Source of the DNA: Curvibacter lanceolatus ATCC 14669
GTDB lineage: Bacteria; Pseudomonadota; Gammaproteobacteria; Burkholderiales; Burkholderiaceae_C
Assembly: GCF_000381265.1 (NCBI RefSeq)
Contig: NZ_KB906258.1
Span: forward strand, 157,463 to 221,462
Reading direction: 5' to 3'
DNA: 64,000 nucleotides
The translations under genes were made by a program, and so were the position numbers. Shown here one piece after another: positions 1-64,000 of this stretch (position 1 is its first letter; the number at the start of each line of letters is the position of its first letter). The notes under the pieces are model-generated. The model was not told the DNA's origin. It did no database searches and worked only from the letters and a program-made list of their open reading frames with translations.

Positions 1-778
1 ACCAGACCCGGCTGGTCTCGGGCGTGACGGGGCAGATGTAGAGCGCGATCGACTCGCGCCAATCGACCACCGCATCGGCCACCGCCGTGGTGCCAGCCTC
101 GGGCACCTTGGTCAGCAAGGCGCAATAGGGGTCGGTCACCTCGTAGCCGTATTCCACCTGGGCCGGCGCGGTGGAATGCAGGTTGGACTGGGGCTGCCAG
201 GCCTTGCAGCCGGTGGCGATCAGGCCGCGCGGCGTGTCGTGCACCTCGTAGGCATCGATCTCGGGTCGCGCGCGCAGGCCCAACCAGCCCTCGTGCACGA
301 ACGAGAAATGCGCCATGTCCAGAAAGTTCTCGACGATGCGCGGGGCGCTGGCCGCCACGTCGTAGGGCCCGCAGTTCATCTTGCGCAGGCCGGCATCGGC
401 CTCGGCCTCGAACGGAGGCAGTCCCGGGTCTTCGCCGGAGGCCTCCAGCCGCACCCAGACCAGGCCATGGGCTTCGCGGCAGGCGTGGGCGGTGGCGCAG
501 TGCGAGGCCGGGGGCGTGAAATCCGGCAGGGCCGGCACCTGCACGCAGCGCCCGCCCGACTCGAACTGCCAGCCGTGGTAGGGGCATTCCAGCCGACCCG
601 CCTGCACCTGCCCGAGCGACAGGCGCGCACCCCGGTGGGGGCAACGGTCGGCCCAGGCCTGCACCCGGCCATCGGCGTCACGCCACAGCACCAGAGGCTG
701 CTCCAGCAGGGTCACGGCCACCGGGCCGGTCTGCACCGCGCTGGCCAGCGCCACCGGGTGCCAAAGGTTTTTTTCCAT
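1..778 (-). CDS. Rieske 2Fe-2S aromatic-ring-type oxygenase, alpha subunit (3' end beyond window)
   Basis: Partial gene: the reading frame is open from an ATG at 778 to the window edge, so about 259 N-terminal residues are visible. Rieske ligands are clear: CPHRGARL (C46, H48) and CPYHGW (C65, H68). A mononuclear-iron motif ENFLDMAHFSFVHEG follows near residues 150-165. Such proteins use electrons from a reductase partner to hydroxylate or demethylate small molecules. It lies just downstream of a BMP-type purine/nucleoside importer and near xdhAB. Klebsiella HpxD, a Rieske protein, oxidises hypoxanthine to xanthine, so an HpxD-like role is possible but inferred only from context. A vanillate-demethylase-like role is the main alternative. 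Confidence 0.85.
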   Translation of the reverse strand, partial: MEKNLWHPVALASAVQTGPVAVTLLEQPLVLWRDADGRVQAWADRCPHRGARLSLGQVQAGRLECPYHGWQFESGGRCVQVPALPDFTPPASHCATAHACREAHGLVWVRLEASGEDPGLPPFEAEADAGLRKMNCGPYDVAASAPRIVENFLDMAHFSFVHEGWLGLRARPEIDAYEVHDTPRGLIATGCKAWQPQSNLHSTAPAQVEYGYEVTDPYCALLTKVPEAGTTAVADAVVDWRESIALYICPVTPETSRVW

Positions 779-817
779 GGTGATTCCTGAATGTCCTGAA
801 CGTGTCGGCGTCCCAAT

Positions 818-845
818 TGAAAAGAGCTGCCCAGGGGCAGCTCTT
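818..845 (-). terminator. Rho-independent terminator after the BMP receptor gene
   Basis: Perfect 11-bp inverted repeat AAGAGCTGCCC / GGGCAGCTCTT (822-832 and 835-845) with a 2-nt loop. On the minus strand it is followed by TTTTC. It lies 37 bp past the stop of the receptor gene and before the Rieske gene, so the two may be transcribed separately or with partial readthrough. Confidence 0.75.
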
Positions 846-881
846 GCAACGCTCGGGGCCGAGGCCCCAAGGCGCGAGGTC

Positions 882-2039
882 TTACTTCTTGTCGCCGCCG
901 GGGACCTTGCCTTCCACGCCCTTGACGTAGAAGTTGATGCCGCCGAGGAACTTGTCGTCGGCCACTTCGTCCTTCTTCAGCAGTTCCTTGCCGGCCTGGT
1001 CCTTGATCGGGCCCTTCCAGATCGCGAAGCTGCCGTCGGTCAGGCCCTTCTTGATCTCTTCGACCTTGGCCTTGGTTTCAGCCGGCACGTCTTCGGCGAT
1101 CGACACCAGGTCGATCGCGCCTTCCTTCACACCCCACCAGCTTTGGCCGGTTTCCCACTTGCCTTCGAGCACGTCCTTGGTGGCCTTGATGTAGTACGGG
1201 CCCCAGTTGATGATCGAGGAGGCCAGGTGGGCCTTGGGACCGTAGGCGGTCATGTCGGAATCCCAGCCGAAGGCACGCTTGCCTTTTTCTTCGGCGGTCT
1301 TCAGCACGGCCGGCGAGTCGGTGTTCTGGAACAGGATGTCGGCGCCGCCGTTGATCAGGGCGGTGGCGGCTTCGGTTTCCTTGGGCGGGCTGAACCATTC
1401 GTTCACCCACACCACCTTGGTCTTGATCTTCGGGTTCACGCTCTGGGCACCCAGGGTGAAGCTGTTGATGTTGCGGATCACTTCAGGGATCGGCACCGAG
1501 CCCACCACGCCCAGCGTGTTGGTCTTGGTCATGGCGCCAGCGATCACGCCGGCCATGTAGGCGCCTTCGTAGGTGCGGCTGTCGTAGGTGCGCATGTTGG
1601 GCGCCGTCTTGTAGCCGGTGGCGTGTTCGAACTTCACGTCCGGGGTGTCGGCGGCGACCTTGAGCATGGTCTCCATGTAGCCAAAGGTGGTGCCGAAGAT
1701 CAGCTTGTTGCCCTGGCCGGCCATGTCGCGCAGCACGCGCTCGGCGTCGGCCGATTCAGGCACGCTTTCCACGAACGAGGTCTGGACCTTGTCACCGAAC
1801 TCTTTTTCGAGCGCCTTGCGGCCGTTGTCATGGGCGAAGGACCAGCCGCCATCACCCACCGGGCCGACGTAGGCGAAAGCGATCTTCAGCGGCTCGGGCT
1901 TGGGCGCCGGGGCAGCGGCCGGGGCCGGTGCAGGCGCCGGTGCCGGCTCTTCCTTCTTGCCGCAACCCACCAGGGCCGCTGCGGCAACCGCAGACAGGGC
2001 GGCTACCTTGAGCAGGGAGCGTTTGTTCAGGTCAGTCAT
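882..2039 (-). CDS. BMP/PnrA-type ABC transporter substrate-binding lipoprotein
   Basis: 385 aa. Lipoprotein signal with lipobox LVGC (Cys26), then an Ala/Pro-rich linker (about 31-52) and a Bmp-family periplasmic fold (IAFAYVGPVGDGGWSFAHD, then GMETMLKVAADTPD-like segments). BMP/PnrA receptors usually capture purine nucleosides or related purines. The gene follows two permeases and a double ATPase on the same strand. It has its own promoter candidate in the 87-bp gap and a strong terminator after it, which fits higher receptor expression. The divergent LysR-xdhAB neighbourhood supports a purine substrate; the exact ligand is inferred. Confidence 0.9.
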   Translation of the reverse strand: MTDLNKRSLLKVAALSAVAAAALVGCGKKEEPAPAPAPAPAAAPAPKPEPLKIAFAYVGPVGDGGWSFAHDNGRKALEKEFGDKVQTSFVESVPESADAERVLRDMAGQGNKLIFGTTFGYMETMLKVAADTPDVKFEHATGYKTAPNMRTYDSRTYEGAYMAGVIAGAMTKTNTLGVVGSVPIPEVIRNINSFTLGAQSVNPKIKTKVVWVNEWFSPPKETEAATALINGGADILFQNTDSPAVLKTAEEKGKRAFGWDSDMTAYGPKAHLASSIINWGPYYIKATKDVLEGKWETGQSWWGVKEGAIDLVSIAEDVPAETKAKVEEIKKGLTDGSFAIWKGPIKDQAGKELLKKDEVADDKFLGGINFYVKGVEGKVPGGDKK

Positions 2040-2081
2040 GTCAAATCCTTGTTGAGGTCGGTGACGAGGGTTGAAAAATTG

Positions 2082-2111
2082 ATTATCCAGTCAGGAAAAA
2101 CAAAACAGCAA
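2082..2111 (-). promoter_or_regulatory. Putative sigma-70 promoter of the BMP receptor gene
   Basis: Minus strand: -35 TTGCTG (2106-2111) and -10 GATAAT (2082-2087) with an 18-bp spacer, about 40 bp upstream of the receptor ATG. It would give the receptor more transcript than the upstream transporter genes. Read from sequence only. Confidence 0.4.
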
Positions 2112-2126
2112 GGCCTTTGCCCCGCT

Positions 2127-3047
2127 TCAGGCGCCGGGATAGAAAGGCTTGCCCAGCGATGCCGGCATGTTCACGCGGATCCAGACCGGGTTGCGCGAGA
2201 TCAGGGCCAGCACCACCACGGTGGCGAGGTAGGGCAGCATGCTCAGGATCTGGCTGGGCACGTTGACCCCCACCCCCTGCAAATGGAACTGCAGCATGGT
2301 GACGCCACCGAACAGATAAGCCCCAAGCAACACCCGTGCCGGGCGCCAGGTGGCGAAGGTGGTCAGGGCCAGGGCGATCCAGCCGCGCCCGGCCACCATG
2401 CCCTCCACCCACAGCGGGGTGTAGGAGATCGAGATGAAGGCGCCGGCCAGGCCGCACAGCGCGCCGCCCACCATCACGGCCCCCAGTCGGATCCGCCGCA
2501 CCGGGTAGCCCAGCGCATGGGCCGACTCGGGCGACTCGCCCACCGAGCGCAGCACCAGACCGGCGCGCGAGCGGTACAGGAACCAGCTCAGGGCCAGCAT
2601 CAGCGCGATGGCCCCATACACCAGCGGGTGCTGGCGGAACAAGGCCTGGCCCAGCAGCGGGATGTCGCCCAGCAGCGGGATGGAAAACTGCGGCCGCTCA
2701 GGCAGCTTGGCCTGCACGTAGTTGATGCCGGCAAAGGCCGAGAAGCCCACCCCGAACAGGCTCAGCGCCAGCCCGGTGGCGTACTGGTTGGTGTTGAGCC
2801 AGATCACCAGCACACCGAACAGCCCGGCCAGCAAGGCGCCAGCGCCCATGCCGGCGGCAAAGCCCAGCCAGTCGCTGCCCGTGTGCGACACGGTGGCAAA
2901 GCCGGCGATGGCCGCGCACAGCATCAGGCCCTCGGCGCCCAGGTTGACGATGCCGGCCTTTTCGTTGATCAGCAGGCCCAGGGCCGCAATGGCCAGCACG
3001 GTGCCCGCATTCAGCGTGGCCCCCAGAAGCAGTGCATAGGACTCCAT
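2127..3047 (-). CDS. ABC transporter permease (nucleoside/purine importer, second permease)
   Basis: 306 aa, strongly hydrophobic with about 8-10 membrane segments. It belongs to the BPD_transp_2 family (conserved NEKAGIVNLGAEGLML near residues 28-43). It pairs with the 359-aa permease upstream; the two genes overlap by one base (3047). This receptor-permease-permease-double-ATPase set is typical of YufOPQ/NupABC-like nucleoside importers. Acts in the inner membrane. Confidence 0.9.
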   Translation of the reverse strand: MESYALLLGATLNAGTVLAIAALGLLINEKAGIVNLGAEGLMLCAAIAGFATVSHTGSDWLGFAAGMGAGALLAGLFGVLVIWLNTNQYATGLALSLFGVGFSAFAGINYVQAKLPERPQFSIPLLGDIPLLGQALFRQHPLVYGAIALMLALSWFLYRSRAGLVLRSVGESPESAHALGYPVRRIRLGAVMVGGALCGLAGAFISISYTPLWVEGMVAGRGWIALALTTFATWRPARVLLGAYLFGGVTMLQFHLQGVGVNVPSQILSMLPYLATVVVLALISRNPVWIRVNMPASLGKPFYPGA

Positions 3048-4126
3048 CAGCGGGCCCCTCCCGTGGAACGCGTGGTGACAAAACGGACCCGGTACGCAAT
3101 CAGCGTGTCACAAGCCAGCAAAGAGAACAGCAGCAGGCCCTGGAACACCCCGGTCAGCGACTTGGGCAGGCCCAGGCGCGACTGCGCCAGTTCGCCACCG
3201 ATGTAGAACATGCTCATCAGGATGGCCGAAAACACCATGCCCACCGGGTGCAAACGCCCCACGTAGGCCACGATGATGGCGGCAAAACCGTAGCCCGCCG
3301 GCACATAGGGCGTCAGCTGGCCGATCGGGCCGGCCACCTCCAGCGCACCAGCCAGGCCGGCCGCGCCGCCCGACACCAGCAGCGCCAGCCACAGGGCCTT
3401 GCGCGACGAAAAGCCTGCGTAGCGCGCCGCGGCCGGGGCCAGCCCGCCCACCTGCTGGGCAAAGCCCGCCTTGGTGCGGAACAAAAACACCCACAGCGCG
3501 GCCGAGCCGGCCAGCGCGATCAGCAGGCCCACGCTGACGCGCGAGCCTTTCATGAGGCGCGGGATCTGGGTGGCCGCATCGAACATGCGGGTCTGCGGAA
3601 AGTTGTAGCCCGCCGGGTCTTTCCAGGGGCCGAACACCAGGTAGCTCAGCAGTTGCACGGCCACATACACCAACATCAGGCTGACCAGGATCTCGCTGGC
3701 ATTGAAGCGGTCGCGCAGCAGCGCCGTGATGCCGGCCCACACCATGCCGCCCAGCACGCCAGCCAGCAGGATGGGCACGATGATCCAGCTGCCCGTGCCC
3801 TTGTCGGCCAGCAGGGCCACGCCGCCCGCGGCCAGCGCGCCGATCACGAACTGGCCTTCGGCGCCGATGTTCCAGACATTGGAGCGGTAGCACACGGCCA
3901 GGCCAAGTGCAATCAGCAAGAGCGGCGTGGCCTTGACCATCAATTCGCCGATGGCATAGGCGCTTTTCAGGGGCTCCCAGAAGAACACCTGCAGCCCGCG
4001 CAGCGGGTCTTTGCCCAGCAGCATGAACAAGGCCACACCGATCAGCACCGTGATGGCCAGCGCCAGCAGCGGCGAGCCCAGGCCCCACCAGCGCGAGGCC
4101 TGTGGCCGGGGTTCAAGCTTGAACAT
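3047..4126 (-). CDS. ABC transporter permease (nucleoside/purine importer, first permease)
   Basis: 359 aa, a BPD_transp_2 family permease with the conserved segment SNVWNIGAEGQFVIGALAA. It is longer than its partner, as usual for the first permease of BMP-type systems. Its start overlaps the 3' end of the ATPase gene by 14 bp, indicating translational coupling in an ATPase-permease-permease operon on the minus strand. Confidence 0.9.
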   Translation of the reverse strand: MFKLEPRPQASRWWGLGSPLLALAITVLIGVALFMLLGKDPLRGLQVFFWEPLKSAYAIGELMVKATPLLLIALGLAVCYRSNVWNIGAEGQFVIGALAAGGVALLADKGTGSWIIVPILLAGVLGGMVWAGITALLRDRFNASEILVSLMLVYVAVQLLSYLVFGPWKDPAGYNFPQTRMFDAATQIPRLMKGSRVSVGLLIALAGSAALWVFLFRTKAGFAQQVGGLAPAAARYAGFSSRKALWLALLVSGGAAGLAGALEVAGPIGQLTPYVPAGYGFAAIIVAYVGRLHPVGMVFSAILMSMFYIGGELAQSRLGLPKSLTGVFQGLLLFSLLACDTLIAYRVRFVTTRSTGGAR

Positions 4127-5705
4127 GGCTCACCTCCGCTGCGGCACCCTGGGCCTGGTCCAGTTCGGCCAGGTGGGCCTGCACGTCTTCATTCCAGAGT
4201 CCACTCATCCATTCGCCTATCTTTTCCACCGTGGCCTGGGTGCGCGCCACCGAGGGCGACAGACGGCCCTTGGCGATCACATGCAGCCGGTCACTGATCT
4301 CGAACAATTCATCGAGCTCTTCGCTCACCACCAGCACCGCGCAGCCCGCATCGCGCAGGGCCAGGATCTCGCCGCGGATCTGGGCCGCCGCGCCCACGTC
4401 CACCCCCCAGGTGGGTTGCGAGACGATCAGCAGCCGGGGCTTGGCGTCGATCTCGCGGCCCACGATGAACTTCTGCAGATTGCCACCCGACAGCGACTTG
4501 GCCGCCGCCTGGGGCCCACCGGCCTTCACGTTGAAGCGGCGGATGATGTCGGCCGCCTGCACCTCCAGCGCGCCCAGCTTGAGCCAGCCGCCCCCGCCCA
4601 CCGCCTCGTCACGGGTCAGCAGCAGGTTGTGCGCCAGGCCCATGGTGGGCACCGCCCCGCGGCCCAGGCGCTCTTCGGGCACGAAATGCAGGCCCAGGGC
4701 ACGGCGCCGCTGCGGCGGCAACTGACCGGCCGCCTGGCCGGCCACGCTGATGGCCGCCGGCGCGGCGCGCGTGTCTTCGCCCGACAGGGCGTACAGCAGC
4801 TCCTGCTGGCCGTTGCCCGAGACGCCGGCAATGCCGACCACCTCGCCGGCGCGCACCTCCAGGTTCACGTCGATCAGGTCGACACCGAACTGGTCCAGGC
4901 GCGGCAGCGACAGGCTGGACACGCCCAGCACCGTGGCGCCCAGCTTGGCCGGCCGGTGTTCGAGGGCCGGCGGCTCGGCACCGATCATCAGGCGCGACAG
5001 CGAGGCATTCGATTCTTCGGCCGGGTTGCAGACGCCGGTCACCTTGCCGCCCCGCAGCACGGTGCAGGCGGTGCAGAGTTCACGGATCTCGTGCAGCTTG
5101 TGGCTGATGTAGAGGATGCTGCAGCCCTCGGCCGCCAACTTCTTCAGCACCACGAACAGCTTTTCGACCGCCTGCGGGGTCAGCACCGAGGTGGGCTCGT
5201 CCAGGATCAGCAGCTTCGGGTCGGTCAGCAGGGCGCGGATGATCTCCACCCGCTGCATCTCGCCCACCGACAGGGTGTGCACCGGGCGGCTGGGGTCGAT
5301 GTCCAGCCCATATTCAGAGGCCTTCTGGGTGATGCGGCGCGTCACCTCGGCCAGCTTGAAGTGCTTGTCCAGGCCCAGCCACACGTTTTCGGCCACGGTC
5401 AGGGTGTCGAACAGGCTGAAATGCTGGAACACCATGCTGATGCCCAGGGCCCGCGCCTCCTGCGGGTTGCGCACGTTCACGGGCTGCCCATTGAACAGCA
5501 CCGTGCCCTCGTCGGGCTTGACCGAGCCGTAGATGATCTTCATCAGGGTGGACTTGCCGGCGCCGTTCTCGCCCAGCACGGCATGGGTTTCGCCGGGCTG
5601 CACGGTCAGTGAGACCCCGCTGTTGGCCACCACCGAGGGGTAGCGCTTGGTGATGCCCTGCAGCACCAGGCGGGCGCTGGGCGGGGGTGAAGCGTGCGTG
5701 TTCAT
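4113..5705 (-). CDS. ABC transporter ATP-binding protein (double ATPase, nucleoside/purine importer)
   Basis: 530 aa. Start chosen at ATG 5705 (MNTHASPP); the upstream open frame has no homology-like sequence. The N-terminal ATPase half has Walker A GENGAGKST (45-53), signature LSVGEMQR and Walker B LLILDEPTSVLT. The C-terminal half has a degenerate Walker A (GIAGVSGNGQQ), signature LSGGNLQK and a poor Walker B (LLIVSQPTWGVD). This asymmetry is normal for sugar/nucleoside-type double ATPases. First gene of the importer operon. Confidence 0.92.
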   Translation of the reverse strand: MNTHASPPPSARLVLQGITKRYPSVVANSGVSLTVQPGETHAVLGENGAGKSTLMKIIYGSVKPDEGTVLFNGQPVNVRNPQEARALGISMVFQHFSLFDTLTVAENVWLGLDKHFKLAEVTRRITQKASEYGLDIDPSRPVHTLSVGEMQRVEIIRALLTDPKLLILDEPTSVLTPQAVEKLFVVLKKLAAEGCSILYISHKLHEIRELCTACTVLRGGKVTGVCNPAEESNASLSRLMIGAEPPALEHRPAKLGATVLGVSSLSLPRLDQFGVDLIDVNLEVRAGEVVGIAGVSGNGQQELLYALSGEDTRAAPAAISVAGQAAGQLPPQRRRALGLHFVPEERLGRGAVPTMGLAHNLLLTRDEAVGGGGWLKLGALEVQAADIIRRFNVKAGGPQAAAKSLSGGNLQKFIVGREIDAKPRLLIVSQPTWGVDVGAAAQIRGEILALRDAGCAVLVVSEELDELFEISDRLHVIAKGRLSPSVARTQATVEKIGEWMSGLWNEDVQAHLAELDQAQGAAAEVSHVQA

Positions 5706-5763
5706 GCCGCGGATTTTCTCAAAGTTTGGCGGGTCACAAGGGGCTCCTGTGGGGGATCTGTTG

Positions 5764-6696
5764 CTACTCTTTTCGAAGCGAGGCGGCGACCGACTTGACC
5801 CGGTCGCGCAGCCAGGCCGCCGCCACCGAGGTGTGCGTGCGCTCGTGCCAGAGCTGGTAATACATGAGCCGCGGAAAGGCCACCGGGCAGGGCAGGATGC
5901 GCAGCGGGTAGCGGTCCACAAAGCGCTCGCAGAACTGCCGGCCCGTGGTCAGCACCAGCAGGCTGGAGGCCACCATGGCCGGGATCAGGCTGAAATGCGC
6001 GCAGCGCGCCGTGATCTGCCGCTGGACACCCAGCGTGTCGAGGTGATCGTCGATCACACCCCGTGCACCGGGGTGGGTGGGCGTGGGGGCGATGTGTTCG
6101 GAGGCCAGCCAGGCGGCCTGGTCCCAACCCCGGCGCACCGCCGGGTGCTCGGCCGCCACCAGGCACACCACCTCGTCGCCGAACAGGCGCCCCATGTGCA
6201 GGTCGTCGGGCGGTTTGGGCCAGTTGCCGATCACCACATCGAGCTGGCCCTGGGCCAGGTGGGCGTGGTAGTGCGTGTCGGCCGACAGCGGGTGGATCTC
6301 GATCTGGCAGAACGGGGCCTGCACCTTGATCTGCGACACCAGCTGGGGCAGGAACAGCGGGTCGAGGTAATCGCTCGCCGCCACCCGGAAGGTGTTGCTG
6401 GCGGTGCGCGGGTCAAAGCCACGCACATCGGTGAACAGCACCTCGGCCGCCCGCAGGATGCTGGCCGCCGGCTCGACCATGCGCAGGCCGGCGTCGGTGG
6501 GCGTCATGCCCGAACCCGAGCGCACCAGCAGCGGATCGTCGGCCAGATCACGCAGGCGCTTCAGCGCCGCCGAGACGGCGGGCTGGTGCATGCCCAGGCG
6601 GATGGCGGCGCGAGAAACGCTGCGTTCGGTTAACACGGTGTGCAAGACCCTTATCAAGTGGAGGTCTATCTTGTCGAAAAGGGCTTGGTCTCTCAT
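5764..6696 (-). CDS. LysR family transcriptional regulator, divergent from xdhAB
   Basis: 310 aa from ATG 6696 (MRDQALFDKIDLHLIRVL); a TTG at 6726 would add ten residues. The N-terminal winged helix shows SVSRAAIRLGMHQPAVSAAL; the effector domain follows. It lies 137 bp from divergent xdhA, the usual layout for a LysR protein controlling the opposite gene. It also sits 58 bp before the importer operon on its own strand. A purine intermediate as inducer is inferred. A CATA...TATG inverted pair at 6717-6734 in the gap could be part of its site but is not convincing. Confidence 0.88.
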   Translation of the reverse strand: MRDQALFDKIDLHLIRVLHTVLTERSVSRAAIRLGMHQPAVSAALKRLRDLADDPLLVRSGSGMTPTDAGLRMVEPAASILRAAEVLFTDVRGFDPRTASNTFRVAASDYLDPLFLPQLVSQIKVQAPFCQIEIHPLSADTHYHAHLAQGQLDVVIGNWPKPPDDLHMGRLFGDEVVCLVAAEHPAVRRGWDQAAWLASEHIAPTPTHPGARGVIDDHLDTLGVQRQITARCAHFSLIPAMVASSLLVLTTGRQFCERFVDRYPLRILPCPVAFPRLMYYQLWHERTHTSVAAAWLRDRVKSVAASLRKE

Positions 6697-6833
6697 AGCA
6701 GGGGCTGCATTCTTGTCATACGTCAACGCTTATGCTGGCGACCATGGCTCGCCCTACCCTCTGAACCAGACGGCAGTCATCCAAGGGATTTCCCCAGGCT
6801 GCCAAACACCACTCCAGGGATCACACACCACCC

Positions 6834-8449
<1,616 letters not shown>

Positions 8450-8453
<4 letters not shown>

Positions 8454-10768
8454 ACGCCAGCACCAGCCCCCACCAACCCCAGACACTGGCCGCAGGCCGC
8501 TCCCAGCAACACGAAAGCGCCGCCGCCCAGGTGGCCGGTGCCGCCACCTACATCGATGACCTGCCCGAGGTGCGCGGCACCCTGCACGCCGCGCCCATCC
8601 TCTCGCCCGTGGCCCATGGCCGCCTGCGCGGGCTGGACACCCGCGCCGCCCTGGCCGTGCCCGGCGTGCGCGATGTGATCGTGTCGGCCGATGTGCCCGG
8701 CGACAAGCTGCTGGCCGCCTTTGCCCACGACGAGCCGGTGTTCGCCTTCGACACCGTGCAGCACGTGGGCCAGGTGCTGGGCCTGGTGGTGGCCGACAGT
8801 GTGATGGCCGCCCGCCGTGCCGCCCGTCTGGTGAAGGCCGACATCGAAGCCCTGCCCGCGGTGCTGACGCCGCGCGCCGCGCACGCGGCCCAGAGCTATG
8901 TGCTGCCCCCGGTCACGGTGCGCCGCGGCGAGCCCGAGGCCGCGCTGCAAGGCGCCCTGCACACCCTGAGCGGCAGCCTTGAGGTGGGCGGTCAGGAGCA
9001 CTTCTACCTCGAAGGCCAGATCGCCTACGCCCTGCCGCTGGAGCAACACCAGTGGTGGATCTACTCCAGCACCCAGCACCCCGGCGAGGTGCAGCACTGG
9101 GTGGCCCACGCCCTGGGCCTGGCCAACCACGATGTGCGGGTCGAGTGCCGGCGCATGGGTGGGGGCTTTGGCGGCAAGGAGACCCAGGCCGGCCACCTGG
9201 CGGTGTGGGCCGCGGTGGCCGCGCACAAGCTGAAACGCCCGGTCAAGCTGCGCCTGGACCGCGACGACGACTTCATGGTCACCGGCAAGCGCCACCCCTT
9301 TGCCTACGACTACACGGTGGGCTTTGACGAACGCGGGCGCCTGAGCGGCCTCCAGTTGCAGATGCTGGCCAACTGCGGCTTCAGCGCCGACCTCAGCGGT
9401 CCGGTGGCCGACCGCGCCATCTTCCATGCCGACAACGCCTACTTTCTCGAAGACGTCGAGATCGTCTCGTACCGCTGCAAGACCCACACCCAGAGCCACA
9501 CCGCGTTCCGCGGCTTCGGCGGGCCGCAGGGCGTGATCGTGATCGAGAGCATCCTGGGCGACATTGCCCGCCACCTGGGGCTGGACCCGCTGGATGTGCG
9601 CCGCGCCAACCTGTATGGCATCGACGATCGCAACGTCACCCACTACCAGATGACGGTGGAGGACAACATCCTCGAGCCCCTGCTGAGCCGCCTGGAGCAG
9701 ACCTCTGGCTACCGCGAGCGCCGCCAGGCCATCGAGGCCTGGAACGCCCGCGAGCCGGTGCTCAAGCGCGGGCTGGCCATCACGCCGGTGAAGTTCGGCA
9801 TCTCCTTCACCGCCACCCTGTTCAACCAGGCCGGCGCCCTGGTGCATGTGTACACCGACGGCAGCGTGCTGGTGAACCACGGTGGCACCGAAATGGGGCA
9901 AGGCCTGCACACCAAAGTGGCGCAGATCGTGGCCGACGAACTGGGCGTGCGTTTCGAGACGGTGCGGGTCAGCGCCAGCGACACCGCCAAGGTGCCCAAT
10001 GCCAGCGCCACCGCGGCCAGCAGCGGCACCGATCTGAACGGCCGGGCCGCCCAGTTTGCCGCCCGCCATGTGCGCGACAACCTGGCCAGCTTTGTCTGCG
10101 GGCTGGATGGCTGCGGCGCGGGCGCCATCCGCTTTGTCGACGGCCAGGTGATCTCGCCGGTGGCCACGCGGCGCTTCGAAGACGTGGTGCAGATGGCCTA
10201 CGCCAACCGCATCCAGCTGTGGAGTGACGGCTTCTACCGCACGCCCAAGATCCATTACGACAAGACCACGCTCACCGGGCGCCCCTTCTATTACTTCAGC
10301 TACGGCGCCGCCTGCACCGAGGTGGCCATCGACACCCTGACCGGCGAGAGCCGGGTGCTGAAGGTGGACATCCTGCACGACGTGGGCCACAGCATCAACC
10401 CGGCCATCGACATCGGCCAGATCGAGGGCGGCTTCGTGCAGGGCATGGGCTGGCTGACCACCGAAGAGCTGGTCTGGAACGACAAGGGCCACCTGGCCAC
10501 CCACGCGCCCAGCACCTACAAGATCCCGGCCACCGGTGACATCCCGGCGCATTTCAAGGTGGATCTGTGGCCCGAGCCCAACCGCGAGGACAGCGTGCTG
10601 GGCAGCAAGGCGGTGGGCGAGCCCCCGTTCATGCTGGCCATCAGCGTGTTCGAAGCCTTGAAGGACGCCCTGGCCCAGGCGCGCAGCCTGGCGGGCCGCC
10701 CGGGCCCGGTGCAACTCGAGGCCCCGGCCACGGCGGAGCATGTGCTGCAGGCGCTGAACCTGCCCTGA
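8450..10768 (+). CDS. xdhB: Xanthine dehydrogenase molybdenum-binding large subunit
   Basis: 772 aa. Start at ATG 8450, overlapping the xdhA stop (ATGA), after a GGAGG ribosome-binding site. Molybdopterin-binding motifs include RMGGGFGGKE, HTAFRGFGGPQG, GGTEMGQGLHTK and the C-terminal KAVGEPPFML, which contains the likely catalytic Glu. Catalyses hydroxylation of hypoxanthine to xanthine and xanthine to urate. The XdhA/XdhB two-subunit form is standard for Proteobacteria. Likely induced through the divergent LysR regulator. Confidence 0.96.
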
Positions 10769-10800
10769 AGCCGGCGATGAAGTGACGGCAGAGCGGGCCT

Positions 10801-12900
10801 TCAGCCGCCCGCCAGCGGCAGCGCGGCCCGCGTGACCACCACCTGGTTGCGCCCGCCGCGCTTGGCCTGGTAGCAGGCCATGTCGGCCGCATGCAGCACC
10901 GCGGCCACGTCGGGGTAAGGGTGGTGCTGAGGGCCCAGCTCGATCAGGCCGATGCTGCAGCCGATGGCATGGGCCTGGGTGCCCTGCTCGATCGGCAGGG
11001 CGATCGGCAAGGCTTCAATGTGGCTGCGCAAGGCCTCGGCGATCTGGCTGGCGCGCTCCAGCGAGCAGCCCGGCAGCAGCAGCGCAAACTCATCCCCGCC
11101 CAGACGCCCCACCGTGTCGGTCTGGCGCACCAGGCCCTCCATGACCCGGGCCACCTGGCGCAGCACCTGGTCGCCCGCGGCGTGGCCGGCCTGGTCATTG
11201 ACGGCCTTGAAGTGGTCCAGGTCGACAAACAGCACACAGCCCCCAGCCTCAGCCACCTCACCCGCCTCGTCTCGCGACAGGGCCGCGGGGCCGGCCTGAA
11301 CTCGATGCTGCAACTGCAGCAGCAGCCGGTGCTCCAGCTCGCGCCGATTGACCAGACCGGTCAGGCTGTCGTGGCTGGCGCTCCAGGACAAGGCGCGGCG
11401 CGCCTCGCGCTCGGCGGTGATGTCGTCAAAGATCCAGATCGTGCCGCCCTCGGGGTCACCCGGCACCACGCCGCGGCCCAACATGTGCACCCAGAAATCG
11501 TGGCCGTCCTTGCGCCGGAACACCAGCTCGCCGTCAAAAAAGCCCTGGCTGCCGAACTGTTCGCGCACCTGGCGGCCCAGTTCCTCGTAGGCGGCATCGC
11601 TGGGGTAGAGCAGGCGGGCCGGCTGGCCATGCAGTTCGCCGGGGCCATAGCCCATCATGGCGCTGGCCCGGTGGCTCAACAGCTCCAGCGTGCGGTGACG
11701 CGTCACCACAATGCCCACCGAAGCGTGCTCCAGGATGGCCTGCAGCTGCCCCACCATCACGCGCAGGCTTTGCTGTTCGCGCTCTTGCGCCATGGCCACC
11801 TGGCGCAACATGGACACCAGTTCCCCCAGCTCCCCGCCCACCTGCGGCCAGTTGCTCTTGGCCGGCAGCGAGCGGTCCAGCACCTGGTGCATGCGCTGCA
11901 GCACCTCACTGATCGGCCGTGTCAGCCACAGAATCAGCCAGCCGCCCAACGCGGCGCACACCAGGGCCACGCCAGCGGTCAACCACCAGGCCCAGCGCCC
12001 CACCTCCTGGTAGGGTGCCAGGGCTTGCTGCAGTGGCGTGACGCGGGCCACACCCCACGGGGCCACCGACAGGCCGGCCAGGCTGCTCAGGTGGTAGGCA
12101 CCCTGTTGGCCCAGCGCCTCGGGGGCCATGCCGCTGCCCTGCGTTTTCCAACGTGGCAACAGCTCTGCCAGGCCCGGTTCGTCATGGGCCTGCCCCAACA
12201 GGCGTGAAGGGCTGGGGTGGGACAGCAACACCCCTTGCGCATTGAAGACCATCACCGCCACCCCCTCCAGCGAGGCACGGGTGAGCTGGGGCGGCAGAAG
12301 CTGGGAGGAATACAGAGACACGCCCCCCACCAACACCGCCTGGATCTGGCCACTGCTGCTTTTCAAAGGCTGTGCCAGCAGGACCAACGGCTTTTCGTCA
12401 GGCCAGCGCCCCACGGGGGCCCACACATGGGCCTGCCCATCGGCCAGCGATTGCAGACGGACCTGCTCCACCGCCGTGTCCAGCGAGTCGGGCAACGCTG
12501 CGGCTTTCGCATGGCGCAACACCGGCACCCCATCGGCGCGGGCCAGATCCAGAAAATCGAAGACAGGAAAGGCCTGGCGCTGTTGCGCCCAGAGCGTGGG
12601 CAGACTGGTGGGGTGCTGCAGCCGTTCAAGACTCACCTCCTGACCCAGTTGGACCAGCAGGGCCTCGATGTTCTGCAATCGGGCATCGAGCAGAGCGGCC
12701 AGCAACTGCACCTCCTGAGCCTGCTGGCGGCTGGCGCTGCCCAGGGCCTCGTGCTCACTGGCCTGGAGGATGAAGAAGACCGACACCGCGCTGGCCAGCC
12801 AGCCCGACAGCACGGCCACCACCACCACCCGCAGCTTGAGCGTGTCGGTGGCCCGATGCAGCCCTGCGCCCAGGCGCCGCGCCCAGCGTGTCCATGTCAC
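10801..12900 (-). CDS. Membrane-bound diguanylate cyclase (sensor, HAMP, PAS, GGDEF)
   Basis: 699 aa from GTG 12900, chosen because GGAGG lies 9 nt upstream; the frame stays open to a TTG at 12954. A membrane segment (about 27-48) precedes a periplasmic sensor domain. A second membrane segment near 310-335 leads to HAMP, PAS (about 410-510) and GGDEF with an intact GRLGGDEF active site. No EAL domain. Predicted to make c-di-GMP in response to an extracellular signal. It converges with xdhB (32 bp between stops) and is probably unrelated to purine use. Confidence 0.9.
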   Translation of the reverse strand: MTWTRWARRLGAGLHRATDTLKLRVVVVAVLSGWLASAVSVFFILQASEHEALGSASRQQAQEVQLLAALLDARLQNIEALLVQLGQEVSLERLQHPTSLPTLWAQQRQAFPVFDFLDLARADGVPVLRHAKAAALPDSLDTAVEQVRLQSLADGQAHVWAPVGRWPDEKPLVLLAQPLKSSSGQIQAVLVGGVSLYSSQLLPPQLTRASLEGVAVMVFNAQGVLLSHPSPSRLLGQAHDEPGLAELLPRWKTQGSGMAPEALGQQGAYHLSSLAGLSVAPWGVARVTPLQQALAPYQEVGRWAWWLTAGVALVCAALGGWLILWLTRPISEVLQRMHQVLDRSLPAKSNWPQVGGELGELVSMLRQVAMAQEREQQSLRVMVGQLQAILEHASVGIVVTRHRTLELLSHRASAMMGYGPGELHGQPARLLYPSDAAYEELGRQVREQFGSQGFFDGELVFRRKDGHDFWVHMLGRGVVPGDPEGGTIWIFDDITAEREARRALSWSASHDSLTGLVNRRELEHRLLLQLQHRVQAGPAALSRDEAGEVAEAGGCVLFVDLDHFKAVNDQAGHAAGDQVLRQVARVMEGLVRQTDTVGRLGGDEFALLLPGCSLERASQIAEALRSHIEALPIALPIEQGTQAHAIGCSIGLIELGPQHHPYPDVAAVLHAADMACYQAKRGGRNQVVVTRAALPLAGG

Positions 12901-13005
12901 AGCCGCAGGCCTCCAGCCACAGCAGCGCCTGTCTTGACACACACCCAGCAGCAATCAGGACGAGACACCGGCAAAAAGCACTTCCGCATTTGTAACAATG
13001 CGCTG

Positions 13006-13034
13006 ACTATAAGGAGTTGCGCCCGGCACAACCA
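13006..13034 (-). promoter_or_regulatory. Putative sigma-70 promoter of the diguanylate cyclase gene
   Basis: Minus strand: -35 TGGTTG (13029-13034), 17-bp spacer, -10 TATAGT (13006-13011), about 105 bp upstream of the GTG start at 12900. Sequence reading only. Confidence 0.35.
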
Positions 13035-13086
13035 GACGCTCTAGGGACAACCCCTAGCGGCGGCCCGAACCCGGGCCGGGGCCGCC

Positions 13087-13710
13087 TCAGCCGCCGGCCA
13101 GGCTTTGCAGACCGCTGGGGTCGAGCAAGGTGAGGTTGCGCCCGGAGCCCGCGATCAGGCTGCGCTCACGCAGGTGGCGCAACACGCGCGACAGGGTTTC
13201 GGGGGCGATGCCCAGTTCGGCGGCGATCAGGCGCTTGCGCTGGTTCAGCAGCACGTTCACCACGCCCTGGCTGGCCTGCTCGGCATGGTTGAGCAGCCAG
13301 CGGGCGCAGCGCGCCTCGGCGTCCATGGCCAGGCGGCTCACGGCCAGTTCGGTCTGCTGGCGCTGGGAGCGCGACACATCCTGCAGCAGCTTGCGGGCCG
13401 GCGGCGCCAGGGTGGCCAGCGTGCGTTGAAAGGCTGGCAGCGGCATGCGGCGCACGATGACGGGGGTGTCGCTCATGGCGTCCACCACCTCGGGCAGGCC
13501 GAGCACAGCGGAGGCGGCCTCCAGCCAGAACGGCCCTTCGACCACGCCCAGCTGATGGCTCATTTCGGTGCCGTCGTACAGGCCGAGCACCACACGACCC
13601 GAATCGATGAAGTGCACCCAGGGTGAGGTGGTCTGGCGCGCGAGCAAGACCTGACCCGGGGGGACAACCTCGTGTTCGAGGGACAAACCGAAATACTCAG
13701 AGGGCAACAT
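13087..13710 (-). CDS. Crp/Fnr family transcriptional regulator
   Basis: 207 aa. Cyclic-nucleotide-binding-type beta barrel (1-110: VHFIDSGRVVLGLYDG) followed by a Crp-type helix-turn-helix (about 160-190: IAAELGIAPETLSRVLRHLRE). There are no N-terminal cysteines, so it is not an Fe-S FNR sensor. The effector is unknown. It lies 119 bp after the GMC/AKR fusion on the same strand and could be cotranscribed, but the gap allows its own promoter. Confidence 0.88.
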   Translation of the reverse strand: MLPSEYFGLSLEHEVVPPGQVLLARQTTSPWVHFIDSGRVVLGLYDGTEMSHQLGVVEGPFWLEAASAVLGLPEVVDAMSDTPVIVRRMPLPAFQRTLATLAPPARKLLQDVSRSQRQQTELAVSRLAMDAEARCARWLLNHAEQASQGVVNVLLNQRKRLIAAELGIAPETLSRVLRHLRERSLIAGSGRNLTLLDPSGLQSLAGG

Positions 13711-13829
13711 GGAAGCGACTTTGCCCGACCCGCCAGCGCCCGATATTGAGGCATGTCAAAGGGCCTGACTGCGCCGCAGCCCGCCGTCACACGGTCTTGA
13801 CCCGACCCCATGTCGCGCGAGGCGCGGGC

Positions 13830-16319
13830 TCAGGCCCCCAGCCGGGCCAGCGCCGCCACGCGCTGGATCTGGCGGGTCGAGACCAGAATGGCACCCTCCG
13901 GGTTGCGTAGCAGCGCCTGGCCCAGGCGCTGCTCCACCGTCAAGCCCGCTGCGCCAGGATCGGCCAGGTAGCCATAGGTGAGTTGCAAGGGCCGACCGGC
14001 GGCCAGCACCACGTCCGCCTGATGCTGGGTCAGGCTGTCGCGCACCTGCACCACCGGGCACAAGGCCCCATGGGTGGCCAGCATGGCCGCGACGGCTGGC
14101 GCCTCGCCCGCAACGCCCCAGGCGCCGATCTGCCCCTGGGCCTGCAGGCCTTGCAGCCACTGCTGCCATTCATCGCAAGCGATCTGGGCGGCCACAGGTT
14201 CATGCAGCAACAGCAGGTCGACCCGCTCACGCCGCAAGCGGCGCAGGCTGGCCTCGAAGCTGAGCCGGGCCCGCTGCACCGAGCCCTCAGCCACGGCCCG
14301 GTTCAACACAGGCAGCACCTTGCCCAGCAGCTTGCGGGCATACAGGTCCGGGATGCTGGCCCGTGCGCCGGCCGGGGCATACAGGCCCACCTTGGTGGTC
14401 AAGGTGATGCGCTGCGCCAATTCGCTCGGCAAAGCGCCCAGCGAGGCTTCGGCCACGCCATTGCCGTACAGGGGCGAGGTATCGACATGGCTGAAACCGG
14501 CCTCGATCGCCGCCCGCAGCAGGGCTTGCCGGTCGGCTTCACGGGCCAGGTGGTGCAGGCTGGCGGTGCCGAAAACCAGGCGGCTGAGCCGCAAGCCGGT
14601 ACCGGGCAAGGTGATCTGGCGCATGGGTTCCGTCCTGTCAGAAGCCGCCCGGGCGGCGAAGGGAGATGGGGCTGGGCCAGGCGCCCGCAGCAGGTCGCCC
14701 AGGTGGCTGGCCAGGCGCAGACCCAGGGCCACGGCCAGCAAGGTGGGATTGGCTTCGCCCGAGGTGCTGAACACGCTGCTGGAGGCAATGTGCAGGTTGT
14801 CCACGCCGTGCACCCGGGCGTGGCCATCCACCACCCCCTGGGCGGGGTCCGCACTCATGCGGGTGGTGCCGATCTGATGAAAGCCATCGGATGCCTGCTC
14901 GAACACATGGGCTGCACGTTCAGCCTCGGGGCGCTCGTAGACCAGATGCCCCAGGCCGGCCGCTCTCAAATCCTGGTCGAGCAGCGCATGGGCGCGCAGC
15001 ACGGAATCGATGTCTTGCGGTTGGTAGCGGAAATCAATCTGGAGGTCCCCCTGGTCGTTGCGCAGCGTGACCCGGCTGTCGGCATGGGGCACCTGCTCCG
15101 CGTGGTAATCCAGGGCGTAGGTGCCACCGGCGTTGCGCAACACGAAACCCGGCTTGCGCACCTTGGACAGGTAGCGGTGGCGCAGGATGTCGATCACATC
15201 CAGGGCGGCCCGCCAGGGCCGGCGCACGATGTTCAGGCCATGGGCCCACCAGCGATGAGGCGGCGGACCGATGTGTTTGAGGCGCATGGCCTCCGCCACC
15301 AAGCGACGGCCGATGGGTGCGATCGCCAGACCCATGAATACCGCCGAGAGCGTGGGATTGCGGTGGCTGGCGTCGTAGAACGGCGGGTTGTCAATGTAGA
15401 ACGAGGTGTTGAGCAGGCCTTGTTCGCACTGGGTGGCGGCGCTGGGGGTCAGCCGTCGGCGCACATAGGTGCCGCAGGCGTCGCGGCTGAAGTCGAGCCA
15501 GCGCACGTCCTCGGGGTGGGCAAGCACCAGACGGGCGATGCTGCCCATGATGTGCCCCATGTAGTAACGGCCTAGCGGCCCATCCGGTCCACCGAACAGC
15601 GCCGGGTGTTGGCGCTGCGCCTGCAGCAGCAGACGCGTCACGCCCAGCGCGCCCCCCGCGAGCACCACGTGGCGGGCGTGCACGCGGAGGTCCTGCCCCC
15701 GGTGCTTGACCTGAACGCTTTCGAGGTGGTCGCCGCTGGCACTGAAGCCAAGGGCCTCCACCCGAGCGTCGAACAGCAGGTCCAGGCCGGACACCGTGAG
15801 GGCCTGCTGGCCCAGGCTGCCGATCAGGCGCGGTTGATGGGACCAACGCTCCAGTTGGGTCAGTTCGAAGCGGGACAGCTGCCGCACCGGGCCCTGGGCC
15901 TCAGGCGGCAGAGGGCGTCGGAATTCGGCGGAGCCGCAATCCACACAACGCGCTGCCGCCTCGTACCAAGGCTGCACCTCCGACCAGGTCAAGGGCCAGG
16001 CCACACCGGGCACCTGGCCCCGAGGCTCGAAGTCATGCGCCTCGAACGGAACACAGCGGCCGCCCCAGAGCCAGGTGGTGCCCGCCAGGCCGGTGTGGGT
16101 GGCCAGCGCCAGCGGGGCGTGGTGCTGGGGACGCACCAGGCTGGAGCCGCTCCAGTCGGGCGCCGATTCGCCGGGGTCCTGGCGGCCGGCCTCAAGAACC
16201 AGGACACGCAGTCCACGCGCCTGGGCGGCCAGGGCCAGCGAGAGGCCCACCGGCCCGGCCCCCACCACGCAAAGGTCATACAGATCGGCCTCTTGGGGGG
16301 GCTGTTGCAGCACGCTCAT
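13830..16319 (-). CDS. Fused GMC-type FAD oxidoreductase and aldo/keto reductase
   Basis: 829 aa from ATG 16319. Residues 1-565 are a GMC oxidoreductase: FAD-binding CVVGAGPVGLSLALAAQARG near the N terminus, and the C-terminal signature HQIGTTRMS...DNLHIASSSVFSTSGEANP. From residue 566 (an internal Met at 14624, MRQITLPGTGLRLSRLVFG) an aldo/keto reductase of about 264 aa follows, with VDTSPLYGNG (Asp, Tyr), TTKVG (Lys) and LLLHEP (His) as the tetrad. No stop separates the halves. The Met could be an internal start of a second protein. It lies 13 bp downstream of a glycosyltransferase gene on the same strand, hinting at sugar or glycan modification. Substrate unknown. Confidence 0.82.
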   Translation of the reverse strand: MSVLQQPPQEADLYDLCVVGAGPVGLSLALAAQARGLRVLVLEAGRQDPGESAPDWSGSSLVRPQHHAPLALATHTGLAGTTWLWGGRCVPFEAHDFEPRGQVPGVAWPLTWSEVQPWYEAAARCVDCGSAEFRRPLPPEAQGPVRQLSRFELTQLERWSHQPRLIGSLGQQALTVSGLDLLFDARVEALGFSASGDHLESVQVKHRGQDLRVHARHVVLAGGALGVTRLLLQAQRQHPALFGGPDGPLGRYYMGHIMGSIARLVLAHPEDVRWLDFSRDACGTYVRRRLTPSAATQCEQGLLNTSFYIDNPPFYDASHRNPTLSAVFMGLAIAPIGRRLVAEAMRLKHIGPPPHRWWAHGLNIVRRPWRAALDVIDILRHRYLSKVRKPGFVLRNAGGTYALDYHAEQVPHADSRVTLRNDQGDLQIDFRYQPQDIDSVLRAHALLDQDLRAAGLGHLVYERPEAERAAHVFEQASDGFHQIGTTRMSADPAQGVVDGHARVHGVDNLHIASSSVFSTSGEANPTLLAVALGLRLASHLGDLLRAPGPAPSPFAARAASDRTEPMRQITLPGTGLRLSRLVFGTASLHHLAREADRQALLRAAIEAGFSHVDTSPLYGNGVAEASLGALPSELAQRITLTTKVGLYAPAGARASIPDLYARKLLGKVLPVLNRAVAEGSVQRARLSFEASLRRLRRERVDLLLLHEPVAAQIACDEWQQWLQGLQAQGQIGAWGVAGEAPAVAAMLATHGALCPVVQVRDSLTQHQADVVLAAGRPLQLTYGYLADPGAAGLTVEQRLGQALLRNPEGAILVSTRQIQRVAALARLGA

Positions 16320-16332
16320 GGTCGACCCGGGC

Positions 16333-17274
16333 TCAGTGACGGCTGTCGGGCTGGCGCAGCACAAAGCGCTTGAGGCGCTGCATCTGCCAATCCCGCAGGT
16401 AGCGGCGGAACTCGGGGTTCTCATAGCGAGGCAAGCCCTTCAGCGCCGACCAGAAGTAACTGAAAATCATCAGCAGACCACCGATCACCACCGGCTTCTC
16501 GCGCATGCGGTTCAGGCCCGCAGCAATCGCATACAAGGGGTGATAGCCCATGTACCAATTGCCCCGGCCCCAGCGCAGTCGACCCTCATAAATGTGTTTG
16601 TCCGACGAGCCCATGATGCGGTGGTGCCACAGCCAGGCCTGGGGGTCATAGAACGACTCGGTCTCCCAGCCTTTCATCCAGGCCATGTGCACGTCGATGC
16701 CATCCCAGGACAGGTGCTGCACAAACCCCCCGATGGCCTCGAAGGCCTCGCGGCGGTACAGCTTGAACTGACCCGCAACCTGCTCGGCAATGTGGCTTTC
16801 CTCGATGTAGCGGCCATGCTCAAAACGGAACACCTTGCCCGACACCGCGGCCAGGCGCGGGTTGGCCTCCAGCCGTTGCAGCATGTGTTCGATGTAGTGC
16901 GGGCCAAAGGACATGTCACCGTCCAGCTTCACGATGAAGGCGTAATCCTGATGCTGGAGGTGCTCCATGCCGAAGTTGAAAGCCGCCACCACACCGCCGC
17001 CGAGCTTGCGAAAGCCGCGGTTCTGACGTGGCACCAGCCGGATGAAGGGGTAGCGTTCGGCATACTCGCGCACGATGTCGGGGGTCTCGTCGGAGGATCC
17101 GTCGTCCACCAGGATCCACTCCACAGGGCGGCAGGTCTGAGCCACCATGGCGTCCATGGTCAGGCGCAGGTACTGGGCCTCGTCCCGCACCGGCGAAATG
17201 ACCACCATCGGAACCACACGGGGGTTGAGGGCGGGGGGTGCCTCCACGGGCTCCAACTTGAAATCGGATGTCAT
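16333..17274 (-). CDS. Glycosyltransferase family 2
   Basis: 313 aa from ATG 17274 (MTSDFKLEP). GT-A fold motifs: VVISPVRDEAQYL, WILVDDGSSDET and the metal/nucleotide-sugar DGD (VKLDGDMSFGPHYIEHML). It ends with a basic tail and has no clear membrane segment, so it is probably cytosolic or peripheral. First gene of a two-gene unit with the GMC/AKR fusion, suggesting synthesis or modification of a surface sugar or glycoconjugate. Acceptor unknown. Confidence 0.87.
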   Translation of the reverse strand: MTSDFKLEPVEAPPALNPRVVPMVVISPVRDEAQYLRLTMDAMVAQTCRPVEWILVDDGSSDETPDIVREYAERYPFIRLVPRQNRGFRKLGGGVVAAFNFGMEHLQHQDYAFIVKLDGDMSFGPHYIEHMLQRLEANPRLAAVSGKVFRFEHGRYIEESHIAEQVAGQFKLYRREAFEAIGGFVQHLSWDGIDVHMAWMKGWETESFYDPQAWLWHHRIMGSSDKHIYEGRLRWGRGNWYMGYHPLYAIAAGLNRMREKPVVIGGLLMIFSYFWSALKGLPRYENPEFRRYLRDWQMQRLKRFVLRQPDSRH

Positions 17275-17499
17275 CTCGGAATGCTTGAGTTGAGTGAGGC
17301 AGAGGTCAGACGAGGGCGGTCGATCGGCGCCTGAAGGCCGGTCGAGGGCAGGGCCACCCGACAGGCTGAAGGCCCTGCATTTTACAGTTTGCAACAATAT
17401 GGGACGCCCAAGCGCCAGCCCAGGAGAGGAAGCAAATCACGAAACAAGGGATCGGTGCCCCATGCACCGACCAAACCTGATCCATCCTGGCCCCCATCC

Positions 17500-17739
17500 A
17501 TGCCCGTCAACCCAGAATCCACCACCGTCCTCACGCCACTGCTGCAAGGCCGCCAGCAGATCGCCCGCCTGCAGGCCGCCCTGGCCCAGGCCGGCCTGAA
17601 CCTGCGCCCGCCGCCGCCCGAGCCACAGACCTGCTGCGGGCGCGGTTGCAACGGTTGCGTGTGGGAGGGCTTCTACGCCGCGCTCGACTTCTGGCGCGAG
17701 GATGCCGAGGCCTTGCTCGCCGGCTCAGTGAACAGCTGA
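17500..17739 (+). CDS. Small oxidoreductase-like domain protein
   Basis: 79 aa from ATG 17500. Contains the short Cys-rich motif CCGRGCNGCVWEGFYAALDFW, typical of the oxidoreductase-like N-terminal family of small bacterial proteins. Biochemical role unknown; the cysteines could bind metal. Its last 67 bp overlap the 3' end of the convergent LysR gene, so the two transcripts are antisense there. Confidence 0.72.
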   Translation: MPVNPESTTVLTPLLQGRQQIARLQAALAQAGLNLRPPPPEPQTCCGRGCNGCVWEGFYAALDFWREDAEALLAGSVNS

Positions 17740-18623
17740 AGAATCAGGCCGCGCAGCCAGGCCAGGCCCGGGTCGGCCTCGAAGCGGGCGCTCCAGTGCA
17801 GCGCCACGTCGAAGTCGCGCAGGGCAAACGCCGGCTCGACCAGGGCGCAGCCCCCCTGCCCCGCAAAGCCCAGCGCGATGCTGCGCGGCATCAGCACCGC
17901 CAGGTCGGTGGAACGCACGATGGAGGGCAGCACCATGAAGTGCTCGGTGGTCAGGCGCACCCGTGCTTCGAGCTTGAGCAGTTGCAGGATGCGCAAGGGG
18001 TTGGTGTGCGTGCGCACGGCCACAAACTCCAGTTGCTGCAGCTCGTCCAGCAGCGCCTGCGGGCTGCGCTTGCGCCGCGTGAAGGGGTGGCCGGCGCGCA
18101 GCAGCACGATGTAACGGTCGCTCAGCATCACCGCCTGGCGCGTGTCCTTCACGCTGGGCAGAAAGCCGAACGCCAGGTCGATGCGCCCCTCATCCAGGGC
18201 CTGGGCGATGGCGTCGGCGGGCAGCGGGCGGGTTTCGATGCGGATGCCCGGGGCCCGCGCCTGCACCGCGGCCATCAACTCGGGCAGGAAGCGCGCCTCG
18301 CCGATGTCGCTCATGTGGATGCGAAAGCTGCGCTGTGACTCGGCGGGGTCGAAGCGCTCGCTTTCATTGAGGGCCGCCTCCATCAGGCTCAAAGCCGCCT
18401 GCACTGCGCGCGCCAGGCGCTCGGCCCGCGGCGTGGGGGCCACGCCCCCTGGGGCCCGCACAAACAGCGCGTCCTTCAACAGCAGGCGCAAGCGGGTCAG
18501 GCCCTGGCTGGCGGCGGGCTGGGTCAGGCCCAGGGCCTCGGCCGCCCGGCTCACGCTGCGGGCACGGTAGACCGCGTCGAACAGACGCAGCAGGTTGAGG
18601 TCGATGTCGTGCAGCTTGAGCAT
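17673..18623 (-). CDS. LysR family transcriptional regulator, divergent from the indolepyruvate oxidoreductase genes
   Basis: 316 aa. N-terminal helix-turn-helix (SVSRAAEALGLTQPAASQGLTRLR, split around residues 23-46) and LysR substrate-binding domain. It lies 107 bp from the divergent GTG start at 18731, with a 17-bp perfect palindrome between. It therefore probably controls the iorAB-like pair, perhaps in response to an aromatic amino-acid derivative (inferred). Its 3' end overlaps the small gene at 17500-17739. Confidence 0.9.
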   Translation of the reverse strand: MLKLHDIDLNLLRLFDAVYRARSVSRAAEALGLTQPAASQGLTRLRLLLKDALFVRAPGGVAPTPRAERLARAVQAALSLMEAALNESERFDPAESQRSFRIHMSDIGEARFLPELMAAVQARAPGIRIETRPLPADAIAQALDEGRIDLAFGFLPSVKDTRQAVMLSDRYIVLLRAGHPFTRRKRSPQALLDELQQLEFVAVRTHTNPLRILQLLKLEARVRLTTEHFMVLPSIVRSTDLAVLMPRSIALGFAGQGGCALVEPAFALRDFDVALHWSARFEADPGLAWLRGLILQLFTEPASKASASSRQKSSAA

Positions 18624-18639
18624 GGTCTGGCGCGCCTTT

Positions 18640-18656
18640 CATGCATTCAATGCATG
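18640..18656. promoter_or_regulatory. Perfect 17-bp palindrome, likely LysR operator
   Basis: CATGCATTCAATGCATG is a perfect inverted repeat around a central C. It contains a T-N11-A core (TGCATTCAATGCA), the classic LysR-binding geometry. It is 17 bp from the LysR start and 75 bp from the iorA-like start. Confidence 0.65.
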
Positions 18657-18730
18657 CCACTTAGTTGCTTCATTTTATTGATGGATATTGCCAGCCTGCC
18701 GATGATGCCCAGCAACAAGGAGACAGCACG

Positions 18731-20884
18731 GTGGAAGTTTCATTCAGCAAAGAGGTTGAGCAGCTGCGCCTGGGCGCCGGGGCCGAGTTCCATGGCGAGG
18801 GCATCCTGGCCATCACCAAGGGCCTGCTGCAGTCGGGGGTGGCCTACATCGGGGGCTACCAGGGCGCGCCGGTGTCGCACCTGCTCGACGTGATGGTGCA
18901 GGCCCGGCCCTACCTGGATGAGCTGGGCGTGCATGTCGAGGCCTGTTCCAACGAGGCCTCGGCCGCCGCCATGCTGGGCGCCTCCATCCACTACCCGCTG
19001 CGCGGCGCGGTGACCTGGAAGTCCATCGTCGGCACCAATGTGGCCGCCGATGCCTTGTCCAACCTGGCGTCGCCCGGGGTCACCGGCGGGGTGCTGGTGG
19101 TGGTGGGCGAGGACTACGGCGAAGGCGCCAGCGTGATCCAGGAGCGCAGCCATGCCTTTGCCCTCAAATCAGGCCTGCTGCTGCTCGACCCGCGCCCCGA
19201 GCTGGGCCACATGGTGCACCTGGTCGAGCAGGCCTTCTGCCTGTCGGAGGCCTCGAACATGCCGGCCCTGATGGAGCTGCGCATCCGCGCCTGCCACGTC
19301 AAGGGCAGCTTCACGGCGCGTGACAACCTGGCCCCGCCAGTATCGACCCGCGCCCTGATGAGCGACCCGGCCCGCTTCGACTACATGAAGCTGGCCCACC
19401 CGCCGGTGACCTTCCGCCATGAAAAGCTCAAGAGCGAAGAGCGCGTGCCCGCGGCGCGCCACTACATCGTCGAGCACGGCCTCAACGAGCTGCACGAGGG
19501 CCTGCACGCCGACCTGGGCCTGATCGTGCAAGGCGGCCTGTACAACACGCTGATCCGCACCCTGCAGCAGTTCGGGCTGGCCGACGCCCTGGGCGAAAGC
19601 GACATCCCGCTGCTGGTGCTCAATGTGGTGAGCCCGCTGGTGCCCGAACAGCTGATCGGCTTTTGCCAGGGCAAGCGTGCCGTGCTGCTGTTCGAGGAGG
19701 GCCAGCCCGAGTACATCGAGCAGGAGCTGGCCACCCTGCTGCGGCGTCACGGGGTCGATACGCCCCTGCACGGCAAGGACTGGCTGCCCATGGCCGGCGA
19801 ATACAACACCGAGGCCATGGCCACGGGCCTGCGGCCCTTTGTGGCGCGCTACCTGCCGCGGCACGATGCGGGCGAGGCCGAGCGCTGGCTGGCCGACAAC
19901 GCGGCGCGGCGCGCGGCCGTGGCGACCCGCCTGCAGGCGCCGCTGCCCACCCGGCCGCCGGGCTTTTGCATCGGCTGCCCGGAGCGGCCGGTGTTCTCGG
20001 CCCTCAAGCTGGCCCAGCAGCAGACCGGCGCGGTGCACGTGGCGGCCGACATCGGCTGCCACGCCTTTGCCACCTTCGAGCCGTTTTCGATGGGCCACTC
20101 CATCCTGGGCTATGGCATGAGCCTGGCCAGCCGGGCCGGGGTATCGCCCCTGATGCAGCGCCGCTCGCTGGCCATCATGGGCGACGGCGGCTTCTGGCAC
20201 AACGGCCTGCTCACCGGGGTGCAGAGTGCGCTGTTCAACGCCGACGACGCCGTGCTGCTGATCTTCAAGAACGGCTACACCTCGGCCACCGGCACGCAGG
20301 ACATCATCTCCACCCCCGGCGAGGCCGCCAAGGAGGCCGCCGGCGACAAGCAGCAGAGCCTGGTGCACACCGACCAGACCATCGAGAACACCTTGCGCGG
20401 CCTGGGCGTGAAATGGCTGCGCAGCGTGCCCAGCTACGAGGTGTCGACGATGCGCGACACCCTGGTGGAGGCGCTGACCACCCCCTTCGAGGGCCTGAAG
20501 GTGATCGTGGCCGAAGGCGAATGCCAGCTGGAGCGGCAACGCCGCATCAAGCCCTGGATCGCCAGCCTGCTGCAGCGCGGCGAACGCGTGCAACGCGTGA
20601 AGTACGGCGTGGACGAGGACGTGTGCACCGGCGACCACGCCTGCATCCGCCTGTCGGGCTGTCCCACGCTCACCCTCAAGGACAACCCCGACCCGCTGAA
20701 GGTGGACCCGGTGGCCACCGTGATCGACGGCTGCGTGGGCTGCGGCCTGTGCGGCGCCAACGCCCATGCGGCCACGCTGTGCCCCTCGTTCTACCGCGCC
20801 GAGCTGGTGCGCCACCCGCGCTGGCACGAACGTCTGTTGCACCAGTGGCGCGGCCTGTTCACGCGCCGCCTGCTGAAGGCCTGA
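18731..20884 (+). CDS. iorA: Indolepyruvate ferredoxin oxidoreductase, alpha-subunit type
   Basis: 717 aa from GTG 18731, with AAGGAG 10 nt upstream. Pyruvate-ferredoxin-oxidoreductase-like N terminus (KGLLQSGVAYIGGYQGAPVSHLLD). The middle has CIGCPERP. The TPP-binding domain has MGDGGFWHNG. The C-terminal ferredoxin-type region has CTGDHACIRLSGCP and CVGCGLCGANAHAATLCP. The family oxidatively decarboxylates aryl pyruvates from aromatic amino acids to aryl-acyl-CoA. Partner of the next gene (62 bp gap). Probably regulated by the divergent LysR. Confidence 0.88.
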   Translation: MEVSFSKEVEQLRLGAGAEFHGEGILAITKGLLQSGVAYIGGYQGAPVSHLLDVMVQARPYLDELGVHVEACSNEASAAAMLGASIHYPLRGAVTWKSIVGTNVAADALSNLASPGVTGGVLVVVGEDYGEGASVIQERSHAFALKSGLLLLDPRPELGHMVHLVEQAFCLSEASNMPALMELRIRACHVKGSFTARDNLAPPVSTRALMSDPARFDYMKLAHPPVTFRHEKLKSEERVPAARHYIVEHGLNELHEGLHADLGLIVQGGLYNTLIRTLQQFGLADALGESDIPLLVLNVVSPLVPEQLIGFCQGKRAVLLFEEGQPEYIEQELATLLRRHGVDTPLHGKDWLPMAGEYNTEAMATGLRPFVARYLPRHDAGEAERWLADNAARRAAVATRLQAPLPTRPPGFCIGCPERPVFSALKLAQQQTGAVHVAADIGCHAFATFEPFSMGHSILGYGMSLASRAGVSPLMQRRSLAIMGDGGFWHNGLLTGVQSALFNADDAVLLIFKNGYTSATGTQDIISTPGEAAKEAAGDKQQSLVHTDQTIENTLRGLGVKWLRSVPSYEVSTMRDTLVEALTTPFEGLKVIVAEGECQLERQRRIKPWIASLLQRGERVQRVKYGVDEDVCTGDHACIRLSGCPTLTLKDNPDPLKVDPVATVIDGCVGCGLCGANAHAATLCPSFYRAELVRHPRWHERLLHQWRGLFTRRLLKA

Positions 20885-20946
20885 ACGCGGCCCCCCCTCC
20901 TCCCTGCCTCTCCCTGCCCCACCCCTCTTCCCGACCGGACCCTGAC

Positions 20947-22527
20947 ATGCGACGACAAGAACCCATCACCCTGCTGATCTGCGCCCTGGGCGGCGAAGGC
21001 GGCGGCGTGCTCACCGAATGGCTGGTCGACACCGCCCGCCGTGCCGGCTACGCCGCGCAAAGCACCTCCATCCCTGGCGTGGCCCAACGCACCGGCGCCA
21101 CCACCTACTACCTGGAGGTGTTTCCGGTGCCCCTGGCCCAACTGGGCGACAAGCGGCCCGTCTTCAGCCTGAACCCGCTGCCAGGCCGGCTCGATGGCCT
21201 GCTGTCGTCGGAGCTGCTGGAGACCTCGCGCCAGATCGGCCATGGCCTGGTCAGCGCCGAACGCACCCTGGTGATCAGCGCCAGCGGCCGCACCCTGACC
21301 ACGCTGGAGCGCATGCAGCCCGGCGACGGCCGCCACGACAGCGACGAGTTGCAGGCCCTGCTGCGCGAGCACAGCCGGGCCCACCATGTGCTGGACATGT
21401 CGGCGCTGGCCCGTGAGGCGCGCACCGTGGTCAGCGCGGTGATGCTGGGCGCGCTGGCCGGCAGTGGCCTGCTGCCCTTTCAGCGTGCCGACTACGAGGC
21501 CACGGTGCGGGCCGGCGGCGGCCCGGCCGAGGCCAGCCTGCGCGGCTTTGCGCTGGCCCGTGATGAGGTGCAGCGCCAACGCCAGCAACAGGGCCTGCTT
21601 GATGCCTGGTTGCCGGCCAGCCCGCATGCGGATGGGGATACGGACGGGGATGCCGAGACGGTGAGCCCAGCCACTCAGCCGGATCTGCAAGACTTTCCGG
21701 CCACCCTGCACCCCTTGCTGGCACTGGGCCATGCCCGGGTCTGCGATTACCAGAACGCGGCCTACGGCGAGCGCTACCTGCAGCGTCTGCGCACGCTGCT
21801 GGCTGCCGAGCGCGCCGCCGACCCCAGCGCCCGGCACAGCTTTGCCGCCACCCGGGAGGCGGCGCGCTGGCTGGCCTTGTGGATGGCGTTTGACGACCTG
21901 GTGCGCGTGGCCGACCTGAAAAGCCGCGCCAGCCGCCTGCAGCGCGTGCGCGCCGAGGTGCAGGCCCGCGACGACGAGCTGCTCAAGGTGTATGAGCACT
22001 TCAAGCCCGGTGTGCCCGAGATCGCCGGCCTGCTGCCGGCGCCGCTGGCGGCCCGCCTGCTCGCCTGGGACCGCCGCCGCGCCCAGCCCTGGGCCCTGCC
22101 GCTGAAGCTGGGCACGCACACCATCACCGGGCTGCTGGCCTTGCGCGCGGTGGCCCGGCTCAAGGCATGGCGGGTGCACAGCAGCCGCTTTGCCACCGAG
22201 CAGGTGCTGATCGAACAATGGCTGCAAGGCATCCACACCGGCCTGCAGCACAACTGGGCCAACGGCAACGAACTGGCGCAGTGCGGCCGCCTGATCAAGG
22301 GCTATGGCAGCACCCACGAGCGTGGCCAGGAGAACCTGCTGCACATCCTGCGCTACCTGGCGACCGCACCGGCGGACAGCATCGCCGCCGCCCGCCAGGC
22401 GGCCCTGAAAGACGAGGCCGGCCAGGCCCTGGACGCCACCCTGCAGGCCCACGGCGCACCGCCGCGCCCGCTCAAGGAGGTGCCGATCCGCTGGATGAGG
22501 CGCCCGCCGACAACGGCCAGGCCCTGA
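20947..22527 (+). CDS. iorB: Indolepyruvate oxidoreductase beta-subunit type with DUF6537-like C-terminal domain
   Basis: 526 aa from ATG 20947. N-terminal catalytic gamma/beta domain of 2-oxoacid:acceptor oxidoreductases (ICALGGEGGGVLTEWLVD, about 1-200). A long C-terminal extension (about 250-526) resembles the domain found in proteobacterial indolepyruvate oxidoreductases. The large antisense-looking upstream frame is ignored because the motif starts here. Operon partner of iorA. The third gene of the set is a TctC receptor 56 bp downstream. Confidence 0.85.
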   Translation: MRRQEPITLLICALGGEGGGVLTEWLVDTARRAGYAAQSTSIPGVAQRTGATTYYLEVFPVPLAQLGDKRPVFSLNPLPGRLDGLLSSELLETSRQIGHGLVSAERTLVISASGRTLTTLERMQPGDGRHDSDELQALLREHSRAHHVLDMSALAREARTVVSAVMLGALAGSGLLPFQRADYEATVRAGGGPAEASLRGFALARDEVQRQRQQQGLLDAWLPASPHADGDTDGDAETVSPATQPDLQDFPATLHPLLALGHARVCDYQNAAYGERYLQRLRTLLAAERAADPSARHSFAATREAARWLALWMAFDDLVRVADLKSRASRLQRVRAEVQARDDELLKVYEHFKPGVPEIAGLLPAPLAARLLAWDRRRAQPWALPLKLGTHTITGLLALRAVARLKAWRVHSSRFATEQVLIEQWLQGIHTGLQHNWANGNELAQCGRLIKGYGSTHERGQENLLHILRYLATAPADSIAAARQAALKDEAGQALDATLQAHGAPPRPLKEVPIRWMRRPPTTARP

Positions 22528-22583
22528 GCCCACACAGCCCATCCGCGCTCATTGAAAAAACACAACACCACGGAGACAACACC

Positions 22584-23651
22584 ATGACCTCGACACCGCA
22601 CCGCACGCACCGCCCAGGCCCGGGCGCCGCCCCATCCCGCAGACGAAGCAGCCTGCTCTCCCTGATGGCCGGCCTGGGCCTGCCCCTGGCCCTGGCCCTG
22701 TCCATGTCCTTGTCAGGGGGGGCCGCGCAGGCGGCAGCGGGCGGCGATGCCACCGGCTTTCCGGCCAAACCGGTGCGCCTGCTGGTGGGCTACCCCCCAG
22801 GGGGCGTGGCCGACATCATGGCGCGCACCATCGCACCGATCATGGCCGAGGGCCTGAAGCAGCCCGTGCTGGTGGACAACCGGGCCGGCGCCAACGGCAA
22901 CATCGCGGCCGACGCCGCGGCCAAGTCCACGCCAGACGGCTACACCCTGGCCCTGGTCACCACGGGCATCGAGTCGGTCAACCCCTGGCTGTTCGGCAAG
23001 CTGCCCTTCGATGCGCAAAAAGACCTGCAGGCGGTGGGCGCCACGGGGCGGGTGCTGCTGTTCCTGACCACGCGCGCCAGCCTGGCGCCCGACAACGTGA
23101 AAGACTTTGTGGCCCTGGCCCGCAGCAGCCAGCCGCGCCTGTCCTTCGGCTCGGCCGGGGCGGGCAGCACGCCGCACCTGGTGGGCGAGCTGCTCAAACA
23201 GAGTGCGGGCTTCGAGGCGGTGCACGTGCCCTACCGTGGCGCAGCGCCCGCGTTGCAGGACCTGCTGGCCAGCCAGCTGGATTTCTTCATGGACCCGGGC
23301 ATCTCGTTTGCGAACGTGCGCGCCGGCAAACTCAAGATGCTGGCCGTGGCCAGCGCGCGCCGCTCGCCGCTGTTTCCGAACGTGCCCACGCTGGAAGAGT
23401 CGGGCATCAAGGGCGTGGACTACGACACCTGGTTCGGGCTGTACGCGCCCGCGGGCACGCCGCCCGAGGTGGTGGCGCGCCTGAACCAGGAGCTGAACAA
23501 GGCCTTGTCGCAGCCCTCGGTGCAGGAGCGCTTTCGCGAGCTGGGCGGCGAGGCCACACCGGGCACGCCGGCCGAGTTCAAGGCCACGGCGCAGCGGGAG
23601 ATGAAGGTGTTTCCGGGTTTGATCAAGGGCTTGGGGATCAAGGCTGAATGA
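22584..23651 (+). CDS. Bug/TctC family periplasmic solute-binding protein
   Basis: 355 aa from ATG 22584. Signal peptide with twin-Arg-like RRRSS and a hydrophobic core (about 25-50), cleavage near AAQAAA. The mature domain is typical: FPAKPVRLLVGYPPGGVADI, NRAGANGNIAADAAAK, SAGAGSTPHL. Bug receptors are massively expanded in Burkholderiales and bind carboxylates or other small polar ligands. No TctAB membrane genes are nearby, so it is an orphan receptor. Position after iorAB suggests an aromatic acid ligand, weakly. Confidence 0.9.
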   Translation: MTSTPHRTHRPGPGAAPSRRRSSLLSLMAGLGLPLALALSMSLSGGAAQAAAGGDATGFPAKPVRLLVGYPPGGVADIMARTIAPIMAEGLKQPVLVDNRAGANGNIAADAAAKSTPDGYTLALVTTGIESVNPWLFGKLPFDAQKDLQAVGATGRVLLFLTTRASLAPDNVKDFVALARSSQPRLSFGSAGAGSTPHLVGELLKQSAGFEAVHVPYRGAAPALQDLLASQLDFFMDPGISFANVRAGKLKMLAVASARRSPLFPNVPTLEESGIKGVDYDTWFGLYAPAGTPPEVVARLNQELNKALSQPSVQERFRELGGEATPGTPAEFKATAQREMKVFPGLIKGLGIKAE

Positions 23652-23655
23652 AATG

Positions 23656-23978
23656 GCCCCCACGCTCCCTCACTTCGTGTGGTCGCTGCCCCCCGAGGGG
23701 GCCCAGCCCGCCTTGGGGCGGCCCGGCGGCGGGCTGATGTGACCCCCACGGTCGTGCACTTCGTGTGCACTCCCTGCCCCCCAGGGGGGCCCAGCCCGCC
23801 TTGGGGCGGCCCGGCGGCGGGCTGATGCGACCCCCACGGTCGTGCACTTCGTGTCACTCCCTGCCCCCCAAGGGGGCCGCAGGCCGCCTTGGGGCGGCCC
23901 GGCGCCGGCCTGACCACTTCGATTAAGGTCCGTGGCATCAAGAAGGGGGCCTGGTGGCCCCCTCACTTCGTGTCTTTG
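23656..23978. repeat. Tandem array of about 3.5 copies of an ~86-bp intergenic repeat
   Basis: Three near-identical units (about 23656-23741, 23742-23829, 23830-23913) and a fragment (about 23944-23978). Each has CACTTCGTGT, a C-run/G-run hairpin (CCCCCC..GGGGG) and CCTTGGGGCGGCCCGG. Similar short GC-rich units with CTTCGTGT and CCCCCGAGGGGG are common between genes in Comamonadaceae. No protein is encoded. The hairpins may terminate transcription after the TctC gene. Confidence 0.8.
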
Positions 23979-24398
23979 CCTGGTGCGGCCGCGAGACGCG
24001 GGCGCGCTTCGCCCTGTCCTGGCCGTTTTGGAGCGCTGGCTGCAGGCGTGGGGGCAGCTGACGGGTTTGAATCTGGTGTTTTGGCAACGCTGGAGTTCAG
24101 GGTCTAACAGGGATGCGGGTGCCGGGTTGAGGTTATGCACGGGCGGCATGGGATCTGCCGGACTTGGCATTTCTCTTGCATGAGACTTACAACAACAATA
24201 CCGCCCAGCGTGCCGCGGGGGCCACCGGGTGGGTCTGTGGGGTCATCGGGGTGATCCGGCGATGGGCTCGGGGGTTTTCCTGGGTCCGGCTCGGGCGCGG
24301 GTGGCAGAACATTGGCATTGCAAAACGGCAGGGCGGCGCGCGCCACACATGCTGAAAGCCAGGCATCAGGGACTTGTTTTCTTTTCAAGGTTTTTCAC
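23979..24398. other. Non-coding leader region before the chemoreceptor gene
   Basis: I see no credible gene here. It contains the sigma-54-like promoter at 24165-24180 and a weaker one at 24302-24317 (TGGCAGAACATTGGCA). If the first is used, the chemoreceptor mRNA has a leader of about 208 nt. Confidence 0.6.
24165..24180 (+). promoter_or_regulatory. Putative sigma-54 promoter for the chemoreceptor gene
   Basis: TGGCATTTCTCTTGCA matches the -24/-12 consensus TGGCACGN4TTGCA at all but two positions, with the required GG-N10-GC spacing. Predicted start near 24191. Confidence 0.55.
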
Positions 24399-26036
24399 AT
24401 GAGCGCTTTCAAGTCTTTGTCACTCAGCCACCGGCTCAGCCTGGGTTTCGGCAGCGTGCTGGCGCTGTTGCTGGTGGTGGTGGCGGTGGATCAGTGGTCG
24501 GCCAGGGATTTGCATGGGCGGCTGCAGCGCATCACCAGCACCAGCGCCGAAAAGACCCGGCTGATGAACAACATGCTGCAGGACGTGGACTCGCTGGGCC
24601 TGCGGGGCCGCTCGGCGGTGATGCTGTCGGAGAGCGACACCAAGCGCTCGGCCGAGCAGGCCGACAAGCTCAAGGCCACGCTGGACCAGTACCTCCAGCA
24701 GCAGACCGAGCTGGCCACCCTGGCACGCGCCAGCGGCGCCAACGCCGATGAGCTGAAACTGCTGGACGACATCAAGGCGATCGCCGACGCCACCACGCCG
24801 GAGCTGCAGCAGTCGGTGAAGACGGCACTCGAGGGCGACAACGTGGGCGCCTCGATCGCGATGATGAACCGGGTGGAGCCCAGCGAGGTCAAGTGGCGCG
24901 CCCGCCTGAGCGACCTGATCGAATACCAGAACCGCCTCAACCAGGCCGAGGCGCAAGGCGCCGAAGACAGCATGGCCCGCGCCCAGATCACGGCAACCCT
25001 GCTGGTGCTGGCCTCGATCACGGTCGGCGTGCTGGTGGCCTGGCGCATCACGCAAAGCGTCACCGCGCCGATCGGGCGCGCCGTGGTGGTGGCCGAGCGC
25101 ATTGCCGCGGGCGACCTGACCTCGCAGGTGGAGGTGCGCATCCATGACGAAACCGGCCGCCTGCTGGAGGCCATTGCCGCCATGCAGCAACGCCTGCGCG
25201 AACTGGTGGGCGAGATCGGCGGCACCGCCGAATCGATCAAGGACGCCAGTGCCGAGGTGGCCGCCGGCAACCTGGACCTGAGCCAGCGCACCGAAGACGC
25301 CTCGCACAACCTGCAGACGGCCGCCCAGACCCTGACCGATCTGACCCAGATGGTGGGCCACAGCACGGCCTCGGCGCGCGAGGTGAACCGCCTGGCCGCC
25401 ACCGCCTCGACCCGCGCCCGCAGCGGCGGGCAGATGGTGTCGGAGGTGGTGCAGACCATGGAAGGCATCAGCGTGAGCTCACGCAAGATTGCCGACATCG
25501 TGGGTGTGATCGACGGCATTGCCTTCCAGACCAACATCCTGGCACTGAATGCGGCCGTCGAGGCCGCCCGGGCTGGCGAGCAGGGCCGCGGCTTTGCCGT
25601 GGTGGCCAGCGAGGTGCGGCGCCTGGCCGGCCACGCCACCAGCTCATCCAAAGAGATCAAGAGCCTGATCACCGACAGCGTGGAGCGCGTGGCCGTGGGC
25701 GAAGACCTGGTGCGCCGTGCAGGCGAGACCATCAACGAGCTGGTGAGCTCGGTGCAGAACGTGTCCTCGATCATGTCCGAGGTGGCAACCGCGGCCGACG
25801 AGCAGAGTGGCCGCATCGCCGACATCAGCGCCACCGTGGGCAAGCTCGACGAGGTGACGCAGCAGAACGCAGCCCTGGTCGAGGAAAGCGCGGCGGCAGC
25901 CGACAGCCTGCGCGATCAGGCCCATCGGCTGACCGAGATCGTGCACACCTTCCGCCTCAGCCGCGACACACCGGTGGCGGCACCGGCACCGGCACCCGCG
26001 CTGGCGCGCGCCCCGCAGACCTTGCGCCTGAGCTGA
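24399..26036 (+). CDS. Methyl-accepting chemotaxis protein (4-helix-bundle type sensor)
   Basis: 545 aa from ATG 24399. First membrane helix at about 12-35. The periplasmic helical sensor region spans about 36-195 and the second membrane helix about 196-215. HAMP follows, then the cytoplasmic signalling hairpin with the conserved tip [20 protein letters not shown]. The C-terminal Ala/Pro tail lacks a CheR pentapeptide. Guides swimming toward or away from an unknown chemical. Its stop codon directly abuts the stop of convergent glxR. Confidence 0.93.
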
Positions 26037-26942
26037 TCAACCGGGTTTCTGGCCCACTTCGAAGTTCGACAGCCGCTCCAGGGCCTTGACCAGGCCCGAG
26101 TGGTCCCAGGCGGCGCCGCCCTGGGCCACACAGGCGCTGAACAACTGCTGGGCCTGCGCGGTGGCCGGCAAGGCCAGGCCCAGGGCGCGGGCACTGTCCA
26201 GCGCCAGGCCCAGGTCTTTCTGGTGCAGGGCGATGCGAAAGCCTGGCTCGAAGCTGCGGCGGATCATGCGCTCGCCATGCACCTCGAGGATGCGCGAGGC
26301 GGCAAAGCCGCCCATCAAGGCCTGACGCACCTTGGCCGGGTCGGCCCCGGCGCGTGAGGCGAACAGCAAGGCCTCGGCCACCGCCTCGATGTTGAGGGCC
26401 ACCACAATCTGATTGGCCACCTTGGTGGTCTGCCCGGCGCCGTTGGGGCCCACCAGGGTGATGTTCTGCCCCAGCAGCTCGAACAGCGGCCTGGCCCTGG
26501 CAAAGGCAGCCTCGGGCCCGCCCACCATGATCGACAGCGTGCCTTTTTGCGCGCCCACCTCACCGCCCGAGACCGGCGCATCGAGGTACTGACAGCCCAG
26601 CTTGTCGATGCGACGGGCAAAGTCTTGCGTGGGCAGGGGGGCGATCGAGCTCATGTCGATCACCAGCTTGCCGGGGCTCAGGCCCAGGGCCAGGCCGTCG
26701 TCACCGAACAGCACCTGCTCGACATCGGGGGTGTCGGGCAGCATGGTGAAAATGATGTCGGCCCGCTCGGCCACGCCGCGCGCGCTCAGGCATTGGGTGG
26801 CCGAGGTGTCGGCCAGCGCCGCCGGCACCTTGCCGCGGGTGTGCACAAACAGCTGGTGGCCGCCGCGGATCAGGTTCAGGCACATCGGCGTGCCCATGAT
26901 GCCCAGGCCGATGAAGCCGAGTTGAAGCGGTTTTTGAGTCAT
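26037..26942 (-). CDS. glxR: 2-hydroxy-3-oxopropionate (tartronate semialdehyde) reductase
   Basis: 301 aa. N-terminal Rossmann GFIGLGIMGTPMCLNL, substrate motif DAPVSGGEVGAQKGTL and catalytic-Lys region GAGQTTKVANQ, all typical of beta-hydroxyacid dehydrogenases of the GarR/GlxR type. Reduces tartronate semialdehyde to D-glycerate with NAD(P)H. Last gene of gcl-hyi-glxR (46 bp after hyi), which converts glyoxylate from purine/allantoin breakdown into glycerate. Confidence 0.93.
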   Translation of the reverse strand: MTQKPLQLGFIGLGIMGTPMCLNLIRGGHQLFVHTRGKVPAALADTSATQCLSARGVAERADIIFTMLPDTPDVEQVLFGDDGLALGLSPGKLVIDMSSIAPLPTQDFARRIDKLGCQYLDAPVSGGEVGAQKGTLSIMVGGPEAAFARARPLFELLGQNITLVGPNGAGQTTKVANQIVVALNIEAVAEALLFASRAGADPAKVRQALMGGFAASRILEVHGERMIRRSFEPGFRIALHQKDLGLALDSARALGLALPATAQAQQLFSACVAQGGAAWDHSGLVKALERLSNFEVGQKPG

Positions 26943-26987
26943 GAGAGGTCTCCGTTGTCAGGTCGCAGATGATTGAAAGTGGGCCGT

Positions 26988-27764
26988 TCAGGCCATGGCG
27001 CGGCGCCAGCCCAGGCCGGCCAGGGTGTCGGCGGCGGGCTTGTACTCGCAGCCGATCCAGCCCGCGTAGCCCAGTCGGTCGATGTGACGCAGCAGCCAGG
27101 GGTAGTTGATCTCGCCCGTGCCGGGCTCGTGCCGGCCAGGGTTGTCGGCCAGCTGGATGTGGCCGATGCGCGGCAGGGCCCGTTGCAGCGTGGCCGCCAG
27201 TTCGCCCTCCACGCGCTGGGCGTGGTAGATGTCGTACTGCACGAACAGGTTGTCGGCCCCGACCTCGTCGAGCAGGGCCAGGGCCTGGTCGGTGCGGGTG
27301 AGGTAGAAGCCCGGGATGTCGAAGGGGTTGATGGGCTCGATCAACAGGCGCAGCCCGGCCTGGCGCAGCGCGCCAGCCGCAAAGCGCAGGTTGCTCACCA
27401 GGGTCTGGTGCAGCAGCGGCTCGGCCACGCCGGCCGGCGCCTTGCCGGCCAGGCAGTTGAGCTGCGGCACGCCCAGCGCCTGGGCATAGGCCAGGGCCTG
27501 GCCCACGCCGGCCCGGAACTCGGCCACCCGGGTCGGGTCGCAGGCGATGCCGCGCTCGCCCGCATCCCAGTCGCCGGCCGGCAGGTTGTGCAGCACCAGC
27601 TGCAGCCGGTGCTGATCGAGGCGAGAGCGGATCTCGTGCGCCTCGTAGGCGTAGGGGAACAGAAATTCGACGGCCTCGAAGCCGGCGTTCGCCGCGGCTT
27701 CAAAACGGTCCAGAAAAGGCCGTTCGGTGAACAGCATGGTGAGGTTGGCAGCAAAGCGGGGCAT
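26988..27764 (-). CDS. hyi: Hydroxypyruvate isomerase
   Basis: 258 aa from ATG 27764 (MPRFAANLTMLFTERPF). Xylose-isomerase-like TIM barrel with conserved EPINPFDIPGFYL, QYDIYHAQRVEG and GHIQLADNPGRHEPGTGEINY. Interconverts hydroxypyruvate and tartronate semialdehyde. Middle gene of the gcl operon, 49 bp after gcl. Confidence 0.94.
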   Translation of the reverse strand: MPRFAANLTMLFTERPFLDRFEAAANAGFEAVEFLFPYAYEAHEIRSRLDQHRLQLVLHNLPAGDWDAGERGIACDPTRVAEFRAGVGQALAYAQALGVPQLNCLAGKAPAGVAEPLLHQTLVSNLRFAAGALRQAGLRLLIEPINPFDIPGFYLTRTDQALALLDEVGADNLFVQYDIYHAQRVEGELAATLQRALPRIGHIQLADNPGRHEPGTGEINYPWLLRHIDRLGYAGWIGCEYKPAADTLAGLGWRRAMA

Positions 27765-27813
27765 GGGTGGGCTCTCCCTGAAGATTGGACAAAAACAGAC
27801 GGCCGGGGGGCGC

Positions 27814-29604
27814 TCAATCGAGCATGGCAATCGCGGTGGGCGCGTCCGCCGCACTGCCAGCCAGGTCTTCGAACTCGTTGATCTGGTCGATCTCGGTGCC
27901 CATGGCGATGTTGGTCACCCGCTCCAGCAGCAGCTCGATGACCACCGGCGTGCGGTGCTCGGCCATCCAGGCCTCGGCCTGTTGCACCGCGGGGGCAAAC
28001 TCGTCGGGGCGGTGCACGCGGATGGCCTTGCAGCCCAGGCCCTCGACCACCTTCACGTGGTCCACGCCGTAGCTGCGGGCCGGCTCGTCGGCCTCGGTGT
28101 TGAGGTTGTCGAAGGCCAGTTGCACGCAGTAGTCCATCGAGAAGCTGCGCTGCGCCTGGCGGATCAGGCCCAGGTAGCTGTTGTTGACCAGCACATGGAT
28201 GTAGGGCAGCTTGAACTGCGCGCCCACAGCCAGCTCTTCGAGCATGAACTGGAAGTCGTAATCGCCCGACAGCGCCACGATCTTGCGCGCCGGGTCGGCC
28301 ACCCGCACGCCCAGGGCGGCCGGCAGGGTCCAGCCCAGCGGGCCGGCCTGGCCGCAGTTGATCCAATGGCGCGGGTGGTAGACGTGCAGGAACTGCGCGG
28401 CCGCGATCTGCGACAGGCCGATGGTCGAGACATAGCAGGTGTCGCGACCAAAGGCGTTGTTCATGCACTGGTAGACGCGCTGCGGCTTCATGGGCACCTG
28501 GTCGAAGTGGGTCTTGCGCAGGTAATCGAGGCTTTGCTTGCGGGCCTGGCATTCGGCCAACCAGGCGCTGCGCGGGCGCAGGCGGCCTTCGGCCAGCCAC
28601 TCGCGGGCCACCTCGACCAGCAGGGCCAGGGCGGCACCGGCGTCGGACACGATGCCGTAGTCGGGCGCAAACACGCGCCCGATCTGGGTCGGCTCGATGT
28701 CGATGTGCACGAACTTGCGCCCGCGGGTGTAGACCTCGACCGAGCCGGTGTGGCGGTTCGCCCAGCGGTTGCCGATGCCCAGCACGAAGTCGCTGGCCAG
28801 CAGGTTGGCATTGCCGTAGCGGTGGCTGGTCTGCAGGCCGCACATGCCCACCATCAGCGGGTGGTCGTCGGGGAGGCTGCCCCAGCCCATCAGGGTGGGG
28901 ATCACGGGCAGCTGCAGCAGCTCGGCCAGCTCGACCAGCAGGCCGCAGGCATCGGCGTTGATGATGCCGCCACCGGCCACCAGCAGGGGCCGCTCGGCCG
29001 GGCTCAGCAGCTGCAGCGCGTGCTCCACCTGGGCCCGGGTGGCGCGCGGCTTCCAGGCCGGCAAGGGGGCGTAGGTGGCGGGGTCGAAGTCGATCTCGGC
29101 CAATTGCACATCGATGGGCAGGTCGATCAGCACCGGGCCAGGGCGGCCCGAGCGCATCAGGTGAAAGGCCTGCTGGAACACCCCCGGCACCTGGGCCGGC
29201 TCCATCACGGTGGTGGCCCATTTGGTGACCGGGCGGGCGATGGCGCTGATGTCGACGGCCTGGAAATCCTCCTTGTGCAGGCGGGCCCGCGGGGCCTGGC
29301 CGGTGATGCACAGAATCGGGATGGAGTCAGCACTGGCCGAGTACAGCCCGGTGACCATGTCGGTGCCGGCCGGGCCGCTGGTGCCGATGCACACGCCGAT
29401 GTTGCCGGCCACGGCTCGGGTGTAGCCCTCGGCCATGTGCGAGGCGGCCTCCACGTGGCGCGCCAGGATGCGGCCGATGCCGCCATGCGCCTTGAGGGCC
29501 GCATACAGCGGGTTGATGGCGGCGCCGGGCACGCCGAACGCCACACTCACACCTTCTTTTTCGAGGATGCAGACCGCTGCCTCGATCGCCTTCATTCTTG
29601 CCAT
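27814..29604 (-). CDS. gcl: Glyoxylate carboligase (tartronate semialdehyde synthase)
   Basis: 596 aa, the usual length. TPP-enzyme fold: the N-terminal [19 protein letters not shown] carries Val where other TPP enzymes have the catalytic Glu, the hallmark of Gcl. The TPP/Mg motif is [15 protein letters not shown]...NNSYLG. Joins two glyoxylates to tartronate semialdehyde plus CO2 (FAD is structural). ATG 29604 ([10 protein letters not shown]) is the likely start; MKAIEAA three codons later is possible. First gene of the operon, divergent from a LysR gene. Confidence 0.97.
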
Positions 29605-29683
29605 GTCGTCTCCTTGGGTGAACCCTGTCGGGGTGGACGAAATTTAGGCGGCACCGGCCCTGGCCGGAATGCCCGGGTGGGCC

Positions 29684-29694
29684 ATAAAATTTAT
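29684..29694. promoter_or_regulatory. Small AT palindrome in the gcl-LysR gap
   Basis: ATAAAATTTAT is an 11-bp inverted repeat, conspicuously AT-rich in a GC-rich gap between divergent gcl and the LysR gene. It could be part of the LysR operator or a -10 region. Confidence 0.35.
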
Positions 29695-29765
29695 TCGCTG
29701 CTGGAATGACTGTCGGATCGACGGCAGCGCACACTGCAATCCCCAAGAAGAGCCAGGAGACTGCG

Positions 29766-30674
29766 ATGGACCGTTTCGACGCCATGAATCTGTTTGTTCG
29801 GGTGGTGGAATCCGGCAGCTTCACCAAGGTGGCGAAAGAGTTCGCGACCACCCAGCCCACCGTCACCAAGCAGGTGGCGGCCCTGGAGGCCCAGCTCAAG
29901 GTGAGGCTGCTCAACCGCAACACGCGCGGGGTCAGCCTGACCGAGCCCGGCGCGCTGTACTACGAGCGCTGCAAGGCCATCCTGGGCCAGGTGAGCGAGG
30001 CCGAGGAGGTGGTGAAGGTGCGCCAGACGCAGGTGAACGGTTTGCTGCGCGTGGGCAGTTCGGTGGCTTTCGGCAGACGGGTGGTTGTGCCCCTGGTGCT
30101 GGAGTTCATGGCCCGGCACCCGCAGGTGAAGGTGGACCTGAGTTTTGACGACCGCTACACCGATCTGGTGGCCCAGGGCATCGATGTGGCGATCCGCCTG
30201 GGCAAGCTGGCCGACTCGGGCCTGGGAGCGCGCAGCCTGGGCCAGAACCCCTGGGCCCTGGTGGCCTCGCCCACCTACCTGCGGCGCCACGGCACGCCGC
30301 GCAAACCCGGCGAGCTGCGCGGGCACGATGCGCTGATCTACAGCAGCGTGCAGGGCGACGACTTCTGGCGCCTGCGCACGCCGGCGGGCGAGCTGGTGAA
30401 CGTGCCGGTGAGCGGGCGCATGCGCTCCAACAACCTGTCGGCCCTGCTGGCGGCCGCGCGGGCCCACCTGGGGGTGGCCGCCCTGCCCCGCTATGTGGCG
30501 GCCGAATCACTGGCCAGCGGTCGGGTGGTCGAGGTGCTCAAGACCTGCCAGCTGCCCGAGCAGGAGATCCACGCCGTGTTCCCTTCGCCCCGGCTGTTGC
30601 CGCAGAAGGTTTCGTCCTTCGTGGCCTTCATGCAGGGGCGGTTCGAGGCGCGCTGGTGGGAGCAGCTGAAGTGA
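29766..30674 (+). CDS. LysR family regulator, divergent from the gcl operon
   Basis: 302 aa from ATG 29766 (MDRFDAMNLFVRVVESGSF), preceded by CAGGAG. N-terminal helix-turn-helix SFTKVAKEFATTQPTVTKQV and a CrgA/DmlR-like effector domain. Lies 161 bp from gcl and, on its other side, converges with the glycerate kinase gene (18 bp). Likely regulator of glyoxylate/glycerate genes (inferred). Confidence 0.9.
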   Translation: MDRFDAMNLFVRVVESGSFTKVAKEFATTQPTVTKQVAALEAQLKVRLLNRNTRGVSLTEPGALYYERCKAILGQVSEAEEVVKVRQTQVNGLLRVGSSVAFGRRVVVPLVLEFMARHPQVKVDLSFDDRYTDLVAQGIDVAIRLGKLADSGLGARSLGQNPWALVASPTYLRRHGTPRKPGELRGHDALIYSSVQGDDFWRLRTPAGELVNVPVSGRMRSNNLSALLAAARAHLGVAALPRYVAAESLASGRVVEVLKTCQLPEQEIHAVFPSPRLLPQKVSSFVAFMQGRFEARWWEQLK

Positions 30675-30692
30675 TCCCACCGCGCCGGTGCC

Positions 30693-32063
30693 TCAATCCA
30701 GGATCAGCATCGCCCGGAAGTCGTTCACATTGGTGTGGGTGGGGCCGGTGATGACCAGATCGCCCAGGGCCTCAAAGTAGCCATAGGCATCGTTGCGGTC
30801 GAGAAACTGCTCCACCTTCAGGCCCAGGGCCTGGGCACGGGCCAGGGTGTCGGGGCTGACGCAGGCGCCGGCGTTGTCTTCCACGCCATCGATGCCATCG
30901 GTATCCGCCGCCAGGGCCCACACCCGCGGCTGCCCCTGCAGGGCCTGGGCCAGGCCCAGGCAGAACTCGCCGGCACGGCCACCGCGCCCACGCGGGCTGC
31001 CGGCGGGCTGCGGACGGATCGTCACCGTGGTCTCACCGCCCGACAAGATGACGCAGGGCCGGGCAAAAGGCTGGCCCTGCTGGGCCACCGAACGGGCCAG
31101 CGCGGCATGCACCTTGCCCACCTCGCGCGATTCGCCCTCGATCTCGTCGGACAGCACATAGGCCGCAATGCCGGCGGCGCGGGCCACCTCGGCCGCCACC
31201 TCCAGCGACTGGCGCGGGGTGGCGATCAGCTGCACCTCATGGCCCGCGAACACCGCGTCGCCGGGCTTGGGGGTTTCGAGCGCACCGGCCTGCAATTGAG
31301 CGTGCACCGCCGCAGGCACCTCGATGCCGTAGCGGGCCAGGATGGCCAGTGCCTCGGCGCAGCTGCTGGCATCGGGCACGGTGGGGCCGCTGGCGATCAC
31401 CGAAGGGTCATCGCCCGGCACGTCGCTGATGGTCAGCGTGATCACCCGCGCCGGCGCGCAGGCCGCGGCCAGGCGACCGCCCTTGATGCGCGACAGGTGC
31501 TTGCGCACGCAGTTCATCTCGCCGATGCTGGCGCCGCTGTGCAGCAACTCGCGGTTGATGCGCTGCTTGTCCTCCAGGCTCAGGCCCTCGGCCGGCAGGG
31601 TCAGCAGGGCCGAGCCACCGCCCGAGATCAGGCACAGCACCAGGTCGTCCTCGGTCAGGCCTTCGGTCAGTTGCAGGATGCGCTGGGCCGCGGCCAGGCC
31701 CGCCGCATCGGGCACGGGGTGCGAGGCCTCGAGCACTTCGATGCGTTCGGGCAGGCCGACGGGGCGCGGCGGAATGTGGTGGTAGCGCGTGACCACCAGG
31801 CCCGACAGCGGCGCCTCGGCCGGCCACAGCGCCTCGACCGCCTGGGCCATCGAGGCCCCGGCCTTGCCCGCGCCCAGCACCAGGGTGCGCCCCTTGGGTG
31901 GCAGGGGCAGGTGACGCGCCAGTCCTTGCAGCGGCTGGGCGCGCCAGACGGCCTGCGCATACAGGTGTTGCAAGAAGGCCTGCGGATCCGCGCTGGGGCT
32001 GGGGCAGACAGCGCCCTGCAGATCGAGGGCGACGCGATGTTGGGGGGCTTGTGGGGCAGTCAT
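30693..32063 (-). CDS. Glycerate 2-kinase (MOFRL/DUF4147 family)
   Basis: 456 aa from ATG 32063 (MTAPQAPQH). Family motifs: VLGAGKAGASMAQAVE, ISGGGSALLTLP, NCVRKHLSRIKGGRLA, ISDVPGDDPSVIASGP and the C-terminal ILSGGETTVTIR with DTDGIDG. These type II kinases (TtuD/GckA) phosphorylate D-glycerate to 2-phosphoglycerate. Often annotated as hydroxypyruvate reductase (TtuD), but the fold is that of a kinase. Completes the glyoxylate-to-glycolysis route with gcl-hyi-glxR. Confidence 0.9.
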   Translation of the reverse strand: MTAPQAPQHRVALDLQGAVCPSPSADPQAFLQHLYAQAVWRAQPLQGLARHLPLPPKGRTLVLGAGKAGASMAQAVEALWPAEAPLSGLVVTRYHHIPPRPVGLPERIEVLEASHPVPDAAGLAAAQRILQLTEGLTEDDLVLCLISGGGSALLTLPAEGLSLEDKQRINRELLHSGASIGEMNCVRKHLSRIKGGRLAAACAPARVITLTISDVPGDDPSVIASGPTVPDASSCAEALAILARYGIEVPAAVHAQLQAGALETPKPGDAVFAGHEVQLIATPRQSLEVAAEVARAAGIAAYVLSDEIEGESREVGKVHAALARSVAQQGQPFARPCVILSGGETTVTIRPQPAGSPRGRGGRAGEFCLGLAQALQGQPRVWALAADTDGIDGVEDNAGACVSPDTLARAQALGLKVEQFLDRNDAYGYFEALGDLVITGPTHTNVNDFRAMLILD

Positions 32064-32193
32064 GGCCTGATTGTGCCAAGCCTCGCGCAACACGCTTGCC
32101 CCCCGCCCGGTCAAAACTGCTTTACCTCGCGTCATGCACCGGTCACAGGCCCGGTTCAGAATCCCCCGTCTTCGTCCATCCTCAGGAGTGCGC

Positions 32194-34059
32194 TTGAACC
32201 GATCCTCATTCGAAGCCCAGGCCGTAGCCCGGGTGGTGACGCCGGAACATGGCCTGAGCCTGGCGCCCGGTCGCCTGGCCACTCTGATGGAAAAGCAAGC
32301 GCTGCACTGCGTGTTCCAACCGATTGCCGACCTGCGCAGCGGCTCGATCTTCGGCCACGAGGCGCTGATCCGCGGCCCAGCCGGCACCGAGTGGGAGCGC
32401 CCCGATGTGCTGCTGGCCCTGGCCCAGCAGGAAGACCTGCTGTTCGAGTTCGAGCTGTTCTGTGTGCACACGGCCCTGGTTCAATGGGGTCAGGCGGGCG
32501 AGCCGGGGCGGCTGTTCGTCAACATCAGCGCCGACGCGCTGGTCGAGGCCATGCGCCTGCAAGAGGCCGAATCACTGATCGAGGCCGCACGCCGCTGCGG
32601 GGTGTCGCCCCGCATGCTGGTGATGGAGATCACCGAGCACGAGCGGGTGGGCGACATGGAGCAGTTGCACGCCGCCGTGCAGCACCTGCACGCCGCCGGC
32701 ATCACCCTGGCCCTGGACGATTTTGGCGACGGGCGCTCCAGCCTGCGCCTGTGGTCGGAGGTGAAACCCGCCTACGTGAAGATCGACAAATACTTCACGC
32801 GGGCCCTGGACCAGCGCACCGAATGCCTGCAAGTGGTCAACGCACTCAAGGGCATTTCAGAAGTGTTCGGCTCGGTGCTGATCGCCGAGGGCATCGAGAC
32901 CACCGACGACCTGCGCGTGCTGCGCGACCTGGGCATTGCCTACGGCCAGGGCTATCTGCTGGGCCGCCCGGCGCGCGAAGTAGCGCAGGCGGTGGTCGAT
33001 GCCGCGCTGACGGTCATGCACGACCGCCGCGTGTCGGTGTTGCCGCAACTGCAGCAGACCGCCCGCCCGGGGGTGTTGCGCCACCTGCCCGTGATCCAGG
33101 CCCCTGCCGTGGCCATGGGCTGCACCAACAACGAGTTGGCCGAGGTGTTCAAGGCCCGGCCCGAACTGCACGCGCTGGCCATCGTGGACGGCGAGCGGCC
33201 GGTGGGGCTGATCAACCGCCAGCAGTTCATGAACCATTACGCCACCCTGTACTTTCGTGAGGTGCATGGCCGCAAACCTTGCCTGGCCTATGCCAACCAC
33301 TCGCCTCGGGTGGTGGAGCTGGACTACGACGTGGACGAGCTGGTGGGCATCCTGACCTCGCAGGACCAGCGCTACCTGAACGACGGCTTCATCGTCACCG
33401 ACAACGGCCGCTACGTGGGCCTGGGCACCGGCGACCAACTGGTGCGCTCGGTGACCGAGGCGCGCATCGAGGCGGCCCGCCACGCCAACCCCCTGACCTT
33501 TCTGCCCGGCAACATCCCGATCAGCATGCACATCGACCGCCTGCTGACCAGCGGCAGCGAGTTCGTGGCCTGCTACGCCGACCTGAACCACTTCAAGCCC
33601 TTCAACGACCAGTATGGCTACTGGCGCGGTGACGAGATGATCCGGCTGGTGGCCCGGCTGTGCGTGAGCCACTGCGATGCCCGGCGCGACTTTGTGGGGC
33701 ATGTGGGCGGCGACGACTTCATGATCCTGTTCCAGAGCAACAACTGGCAGCAACGCTGCGAAGCCATCATTGAAGAGTTTGCGCGTGAGGCCCTGGCCTT
33801 GTTTGACGACACCGCCCGGCAGGCCGGGGGCATCGAAGCCGAGGACCGGCACGGCGTGAAGCGCTTCTTTCCGTGCACCACGTTGTCGATCGGCGCGGTC
33901 CGGGTGCTGCGCGGCCAATACGAGTCGGCCGAGCAGGTGGCCAACGAGGCCGCCCTGGCCAAGCACGACGCCAAGCAGAGCCACAGCGGCCTGCATGTGC
34001 GCGGGCCTCAGTTGCCCGGGCCCCTGATGGCTCCAGCGCCGCTGCAGCGGGCCGCCTGA
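32194..34059 (+). CDS. EAL-CBS-GGDEF protein (c-di-GMP turnover)
   Basis: 621 aa if started at TTG 32194 with AGGAG 5 nt upstream; an ATG at 32134 is the alternative. The N-terminal EAL domain (about 20-260) has FQPIADLRSGSIFGHEALIRG, NISADAL, EITEHE, DDFGDG, KIDKYF and AEGIET, so phosphodiesterase residues look intact. A CBS-pair region (about 270-430) follows, then a C-terminal GGDEF domain with a divergent site HVGGDDF. Predicted c-di-GMP phosphodiesterase with a nucleotide-sensing CBS pair. It is unrelated to the flanking purine genes. Confidence 0.88.
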   Translation: MNRSSFEAQAVARVVTPEHGLSLAPGRLATLMEKQALHCVFQPIADLRSGSIFGHEALIRGPAGTEWERPDVLLALAQQEDLLFEFELFCVHTALVQWGQAGEPGRLFVNISADALVEAMRLQEAESLIEAARRCGVSPRMLVMEITEHERVGDMEQLHAAVQHLHAAGITLALDDFGDGRSSLRLWSEVKPAYVKIDKYFTRALDQRTECLQVVNALKGISEVFGSVLIAEGIETTDDLRVLRDLGIAYGQGYLLGRPAREVAQAVVDAALTVMHDRRVSVLPQLQQTARPGVLRHLPVIQAPAVAMGCTNNELAEVFKARPELHALAIVDGERPVGLINRQQFMNHYATLYFREVHGRKPCLAYANHSPRVVELDYDVDELVGILTSQDQRYLNDGFIVTDNGRYVGLGTGDQLVRSVTEARIEAARHANPLTFLPGNIPISMHIDRLLTSGSEFVACYADLNHFKPFNDQYGYWRGDEMIRLVARLCVSHCDARRDFVGHVGGDDFMILFQSNNWQQRCEAIIEEFAREALALFDDTARQAGGIEAEDRHGVKRFFPCTTLSIGAVRVLRGQYESAEQVANEAALAKHDAKQSHSGLHVRGPQLPGPLMAPAPLQRAA

Positions 34060-34083
34060 GGCGCCCCAGGCCCCAGCACCAAA

Positions 34084-35493
34084 TCAGCGCCGGCCCAGGG
34101 CCGTCACCGCCAATTGCAGGGCCAGGCGGTTGTGGCGCTCGATCAAGGGGGGCAGATCGAGCGTGGTGAGCTGCCCGTCACGCACCACCACCCGGCCGTT
34201 GACCACGGTGTGGCGGGCCTTGGCCGGGGCACACAAAAGCAGCGCGCCCACGGGGTCGTGCACGGCGCCGCCGGCCAGGTCGAGGCTGCCCAGGTCGAAC
34301 ACCGCCAGATCGGCGCACTGGCCCACGGCCAGCGAGCCGATGTCGGCGCGCCCCAGCACCTCGGCCCCACCCCGGGTGGCCAGGGCCAGGGCGTCGCGGG
34401 CCTTCATCTCGGCCGGGCCGGCATCGCAGCCAAAGGGCTCCAGGGCGCGGCCAACCCGGGCCAGCAGCATGGCCTGACGCGCCTCGCCCAGCATGTGGGC
34501 GCCATCGTTGCTGGCGCTGCCGTCCACCCCCAGGCCCACGGGCACGCCCGCGTCGAGCATGCGGCGGATCGGGGCGATGCCCGAGGCCAAGCGCATGTTG
34601 CTGCAGGGGCAGTGCGCCACCCCGGTGCGGGTGCGGGCAAACAGCGACATGCCGGCCGCGTCGAGCTTGACGCAGTGGGCATGCCACACATCGTGCCCCA
34701 CCCAGCCCAACTGCTCGGCGTATTCGGCCGGCGTGCAGCCGAACTTGTCGCGGCTGTAGGCGATGTCGTGGTCGTTCTCGGCCAGGTGGGTGTGCAGGCG
34801 CACGCCATGCGCCCGGGCCAGCAAGGCCGATTCGCGCATCAGATCGCGGCTGACGCTGAAGGGCGAGCACGGGGCCACCGCCACCTGCACCATGGCGCCG
34901 TGGCGAGGGTCGTGCCAGCACTCGATCAGGCGCTGGGTGTCGCGCAGGATGGCGTCTTCGCGTTCGACCACTTCATCGGGCGGCAGGCCGCCCTGCGAAC
35001 GGCCCACGCTCATGCTGCCGCGGGTGGCGACAAAGCGCATGCCGATGGCCTGGGCGGCTTCAATGCTGTCGTCCAGGCGCACGCCGTTGGGGTAGATGTA
35101 GAGGTGGTCGCTGCTGGTGGTGCAGCCGCTGAGCAGCAGCTCGGCCATGGCCACCTGGGTAGATACCTGCACCATCTCGGGCGTCAAGCCGGCCCAGATG
35201 GGGTAGAGCCCCTGCAGCCACGAGAACAGCTCGGCATCCTGCACCGCCGGTATCGCCCGGGTGAGCGACTGGTACATGTGGTGGTGGGTGTTGACCAGGC
35301 CGGGCGTGACCAAGCAGCCGCGCAGGTCGAGCACCTCGTCGGCCTGCTCGGCCAAATCGGCCAGATCGGCCGCTGGGCCGATGGCCTCGATGCGGTGGCC
35401 GCGGATGAACACCGAAGCATCGCTCAGCTCGCGGCGCTGCTCGTCAAAAGTGGCGACGCAACGGGCGTTGCGCAGCAGCAGGGTCTTGCTCAT
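34084..35493 (-). CDS. 8-oxoguanine/guanine-type aminohydrolase
   Basis: 469 aa from ATG 35493 (MSKTLLLRNARCV). Amidohydrolase superfamily: metal site NTHHHMYQSLTR, HTHLAENDHDI, WHAHCVKLDAAG and GLGVDGSASNDGAHM. This subgroup (ATZ/TRZ-like) includes 8-oxoguanine deaminase, which turns 8-oxoguanine into urate, and some guanine deaminases. Its place 13 bp downstream of puuD supports a product feeding urate metabolism. Exact substrate is inferred. Confidence 0.85.
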   Translation of the reverse strand: MSKTLLLRNARCVATFDEQRRELSDASVFIRGHRIEAIGPAADLADLAEQADEVLDLRGCLVTPGLVNTHHHMYQSLTRAIPAVQDAELFSWLQGLYPIWAGLTPEMVQVSTQVAMAELLLSGCTTSSDHLYIYPNGVRLDDSIEAAQAIGMRFVATRGSMSVGRSQGGLPPDEVVEREDAILRDTQRLIECWHDPRHGAMVQVAVAPCSPFSVSRDLMRESALLARAHGVRLHTHLAENDHDIAYSRDKFGCTPAEYAEQLGWVGHDVWHAHCVKLDAAGMSLFARTRTGVAHCPCSNMRLASGIAPIRRMLDAGVPVGLGVDGSASNDGAHMLGEARQAMLLARVGRALEPFGCDAGPAEMKARDALALATRGGAEVLGRADIGSLAVGQCADLAVFDLGSLDLAGGAVHDPVGALLLCAPAKARHTVVNGRVVVRDGQLTTLDLPPLIERHNRLALQLAVTALGRR

Positions 35494-35506
35494 GACAGGC
35501 CAGCGA

Positions 35507-36715
35507 TCAGGGGGTGGTGGGGGCACCGGCCTGGAACCAGGCGCCGATCAGGGCGCGCTCCTCGTCGGTGATGCCAGTGGCGTTGTTCATGGGCATGATC
35601 TTGGTGACCACGGCCTGCTGGTAGACCGCCTGGGCATGGGCCTTGACCTGCTCGGGCGAATCCAGGCGCACGTTCTTCATCTGCACGGCCTCGCCATGGC
35701 ACATGTAGCAGCGCGCGGACAACACCTGCTGCACCTGGGCAAAGGTGACGGCCGGTTGAGCCGCCGAGGCGGCCACGGGCGCCACCGGGGCCGGACGCAG
35801 CCAGACGATCAGCCCCAGCAGCACCACCACGCCGGCGGCGGCATAGGGCCAGGGGTGGGCGTTGCGGCCCAGCTTGAAGCCGTGGCGCATCACAAAGAAC
35901 TGGCGGATGGCGGCGCCGGCGAACATCATGCCGATCAGCACCAGCCAGTTCTGCGGGTGGGTGTAGGTGAAGCTGTAGTGGTTGGACAGCATGGCAAACA
36001 GCACCGGCAGCGTGAAATAGGTGTTGTGCACGCTGCGCTGTTTGCCACGCTTGCCGTGAATGGGGTCGACCGGCAGGCCGTCCTTGATCTGCTGCACCAC
36101 GGTGCGCTGGCCCGGGATGATCCAGAAGAACACGTTGGCACTCATCGAGGTGGCGATCATGGCGCCCATCAGCAAGAAGGCGGCACGGCCGGCAAACCAG
36201 TGGCAGGCCAGCCACGAGGCCACGCAGACCAGCACCAGCACCAGGGCGCCCACGATGGCGTCGCCATTCTTGCGCTGGCCGAACACCCGGCAGATGCCGT
36301 CGTACAACAGCCAGAACACCACCAGAAAGCCCAGCGCCACGGCAATGGCCTCGGCAGGGGCCCAGTCCATGCGCGACTTGTCGATCAGGTAGGTGCTGGC
36401 GCTCCAGAGGTAGGAGACGGTGAACAGCGAAAAGCCGGTCAGCCAGGTGCTGTAGCTTTCCCAGTAGAACCAGTGCAGGTGCCCGGGCAGCTTGGGCGGT
36501 GACACGGCAAACTTGACGGGGTGGTAGAAACCCCCGCCGTGCACGGCCCACAGCTCACCACTCACGCCCTGGCGTTTCAGCTCGGGGTCTTCGGGCGGCG
36601 TGAGGCTGCTGTCCAGAAAAACGAAATAGAACGAGGAGCCAACCCAGGCGATGGCGGTGATGACGTGGACCCAGCGCAGCAGCAGGTTGGCCCAGTCCAG
36701 GAAATAGCTTTCCAT
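35507..36715 (-). CDS. puuD: Membrane urate hydroxylase with cytochrome c domain
   Basis: 402 aa from ATG 36715 (MESYFLDWANLLLRWVHVITAI). About eight membrane helices in the N-terminal 300 residues. The C-terminal cytochrome c domain has CYMCH (C336, C339, H340) and distal Met in KIMPMNN. PuuD oxidises urate to 5-hydroxyisourate, passing electrons to the respiratory chain rather than to O2 as uricase does. Product goes to UraH and UraD, encoded nearby. A GntR-type palindrome at 36881-36898 lies about 170 bp upstream. Confidence 0.94.
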   Translation of the reverse strand: MESYFLDWANLLLRWVHVITAIAWVGSSFYFVFLDSSLTPPEDPELKRQGVSGELWAVHGGGFYHPVKFAVSPPKLPGHLHWFYWESYSTWLTGFSLFTVSYLWSASTYLIDKSRMDWAPAEAIAVALGFLVVFWLLYDGICRVFGQRKNGDAIVGALVLVLVCVASWLACHWFAGRAAFLLMGAMIATSMSANVFFWIIPGQRTVVQQIKDGLPVDPIHGKRGKQRSVHNTYFTLPVLFAMLSNHYSFTYTHPQNWLVLIGMMFAGAAIRQFFVMRHGFKLGRNAHPWPYAAAGVVVLLGLIVWLRPAPVAPVAASAAQPAVTFAQVQQVLSARCYMCHGEAVQMKNVRLDSPEQVKAHAQAVYQQAVVTKIMPMNNATGITDEERALIGAWFQAGAPTTP

Positions 36716-36880
36716 TCTCAACTCCGGTGCCCCTGAACCAACAGGGCGGCACTTTGATGGTCTGCTCACCACTGCGGGCGCTGTGAGCAGAAGTTGGGGC
36801 CGCGGCCATGGGTTGGAAGAACCCCAGCTCCGCTGCGACCGGATGCAGAAAGGAGGTCGTTGTCACGGCCTCCTGACGGC

Positions 36881-36898
36881 AAAGTGTATACAGTTTTT
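36881..36898. promoter_or_regulatory. GntR-type operator upstream of puuD
   Basis: AAAGTGTATACAGTTTTT: inverted repeat centred on GTATAC with one mismatch across 16 bp. Nearly the same sequence occurs at 38891-38908 and 49691-49707. It lies in the 216-bp xdhC-puuD gap, about 170 bp before the puuD start. The TATACA could also be part of a -10 box, so binding would block transcription. Confidence 0.65.
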
Positions 36899-36931
36899 GA
36901 GCACCGTGCAGACGGATCGTCCGGCCCCGGA

Positions 36932-37786
36932 TCAGGGCTTTCCCGAAGCTGCCCCGGTGCCCGGAAGCTTTTGCAATAACTGTGCCGCCACCGCCACGGC
37001 AATGACCTCCGGCTGCTTGCCGCTGATGCCCGGCACACCGATGGGACAGGTGATGTGATCCAGCTCCTCGGCGGTGAAGCCACGCTCCTGCAGGCGCCGC
37101 TGGAAGGTGGCCCATTTGGTCTGGCTGCCGATCAGGCCGACAAACGGCAGGTCGCCACGTTCGCGCTGGCGGCGCAGACAGGCGGCCACGATGTCCAGGT
37201 CTTCGGCATGGCTGAAACTCATCACCAGCACCTGCGAACCCGGCACCAGGTCGGCCACCGCCCCTTGCACCGGATCGGAGTGCTCGGCCTCCACGTTCTC
37301 GGGCAGCTCGGGCGGGAAGATGCCGTCGCGGCTGTCGATCCAGCGCAGGCGAAACGGCAGCGGCGCCAGCACCCGCACCAGCGCGTGCCCCACATGGCCG
37401 CCACCAAACAGGGCCAGGGGCTGGCCGCCTTGCGCCAGTTCGGTGCGCAGGCGCTCGCGGTCGGCCGCCGTGACGCGCTCCAGGCTCAGGTGCACCACAC
37501 CGCCGCAGCACTGCCCCAGGCTGGGGCCCAGGGCATGGCGCTGCTGCTGCGGCCAGGGCGTGGCGGGGTCACGCAGGCCTTCGCGGGCGGCCAGGGTGGC
37601 CACCAGTTCCAGGTGGCCGCCGCCGATGGTGCCCAGCACGGACTCGGGCCACACCGCCATCCAGGCGCCCACCTCGCGCGGCACCGAGCCCTGGGTGCGC
37701 ACCACGCGCACCAAGCAGGCGGGTTCATCGTTCAGGCGCTGCAGCAATTGGGACAAAGCACTCATGGGCGCTGATTTTGCGTTCAT
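36932..37786 (-). CDS. xdhC: Xanthine dehydrogenase accessory protein (molybdenum cofactor sulfuration/insertion)
   Basis: About 284 aa from ATG 37786 (MNAKSAPMSALSQ). ATGs at 37798 and 37765 are alternatives. N-terminal XdhC/CoxI domain (VVRTQGSVPREVGAWMAV, IGGGHLELVAT, GQCCGGVV) and C-terminal Rossmann domain (ALFGGGHVGHALVRVLA; IGVPGISGKQPEVIAVA). XdhC binds molybdenum cofactor and loads it into XdhB. It is about 26 kb from xdhAB, in the urate operon region instead of next to them. Confidence 0.93.
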   Translation of the reverse strand: MNAKSAPMSALSQLLQRLNDEPACLVRVVRTQGSVPREVGAWMAVWPESVLGTIGGGHLELVATLAAREGLRDPATPWPQQQRHALGPSLGQCCGGVVHLSLERVTAADRERLRTELAQGGQPLALFGGGHVGHALVRVLAPLPFRLRWIDSRDGIFPPELPENVEAEHSDPVQGAVADLVPGSQVLVMSFSHAEDLDIVAACLRRQRERGDLPFVGLIGSQTKWATFQRRLQERGFTAEELDHITCPIGVPGISGKQPEVIAVAVAAQLLQKLPGTGAASGKP

Positions 37787-37870
37787 AAACCCCTTCATCC
37801 AGACAAAATGGCCTCACGGCAGATACGACTGGCAACAATCAGAACGCGTTCGCAAAGGCACAATGCGCCC

Positions 37871-38446
37871 ATGAACGGACCCGCCCCACGCTCACCCGCC
37901 CTGCCAAAGCGCTCCATGCCCGCCCTGATCCGGCGCCCCCTGTGGCTGATGGCCACGGCCTGGGCCGCGCTGCTGGCCGCCTGCGGCAGCGGCCCGACAC
38001 CGCCGCTGAACGAGAACACGCCTGCCGCCGAAACGCCAGGCCCGGTCGCCAGCCCCGCCGGCCACAGCGGCACCGGCGGCGCCCGCACGATCAGCCTGGC
38101 CTCGGCAGCCACCACCCCCAAGGCCTACCGCCAGGATGCGGCCCAGCACCTGTACAAGCTCAATACCCAGCGCATCTACGCGGGCAAGCTGCCGCCCATG
38201 CTGTACGCGGTGGGTGTGCTGCAGGTGAGCATCGACAGCCGGGGTCAGGTCACGCAGCTGCACTGGATGCGCGCGCCGCGTCACGCCCCGGAAGTGATCG
38301 CCGAGATCGAGCGCACGGCACGCGAGGCCGCGCCCTACCCGGTGCCGGCCCGCCTGGGCAAGGTGGTCTACACCGACACCTGGCTGTGGGACCAGAGCGG
38401 CAAGTTCCAACTCGACACCCTGACCGAAGGTCAGAGCGGCGGCTGA
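37871..38446 (+). CDS. Putative lipoprotein with TonB-C-like domain
   Basis: 191 aa from ATG 37871; MPALIRRPLW at 37916 is another possible start. Signal with lipobox LLAAC (ATAWAALLAACGSG), then a Pro-rich stretch. The C-terminal domain (VGVLQVSIDSRGQVTQLHWMRAP...REAAPYPVPARLGKVVYTDTWLWDQSGKFQL) resembles TonB/TolA C-terminal energy-coupling domains. Function unknown. It sits alone on the plus strand between xdhC and uraH. Confidence 0.78.
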   Translation: MNGPAPRSPALPKRSMPALIRRPLWLMATAWAALLAACGSGPTPPLNENTPAAETPGPVASPAGHSGTGGARTISLASAATTPKAYRQDAAQHLYKLNTQRIYAGKLPPMLYAVGVLQVSIDSRGQVTQLHWMRAPRHAPEVIAEIERTAREAAPYPVPARLGKVVYTDTWLWDQSGKFQLDTLTEGQSGG

Positions 38447-38458
38447 ACTGCGCCGGCC

Positions 38459-38809
38459 TCAGGAGCCCCGGTAGGTGGAATGGCTCCAGGGGCTGACCAG
38501 CAGGGGCACGTGGTAGTGCTGATCGGCATGGGCGATGCCGAAATCCAGCGTCACCTTGTCGAGGAAGGGGGGCTGGGGCAGGTCGACGCCACGGGCGCGG
38601 AAGTAATCCGCCACCTCGAACACCAGGCGGTAGGTGCCGGGGCGCAGGTTGTTGTTGTCGTACAGCGGGCCGTCGGAGCGGCCATCGGCGTTCAACACAA
38701 AGCGGCGCACCAGGGTGGCGTTGTCGCCCTGGGTGGTGAACAGCGAAACCCCCATGCCGGCGGCCGGGCTGCCGTGCATGGTGTCCAGAACGTGGGTACT
38801 GAGGCCCAT
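38459..38809 (-). CDS. uraH: 5-hydroxyisourate hydrolase
   Basis: 116 aa from ATG 38809, with AAGGA 8 nt upstream. Transthyretin-like fold with both family signatures: N-terminal LSTHVLDTMHGSPAAG and C-terminal YHVPLLVSPWSHSTYRGS, ending in YRGS. Hydrolyses 5-hydroxyisourate made by PuuD to OHCU. Divergent from the gntR gene with a perfect 18-bp operator in the gap. Confidence 0.96.
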   Translation of the reverse strand: MGLSTHVLDTMHGSPAAGMGVSLFTTQGDNATLVRRFVLNADGRSDGPLYDNNNLRPGTYRLVFEVADYFRARGVDLPQPPFLDKVTLDFGIAHADQHYHVPLLVSPWSHSTYRGS

Positions 38810-38890
38810 GGGTGATCCTTTCGGGTGACGAGACAAGAGACGGCCACCTGGGCGACCGGGTGAAGGCTGCCATGACGGCAATCGTGAACC

Positions 38891-38908
38891 AAAAGTGTAT
38901 ACACTTTT
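38891..38908. promoter_or_regulatory. Perfect 18-bp GntR operator between uraH and gntR
   Basis: AAAAGTGTATACACTTTT is a perfect palindrome. It lies 25 bp before the gntR start and 82 bp before uraH, fitting autoregulation and control of uraH and the puuE-uraD/allC operon. The same core occurs before puuD and the NCS2 permease. Confidence 0.8.
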
Positions 38909-38932
38909 TGAATTGGCAGCTATCATGAACTC

Positions 38933-39607
38933 ATGGACGCCCCCAACCCATCGACCACCCACGTCATCGTCGAGAGCCTGACCCGGGCCATCGTCGAACA
39001 CCGGCTGCTGCCGGGCACCAAGCTGGCCGAACAGAAGCTGGCCGACCACTTCGGCGTGTCGCGCACGCTGGTCCGCCAGGCCCTGTTCCAGCTGTCGCAA
39101 AACCGCCTGATCCGGCTGGAGCCGGCGCGCGGGGCCTTTGTCGCGGCGCCCTCGGTCACCGAGGCCCGCCAGGTTTTCGCCGTGCGGCGCATGCTGGAGG
39201 CTGAAATGACGCGCGCCTTTGTGCGTGATGTCACCCCTAGCAAGATCAAGGCCTTGCGCGAGCACGTGGCCCGCGAAAAAGCCGCTGTGCAGGACGGCGA
39301 CGCCTCCGGTCGCACCGAACTGCTGGGCGACTTCCATGTGCGCATGGCCGAGCTGATGGGCAACGAGGTGCTGGCCCAATTGCTGGGTGAGCTGATTTCA
39401 CGCTGCGCCCTGATCACGCTGATGTACCAATCGGCCAGCGCGGCCGAACACTCCCACGAGGAGCACGGCGAGATCGTCAAGGCCCTGGCGGCGCGCGACG
39501 AAGCCCTGGCGGTGCAACTCATGAACGATCACCTGACCCATGTCGAGGAAAGCCTCACCTTCGACCGCAAGCTGCCCACCAGCGACCTGTCCATGGCCCT
39601 GTCCTGA
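38933..39607 (+). CDS. GntR family regulator with FCD ligand domain (uricolytic genes)
   Basis: 224 aa. N-terminal winged helix (KLAEQKLADHFGVSRTLVRQALFQLSQ) and all-helical FCD domain with metal/ligand residues (DFHVRMAELMGN; HEEHGEIVKALAARD). FCD regulators usually bind organic acids or purine intermediates. It precedes puuE by 36 bp in the same operon. The palindrome just upstream is its probable site. Klebsiella uses a GntR protein (HpxS) in its purine gene cluster. Confidence 0.93.
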   Translation: MDAPNPSTTHVIVESLTRAIVEHRLLPGTKLAEQKLADHFGVSRTLVRQALFQLSQNRLIRLEPARGAFVAAPSVTEARQVFAVRRMLEAEMTRAFVRDVTPSKIKALREHVAREKAAVQDGDASGRTELLGDFHVRMAELMGNEVLAQLLGELISRCALITLMYQSASAAEHSHEEHGEIVKALAARDEALAVQLMNDHLTHVEESLTFDRKLPTSDLSMALS

Positions 39608-39643
39608 ACTTCACCCCACACCGTCAGCCCTCCGAGCCCGCCC

Positions 39644-40606
39644 ATGAAGCCTTACGACACCACCCAACCCTACCCCCGTGACCTGATCGGCTACGGCCGC
39701 GATGTGCCCCATGCCCAGTGGCCGGGCCAGGCCCGCATTGCGGTCCAGTTCGTGCTGAACTACGAGGAAGGCGGCGAGAACGCCACCTTGCACGGCGACG
39801 CCGGCTCGGAGCAGTTCCTGTCCGAGATGTTCAACCCGGCCAGCTACCCCGACCGCCACATGAGCATGGAAGGCATCTACGAGTACGGCTCGCGCGTGGG
39901 CGTGTGGCGCATCCTGCGCGAGTTCGAGAAGCGCGGCCTGCCCATGACCATCTTCGGCGTCGGCATGGCCCTGCAACGCCACCCCGAGCTGACCCAGGCC
40001 TTTGTCGACCTCGGCCATGAGATCGCCTGCCACGGCTGGCGCTGGATCCACTACCAGAACATCGACGAGGCCACCGAGCGCGAGCACATGCGCGTGGCGC
40101 TGGACGCGATCGAAAAGCTCACCGGTCAGCGCCCCACCGGCTGGTACACCGGCCGCGACAGCCCACGCACCCGCCGCCTGGTGGTGGACGACGGCCGGCT
40201 GGAGTACGACAGCGACTACTACGGTGACGACCTGCCCTTCTGGATGAAGGTCGAGCGCAGCGACGGTGCCGTGGTGCCGCACCTGGTGGTGCCCTACACC
40301 CTGGACACCAACGACATGCGTTTTTCATTGCCGCAGGGCTTCTCGCAGGGCGACGACTTTTTCACCTACCTGCGCGACAGCTTCGACTGCCTGTACGCCG
40401 AGGGCGACCCCGCCGGCGAGAACCGCCCCAAGATGCTGAGCATCGGCATGCACTGCCGCCTGCTGGGCCGGCCCGGGCGCATGGTGGCGCTGCAGAAGTT
40501 CCTTGACCACATCCAGCGCCACGACAAGGTCTGGGTGTGCCGCCGCATCGACATTGCCCGCCACTGGCAGCAGGTGCACTCCTTCACCGAACAGAAAGCA
40601 GGCTGA
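39644..40606 (+). CDS. puuE: Allantoinase, polysaccharide-deacetylase type
   Basis: 320 aa. NodB-like fold typical of PuuE: YPRDLIGYGRDVPHAQWPG, NYEEGGENATLHGD, MEGIYEYGSRVGVWRI, GHEIACHGWRWIHYQ and GWYTGRDSPRTRRL. Hydrolyses allantoin to allantoate without the metal site of classical allantoinase. Second gene of the gntR-puuE-uraD/allC-M20 operon. Confidence 0.95.
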   Translation: MKPYDTTQPYPRDLIGYGRDVPHAQWPGQARIAVQFVLNYEEGGENATLHGDAGSEQFLSEMFNPASYPDRHMSMEGIYEYGSRVGVWRILREFEKRGLPMTIFGVGMALQRHPELTQAFVDLGHEIACHGWRWIHYQNIDEATEREHMRVALDAIEKLTGQRPTGWYTGRDSPRTRRLVVDDGRLEYDSDYYGDDLPFWMKVERSDGAVVPHLVVPYTLDTNDMRFSLPQGFSQGDDFFTYLRDSFDCLYAEGDPAGENRPKMLSIGMHCRLLGRPGRMVALQKFLDHIQRHDKVWVCRRIDIARHWQQVHSFTEQKAG

Positions 40607-40608
40607 CC

Positions 40609-42378
40609 ATGGCCCTCACCCTTGCCGAATTCAACACTGCCCCCGCCGAGCAAGCCCTGCAATGGCTCGATGGCCTGTACGAGCACTCGCCCTGGATCGT
40701 CGAGCGCGTGCTGCCGCAGCGCCCCTTCCAGTCGCTGGCCCAGCTCAAGCACGCGCTGACCCAGGTCGTCAGCCAGTCCGGGCGCGACGCCCAGTTGGGC
40801 CTGATCCGTGCCCACCCCGAGCTGGCGGGCAAGGCCATGGTCAGCAAGAGCCTGACCGCCGAGTCCACCCACGAACAGGGCAAGGCCGGCCTGACCGACT
40901 GCACACCCGAAGAGTTCGCCCGCATCCAGCAGCTCAATGCCGACTACAACGCGCGCTTCGGCTTCCCCTTCATCCTGGCCGTGCGCGGCCCGCGTGGCCT
41001 GGGCCTCAACCGGCACGAGATCATCGAGACCTTCGAACGCCGCCTGCACAACCACCCCGACTTCGAGCTGGCCGAGTGCCTGCGCAACATCCACCGCATC
41101 GCCGAAATCCGCTTGAACGACAAGTTCGGCGTCGAGCCGGTGCAGGGCAACCTGGTGTGGGACTGGCAAGAAAAGCTCGCCCAGCACTCCGACCCCGGCT
41201 TTGCCGAGCTGGGCCAGCTCACCGTCACCTACCTGACCGACGCCCACCGCGCCTGCGCCCAGCGCATCGCCCACTGGATGCGCGAAGCCGGTTTTGACGA
41301 GGTCGGCATCGATGCCGTGGGCAATGTGGTGGGCCGTTACCACCCGGCCACGGCCGGTGCCCGCTACCTGATGACGGGGTCGCACTACGACACCGTGCGC
41401 AACGGCGGCAAGTACGACGGGCGCCTGGGCATCTTCGTGCCCATGGCCTGCGTGCAGCAGCTCAAGACACAAGGCCGCCGCCTGCCCTTCGGGCTGGAGG
41501 TGGTGGGCTTTGCCGAAGAGGAAGGCCAGCGCTACAAGGCCACCTTCCTGGGTTCGGGCGCGCTGATCGGCGACTTCAAGCCCGAATGGCTGGACCAGCA
41601 GGACGCCGACGGCATCACCATGCGCGAAGCCATGCAGCACGCCGGCCTGTGCATCGATGACATCCCCAAGCTCCAGCGTGACCCGGCCGCCTACCTGGGC
41701 TTCATCGAGGTGCACATCGAACAAGGCCCGGTGCTCAACGAGAAGGACCTGCCCCTGGGCGTGGTCACCTCGATCAACGGCAGCGTGCGCTACCTCGGTG
41801 AAGTGATCGGCACGGCCAGCCACGCCGGCACCACCCCCATGGACCGCCGCCGCGATGCCGCCACCGCGGTGGCCGAACTGGCGCTGTATGTGGAGAAGCG
41901 GGCCGCCCAGGACGGCGACTCGGTGGGCACCATCGGCCAGTTGCAGGTGCCCAACGGCTCGATCAATGTGGTGCCGGGGCGCTGCAAGTTCTCGCTCGAC
42001 CTGCGCGCCCCCACCGACGCCCAGCGTGACGCGCTGGCCCGCGATGTGCTGGCCGAGCTGGCCGCCCTGTGCGAACGCCGTGGCCTGCGCTACACCCTCG
42101 AAGAAACCATGCGTGCCGCCGCCGCCCCCAGTGCCCCGGCGCTGCAGCAGCGCTGGGAGGCCGCCGTCAGCGCCCTGGGCCTGCCGGTGTTCCGCATGCC
42201 CAGCGGGGCCGGCCACGACGCCATGAAGCTGCACGAGGTGATGCCCCAGGCCATGCTGTTCGTGCGCGGCCTGAACTCGGGCATCAGCCACAACCCGCTC
42301 GAATCGAGCACCAATGAAGACATGCAGCTGGCGGTGGACGCCTTTGCCCATGTCCTGAACCACTTCACCGCCGTCTGA
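40609..42378 (+). CDS. Fusion of OHCU decarboxylase (UraD) and allantoate amidohydrolase (AllC type)
   Basis: 589 aa from ATG 40609, two bases after the puuE stop. Residues 1-177 form UraD with catalytic His69 in IRAHPELAGKA and SLTAESTHEQGKAGL. Residues about 180-589 form an M20/carbamoylase-type amidohydrolase: metal ligands in GSHYDTVRNGGKYDGRLG (H259, D270), FAEEEGQRY, HAGTTPMDRRRDA and PSGAGHDAM. Step one makes S-allantoin from OHCU, and the other removes ammonia from allantoate after PuuE acts. The two activities flank PuuE in the pathway, so the fusion links non-adjacent steps. Confidence 0.93.
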   Translation: MALTLAEFNTAPAEQALQWLDGLYEHSPWIVERVLPQRPFQSLAQLKHALTQVVSQSGRDAQLGLIRAHPELAGKAMVSKSLTAESTHEQGKAGLTDCTPEEFARIQQLNADYNARFGFPFILAVRGPRGLGLNRHEIIETFERRLHNHPDFELAECLRNIHRIAEIRLNDKFGVEPVQGNLVWDWQEKLAQHSDPGFAELGQLTVTYLTDAHRACAQRIAHWMREAGFDEVGIDAVGNVVGRYHPATAGARYLMTGSHYDTVRNGGKYDGRLGIFVPMACVQQLKTQGRRLPFGLEVVGFAEEEGQRYKATFLGSGALIGDFKPEWLDQQDADGITMREAMQHAGLCIDDIPKLQRDPAAYLGFIEVHIEQGPVLNEKDLPLGVVTSINGSVRYLGEVIGTASHAGTTPMDRRRDAATAVAELALYVEKRAAQDGDSVGTIGQLQVPNGSINVVPGRCKFSLDLRAPTDAQRDALARDVLAELAALCERRGLRYTLEETMRAAAAPSAPALQQRWEAAVSALGLPVFRMPSGAGHDAMKLHEVMPQAMLFVRGLNSGISHNPLESSTNEDMQLAVDAFAHVLNHFTAV

Positions 42379-42382
42379 CACC

Positions 42383-43669
42383 ATGACCGAAGCACACAAC
42401 ACCGCCCGCGACACCGCCCCTTCCGCCGCCCCTTCCGCCGCACCTTACGCCGCCCTCGACGCCTGGATCGACGCCCACTTCGACGACGAAGTGCGCTTTC
42501 TGCAGGCCCTGGTGCAGGTGCCCACCGACACCCCGCCCGGCAACAACGCCCCGCACGCCGAGCGCACGGCCGAGCTGCTGCAAGCCTTCGGCTACGAAGC
42601 CGAAAAGCACCCCGTGCCCGCCGCCGAGGTGCAGGCCTATGGCATGCAGAGCATCACCAACCTGATCGTGCGCCGCCCCTTCGGCCCGGCCGGCAGTGGC
42701 CGCACCATCGCGCTCAACGCCCACGGCGACGTGGTGCCCCCGGGCGAGGGCTGGACCCACGACCCCTATGGCGCCGAGATCGTGGACGGCAAGATGTATG
42801 GCCGCGCCACCGCGGTCAGCAAGAGCGATTTCGCCAGCTTCACCTTCGCCCTGCGTGCCCTGGAGGCCGTGGCCCGCCCCACCCAGGGGGCGGTGGAGCT
42901 GCACTTCACCTACGACGAAGAGTTTGGCGGCGAACTGGGCCCGGGCTGGCTGCTGAAGAACCAGCTGACAAAGCCCGACCTGATGGTGGCGGCCGGCTTC
43001 TCGCACGAGGTGGTCACCGCGCACAACGGCTGCCTGCAGATGGAAGTGACCGTGCACGGCAAGATGGCCCATGCCGCCGTGCCCCACACCGGTGTCGATG
43101 CGCTGCAAGGCGCGGTGCACATCCTGAACGCCTTGTATGCCCAGAACACCGAATACCAAAAGGTGAGTTCGCAGGTGGCCGGCATCAACCACCCCTACCT
43201 GAATGTGGGCCGCATCGAAGGCGGCACCAACACCAATGTGGTGCCCGGCAAGGTGATGTTCAAACTGGACCGCCGCATGATCCCCGAAGAGAACCCGGTC
43301 GAAGTCGAAGCCCGCATCCGCCAGGTGATCGAGCAGGCCGCGGCCGAGCGCGCCGGCATCAGCGTCGAGATCAAGCGCCTGCTGCTGGCCCGCTCGATGA
43401 CCCCGCTGGCCGGCAACAAGCCGCTGGTCGACGCGATCCAGCAACACGCCAAGGCGGTGCTGGGCGAAGACGTGCCCGCCGTGGGCACCCCGCTCTACAC
43501 CGACGTGCGCCTGTATGTGGAGCGCGGCATCCCCGGTGTGATCTATGGCGCCGGCCCGCGCACCGTGCTTGAGTCGCACGCCAAGCGCGCCGACGAACGC
43601 CTGGATCTGAACGACCTGCGCGCCGCCACCAAGGTGGTGGCCCGGGCCCTGAGCGACCTGCTGGCTTGA
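42383..43669 (+). CDS. M20 family metallohydrolase (ArgE/DapE-like)
   Basis: 428 aa. Starts 4 bp after the UraD/AllC stop, so it is in the operon. N-terminal low-complexity Ala/Pro stretch (about 8-25). Metal-site motifs: LNAHGDVVPPGEGWTHDPYGAEI, TYDEEFGGELGPG and PLYTDVRLYVERGIPGVIYGAGP. The usual GRG-D segment reads GRATAVSKSDF, so the bridging Asp is shifted. Family members cleave amides from acyl-amino acids or ureido compounds. As no ureidoglycolate lyase is visible, it may act on ureidoglycine/ureidoglycolate (inferred), or on an unrelated dipeptide. Confidence 0.82.
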   Translation: MTEAHNTARDTAPSAAPSAAPYAALDAWIDAHFDDEVRFLQALVQVPTDTPPGNNAPHAERTAELLQAFGYEAEKHPVPAAEVQAYGMQSITNLIVRRPFGPAGSGRTIALNAHGDVVPPGEGWTHDPYGAEIVDGKMYGRATAVSKSDFASFTFALRALEAVARPTQGAVELHFTYDEEFGGELGPGWLLKNQLTKPDLMVAAGFSHEVVTAHNGCLQMEVTVHGKMAHAAVPHTGVDALQGAVHILNALYAQNTEYQKVSSQVAGINHPYLNVGRIEGGTNTNVVPGKVMFKLDRRMIPEENPVEVEARIRQVIEQAAAERAGISVEIKRLLLARSMTPLAGNKPLVDAIQQHAKAVLGEDVPAVGTPLYTDVRLYVERGIPGVIYGAGPRTVLESHAKRADERLDLNDLRAATKVVARALSDLLA

Positions 43670-44514
43670 TCACCAAGCCCGCCACCGAGCCCACGCCCAC
43701 GATCGACGCGCCACCTCTCACCGTGCTGTGGCGCGACGAGCACCTGGTGGCGGTCTACAAGCCGGCGGGCTGGCTGGTGCACCGCACCGGCCTGGATGCC
43801 GGTGAGACCCGCTTCGTGATGCAGGCCCTGCGCGACCAGTTGGGCCAGCACGTGTTCCCGGTGCACCGGCTCGACAAGGGCACCTGCGGCGTGCTGGTGA
43901 TGGCGCTGCACAGCGAGGCCGCGCGGGCCCTGTCGCAATCCTTCGAGGCCCACCGCACGCGCAAGCACTACCTGGCGGTGGTGCGCGGCTGGGCGCCGCA
44001 GGCCATCGAGGTCGACCACGCCCTGCGCCCCGACGATGCCCCACCCGACGCCCCCGTGCAGGAGGCCCACACCCGTTTCGAGCGCCTGGCCACGCTGGCC
44101 CTGCCGCCCGAGCCCGGCCAGGTCCCCGCCGACCCACGCTACCCGGCCAGCCGCCTGTCGCTGGTGCAGGCCTGGCCCAGCACCGGTCGGCGCCACCAGA
44201 TCCGCCGCCACCTCAAGCACCTGGCCCACCCCATCATCGGCGACGCCACCCACGGCAAGGGCCCGGTCAACCGCTGGTGGGCCGAGCGCCTGGGCCTGCA
44301 ACGCCTGTGGCTGCACGCGGCCACCCTCGACATTCCCCACCCCCTGAGTGGCGAATGGCTGAGCTTCTCCAGCGGGCTGCTCCATCCGGGGCCCGGCACA
44401 GACCAGCCCCCACCGCCGGATCTGCTCGATTGGCAGGCCTTGCTGCAACGCCCGGCCTGGCAGGCCGACGCGCCAGCGCCCCTCAGCCCGGACGCCTGTG
44501 AGACAAGGGCCTGA
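43666..44514 (+). CDS. truC: RluA-type pseudouridine synthase (TruC-like)
   Basis: 282 aa. Starts at TTG 43666, overlapping the previous stop (TTGA); no better ATG lies near the domain start. RluA/TruC motifs: VLWRDEHLVAVYKPAGWLVH, VHRLDKGTCGVLVMAL with catalytic Asp in HRLDKGT, and STGRRHQIRRHLKHLAHPIIGD. TruC modifies tRNA position 65, but RluA-family members are hard to separate by eye. Probably a housekeeping gene at the end of the purine operon. Confidence 0.85.
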   Translation: MITKPATEPTPTIDAPPLTVLWRDEHLVAVYKPAGWLVHRTGLDAGETRFVMQALRDQLGQHVFPVHRLDKGTCGVLVMALHSEAARALSQSFEAHRTRKHYLAVVRGWAPQAIEVDHALRPDDAPPDAPVQEAHTRFERLATLALPPEPGQVPADPRYPASRLSLVQAWPSTGRRHQIRRHLKHLAHPIIGDATHGKGPVNRWWAERLGLQRLWLHAATLDIPHPLSGEWLSFSSGLLHPGPGTDQPPPPDLLDWQALLQRPAWQADAPAPLSPDACETRA

Positions 44515-44582
44515 CCGGCGGCGCGGGCGGGGCGATAACATGCAGGTCACGTTGACACTCACTGATCTGCCCCCACTGCTTC

Positions 44583-45323
44583 ATGACCTACGCCCCCCTG
44601 TCCCTGCGCCTGAGCGGCGCCAGCAACTTCCGTGACCTGGGACGCTACCCCGCCCGGGGTGGCCGGGCCATGCGCCCGGGCCGCATCTACCGCTCGGATC
44701 ACCTGGCTCACCTCACACCCGAAGACCAGGCCCGCCTGCAGGCCCTGGGGGTCACGCGCACGGTCGATTTCCGGGGCCTGACCGAACGCGCCGCGCTGGC
44801 CTATGAGCTGCCCGGCGTGCAGCAGCACGCGCTCTCCATCGAGCCCACGGTGGTGCAACGCGCCAAGGCCTTGCAGGACAGCGGCCAGGAACTCACGCCC
44901 GAACATGCCGCCGAGCTGATGGAGCAGACCTACCGCGATTTCGTGCTGCACAACTCGCCCCGTTTTGCCGAACTGTTCCGGCTGCTGCTGGAAAGCGACC
45001 AGCCCCTGGTCTTCCACTGCACCGCCGGCAAGGACCGCACCGGCTTTGCCGCTGCGTTGATCCTGCACGCGCTGGGCGTGGAGCGCCCCGTCGTGCTGCA
45101 CGACTACCTGCTGACCAACGAGCTTTACCAACGCCCCACCGGCCTGATCGGGCAAGGCCCTGAAGAGGTGATGCGGGTGATCTGGCGGGTGCAGCAGAGC
45201 TTTCTGGACGCCGCCCTGGACACGGTGCAGCAGCACCACGGCGGCCTGACACCGTATCTGCAGGACGTGCTCGGCGTGGGCCCGTCTGAAGTGCGCCAGC
45301 TCGAATCGCTCTACCTGCTCTGA
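44583..45323 (+). CDS. Tyrosine/dual-specificity protein phosphatase
   Basis: 246 aa. Bacterial tyrosine phosphatase family: SGASNFRDLGRYPARGG near the N terminus, VDFRGLTER and the P-loop FHCTAGKDRTGFA (Cys nucleophile, Arg). Similar proteins act on phosphotyrosine or phosphoinositides; substrate here is unknown. Starts 68 bp after truC on the same strand. The following 271 bp up to dctA holds the dctA promoter and nothing else I recognise. Confidence 0.88.
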   Translation: MTYAPLSLRLSGASNFRDLGRYPARGGRAMRPGRIYRSDHLAHLTPEDQARLQALGVTRTVDFRGLTERAALAYELPGVQQHALSIEPTVVQRAKALQDSGQELTPEHAAELMEQTYRDFVLHNSPRFAELFRLLLESDQPLVFHCTAGKDRTGFAAALILHALGVERPVVLHDYLLTNELYQRPTGLIGQGPEEVMRVIWRVQQSFLDAALDTVQQHHGGLTPYLQDVLGVGPSEVRQLESLYLL

Positions 45324-45521
45324 ACGGAAGGCATCGGCGGGCGCCAGCCCGTCGGCCACGCCCTGCCGCCCCCACGCCTCAGCCGGCCCCTGTTCAGTCC
45401 GGGCCGCACCATGTCAGCCCAGAACACAGAGGCGCCGCGCCAAATCGGTGCGCATCGCCTCAGGACTCCCCTTTTCGGTGCCTGGACACCGCTGAAGCCC
45501 GCGTGAAAACCCTGTATTCAT

Positions 45522-45538
45522 GGGCACGACTTTTGCCT
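45522..45538 (+). promoter_or_regulatory. Sigma-54 promoter of the DctA-type transporter gene
   Basis: GGGCACGACTTTTGCC (45522-45537) matches TGGCACGN4TTGCA except at the ends, with exact GG-N10-GC spacing. Predicted start 45548. Sigma-54 control is classic for dctA. The start overlaps the operator at 45546-45556. Confidence 0.75.
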
Positions 45539-45545
45539 ACATTGC

Positions 45546-45556
45546 TTGCATACAAG
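45546..45556. promoter_or_regulatory. Operator-like TTGCATACAAG at the dctA transcription start
   Basis: TTGCATACAAG is the exact reverse complement of CTTGTATGCAA at 53822-53832. Both overlap the predicted +1 of a sigma-54-like promoter. The half-sites resemble GntR-family operators (TTGTATACAA). Confidence 0.6.
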
Positions 45557-45594
45557 ATTTGCAAACCACATCTCTTTCCAACCTTGGAGCAGCC

Positions 45595-46875
45595 ATGTCA
45601 CGCATTTACAAATCCCTCTTCGGCCAGGTGGTTCTGGCCCTGGTGGTCGGCGTCATCGTCGGCCTGGTCTGGCCTGAACAGGCCGTCAAACTCAAACCCC
45701 TGGGCGACGGCTTCATCAAGCTGATCAAGATGCTCATCCCCTTCATCGTCTTCGGCGTGGTGGTGCATGGCATTGCCGGCACCGGCGACCTCAAGCGGGT
45801 GGGCCGGGTGGGCATCAAGGCCCTGATCTATTTCGAGGTGGTCACCGCCATCGCCCTGGTGCTGGGCCTGGTGCTGGCCTGGGTGTTCCAGCCCGGCGCG
45901 GGCATGAACATCGACCCCAGCACGCTCGACGGCTCGGCCCTCTCGGCCTACAAAGAAAACGCGGGCAAGCTCACCGGCGGCGGCTTCACCGAGTTCGCCC
46001 TGCGCCTGATCCCGACCACCGCCCTCAGCGGCTTTGTGACCGGCGACGTGATGCAGGTGCTGCTGGTGGCCATCCTGTTCGGCTGCGCCCTGGCCCTGCT
46101 GGGCCCCAAAGGCCAGCGCATCACCTCGCTGATCGATGACCTGTCGCATGCCCTGTTCAAGACCATGGGCCTGCTGATCCGCCTGGCCCCGTTGGGCGTG
46201 CTGGGCGCCATCGCCTTCACCGTGGGCAAATACGGCATCGGCTCGCTCAAGCAACTGGGCATGCTGGTGGCGCTGTTCTTCGGCGCCACCCTGTTCTTCG
46301 TGGTGGTGGTGCTGGGTCTGATCATGCGCGTGTCGGGCTTCAGCCTGTTCAAGCTGCTGCGCTACCTGCGCGAAGAGCTGATGGTGGTGTTTGCCACCAC
46401 CTCCTCGGACAGCGTGCTGCCGCAGATCATGGCCAAGCTCAAGGCCATGGGCATCCGTGACTCGACCGTGGGCCTGGTGATCCCCACCGGCTATTCCTTC
46501 AACCTGGACGCCTTCTCGATCTACATCACGCTGGCCGCCGTCTTCATTGCCCAGGCCACCAACACCCCGATCTCCACCGCCGATCTGTTGGCCATCCTGG
46601 CCATCTCGCTGGTCACCTCCAAGGGCGCGCACGGTGTGCCGGGCTCGGCCATCGTGGTGCTGGCCGCCACCCTGCAAGCCATTCCGGCCATCCCGGCGAT
46701 CGGGCTGGTGCTGGTGCTGTCGGTGGACTGGTTCATGGGCATTGCCCGCGCCCTGGGCAACCTGATCGGCAACTGTGTGGCCACCGTGGCGATTGCCGCC
46801 TGGGAAGGCGACATCGATCGCGAGCGGGCCCACGCGGTGCTGGACGGCCGCGCCAGCGGCACCTCGGTCGAATGA
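45595..46875 (+). CDS. dctA: Dicarboxylate/amino acid:cation symporter (DctA/GltP family)
   Basis: 426 aa from ATG 45595 with GGAG 6 nt upstream. About eight membrane helices and re-entrant loops. Family motifs: KMLIPFIVFGVVVHGIAG, FATTSSDSVLPQIMAKL (TSSS-type loop), IPTGYSFNLDA and VTSKGAHGVPGSA. Imports C4-dicarboxylates or related acids with H+/Na+. The promoter shares an operator with the NMT1-type receptor at 53851, so its substrate may relate to that system. Exact ligand unknown; the symbol reflects family. Confidence 0.88.
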   Translation: MSRIYKSLFGQVVLALVVGVIVGLVWPEQAVKLKPLGDGFIKLIKMLIPFIVFGVVVHGIAGTGDLKRVGRVGIKALIYFEVVTAIALVLGLVLAWVFQPGAGMNIDPSTLDGSALSAYKENAGKLTGGGFTEFALRLIPTTALSGFVTGDVMQVLLVAILFGCALALLGPKGQRITSLIDDLSHALFKTMGLLIRLAPLGVLGAIAFTVGKYGIGSLKQLGMLVALFFGATLFFVVVVLGLIMRVSGFSLFKLLRYLREELMVVFATTSSDSVLPQIMAKLKAMGIRDSTVGLVIPTGYSFNLDAFSIYITLAAVFIAQATNTPISTADLLAILAISLVTSKGAHGVPGSAIVVLAATLQAIPAIPAIGLVLVLSVDWFMGIARALGNLIGNCVATVAIAAWEGDIDRERAHAVLDGRASGTSVE

Positions 46876-46915
46876 TGACCCAGGTCAGCCTGCCGCGGGC
46901 CCACCAGGGCCTGGC

Positions 46916-46938
46916 GCCACCCGTCGAATGCGGGTGGC
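46916..46938 (+). terminator. Hairpin after dctA, possible terminator
   Basis: GCCACCCG / CGGGTGGC, 8-bp stem with 7-nt loop, 41 bp after the dctA stop. Only two T follow, so termination may be weak. Confidence 0.45.
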
Positions 46939-46997
46939 TTCAGACCGTCATACAGCGCCAGTAAAGTCGGCCCCCTCCCCACTCCGAAGTTCTCCCC

Positions 46998-48863
46998 ATG
47001 CTGAGTTCCCTGCGTACCAAACTGCTGCTGATCACGACCCTCTCGGTCGTGGTGGCCTTGAGCCTCACGGGCGCCATCACCTACACCCTGCTGCGCGCCA
47101 GCATCACCCAGACCGCAGCGCAGCAACTGAGCGCGGCCAGCGAAGGCAACGGCATGGCCATCGACCTGTGGGTGGCCGCCAAGACCACCTCGGTGCAGGC
47201 CGCCGCCAACGCGGTGCAGCATGGCGACCCGCAGGGCATCGTGCTGCACATGAACAAGGCCGGCGGCTTTCCGGTGACCACGGTGGGCTGGACCGACAAG
47301 AGCTACGTCTCCAGCAGCTCCACCACCCCGGCCAATTACGACCCGACCGGCCGCCCCTGGTACAAGGCCGCCGCCCAGGCCGGCAAGTTGGTGGTCACAC
47401 CACCCTATGCCGACGCCTCGACCGGGGTGGCTTTTGTGTCCTTTGCCGCGCCCATGCTGCGCGACGGCACCCTGGCCGGGGTGGTCAGCGGGGCCGTGCC
47501 TCTGGACGGCGTGCGCCAGGTGGTGAACGCGGTGCACCCGACCCCCAACAGCCTGGCCTTCCTGGTCACCCGCAGCGGCCAGTTGCTGGCCCACGCCGAT
47601 GCCAAGCTGACCCTCAAACCGGCCTCCGAGCTGTCTCCGGCCTTGGCCGGTGAATCGCTGGCCAAGCTGCTCAGCGCCACCACCCCGCAGGAGGTGGAAC
47701 TCGGTGGCATCAGCAAGCTGCTGCAGGCGCGCGCCATCCAGGGCACCGACTGGTACCTGATCGTGGCGCTCGACAAGGCCGACGCCACCCAGGCCCTGGG
47801 TGAGGTGTCGCGCGGCGTGCTGCTGGCCACCGTGGTGCTGGCCCTGCTGGCCGCGGCGCTGAGCTCGGTCTTCACGGCCCGCGCCTTCCGCCGGCTGGCC
47901 CAGGTGCGCGACGCCATGGCCGACATCAGCTCCGGCGGCGGCGATCTGACGCAGCGCCTGCCCATCTCGGGGCAGGACGAGGTGGCCCAGGTGGCCCGCT
48001 CCTTCAACACCTTCGTCGACAAGATGGCCGTGGTGCTGCGCGACATCCGCCAGGGCGCCGAATCGGTGCGTCTGGCCAGCGACGAGATCCGCAACGGCAA
48101 CCATGACCTGTCCAGCCGCACCGAGGGCGCGGCCAGCAGCCTGGAGCAGACCTCGGCCGCCCTGGTGCAACTGACGGCCAGCGTCCAGCAGTCGGCCGAA
48201 GCCACGGTGCGCGCCACCCAACTGGCCAGCGAGGCCAGCCAGGCCGCCGCCAAGGGGGGTGAGGTGGTGGCCGGCGCCGTCAGCACCATGGACGAGATCA
48301 ACCAGTCGTCCGCCCGCATCAGCGACATCATTGGTGTGATCGACGGCATTGCCTTCCAGACCAACATCCTGGCCTTGAACGCGGCCGTCGAGGCTGCCCG
48401 CGCCGGTGAAAACGGCCGCGGCTTTGCCGTGGTGGCGGCCGAGGTGCGCAGTCTGGCGCAACGCAGCGCCACCGCCGCCAAGGAAATCAAGGGCCTGATC
48501 AGCACCTCGGAAGAGCGCGTCAGCACCGGCACCCAGCGTGTGCAGGCCGTGGGCCAGACCATGGACACCATCATGGACAGCATCCGTCGGGTCGGCCAGT
48601 TGATCGGAGAGATCAACGGCGCCATGCACGAGCAAAGCAACGGCATCGGCCAGATCAGCCAGGCAGTGGCGGAAATGGACCGCTCCACGCAGCAAAATGC
48701 GGCCCTGGTCGAAGAATCCGCCGCTGCGGCGTCGGTGCTCAACGATCAGGCCCACCACCTGGCCCAGACTGTCGGTGCCTTCAAGCTGGGTGATGGCCCC
48801 CTGACGGGCACAGCGCTTGCAGGGCCGTCGGCATCGACCTTCACCGCACCTCGCCTGCACTGA
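46998..48863 (+). CDS. Methyl-accepting chemotaxis protein with Cache sensor
   Basis: 621 aa. Membrane helix (about 7-30), periplasmic double-Cache domain (about 35-270: [33 protein letters not shown]) and second helix (about 272-295). HAMP and the signalling domain follow, with tip [20 protein letters not shown]. The Cache subtype binds amino acids, organic acids or purines directly. Lies 122 bp after dctA and 20 bp before a GntR gene, so it may sense the same nutrient. Confidence 0.93.
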
Positions 48864-48883
48864 CCCCGAAACTCCAGGAACCC

Positions 48884-49573
48884 ATGAGCAGCTCCCAGAC
48901 CGAAATCGCACAACAGGTGGTCGAATCCATCCTGGCCCAGAAGCTGGCCCCCGGCGAGCGCCTGGGTGAACAAGCCCTGGCCGACCTCTTCGGCGTCAGC
49001 CGCACCCTGGTGCGCGAGGCGCTGATGCAGCTGCAGGCGCGCGGCTTTGTCGAGGTGCGATCGCGGCGCGGCTGGTACGTGGTGGAGCCCTCGGTGGAAG
49101 ACGCGCGCGATGCGTTCTCGGCGCGCCGCATCGTGGAGGCCGGCATCCTGGCCAGCGCGGGCGACGAGGGCCGCCCCTTGCAGGCCGTGACGCGGCGCCT
49201 GCGCCAGCACATCGCCGACGAGCAAAGTGCGATCGATGGCGCCGATGCCGCCGCCCGGGCCTTTCTGCTGGCCGACTTCCATGTTTGCCTGGCTGAAAGC
49301 ATGGGGCACCGCAGCCTCACCGACGTGCTGCGCGACCTGACCGCCCGCACCACGCTGGCCGCCTCGTTGTACCAGTCACGCCACGAAGCCAGCCAGTCGT
49401 GCCAGGAGCACGAGGCCATCGTCGAGGCGATCGAAGCCGGTGATCTGGCCCTGGCGCGCGACCGTCTGTTGGCCCACATCGGCCATGTGGAGGAAGCCTT
49501 GCGCCCCGACACGCCGCGCATCCACGACAGGCTGCGCGATTCGCTGAGCCCGGTGCAGCGCACGCCGGGCTGA
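48884..49573 (+). CDS. GntR family regulator with FCD domain (near NCS2 permease)
   Basis: 229 aa. N-terminal helix-turn-helix RLGEQALADLFGVSRTLVREALMQLQ and FCD domain (DFHVCLAESMGH; CQEHEAIVEAIEAGD). About as long as and clearly similar to the regulator at 38933. It lies before the NCS2 permease. It may bind the TTGCATACAAG pair (dctA and the 53851 receptor) or share GTATAC sites with its paralogue; the sequence alone cannot decide. Confidence 0.92.
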   Translation: MSSSQTEIAQQVVESILAQKLAPGERLGEQALADLFGVSRTLVREALMQLQARGFVEVRSRRGWYVVEPSVEDARDAFSARRIVEAGILASAGDEGRPLQAVTRRLRQHIADEQSAIDGADAAARAFLLADFHVCLAESMGHRSLTDVLRDLTARTTLAASLYQSRHEASQSCQEHEAIVEAIEAGDLALARDRLLAHIGHVEEALRPDTPRIHDRLRDSLSPVQRTPG

Positions 49574-49633
49574 TCGCCCCAACAGGCCCGCCCAGCCCCT
49601 CAACAGGGTTGTCCGGGGCTTGTCCATGAGTTC

Positions 49634-49649
49634 TGGCCTGCTTCTTGCA
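49634..49649 (+). promoter_or_regulatory. Sigma-54-like promoter of the NCS2 permease
   Basis: TGGCCTGCTTCTTGCA has GG-N10-GC spacing and differs from consensus at two positions. Predicted start 49660, giving a leader of about 142 nt that contains the GntR-type site at 49691-49707. Confidence 0.55.
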
Positions 49650-49690
49650 GGCTGCTGGCGCTCGGGTTTTCACTGAGCTCCGCACGGATC

Positions 49691-49707
49691 GAGCTGTATA
49701 CACTTTT
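49691..49707. promoter_or_regulatory. GntR-type operator before the NCS2 permease
   Basis: GAGCTGTATACACTTTT shares CTGTATACACTTT with the reverse complement of the puuD site and TGTATACACTTTT with the uraH/gntR palindrome. It lies about 95 bp before the permease start, inside the predicted leader. Confidence 0.6.
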
Positions 49708-49801
49708 CACATACAACTATGTGCACGAAGTGCGCAGATCCCCCGCGCGGCGGTCTCAGGTTCACCACGTTCCGCCCCTTCCAGCCCTCAAGGAAATCAG
49801 C

Positions 49802-51289
49802 ATGAATCCAGCGGTCCACCCCGTCGACGAACGCCTTCCCATCAACCGATTGGCCGCCCTGGGCCTGCAGCACGTGCTGGTCATGTATGCCGGCGCGATT
49901 GCCGTGCCGCTGATCATCGGCCGCGCCCTCAAGCTCGACCCCGAGCAGGTGGCCATGCTGATCTCGGCCGACCTGTTCTGCTGCGGCCTGGTCACGCTGA
50001 TCCAGGCACTGGGCGCCACCCCGTGGTTCGGCATCAAACTGCCGGTGATGATGGGGGTCACCTTTGCCTCGGTCGGCCCGATGGTGGCGATCGCCAACAG
50101 CCACCCCGGCCTGGCCGGGGCCCAACTGATCTTTGGCTCGATCATTGGCGCCGGCATCATCTCGATCCTCATCGCCCCGGTGGTCAGCCGCTTGTTGCGC
50201 TTTTTTCCGCCGGTAGTCACCGGTACCCTGATCATGGTGATCGGCATCAGCCTGATGCGCGTCGGCATCAACTGGATTTTCGGCAACCCCGTGGGCCCCA
50301 CCGCCCCCAGCGTGCCCGACCCCGAACACCTGCGCTGGCTGGCCGAGGCCGGCAAGCTGGCTTCGGCCCCGGGCTCGGCCTTGCCGGCCGTGCCCAAGGG
50401 CCTGGCCATCCTGCCCACCGTGCCCAACCCCAAATACGCCGACCTGATGGGCGTGGGCGTGGCCGCCCTGGTGCTGGCCTCCATCCTGGCGATCAACCGC
50501 TTTGCGCGTGGCTTTGCGGCCAACATCTCGGTGCTGCTGGGCATCGTCATCGGCGGTGTGGTGTCGGTGGCCCTGGGGCTGATGACCTTCGAGAAGGTCG
50601 GCAAGGCCCACTGGTTCGACCTCGTGCTGCCCTTCGAGATCGCCACCCCGGTGTTCGACCCGCTGCTGATCCTGACCATGACCGTGGTCATGCTGGTGGT
50701 GATGATCGAATCGACCGGCATGTTCCTGGCCCTGGGCGAGATGACCGAGCGCAAGGTCGACAACAAGGCCCTGACCGCCGGCCTGCGCACCGATGGCCTG
50801 GGCACCCTGATCGGGGGCCTGTTCAACACCTTCCCCTACACCAGCTTCTCGCAGAACGTGGGCCTGGTGGCGGTGACCGGCGTGCGCAGCCGCTTTGTGT
50901 GCGTGGCCGGCGGCATCATCCTGATCGTGCTGGGCCTGCTGCCCAAGATGGCGGCCCTGGTCGAGTCCCTGCCCACCGTGGTGCTGGGTGGCGCCGGCCT
51001 GGTGATGTTCGGCATGGTGGCCACCACCGGCATCCGCATCCTGGGGGGTGTGGACTTCAAGGACAACCGCCACAACGCGCTGATCGTCGCGATTTCCATC
51101 GGTGTGGGCATGATCCCGCTGCTGGCTCCCAACTTCCGCCAGTGGATGCCGCATGCCATCCACCCGCTGATCGAATCGGGCATCCTGCTGGCCACCATCA
51201 GCGCAGTGCTGCTGAACCTTTTCTTCAACGGTGCACGCCACGACGAGGAAGCCATTCGAGCCGCTGCTCGTCAATCCGACAGCCATTGA
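49802..51289 (+). CDS. NCS2 family xanthine/urate permease
   Basis: 495 aa from ATG 49802. About 12-14 membrane helices. NCS2 motifs: GLQHVLVMYAGAIAVPLIIG, MGVTFASVGPM, MVVMIESTGMFLALGEMT (Glu of the substrate site) and FPYTSFSQNVGLVAVTGVRSR with the conserved Asn-Val pair. Imports xanthine, urate or uracil with protons. The shared operator with puuD and uraH favours xanthine/urate over uracil. Confidence 0.9.
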   Translation: MNPAVHPVDERLPINRLAALGLQHVLVMYAGAIAVPLIIGRALKLDPEQVAMLISADLFCCGLVTLIQALGATPWFGIKLPVMMGVTFASVGPMVAIANSHPGLAGAQLIFGSIIGAGIISILIAPVVSRLLRFFPPVVTGTLIMVIGISLMRVGINWIFGNPVGPTAPSVPDPEHLRWLAEAGKLASAPGSALPAVPKGLAILPTVPNPKYADLMGVGVAALVLASILAINRFARGFAANISVLLGIVIGGVVSVALGLMTFEKVGKAHWFDLVLPFEIATPVFDPLLILTMTVVMLVVMIESTGMFLALGEMTERKVDNKALTAGLRTDGLGTLIGGLFNTFPYTSFSQNVGLVAVTGVRSRFVCVAGGIILIVLGLLPKMAALVESLPTVVLGGAGLVMFGMVATTGIRILGGVDFKDNRHNALIVAISIGVGMIPLLAPNFRQWMPHAIHPLIESGILLATISAVLLNLFFNGARHDEEAIRAAARQSDSH

Positions 51290-51382
51290 GCCCTGGCCCC
51301 CAACCACCCCACCCCACCGTCAGCATGCCGTCAGGATGGGGTAAGCTCTCTGCCCGCGTACGCATCCGTAGGAACCCAATTC

Positions 51383-53689
<2,307 letters not shown>

Positions 53690-53746
53690 GCACCTGAGGT
53701 ATCGCGGTGCGGGCCTCAGGGCTCGCCCCTCGCCGACGGCCCCTGG

Positions 53747-53786
53747 CAGCCCCTGTTCAACAGGGCGCCCCAGGGGCTGTTTTTTT
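53747..53786 (+). terminator. Rho-independent terminator after maeB
   Basis: CAGCCCCTG (53747-53755) pairs with CAGGGGCTG (53771-53779), followed by seven T. It separates maeB from the sigma-54-like promoter 18 bp further on. Confidence 0.85.
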
Positions 53787-53803
53787 GCACGCACAGACCA
53801 TTC

Positions 53804-53820
53804 AGGCACTGTTTTTGCTA
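53804..53820 (+). promoter_or_regulatory. Sigma-54 promoter of the NMT1-type ABC importer operon
   Basis: AGGCACTGTTTTTGCT (53804-53819): GG-N10-GC spacing and close match to TGGCACGN4TTGCT. Predicted start near 53830, 21 bp before the receptor ATG. Confidence 0.65.
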
Positions 53821-53821
53821 A

Positions 53822-53832
53822 CTTGTATGCAA
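53822..53832. promoter_or_regulatory. Operator-like CTTGTATGCAA at the importer promoter
   Basis: Exact inverse copy of the site at 45546-45556 before dctA. It spans about -8 to +3 of the predicted sigma-54 transcript, a position suited to repression. Confidence 0.6.
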
Positions 53833-53850
53833 CCAACGGAGCCTGTGTCG

Positions 53851-54879
53851 ATGCAAAAACGTAGCTTTATCCAAGCGGGTCTGGCCCTGAGCCTGGCCCT
53901 GGCCCTGGGCAGCGCCCAAGCCCAAAATACCCCCATCAAGTTCCAGCTCGACTGGCGCTTTGAAGGTCCTGCCGCGCTATTCCTGCTGCCCGCCGCCAAG
54001 GGCTACTTCAAGGACGCCAAGCTCGATGTCACGGTGGATGCGGGCAACGGCTCGGGCGGGGCGGTGCAGCGCGTGGCCTCGGGCAGCTACGACATGGGCT
54101 TTGCCGATCTGGCCGCCCTGATGGAATTCCAGGCCAACAACCCCGACGCCCCCAACAAGCCGGTGGCCATCATGATGGTCTACAACAACACGCCGGCCTC
54201 GGTCATGGCGCTCAAGAAGAGCGGCATCACCAAGCCAGCCGACCTGAACGGCAAGAAGCTCGGCGCCCCGGTGTTCGACGCAGGTCGCCGGGCCTTCCCG
54301 ATCTTTGCCAAGGCCAACCAGGTGGGTAGCGTGCAGTGGACCGCCATGGACCCGCCGCTGCGCGAGACCATGTTGGTGCGTGGCGACATCGACGCCATCA
54401 CCGGCTTCACCTTCACCTCGCTGCTCAACCTGGAGGCGCGCGGCGCCAAGGCCAGCGACGTGGTGGTGATGCCCTACTCGGAACTCGGGGTGAAGCTGTA
54501 CGGCAATGCCATCATCGCCTCGCCCAAGCTGCTCAAGGAGAACCCCGCCGCCGTGAAGGCCTTCCTGCTGGCCTTCACCAAGGGCGCCAAGGAAGTCATC
54601 GCCAAGCCCGAGGCCGCCATTGAGTACGTGAAGCAGCGCGACGGCATCATCAACAGCGAGCTGGAAGCCCGCCGCCTGAAACTGGCCATCGACACTGTGA
54701 TCAACAGCCCCGACGCGCGAGCCGAAGGCTTTGGTCAGGTGAACGCAGCGCGCCTGTCGCTGATGGCCTCGCAGGTGTCCGATGCCTATGCCACCAAGAC
54801 CCGCGCCAACCCCGACACCGCCTGGACCGGCGCCTACCTGCCCTCGGCCGCCGAACTCAACATCCTGCCGCGCAAGTAA
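53851..54879 (+). CDS. NMT1/THI5-like ABC transporter substrate-binding protein (importer 1)
   Basis: 342 aa from ATG 53851, with GGAG 9 nt upstream. Signal peptide about 1-22 (LALSLALALGSAQAQ). NMT1-like domain: FQLDWRFEGPAALFLLPAAKGYF, DAGNGSGGAVQRVASGSYDMGFADL. Paralogue of the receptor at 58779. Heads an operon with ATPase, permease and a nucleobase deaminase. NMT1-type receptors bind thiamine precursors, pyrimidines, purines or sulfonates. The deaminase and the xanthine-riboswitch-like neighbour point to a purine. Confidence 0.9.
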   Translation: MQKRSFIQAGLALSLALALGSAQAQNTPIKFQLDWRFEGPAALFLLPAAKGYFKDAKLDVTVDAGNGSGGAVQRVASGSYDMGFADLAALMEFQANNPDAPNKPVAIMMVYNNTPASVMALKKSGITKPADLNGKKLGAPVFDAGRRAFPIFAKANQVGSVQWTAMDPPLRETMLVRGDIDAITGFTFTSLLNLEARGAKASDVVVMPYSELGVKLYGNAIIASPKLLKENPAAVKAFLLAFTKGAKEVIAKPEAAIEYVKQRDGIINSELEARRLKLAIDTVINSPDARAEGFGQVNAARLSLMASQVSDAYATKTRANPDTAWTGAYLPSAAELNILPRK

Positions 54880-54970
54880 GCACCCCTGCACAACCGGTCT
54901 GCTGCGGCAGGCCGGCTGCAGCGCCTTTCGCCCTTGTTCACCCCCGCCCACCCGCGTCCGGAGAGTCTGC

Positions 54971-55810
54971 ATGTCCGCCCCCCTAGCCACCCCAGAGGCC
55001 CCCTACTTCGTCGACTTCCGTGATGTCTGGCTCGCCTACAACGACGAGCTGCTGGCGCAGAACCACTTCGCCGTCGAAGGCATCGACCTGCAGGTGCGCC
55101 AGGGCGAGTTCATCGCCATCGTCGGGCCCTCGGGCTGCGGCAAGTCGACCTTCATGAAGCTCACCACCGGGCTCAAGATGCCCTCGATGGGCCGCATCCT
55201 GATCGATGGGCAGCCCGTCACCGGGCCGCTGAAGATCTCGGGTATGGCCTTCCAGGCGCCCTCGCTGCTGCCCTGGCGCACCACGGTGGACAACGTGCTG
55301 CTGCCGCTGGAGATCGTCGAGCCCTACCGATCCAGCTTCAAGCAAAAGCGCAAGGAGTACGAAGCCCGTGCCCGCGCCCTGCTGCAGAAGGTGGGCCTGG
55401 CCGGCTACGAGGACAAGTTTCCGTGGCAGCTCTCGGGCGGCATGCAACAACGCGCCAGCATCTGCCGCGCGCTGATCCACGAGCCCAAGATGCTGCTGCT
55501 CGACGAGCCCTTCGGCGCCCTGGACGCCTTCACCCGTGAAGAGCTGTGGTGCATCCTGCGCGACCTCTGGACCGAGCAGAAATTCAACGTCATCCTGGTC
55601 ACGCACGACCTGCGCGAATCGGTCTTCCTGGCCGACACCGTGTACGTGATGAGCAAGAGCCCGGGCCGCTTCGTGGTCAAGCGCGAGATCGAGTTGCCGC
55701 GCCCGCGCGAACTTGAACTCACCTACACCAAAGAATTCACTGACATCGTGCACGAGCTGCGCGGCCACATCGGCGCCCTGCGCAAGGCCGGCGCGGTCAT
55801 CAACCAGTAA
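54971..55810 (+). CDS. ABC transporter ATP-binding protein (importer 1)
   Basis: 279 aa from ATG 54971, preceded by CGGAGAG. SsuB/TauB-type single ATPase: Walker A GPSGCGKST (55-63), Q-loop FQAPSLLPWRT, signature LSGGMQQR and Walker B MLLLDEPFGALDA. Energises import through the permease encoded 11 bp downstream. Confidence 0.93.
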   Translation: MSAPLATPEAPYFVDFRDVWLAYNDELLAQNHFAVEGIDLQVRQGEFIAIVGPSGCGKSTFMKLTTGLKMPSMGRILIDGQPVTGPLKISGMAFQAPSLLPWRTTVDNVLLPLEIVEPYRSSFKQKRKEYEARARALLQKVGLAGYEDKFPWQLSGGMQQRASICRALIHEPKMLLLDEPFGALDAFTREELWCILRDLWTEQKFNVILVTHDLRESVFLADTVYVMSKSPGRFVVKREIELPRPRELELTYTKEFTDIVHELRGHIGALRKAGAVINQ

Positions 55811-55821
55811 GGCGGGCATTC

Positions 55822-56595
55822 ATGGCCAACAACAAAAAAATGATCGAACGCTGGTCGCCCTGGCTGCTGCTGGTGGCGGTGCTGGTGACCTGGCAGGTGC
55901 TGTGCTCGGCCTTCAATGTGTCCGAGTTCATCTTTCCCAGCCCGGCACGCATCGGCAGCCAGTTCATGGAGTTCAAGTGGATCATCGCGGGCCACGCCTG
56001 GCGCACCTTCTGGGTGACGATGGCGGGCTTTGGCCTGGCCATCGTGGTGGGCGTGCTGCTGGGCTTTGTGATCGGCAGCTCGCGCCTGGCCTATGCCGCG
56101 GTCTACCCGCTGATGACGGCCTTCAACGCCTTGCCCAAGGCCGCGTTCGTGCCCATCCTGGTGGTGTGGTTCGGCATCGGCGTGGGCCCGGCCATCCTGA
56201 CCGCCTTTCTGATCAGCTTCTTCCCCATCATGGTCAACATCGCCACCGGCCTGGCCACGCTGGAGCCCGAGCTGGAAGACGTGCTGCGCGTGCTCGGCGC
56301 GCGCCGCTGGGACGTGCTGATGAAAGTCGGCCTGCCGCGCTCCATGCCCTACTTCTACGGCTCGCTCAAGGTCGCCATCACGCTGGCCTTCGTGGGCACC
56401 ACGGTGTCCGAGATGACGGCCGCCAACGAAGGCATCGGCTACCTGCTGATCAGTGCCGGCTCGGCCATGCAGATGGGCCTGGCCTTTGCCGGCCTGCTGG
56501 TGGTGGGCGCCATGGCCATGGTGATGTATGAGCTGTTCAGCCTGATCGAGAAACGCACCACCGGCTGGGCCCACCGGGGCTCGCACGGCGAGTAA
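55822..56595 (+). CDS. ABC transporter permease (importer 1)
   Basis: 257 aa, SsuC/ThiX-like BPD_transp_1 permease with about six helices and the EAA-type loop VLRVLGARRWDVLMKVGLPRS. Third gene of the operon, 10 bp before the deaminase gene. One permease gene with one ATPase gene implies homodimers. Confidence 0.92.
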   Translation: MANNKKMIERWSPWLLLVAVLVTWQVLCSAFNVSEFIFPSPARIGSQFMEFKWIIAGHAWRTFWVTMAGFGLAIVVGVLLGFVIGSSRLAYAAVYPLMTAFNALPKAAFVPILVVWFGIGVGPAILTAFLISFFPIMVNIATGLATLEPELEDVLRVLGARRWDVLMKVGLPRSMPYFYGSLKVAITLAFVGTTVSEMTAANEGIGYLLISAGSAMQMGLAFAGLLVVGAMAMVMYELFSLIEKRTTGWAHRGSHGE

Positions 56596-56605
56596 GGAAG
56601 ACGCC

Positions 56606-57091
56606 ATGCCCCCTCTGAGCCCCGAACAAGCCCTGCAGGCCCTGCGCCGGGCCAACGAGGTGGCCCGGCGGGCCATGTCCGAGGGGCGTCACCCCTTCGG
56701 CGCCCTGCTGCTGGGTGCCGATGGTGTCACCGTGCTGGCTGAACAGGGCAACATCGACACCGTCAACCATGCGGAGTCGACCCTGGCCCGCGAGGCAGCG
56801 GCCCGCTGGAGCCCCGCCGAACTGGCGCAGTGCACCCTGGTCACCACCTTCGAACCCTGCGCCATGTGCGCCGGCACGATTTACTGGGCCGGCATCGGGC
56901 GTGTGGTCTACGGCGCCTCAGAGGCCGATCTGCTGAGCCTGACCGGCGACCACCCCGAGAACCCCACGCTGGACCTGCCCTGCCGCGAGGTGTTCTCGTG
57001 CGGCCAGCGGGCGGTGCAGGTGCTGGGGCCCTTTGCCACCCTGCGTGAAGAGCTGCTGGCCCCGCACCAGGGCTTCTGGGCCACGCGCTGA
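56606..57091 (+). CDS. Cytidine-deaminase-fold nucleobase/nucleoside deaminase (guanine deaminase-like)
   Basis: 161 aa. Zinc and catalytic motifs of the CDA fold: NHAESTLAREAA (His-Ala-Glu) and FEPCAMCAGTIYWAG (two Cys). The sequence around the second motif resembles GuaD-type guanine deaminases and other nucleobase deaminases. Cotranscribed with the ABC importer, so it probably deaminates the imported base (guanine to xanthine is a natural guess). Cytosine or a modified purine is possible. Confidence 0.85.
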   Translation: MPPLSPEQALQALRRANEVARRAMSEGRHPFGALLLGADGVTVLAEQGNIDTVNHAESTLAREAAARWSPAELAQCTLVTTFEPCAMCAGTIYWAGIGRVVYGASEADLLSLTGDHPENPTLDLPCREVFSCGQRAVQVLGPFATLREELLAPHQGFWATR

Positions 57092-57105
57092 TCGCGCCCG
57101 GCCCC

Positions 57106-57133
57106 AGCCCGCCCCGGTTAGCCCGCCCCGGTT
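57106..57133. repeat. 14-bp perfect tandem duplication
   Basis: AGCCCGCCCCGGTT occurs twice back to back (57106-57119, 57120-57133) between convergent genes. The second copy reaches the last base of the stop codon of the oxygenase gene. Probably replication slippage. Confidence 0.7.
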
Positions 57134-58161
57134 CAATACGGCTTGAAGTTCGCCGCCACGCGCTGGCGCAGGTAGTCGCCCGCCGTGATGGCCGGGTACT
57201 TCTTCTGCGGGCCTTCGATCACCGCATCGCGGTTGGCCTGGCAGAAGAAGGCCACGCTGTAGCGGGGGCCCATGTACTCACCGGGTTGAGGGTTCTTCAC
57301 GCGGTGGAAGTTGGAGGGCAGCAGGTCATCGCTCCAGCGCATCAGCATGTCGCCAATGTTGCAGGTGATGGCCGCCTCATCGGGTTCCACCGAGGTCCAG
57401 GCCTGCGAATCCATCTCCTTGCCCGGGCACACCTGCAGGCCACCCTGGCCCGGGCGTTGGTACAGCAGGGTCAGGCAGTCGAAATCGGTGTGGGCGCCGG
57501 CCCGCCACAGGTCCAGGTGGGCCTGGGCCTCGGGCGGGATGGCGTAGTAATGCAGCAGGCGCAGCGTGCTTTGGTACTCGGGGCTGGCCGGGTCGTGCGC
57601 ACCGGTGAAAAAGTCGCTGGCAAAGCCCAGCTTGTCGGCAAAGCACGACAGCACCTTCATGCCCAAGGCCCAGCAGTCGGCCTCGAAGGCCAGCATGGTG
57701 GCCTGGAAGCCCGGCAGCTCGGCCTCGCTGGGCCACAGGCCCGCCATGTGGGGGCGCGTGATCTGATACGACTCCTTCTGGTCGGGGGTGCCCGTGCTGG
57801 GCCGCACCTGGGCCTTGGTCTCCCAGCTCACGTTGTTGGCCTTCTGGTGCGGCCACTGGGCCTTCACGGCATCGGGCAGGGCAAAGAAGCGCTCCGAGGT
57901 GGCAAAGGCCTCGCGCACCGCCGCCAGGTCGATGCCGTGGTCCACGATCTGGAAGAAGCCGACATCCACGGCGGCCGACCACAGCTCATCGGCGATCTGG
58001 GCCTTGCGCTGGTCGTAGTCGGCCAGCGAGATGCGGCGGATCTCACGCTGGCCGGTTTCAGAGCCCATGGCGCCCATGCGCGACTCCTTGGCCAGTTCAG
58101 ACTGGGCCGAGGCGGTGGGGGGCAAAGGGGTGGAGGGGGACAAGAGGGTGGCAGTGCTCAT
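57133..58161 (-). CDS. Isopenicillin-N-synthase-like 2-oxoglutarate/Fe(II) dioxygenase (oxygenase 1)
   Basis: 342 aa. N-terminal DIOX_N-like region (about 40-150: ELWSAAVDVGFFQIVDHGID). Double-stranded beta-helix with iron ligands H224 and D226 (GAHTDFDCLTLL) and H286 (NFHRVKNP), and 2-oxoglutarate-binding R300/S302 (RYSVAFF). All catalytic residues are present. Substrate unknown. Thymine 7-hydroxylase, a pyrimidine-base oxidase, belongs to this broad family. The 5' leader carries a xanthine-riboswitch-like aptamer under a sigma-54-like promoter, so a purine substrate is a reasonable hypothesis. Confidence 0.9.
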   Translation of the reverse strand: MSTATLLSPSTPLPPTASAQSELAKESRMGAMGSETGQREIRRISLADYDQRKAQIADELWSAAVDVGFFQIVDHGIDLAAVREAFATSERFFALPDAVKAQWPHQKANNVSWETKAQVRPSTGTPDQKESYQITRPHMAGLWPSEAELPGFQATMLAFEADCWALGMKVLSCFADKLGFASDFFTGAHDPASPEYQSTLRLLHYYAIPPEAQAHLDLWRAGAHTDFDCLTLLYQRPGQGGLQVCPGKEMDSQAWTSVEPDEAAITCNIGDMLMRWSDDLLPSNFHRVKNPQPGEYMGPRYSVAFFCQANRDAVIEGPQKKYPAITAGDYLRQRVAANFKPY

Positions 58162-58339
58162 TCAGGGCTCCTTGAATCGGAATCGGTGGGTGTGACAACA
58201 CAGCCCGCGCTCCGGAGACACCCGCCCGTTCCAGCGGAAAAATCCGATCGAAGACGATCCGAATCAATCCAGCCGGCCGGGCAGGCCCCTGAAGCGCATG
58301 CGGGCACCGGCTTCCTGGGAAGCTGGCCCCGCCGGGCCT

Positions 58340-58411
58340 CAAGAGCAATTCCCGGTCTGCCCCAGGCCCGGCACACCGGCCGGACAGGGCAGCTGAACGC
58401 TTCTACTCTTG
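58340..58411 (-). ncRNA. NMT1-motif-like (xanthine) riboswitch aptamer in the oxygenase 1 leader
   Basis: RNA read on the minus strand starts with CAAGAG pairing to CUCUUG at the other end (P1, 6 bp). The 5' internal loop is UAGAAGCGUUCAG. A long P2 hairpin follows (CUGCCC/GGGCAG and CCGGC/GCCGG). The 3' loop is CCGGGAAUUG. The loop sequences match the plus-strand copy at 58583-58631, while P2 differs but still pairs. The NMT1-motif class senses xanthine/urate upstream of purine-oxidation genes in Proteobacteria; assignment is from memory of that class and genomic context. Confidence 0.65.
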
Positions 58412-58421
58412 CCAGTGATCA

Positions 58422-58437
58422 AGCAGGTTTCAGGCCA
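58422..58437 (-). promoter_or_regulatory. Sigma-54 promoter of oxygenase 1
   Basis: Minus strand TGGCCTGAAACCTGCT: GG-N10-GC spacing, TGGC/TGCT boxes. Counting 12 bases from the -12 C puts +1 at 58411, the first base of the aptamer. Confidence 0.7.
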
Positions 58438-58555
58438 GGCCCAGGCGGCCTGACGCGCACCAGCGTGGCGCAGAACGCCTCAGGCCGGTGCCGGCGCCTG
58501 CGTTTGAGAGGCCCTTGATCGCACTTTGTGCCCCCCTGTGGCGCCCCAGCCGGGG
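58438..58555. other. Shared control region between divergent sigma-54 promoters
   Basis: 118 bp with no gene. It should hold the enhancer site(s) for a sigma-54 activator. Inverted elements include GCGCACCAGCGTGGCGC (58457-58473) and GCACTTTGTGC (58521-58531). Neither matches an NtrC site exactly. Confidence 0.45.
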
Positions 58556-58571
58556 TGGCATGAAAACTGCA
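58556..58571 (+). promoter_or_regulatory. Sigma-54 promoter of the receptor 2/oxygenase 2 operon
   Basis: TGGCATGAAAACTGCA differs from the TGGCACGN4TTGCA consensus at two positions with exact spacing. Predicted +1 is 58582, one base before the aptamer P1 stem. Confidence 0.75.
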
Positions 58572-58582
58572 CCCGATCCCCC

Positions 58583-58631
58583 TCAAGAGTAGAAGCGTTC
58601 AGCGGCCCAGCCGCCCGGAAATTGCTCTTGA
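58583..58631 (+). ncRNA. NMT1-motif-like (xanthine) riboswitch aptamer in the receptor 2 leader
   Basis: P1: UCAAGAG (58583-58589) pairs with CUCUUGA (58625-58631). 5' loop UAGAAGCGUUCA, short P2 hairpin GCGGC-CCA-GCCGC (58602-58614), 3' loop CCGGAAAUUG. Two further hairpins downstream (CACCGGGT/ACCCGGTG 58646-58667; GGATGCGG/CCGCATCC 58682-58711) may be the expression platform. The aptamer is about 150 nt before the receptor ATG. Confidence 0.7.
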
Positions 58632-58778
58632 AGTCAGGCGCAGGCCACCGGGTTGCCCCACCCGGTGTAGCGCTGCCTTCAGGATGCGGGCCGGTCGCCC
58701 GGGCCGCATCCCGGGGGCGCGCCCGCCCGTGCCTCCCGACCCACGTGCCCCACACGCCACTTGAGGAGTGCTCTTTCC

Positions 58779-59819
58779 ATGCAACGCCGTTCCCTTCTGC
58801 GCGCCAGCGCCGCCGCCACACTCGCCGTCACCGCCCCCCTGGTCACCCCCTGGGTGCGCGCCCAGGGCTCGCTGCAGAAATTCAAGTTCAACCTGGGCTG
58901 GAAGATCGAAGCCTCGGGCGCCGGCTTTCTGCTGGCCCAGCAACGCGGTTACTACAAGGACGTGGGGCTGGACGTGAGCATCGACACCGGCAACGGCTCG
59001 GCCGCTGCCATCAGCCTGGTGGGCAGCGGCGCCTACGACGTGGCCTCGGCCGACCTGTCGACCATGATCGAATTCAACCTGGCCAACCCGACGGCGCAAC
59101 TGCTGGCCGTGGCCATCCAGTACGACCTGAACCCCAACTCGATCATCGTGCGCAAGGACGGCCCCATCAAGAAGCCGGCCGACCTGGCCGGCAAGACCTT
59201 GCTGGGCCAGCCCTTCAACGCCTCGCGCAAGCTGTTTCCGGCCTTTGCCAAGGCCCAGGGCTTCGACCCCTCGGGCGTGAAGTGGGAGAACGTGTCGCCC
59301 GACATCGGCGACACCCGCTTCGTGAAGGGCGACTTCGACGGCGCGGCCTACTTCTTCTTCACCGGCCTGCTCAACCTCAAGGCGCGCGGCATGGGGCCCG
59401 AACAGCTCACGGTGTTCCGCTTCTCCGACCTGGGCATGAAGTCGTACGGCAACGGCCTGGTGGCCAACCCCAAGAGCCTGCAGGAACGCCCCGACGCCAT
59501 GAAAGCCTTTGTGAAGGCCACCACCCGTGGCTGGATCGAGGTGATGGCCGACCCGCGTGCCGGCGCCGCCGCCATCAAGACCCGCGAGCCACTGGCCAAT
59601 GAAGAGCTGGAGTACGAACGCCTCAAGCTGATCGTGGACGGCACCATGAAGACCGCCGAAACCCGAGCCAATGGCTGGGGCGCGGCCACACCGGCGCGGC
59701 TGCAGGCCACCATCGACGAGACCGTCACCGCCTTCGGCCTCAAGGGCTCGCCCACGCTGGCCGAGTTCTGGACCGACCGCTTCCTGCCCACGGCAGCCGA
59801 GCGCAAGCTCAAGGCCTGA
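58779..59819 (+). CDS. NMT1/THI5-like substrate-binding protein (receptor 2)
   Basis: 346 aa from ATG 58779, with GAGGAG 10 nt upstream. Twin-Arg-type signal (MQRRSLLRASAAATL, cleavage near VRAQ). NMT1-like domain similar to receptor 1: FNLGWKIEASGAGFLLAQQRGYY, DTGNGSAAAISLVGSGAYDV. It has no ATPase or permease gene of its own, so it probably docks on importer 1 and widens its ligand range. Under the riboswitch-like leader; cotranscribed with oxygenase 2 (40 bp gap). Confidence 0.9.
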   Translation: MQRRSLLRASAAATLAVTAPLVTPWVRAQGSLQKFKFNLGWKIEASGAGFLLAQQRGYYKDVGLDVSIDTGNGSAAAISLVGSGAYDVASADLSTMIEFNLANPTAQLLAVAIQYDLNPNSIIVRKDGPIKKPADLAGKTLLGQPFNASRKLFPAFAKAQGFDPSGVKWENVSPDIGDTRFVKGDFDGAAYFFFTGLLNLKARGMGPEQLTVFRFSDLGMKSYGNGLVANPKSLQERPDAMKAFVKATTRGWIEVMADPRAGAAAIKTREPLANEELEYERLKLIVDGTMKTAETRANGWGAATPARLQATIDETVTAFGLKGSPTLAEFWTDRFLPTAAERKLKA

Positions 59820-59859
59820 TCCGCCCCGCCTTGCCCCCCCAGACAGCCGAGCCGCCACC

Positions 59860-60879
59860 ATGCCGCAACTGCCCATCCTGGACCTGACCGATGCCCTGCT
59901 GCCGGGTGCCCCGCGCAGCGCTGACGTGGCGCGCCAGTTTGGCGCCGCGGCCCGCGACTCGGGCTTCTTCTACGTGCGCCACCACGGCGTGCCCGAGGCG
60001 CTGATCGCGCAGCAGTTCGCCCTGGCCGAGCAACTGCTGACCCTGCCGGCCAGCGTGCGCGAGGCCTTCTCGATCCGCCACTCGCCCTCCTCACGGGGCT
60101 TTGAGGCCCTGGGCGCCCAGACCCTGGACGCCCAGGCCCACCCCGACCTCAAGGAAAGCTTCTACTGCGGCCTGGCCTACCCCGACGACCACCCCTATGT
60201 GCGCGCCGGCTACCAGACCTATGGCCACAACCAATGGCCGCCGCAGCTGCCCGAGGCCCCGGCCCGCTGCGAGGCCTACATGCAGGCCATGCTGGCCCTG
60301 GCCCGCCGCCTGATGCAGCTGATGGCCCTGTCGCTGGGCCTGGCCGAAACCTACTTCGACCCCAGCAACGGCAGCCCCATGGTGACGCTGCGCATGGTGC
60401 GCTACCCGCCCCACCCCGACGGGGCCGACGAGCGCACCTTCGGGGCCGGCGCCCACACCGACTGGGGCGCGCTGACCCTGCTGGCGCAAGACAGCCACGG
60501 GGGCCTGGAGGTGTGCACACCCTCGGGCGAGTGGATCGAAGCCACTCCCCTGCCCGGCACCCTGGTGGTCAACCTGGGCGACATGATCCCGCGCTGGACC
60601 AACGGGCTGTATCACTCCAACCCGCACCGGGTGCGCAACCGGCACTCGGGCGGGGCAGCCCGGCACTCCATCCCCTTCTTCTACGAGCCCGACTACCTGG
60701 CCCCGATCGAGCCCGTGCCCGGCACCGTGGCCCCGGGCGAGACGCCGCGCTACAGCCCCTGCACGGCGGGCGAGCACCTGCGCCAGATGTACCTCAAGAC
60801 CTACGCGCCAGCGGCCCTGTCACCTGCCACCGCCACCGCCGCCAACACCTCTGCCCCCGCTGCGCAGGCCACCGCATGA
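59860..60879 (+). CDS. Isopenicillin-N-synthase-like 2-oxoglutarate/Fe(II) dioxygenase (oxygenase 2)
   Basis: 339 aa from ATG 59860. DIOX_N-like N terminus (FGAAARDSGFFYVRHHGVP). Iron ligands H199 and D201 (GAHTDWGALTLL) and H256 (NPHRVRN); 2-oxoglutarate residues R268/S270 (RHSIPFF). Full active site. Low-complexity Ala/Thr tail after residue 317. Only distantly similar to oxygenase 1, so the two likely have different substrates or act in sequence. The stop overlaps the next start (ATGA). Substrate unknown; purine or derivative inferred. Confidence 0.9.
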   Translation: MPQLPILDLTDALLPGAPRSADVARQFGAAARDSGFFYVRHHGVPEALIAQQFALAEQLLTLPASVREAFSIRHSPSSRGFEALGAQTLDAQAHPDLKESFYCGLAYPDDHPYVRAGYQTYGHNQWPPQLPEAPARCEAYMQAMLALARRLMQLMALSLGLAETYFDPSNGSPMVTLRMVRYPPHPDGADERTFGAGAHTDWGALTLLAQDSHGGLEVCTPSGEWIEATPLPGTLVVNLGDMIPRWTNGLYHSNPHRVRNRHSGGAARHSIPFFYEPDYLAPIEPVPGTVAPGETPRYSPCTAGEHLRQMYLKTYAPAALSPATATAANTSAPAAQATA

Positions 60880-61310
60880 AACTCTGGTTCAACCTGTTCA
60901 CCCCCGACCCGCAGGCCCTGCTCGACTTCTACCAGGCCCTGCTCGGCCTGCCCGAGGCCGTGGCCAGCCGCTCGCCCATCTACCGGGCGCTGGAGACCGC
61001 CGACTTCCAGCTGGGCTTCAACGCCCGCCCGGCCTACGATCTGCTGGGCCTGCCTGAGCGCGCCCCGGCACTGGGCAGCGTGCCACCGGTGACGGCCTAC
61101 TGCACCTTCATGCTCGACACGGCCGACGCCGTGAGCCGCTGCGCCGAGCGCGTGGCGGCCCTGGGCGGGCGCCTGATCAAGCCGCCCTACCCCACCTACT
61201 ACGGGCAATGGCAGGCGGTGCTGGCCGACCCGCAGCACAACGTGTTCCGGCTCAGCGCCCTGGGCCTGCCAGCGGGGGTGCCCACGCCGGCGTTTCCGCT
61301 GCCGGATTGA
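60876..61310 (+). CDS. VOC (glyoxalase/dioxygenase fold) family protein
   Basis: 144 aa from ATG 60876, overlapping oxygenase 2 by four bases. Vicinal-oxygen-chelate fold: LWFNLFTPDPQALLDFYQALLGLPE and WQAVLADPQHNVFRLS. May bind a metal or an unstable product. Tight coupling to oxygenase 2 suggests it handles that enzyme's product (inferred). Last gene of the unit. Confidence 0.82.
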   Translation: MKLWFNLFTPDPQALLDFYQALLGLPEAVASRSPIYRALETADFQLGFNARPAYDLLGLPERAPALGSVPPVTAYCTFMLDTADAVSRCAERVAALGGRLIKPPYPTYYGQWQAVLADPQHNVFRLSALGLPAGVPTPAFPLPD

Positions 61311-61418
61311 GGGGGCCTGGCGCCCCACCCCCAGCGGGCCCTGACACGGCAGCCAGAATCCTTGGCGCGGAGGGCCCAAGCGCTCCGAGGCCTCTCCGGC
61401 TCACCTACACTCGAACGC

Positions 61419-62285
61419 ATGTCCTGGCACGCCCGACTCGATCTCCAATACCGCCTGCAAGCCAGCCCCGTCGCCTCCGGGGCCAGCGCCGATTCACCGG
61501 CCTTGCGCACCGTGGCCCACCATCAGCATGATGGGCCGCTGCGCATCCTCAAAAGCCTCTACCCCGAGGGCCCGATCTGCCACAACGTGCTGGTGCACCC
61601 GCCTGGCGGCCTGGTGGGGGGCGACACGCTGGACATCCGGGTGCAGGTCGAGCCGGGCGCCCACGGCCTGGTGACCACCCCGGGCGCGACACGCTTCTAC
61701 CGCTCGCTCGGCGAGCCGGCCCTGCAACGCAGCAGCCTGCACCTGGCCGAAGGCGCGCGCCTGGAGTGGCTGCCGCTCGAAGCCCTGGCCTACAACGCCT
61801 GCGACGCCCACAACGAGCTGCGCATGCACCTGGCCCCCGGCGCCGAGCTGATGGGCTGGGACATCACCGCCCTGGGCCTGCCCCACGCCAACCAGCCTTT
61901 CGAGCAGGGCAGCTTTGCCCAGCACATCGAGCTGCCCGGCGTGTGGCTGGAGCGCGGCCGCATCGCGGCCAGCGACACCCGGCTGCTGCAAAGCCCGCTG
62001 GGCCTGGCCGGCCAGCGCTGCGTGGGCTCGCTGTTCCTGGTGGCCGGCAGCGCCCTGGGCCGCGCACGCAGCGAGCAGGCCCTGGCCCTGGCCCGCGAAG
62101 CCAGTGCCGGCCACACGCTGGCCGACTGGAGCGGCGCCACCTGCCCCAACGAGCGGGTGGTGGTGGTGCGCGTGCTGGGCCCGCAGGTCGAGCCCGTGAT
62201 GCAGCTGCTGCGCGCCGTCTGGGCGAGCTGGCGCAGCCAGCTGTGGCAACTGGGCAGCACCCCGCCGCGCATCTGGGCCATGTAG
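61419..62285 (+). CDS. ureD: Urease accessory protein UreD
   Basis: 288 aa from ATG 61419 (MSWHARLDLQYRLQ). UreD motifs: LYPEGPICHNVLVHPPGGLVGGD, TTPGATRFYRS, EWLPLEALAYNA and GWDITALGLP. Scaffold for urease nickel insertion with UreF/UreG. Usually first in a ureDABC operon, but here the next gene is a dehalogenase-like protein and then a convergent urtE, so the urease structural genes are elsewhere. Confidence 0.94.
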   Translation: MSWHARLDLQYRLQASPVASGASADSPALRTVAHHQHDGPLRILKSLYPEGPICHNVLVHPPGGLVGGDTLDIRVQVEPGAHGLVTTPGATRFYRSLGEPALQRSSLHLAEGARLEWLPLEALAYNACDAHNELRMHLAPGAELMGWDITALGLPHANQPFEQGSFAQHIELPGVWLERGRIAASDTRLLQSPLGLAGQRCVGSLFLVAGSALGRARSEQALALAREASAGHTLADWSGATCPNERVVVVRVLGPQVEPVMQLLRAVWASWRSQLWQLGSTPPRIWAM

Positions 62286-62338
62286 GGGTGGCCGGGCCGC
62301 GCTGGGCTTAGACTGCCCCGACCCACCGGAGGCCCCGC

Positions 62339-63076
62339 ATGAACCCTTCTGCCGCCGCAGCACACCCCGTGCTCCGCCTCAGCACCGAACTGCAGGTGCT
62401 GGCCTTTGACATCTTCGGCACCGTGGTCGACTGGCACGGCAGCATCCGCGCCGAGGTCGAAGCCCTGGCCCCGGGTGTGGACGGCGACGCCTTCGCCAAC
62501 GCCTGGCGTGCCGGCTACAAGCCCGCCATGGCGCGGGTCATGAGCGGCGAGCTGGGCTGGACCCGCATCGACGAGCTGCACCGCCTGATCCTGGACGAGC
62601 TGCTGCCCCGCTTCGGCCTGACCCAGCTCGACGAGCCGGCACGCCAGCACCTGAACCGTGCCTGGCACCGGCTGAACCCCTGGCCCGACAGCGTGCCCGG
62701 CCTGCACCGGCTGAAGCAGCGCTACACGCTGTGCACGCTGTCCAACGGCAATCTGGGCCTGCTGACGAACATGGCCAAGCGCGCCGGCCTGCCCTGGGAC
62801 TGCATTCTGAGTGCCGAGGTGTTCCGGGCCTACAAGCCCGACCCGGCCACCTACCTGGGCGTGGCCCGCGTGTTCGACGTGGCCCCCCATCAGGTGATGC
62901 TGGTCGCCACCCACCACGACGACCTGGCCGCCGCACGCCAATGCGGCCTGCGCACGGCCTACATCGAGCGCCCGCTGGAGCATGGTGCGGCCCACCCCAA
63001 GGACAGCACGCCCCAGCCCGGCAACGAGCTGCACTGCGCCAGCCTGCTGGCCCTGGCAGACCAGTTGGGTTGTTGA
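62339..63076 (+). CDS. HAD-type (type II haloacid dehalogenase-like) hydrolase
   Basis: 245 aa. HAD motifs: nucleophile FDIFGTVVDW, motif II TLSNGN, Lys in YKPDPATYLG and motif IV ATHHDDLAAARQCG. Resembles L-2-haloacid dehalogenases, though many family members act on other acids. Starts 53 bp after ureD; link to urea metabolism is not obvious. Confidence 0.88.
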   Translation: MNPSAAAAHPVLRLSTELQVLAFDIFGTVVDWHGSIRAEVEALAPGVDGDAFANAWRAGYKPAMARVMSGELGWTRIDELHRLILDELLPRFGLTQLDEPARQHLNRAWHRLNPWPDSVPGLHRLKQRYTLCTLSNGNLGLLTNMAKRAGLPWDCILSAEVFRAYKPDPATYLGVARVFDVAPHQVMLVATHHDDLAAARQCGLRTAYIERPLEHGAAHPKDSTPQPGNELHCASLLALADQLGC

Positions 63077-63117
63077 ATGAACCCGCCGCCGCAGGGGGCG
63101 GCTCAGATCAAGTCAGA

Positions 63118-63810
63118 TCAGATCGCCACCAGTTGGCGCACGCCCTTCTCGGCCATCTCGCTGCCCGGGCCCCGGGCGATCACCTCGCCGCGCTCCATCA
63201 CCAGGTAGTCGTCGGCCAGTTCTTCGGCAAAGTCGTAGTACTGCTCGCACAACAGGATGGCCATGTCGCCGCGGTCGGCCAGCATGCGGATCACGCGGCC
63301 GATGTCCTTGATGATGCTGGGCTGGATGCCTTCGGTGGGCTCGTCCAGGATCAGCAGGCGCGGCCCGGCGGCCAGCGCACGGGCGATGGCGAGCTGCTGC
63401 TGCTGCCCACCCGACAGGTCACCTCCACGGCGGTGCAGCATCTGCTTGAGCACCGGAAACAGCTCGTACAGCTCGGCCGGCACCGGGGTGCTGCCAGGCT
63501 TGTAGGCCAGGCCCATGCGCAGGTTCTCTTCGACCGTGAGGCGGGCAAAGATCTCGCGGCCCTGGGGCACAAAGCCGATGCCGGCACGGGCCCGCTCATA
63601 GGGCGTGGCCTTTTCGATGGCCCGGCCGTCGAACTCGATGCTGCCGGTCTTGATGGGCACCAGGCCCATCAGGCTTTTCAGCAGGGTGGTCTTGCCGACG
63701 CCGTTGCGGCCCAGCAGCACGGTGACTTTGCCGAGGGTGGTTTGCAGGCTCACGTCACGCAGGATGTGGGAGCCGCCGTAGTACTGGTTGATGTTCTTGA
63801 CGGTCAGCAT
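63118..63810 (-). CDS. urtE: Urea ABC transporter ATP-binding protein UrtE
   Basis: 230 aa. LivF-like ATPase: Walker A GRNGVGKTT, signature LSGGQQQQLAIARAL and Walker B LLILDEPTEGIQPSII (the EGIQPSII stretch is typical of UrtE). Imports urea with UrtABCD. Converges with the HAD gene. At least 190 bp of non-coding, repeat-containing DNA lies upstream, so it is not tightly coupled to any urtD gene. Confidence 0.9.
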   Translation of the reverse strand: MLTVKNINQYYGGSHILRDVSLQTTLGKVTVLLGRNGVGKTTLLKSLMGLVPIKTGSIEFDGRAIEKATPYERARAGIGFVPQGREIFARLTVEENLRMGLAYKPGSTPVPAELYELFPVLKQMLHRRGGDLSGGQQQQLAIARALAAGPRLLILDEPTEGIQPSIIKDIGRVIRMLADRGDMAILLCEQYYDFAEELADDYLVMERGEVIARGPGSEMAEKGVRQLVAI

Positions 63811-63924
63811 GGTGGGATCTCCGGTGTTACCGGGTTGAGGGATCGAGCGGTCTGGGGTGCCGCTGCGCTCTGATGGGTCTGCTGTCTTTTGCAGGGCGGA
63901 GGCCGGGATTGCGCCCCGGCGGGC

Positions 63925-63990
63925 GCCTCACTTTCTTTGTCTCGCCAAAGAAAGTAAGCAAAGAAAGGCGACCCGACGTGCACGCCCTGC
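63925..63990. repeat. Comamonadaceae-type interspersed hairpin repeat
   Basis: CTTTCTTTG (63931-63939) and CAAAGAAAG (63946-63954) form a 9-bp stem, followed by a third copy AAAGAAAGG and GCGAC. Very similar elements lie between genes in many Comamonadaceae. The rest of 63811-64000 shows no gene. Confidence 0.75.
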
Positions 63991-64000
63991 TGCGCAGGGT

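Follow-up and report, generated by a model that had tools for sequence, protein, structure and literature searches.

The 64 kb stretch of Curvibacter lanceolatus DNA that was analysed, hereafter the window, carries two divergently oriented copies of an RNA element in the gap between a gene for a 2-oxoglutarate (2OG)-Fe(II) oxygenase and an apparent unit encoding a receptor and a second oxygenase. The two RNAs and the genes that follow them are:

57133–58161, minus strand: 2OG-Fe(II) oxygenase OX1, downstream of the left aptamer (ATG 58161)
58338–58413, minus strand: xanthine (NMT1) aptamer heading the oxygenase gene 57133–58161 (RF03054, 44.2 bits)
58582–58632, plus strand: xanthine (NMT1) aptamer heading the NMT1-receptor/oxygenase unit (RF03054, 54.9 bits)
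58779–59819, plus strand: NMT1/THI5-like ABC receptor (PF09084, E 1.3e-36), downstream of the right aptamer
59860–60879, plus strand: second 2OG-Fe(II) oxygenase OX2 (PF03171 and PF14226; scanned from 59854), in the same apparent unit as the receptor

The nearest solved relative of OX1 by sequence is thymine dioxygenase (PDB 5c3p, E 5.7e-34), likewise a 2OG enzyme; 5c3p acts on a nucleobase. OX1 is 96% identical to an oxygenase of Curvibacter gracilis. The window also encodes XdhA, XdhB, XdhC, the xanthine permease PbuX, urate oxidase, the allantoinase PuuE, UreD, and the urea transporter ATPase UrtE, and as a whole it reads as a xanthine-to-urea nitrogen island. Both rpoN and ntrC were found above cut-offs in the genome.

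An Rfam covariance scan of the window, which the initial annotation had proposed as a check, matched the right copy (58582–58632, plus strand) and the left copy (58413–58338, minus strand) to RF03054 with E-values of 1.8e-9 and 1.6e-6, respectively, both above the curated cut-off (gathering score) of 36 bits. No other family reached its gathering score in the window, and the two copies were the sole RF03054 matches in the genome. The coordinates, strands, and RNA family given by that annotation are thus correct, and zero non-standard pairs were marked in the alignments of either copy to the model. The core loops and P1 are almost identical between the copies, which have the exact 20-nt block CAAGAGTAGAAGCGTTCAGC in common (in a shuffle control, even a common 10-mer appeared in only 4 of 2,000 shuffled pairs), while P2b differs in sequence and length and still pairs. 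The covariation claimed earlier therefore holds for P2b and not for P1, since the six P1 pairs are invariant between the copies.

All of the residues A8, A9, G10, C11, G35, and U40, at which single-base changes abolish xanthine binding (PMC8266621), are present in both copies, and the 3' core CCGGAAAUUG of the plus-strand copy equals that of the crystallised Ideonella RNA in the structural study of the xanthine riboswitch (Xu 2021, PMC8266621). The alignments support the assignment of both RNAs to the known xanthine riboswitch class RF03054 as predicted sensors. In five Curvibacter genomes each side retains its own type of P2b and 3' core, an observation that speaks against gene conversion between the arms.

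The class itself is established, and its ligands are known to be xanthine and uric acid (Yu and Breaker 2020, PMC7373994). The window resembles the class as published (PMC7373994, PMC8266621) in its fit to the covariance model, the essential bases, its occurrence in Proteobacteria, and a leader with no clear terminator; it also has the known gene context, with an NMT1 receptor and a pcbC-like oxygenase downstream and a TadA-like deaminase nearby. The gene order described by the initial annotation, in which each copy heads a transcript with a 2OG oxygenase, the right one via the NMT1 receptor first, was likewise borne out. An opposed NMT1 pair has been depicted in Hydrogenophaga intermedia S1, with NMT1, pcbC, and tadA genes (PMC7373994, Fig. 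5 inset), and like the window it comprises two aptamers in opposing orientations. Because PMC7373994 already describes the class together with its ligands and an opposed pair, the interpretation given in the annotation is not novel. The same paper describes genes for the breakdown of oxidised purines as missing from the targets of the class, the purpose of which it calls not readily apparent.

In a survey of the family to which Curvibacter belongs, the RNA was detected at E ≤ 0.001 in 75 of 399 sampled genomes, or in 76 genomes together with another member of the genus (G004). Two or more aptamers are carried by 52 of the 76, and in 45 of these 52 they form a divergent pair with a gap of 59–305 nt; in 36 of the 45 pairs the first gene met on one side encodes an OX1 relative, with an NMT1 receptor on the other. 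Outside the family, the genomes sampled from the order and the class gave few matches and no divergent pair. The divergent pair, published as a single example in H. intermedia S1 (PMC7373994), is the main arrangement in the bacterial family of Curvibacter, which is new here. A scan of 15 of 23 named loci also revealed it in C. gracilis, Hylemonella gracilis, and Xenophilus, and one aptamer copy only in Pseudovibrio flavus.

The gap between the two aptamers of the window contains three putative regulatory sites:

58422–58437, minus strand: sigma-54 promoter motif TGGCCTGAAACCTGCT, matching 9 of 12 consensus bases, predicted +1 at 58411
58457–58471, between both promoters: NtrC-like palindrome GCACCAGCGTGGCGC, 11 of 12 (0 of 200 gap shuffles reach this score)
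58556–58571, plus strand: sigma-54 promoter motif TGGCATGAAAACTGCA, matching 10 of 12 consensus bases, predicted +1 at 58582

Sigma-54 promoters have the consensus GG-N10-GC with TGGCAC/TTGC flanks, and the +1 positions were derived from the usual distance between the -12 element and the start; the palindrome was scored out of 12 against the NtrC consensus. A consensus scan of positions 58100–58850 for sigma-70 promoters found none. Across the whole window, 13 sigma-54 matches of at least 10/12 were found versus about 11 expected from the control rate, so the motif alone is weak evidence and its fixed spacing is decisive: the two promoters lie 19 and 21 nt from A6, distances typical of the class. 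Two more sigma-54-like motifs, each 10/12, lie on the plus strand shortly upstream of the xanthine permease gene (49634–49649; gene at 49802) and of a second NMT1 receptor gene (53804–53819; gene at 53851); they perhaps belong to the same nitrogen regulon, with scores near chance as judged by the same 13 matches.

A promoter was counted where the -12 C lay 17–22 nt before A6 and at least 9 of the 12 consensus positions matched. By this definition 82 of 90 paired aptamers, from 24 genera, have a sigma-54 motif, which is present on both sides in 37 of the 45 divergent pairs, compared with only 27 of 9,991 equal-size control slots from the same loci; the remaining 8 of the 90 have no motif at the class spacing. 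With the threshold lowered to at least 8/12 (134 of 9,991 control slots), a motif precedes 32 of 38 unpaired family aptamers (40 in all, with G047 and G215 left out of the promoter check) and 7 of 11 outside-family aptamers (13 matches, less two that have no core). These seven are exactly the ones above the Rfam cut-off; the four without a motif at the usual spacing fall below it, and two of the four have an 11/12 motif at 27 nt. A motif was also looked for at the Pseudovibrio aptamer (L133) and was absent there. Of the 45 gaps, only 17 have an NtrC-like site at p ≤ 0.05. In nitrogen regulons, divergent sigma-54/NtrC promoter pairs likewise consist of two -24/-12 promoters facing away from a common NtrC-like site; unlike in those, each of the two transcripts in the window is predicted to start with a riboswitch aptamer.

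The putative link between the aptamer and sigma-54, found at fixed spacing in nearly all tested family members, is new here. By word search, sigma-54 coupling is absent from the main texts of PMC7373994 and PMC8266621, and the searchable text of PMC12452182 and PMC10907184 contains no passage on the xanthine class. A literature search joining riboswitch or xanthine with sigma-54, mostly outside subscription papers, returned none on this link.

Other arrangements were also observed. In Acidovorax (L116–L119) and a metagenome-assembled genome (L121), two aptamers face each other 3–5 kb apart, and all eight aptamers of L116–L119 have sigma-54 motifs. Tandem aptamers 2.5–4.6 kb apart occur in five genomes (G064, G155, G247, G306, and G372; loci L082–L086), and in 5/5 the downstream copy has no sigma-54 motif at the usual place; this copy may therefore act as a switch inside a transcript that starts at a sigma-54 promoter. 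Sixteen family genomes (e.g., L050, L051, and L066) have a core variant that ends in GGUCAUUG and has GUUCAG on its 5' side. In the usual register this variant loses two P2a pairs, and it is on the oxygenase side in 16/16; its specificity or its P2a may be altered.

In the leaders of relatives, the 3' strand of P1 and the tail that follows it (GCUCUUGAA for the largest group) have a complementary element further downstream. Short leaders often use the Shine–Dalgarno sequence (SD) itself for this; examples of such partners are UUUCAGGAG for the tail UUGAA, UUUCCAGGAG for UGGAA, and CGAACCUGGGCC or CGAACCGGAGCC for AGUUCG. The P1 3' strand pairs with its own leader better than with shuffles at p ≤ 0.05 in 25 of 37 oxygenase-side and 13 of 44 receptor-side leaders, and the P1 5' strand, used as a control, in 1 of 37 and 3 of 44, with first-guess start codons, some of them wrong, in this test and corrected ones in the tail permutation and SD-opening analyses. 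Pairing of the P1 5' strand with the receptor SD, which has p-values of 0.035 in the window genome (G000) and 0.02 in the near-identical G002, was rejected as a candidate, being present in only those 3 of 44 receptor leaders.

Of the 90 paired aptamers, 82 had both a gene match and a start codon that could be used; one of these (the left leader of G028) was dropped, leaving 81 leaders, and removal of duplicates left 75 (45 short and 30 long) for the tail permutation. When the 10-nt tails were permuted among the 45 short leaders, the observed tail–SD pairing was reached in 0 of 2,000 permutations, relatedness not being corrected for. Once the constant GCUC is omitted the specificity is weak, with 48 of 2,000 permutations reaching the observed value in short leaders (again with relatedness uncorrected), 149 of 2,000 on the receptor side, and 202 of 2,000 for tails other than UUGA. 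In long leaders the same test was negative (1,615 of 2,000). Partial co-variation of the P1 3' strand and tail with the SD in short leaders is therefore suggested by these comparisons, supported but not proven. Moreover, in several tail types the P1 5' strand matches the tail no further than GAGUA, so the tail beyond this point would serve the downstream partner and not P1.

The cost of opening the SD was calculated with energy models that contain no ligand, Mg2+, or kinetics, for 48 short and 33 long leaders, including 16 oxygenase-side leaders with unpaired P2a bases. With the aptamer folded, SD opening became easier in 36 of 48 short leaders (by a mean of 2.74 kcal/mol) and harder in 4 of 48. 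Swapped-in aptamers gave a mean shift of 1.31 kcal/mol, and the leader's own aptamer had the larger effect in 37 of 48; the swapped aptamers also leaned ON in 33 of 48 and OFF in 7 of 48, so the ON sign is only partly specific. Among long leaders, 14 of 33 shifted towards ON and 8 of 33 towards OFF. Since SD pairing and the closing of P1 use the same bases, the ligand should free the SD, and for the short-leader relatives xanthine is predicted by this modelling to open the ribosome site (ON), opposite to the OFF behaviour of the construct in PMC7373994.

The leaders of the window are long (176 and 146 nt), whereas the distance to the ribosome binding site is called relatively short for the published class (PMC7373994). 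The elements relevant to pairing of the P1 3' strand in them are:

58168–58173, minus strand: SD-like AAGGAG of the oxygenase gene (ATG 58161), with a weaker match to the left P1 3' strand (-9.0 kcal/mol)
58284–58295, minus strand: left mid-leader partner GCUUCAGGGGCC, complementary to the P1 3' strand (-13.8 kcal/mol, p 0.045)
58337–58346, minus strand: left P1 3' strand and tail GCUCUUGAGG, from the leader pairing analysis
58624–58633, plus strand: right P1 3' strand and tail GCUCUUGAAG, from the leader pairing analysis
58676–58688, plus strand: right mid-leader partner CCUUCAGGAUGCG, complementary to the P1 3' strand (-12.2 kcal/mol, p 0.01)
58763–58768, plus strand: SD-like GAGGAG of the receptor gene (ATG 58779), the surroundings of which can pair with the right P1 3' strand (-10.0 kcal/mol)

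In both leaders the mid-leader partner lies 42–43 nt past the tail, well upstream of the SD. A comparable element is present at 39–45 nt in all ten leaders of five Curvibacter genomes, and the changes in it preserve pairing. More generally, among the 35 leaders above 100 nt the best partner begins 39–75 nt past the tail in 29, in most cases well away from the SD. Long oxygenase leaders (e.g., L060, L071, and L118) contain the P1 5' strand a second time (CUUCAAGAG), about 40–75 nt past the aptamer; in several of them a start codon comes next, and this sometimes shares the reading frame of the oxygenase. A small upstream ORF following the mid-leader partner was rejected as a general feature: its starts and frames vary, and neither the window nor G002 has one.

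Folded without constraint, the right leader pairs its SD region with the P1 3' strand and some of the core. Imposing the aptamer removes this pairing; the SD then finds a new partner close by in G000, whereas in G002 it pairs with the mid-leader partner. The effect of the folded aptamer on the SD-opening term is small and inconsistent: it changes by +2.2 kcal/mol in G000 and +0.2 kcal/mol in G002 for the left leader, and by -0.3 kcal/mol in G000 and -2.1 kcal/mol, towards OFF, in G002 for the right one; the right-hand value hardly changes in G000 and moves towards OFF in G002 because the released SD re-pairs elsewhere. It was also observed that, within the right leader (58582–58779, plus strand), the segment from the aptamer 3' core through the tail can, in both G000 and G002, pair almost perfectly over a long stretch with the SD and the spacer that precede the receptor ATG. 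The modelled folds support strand exchange in the window leaders, and by analogy with the short-leader relatives its direction would most likely be ON.

Taking these data together, we propose, as a reading that is somewhat more probable than its alternatives combined, that the back-to-back aptamers, each just past a sigma-54 motif, form a unit in which nitrogen limitation switches the genes on and xanthine tunes them through an ON strand exchange. Transcription would start on the P1 5' strand itself, at the predicted sigma-54 +1 positions 58582 and 58411, with phosphorylated NtrC presumably activating both divergent promoters from the common gap. In the ligand-free RNA the P1 3' strand would pair with its downstream partner, and xanthine would close P1 and so reclaim that strand. 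In short-leader relatives the partner is the SD itself, and the ligand would thereby open the ribosome site. In the window, the best partner is about 40 nt past the aptamer and before the SD, the right SD region being a second partner; the step from strand exchange to translation is proposed there by analogy, and is absent from the computed SD-opening costs.

The most serious alternative, although a rather doubtful one, retains the same sensors and sigma-54 promoters and has xanthine turn translation OFF, the freed mid-leader partner masking the ribosome site directly or via another fold. It agrees with the OFF reporter result published for an opposed-pair riboswitch from H. intermedia, obtained with one point mutant (PMC7373994), with the shifts of the right leader (-0.3 and -2.1 kcal/mol), and with the G002 fold in which the imposed aptamer leaves the SD paired with the mid-leader partner. 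The balance of 36 ON against 4 OFF among 48 short leaders and the partial co-variation of the P1 3' strand with the SD argue against it, and one would expect the substrate of a nitrogen-scavenging island to induce that island and not to shut it down.

It is fairly unlikely that the long leaders act on transcription instead, with a hairpin of the P1 3' strand and the mid-leader partner gating Rho-dependent or hairpin termination before the gene. The position of the partner in most leaders above 100 nt (29 of 35), mostly distant from the SD, would suit such a mechanism, as would a hairpin with a T-run in the left leader (58259–58246, minus strand). However, this candidate intrinsic terminator was rejected as not clearly above chance, with 2 terminator-like matches found in the region, one of which lies within the aptamer, against an expectation of 0.6 ± 0.8; its T-run is broken in G002, and PMC7373994 describes almost no terminators for the class. 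Finally, the possibility that the inverted arms with their common 20-nt block are a DNA operator or the ends of a mobile element, and not two RNAs, can be practically dismissed, as both arms fit the RNA covariance model, P2b differs yet pairs, and the divergent pair is conserved in 45 genomes, with the same gene order in 36.

The preferred ON reading may extend to the class as a whole: it is plausible, if still short of probable, that xanthine riboswitches are the first nucleotides of sigma-54 transcripts, mostly in divergent pairs with a single nitrogen-control gap in common, and act as ON switches through a P1 3' strand that serves as an anti-SD. If the sigma-54 start is correct, P1 would be short because the RNA begins there, and if the pairing with the ribosome site is read correctly, the 3' flank would be conserved beyond P1 because it matches that site.

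What is added to the published picture is the predicted sigma-54 link, a conserved divergent two-input unit, and a comparative ON prediction that contradicts the published OFF; the latter is a clear and testable clash. The unit, a sigma-54 promoter with an aptamer at the first base, is small and easily tested and used in reporters. Aptamers at predicted sigma-54 starts within a xanthine-to-urea island offer a simple purpose for the class, namely nitrogen scavenging, and judging from these sequence features, the divergent purine-use genes likely respond to nitrogen hunger and xanthine together. If the class-wide ON reading is true, bacteria would draw on purines only under nitrogen shortage combined with the presence of xanthine, which is the opposite of the OFF role in print.
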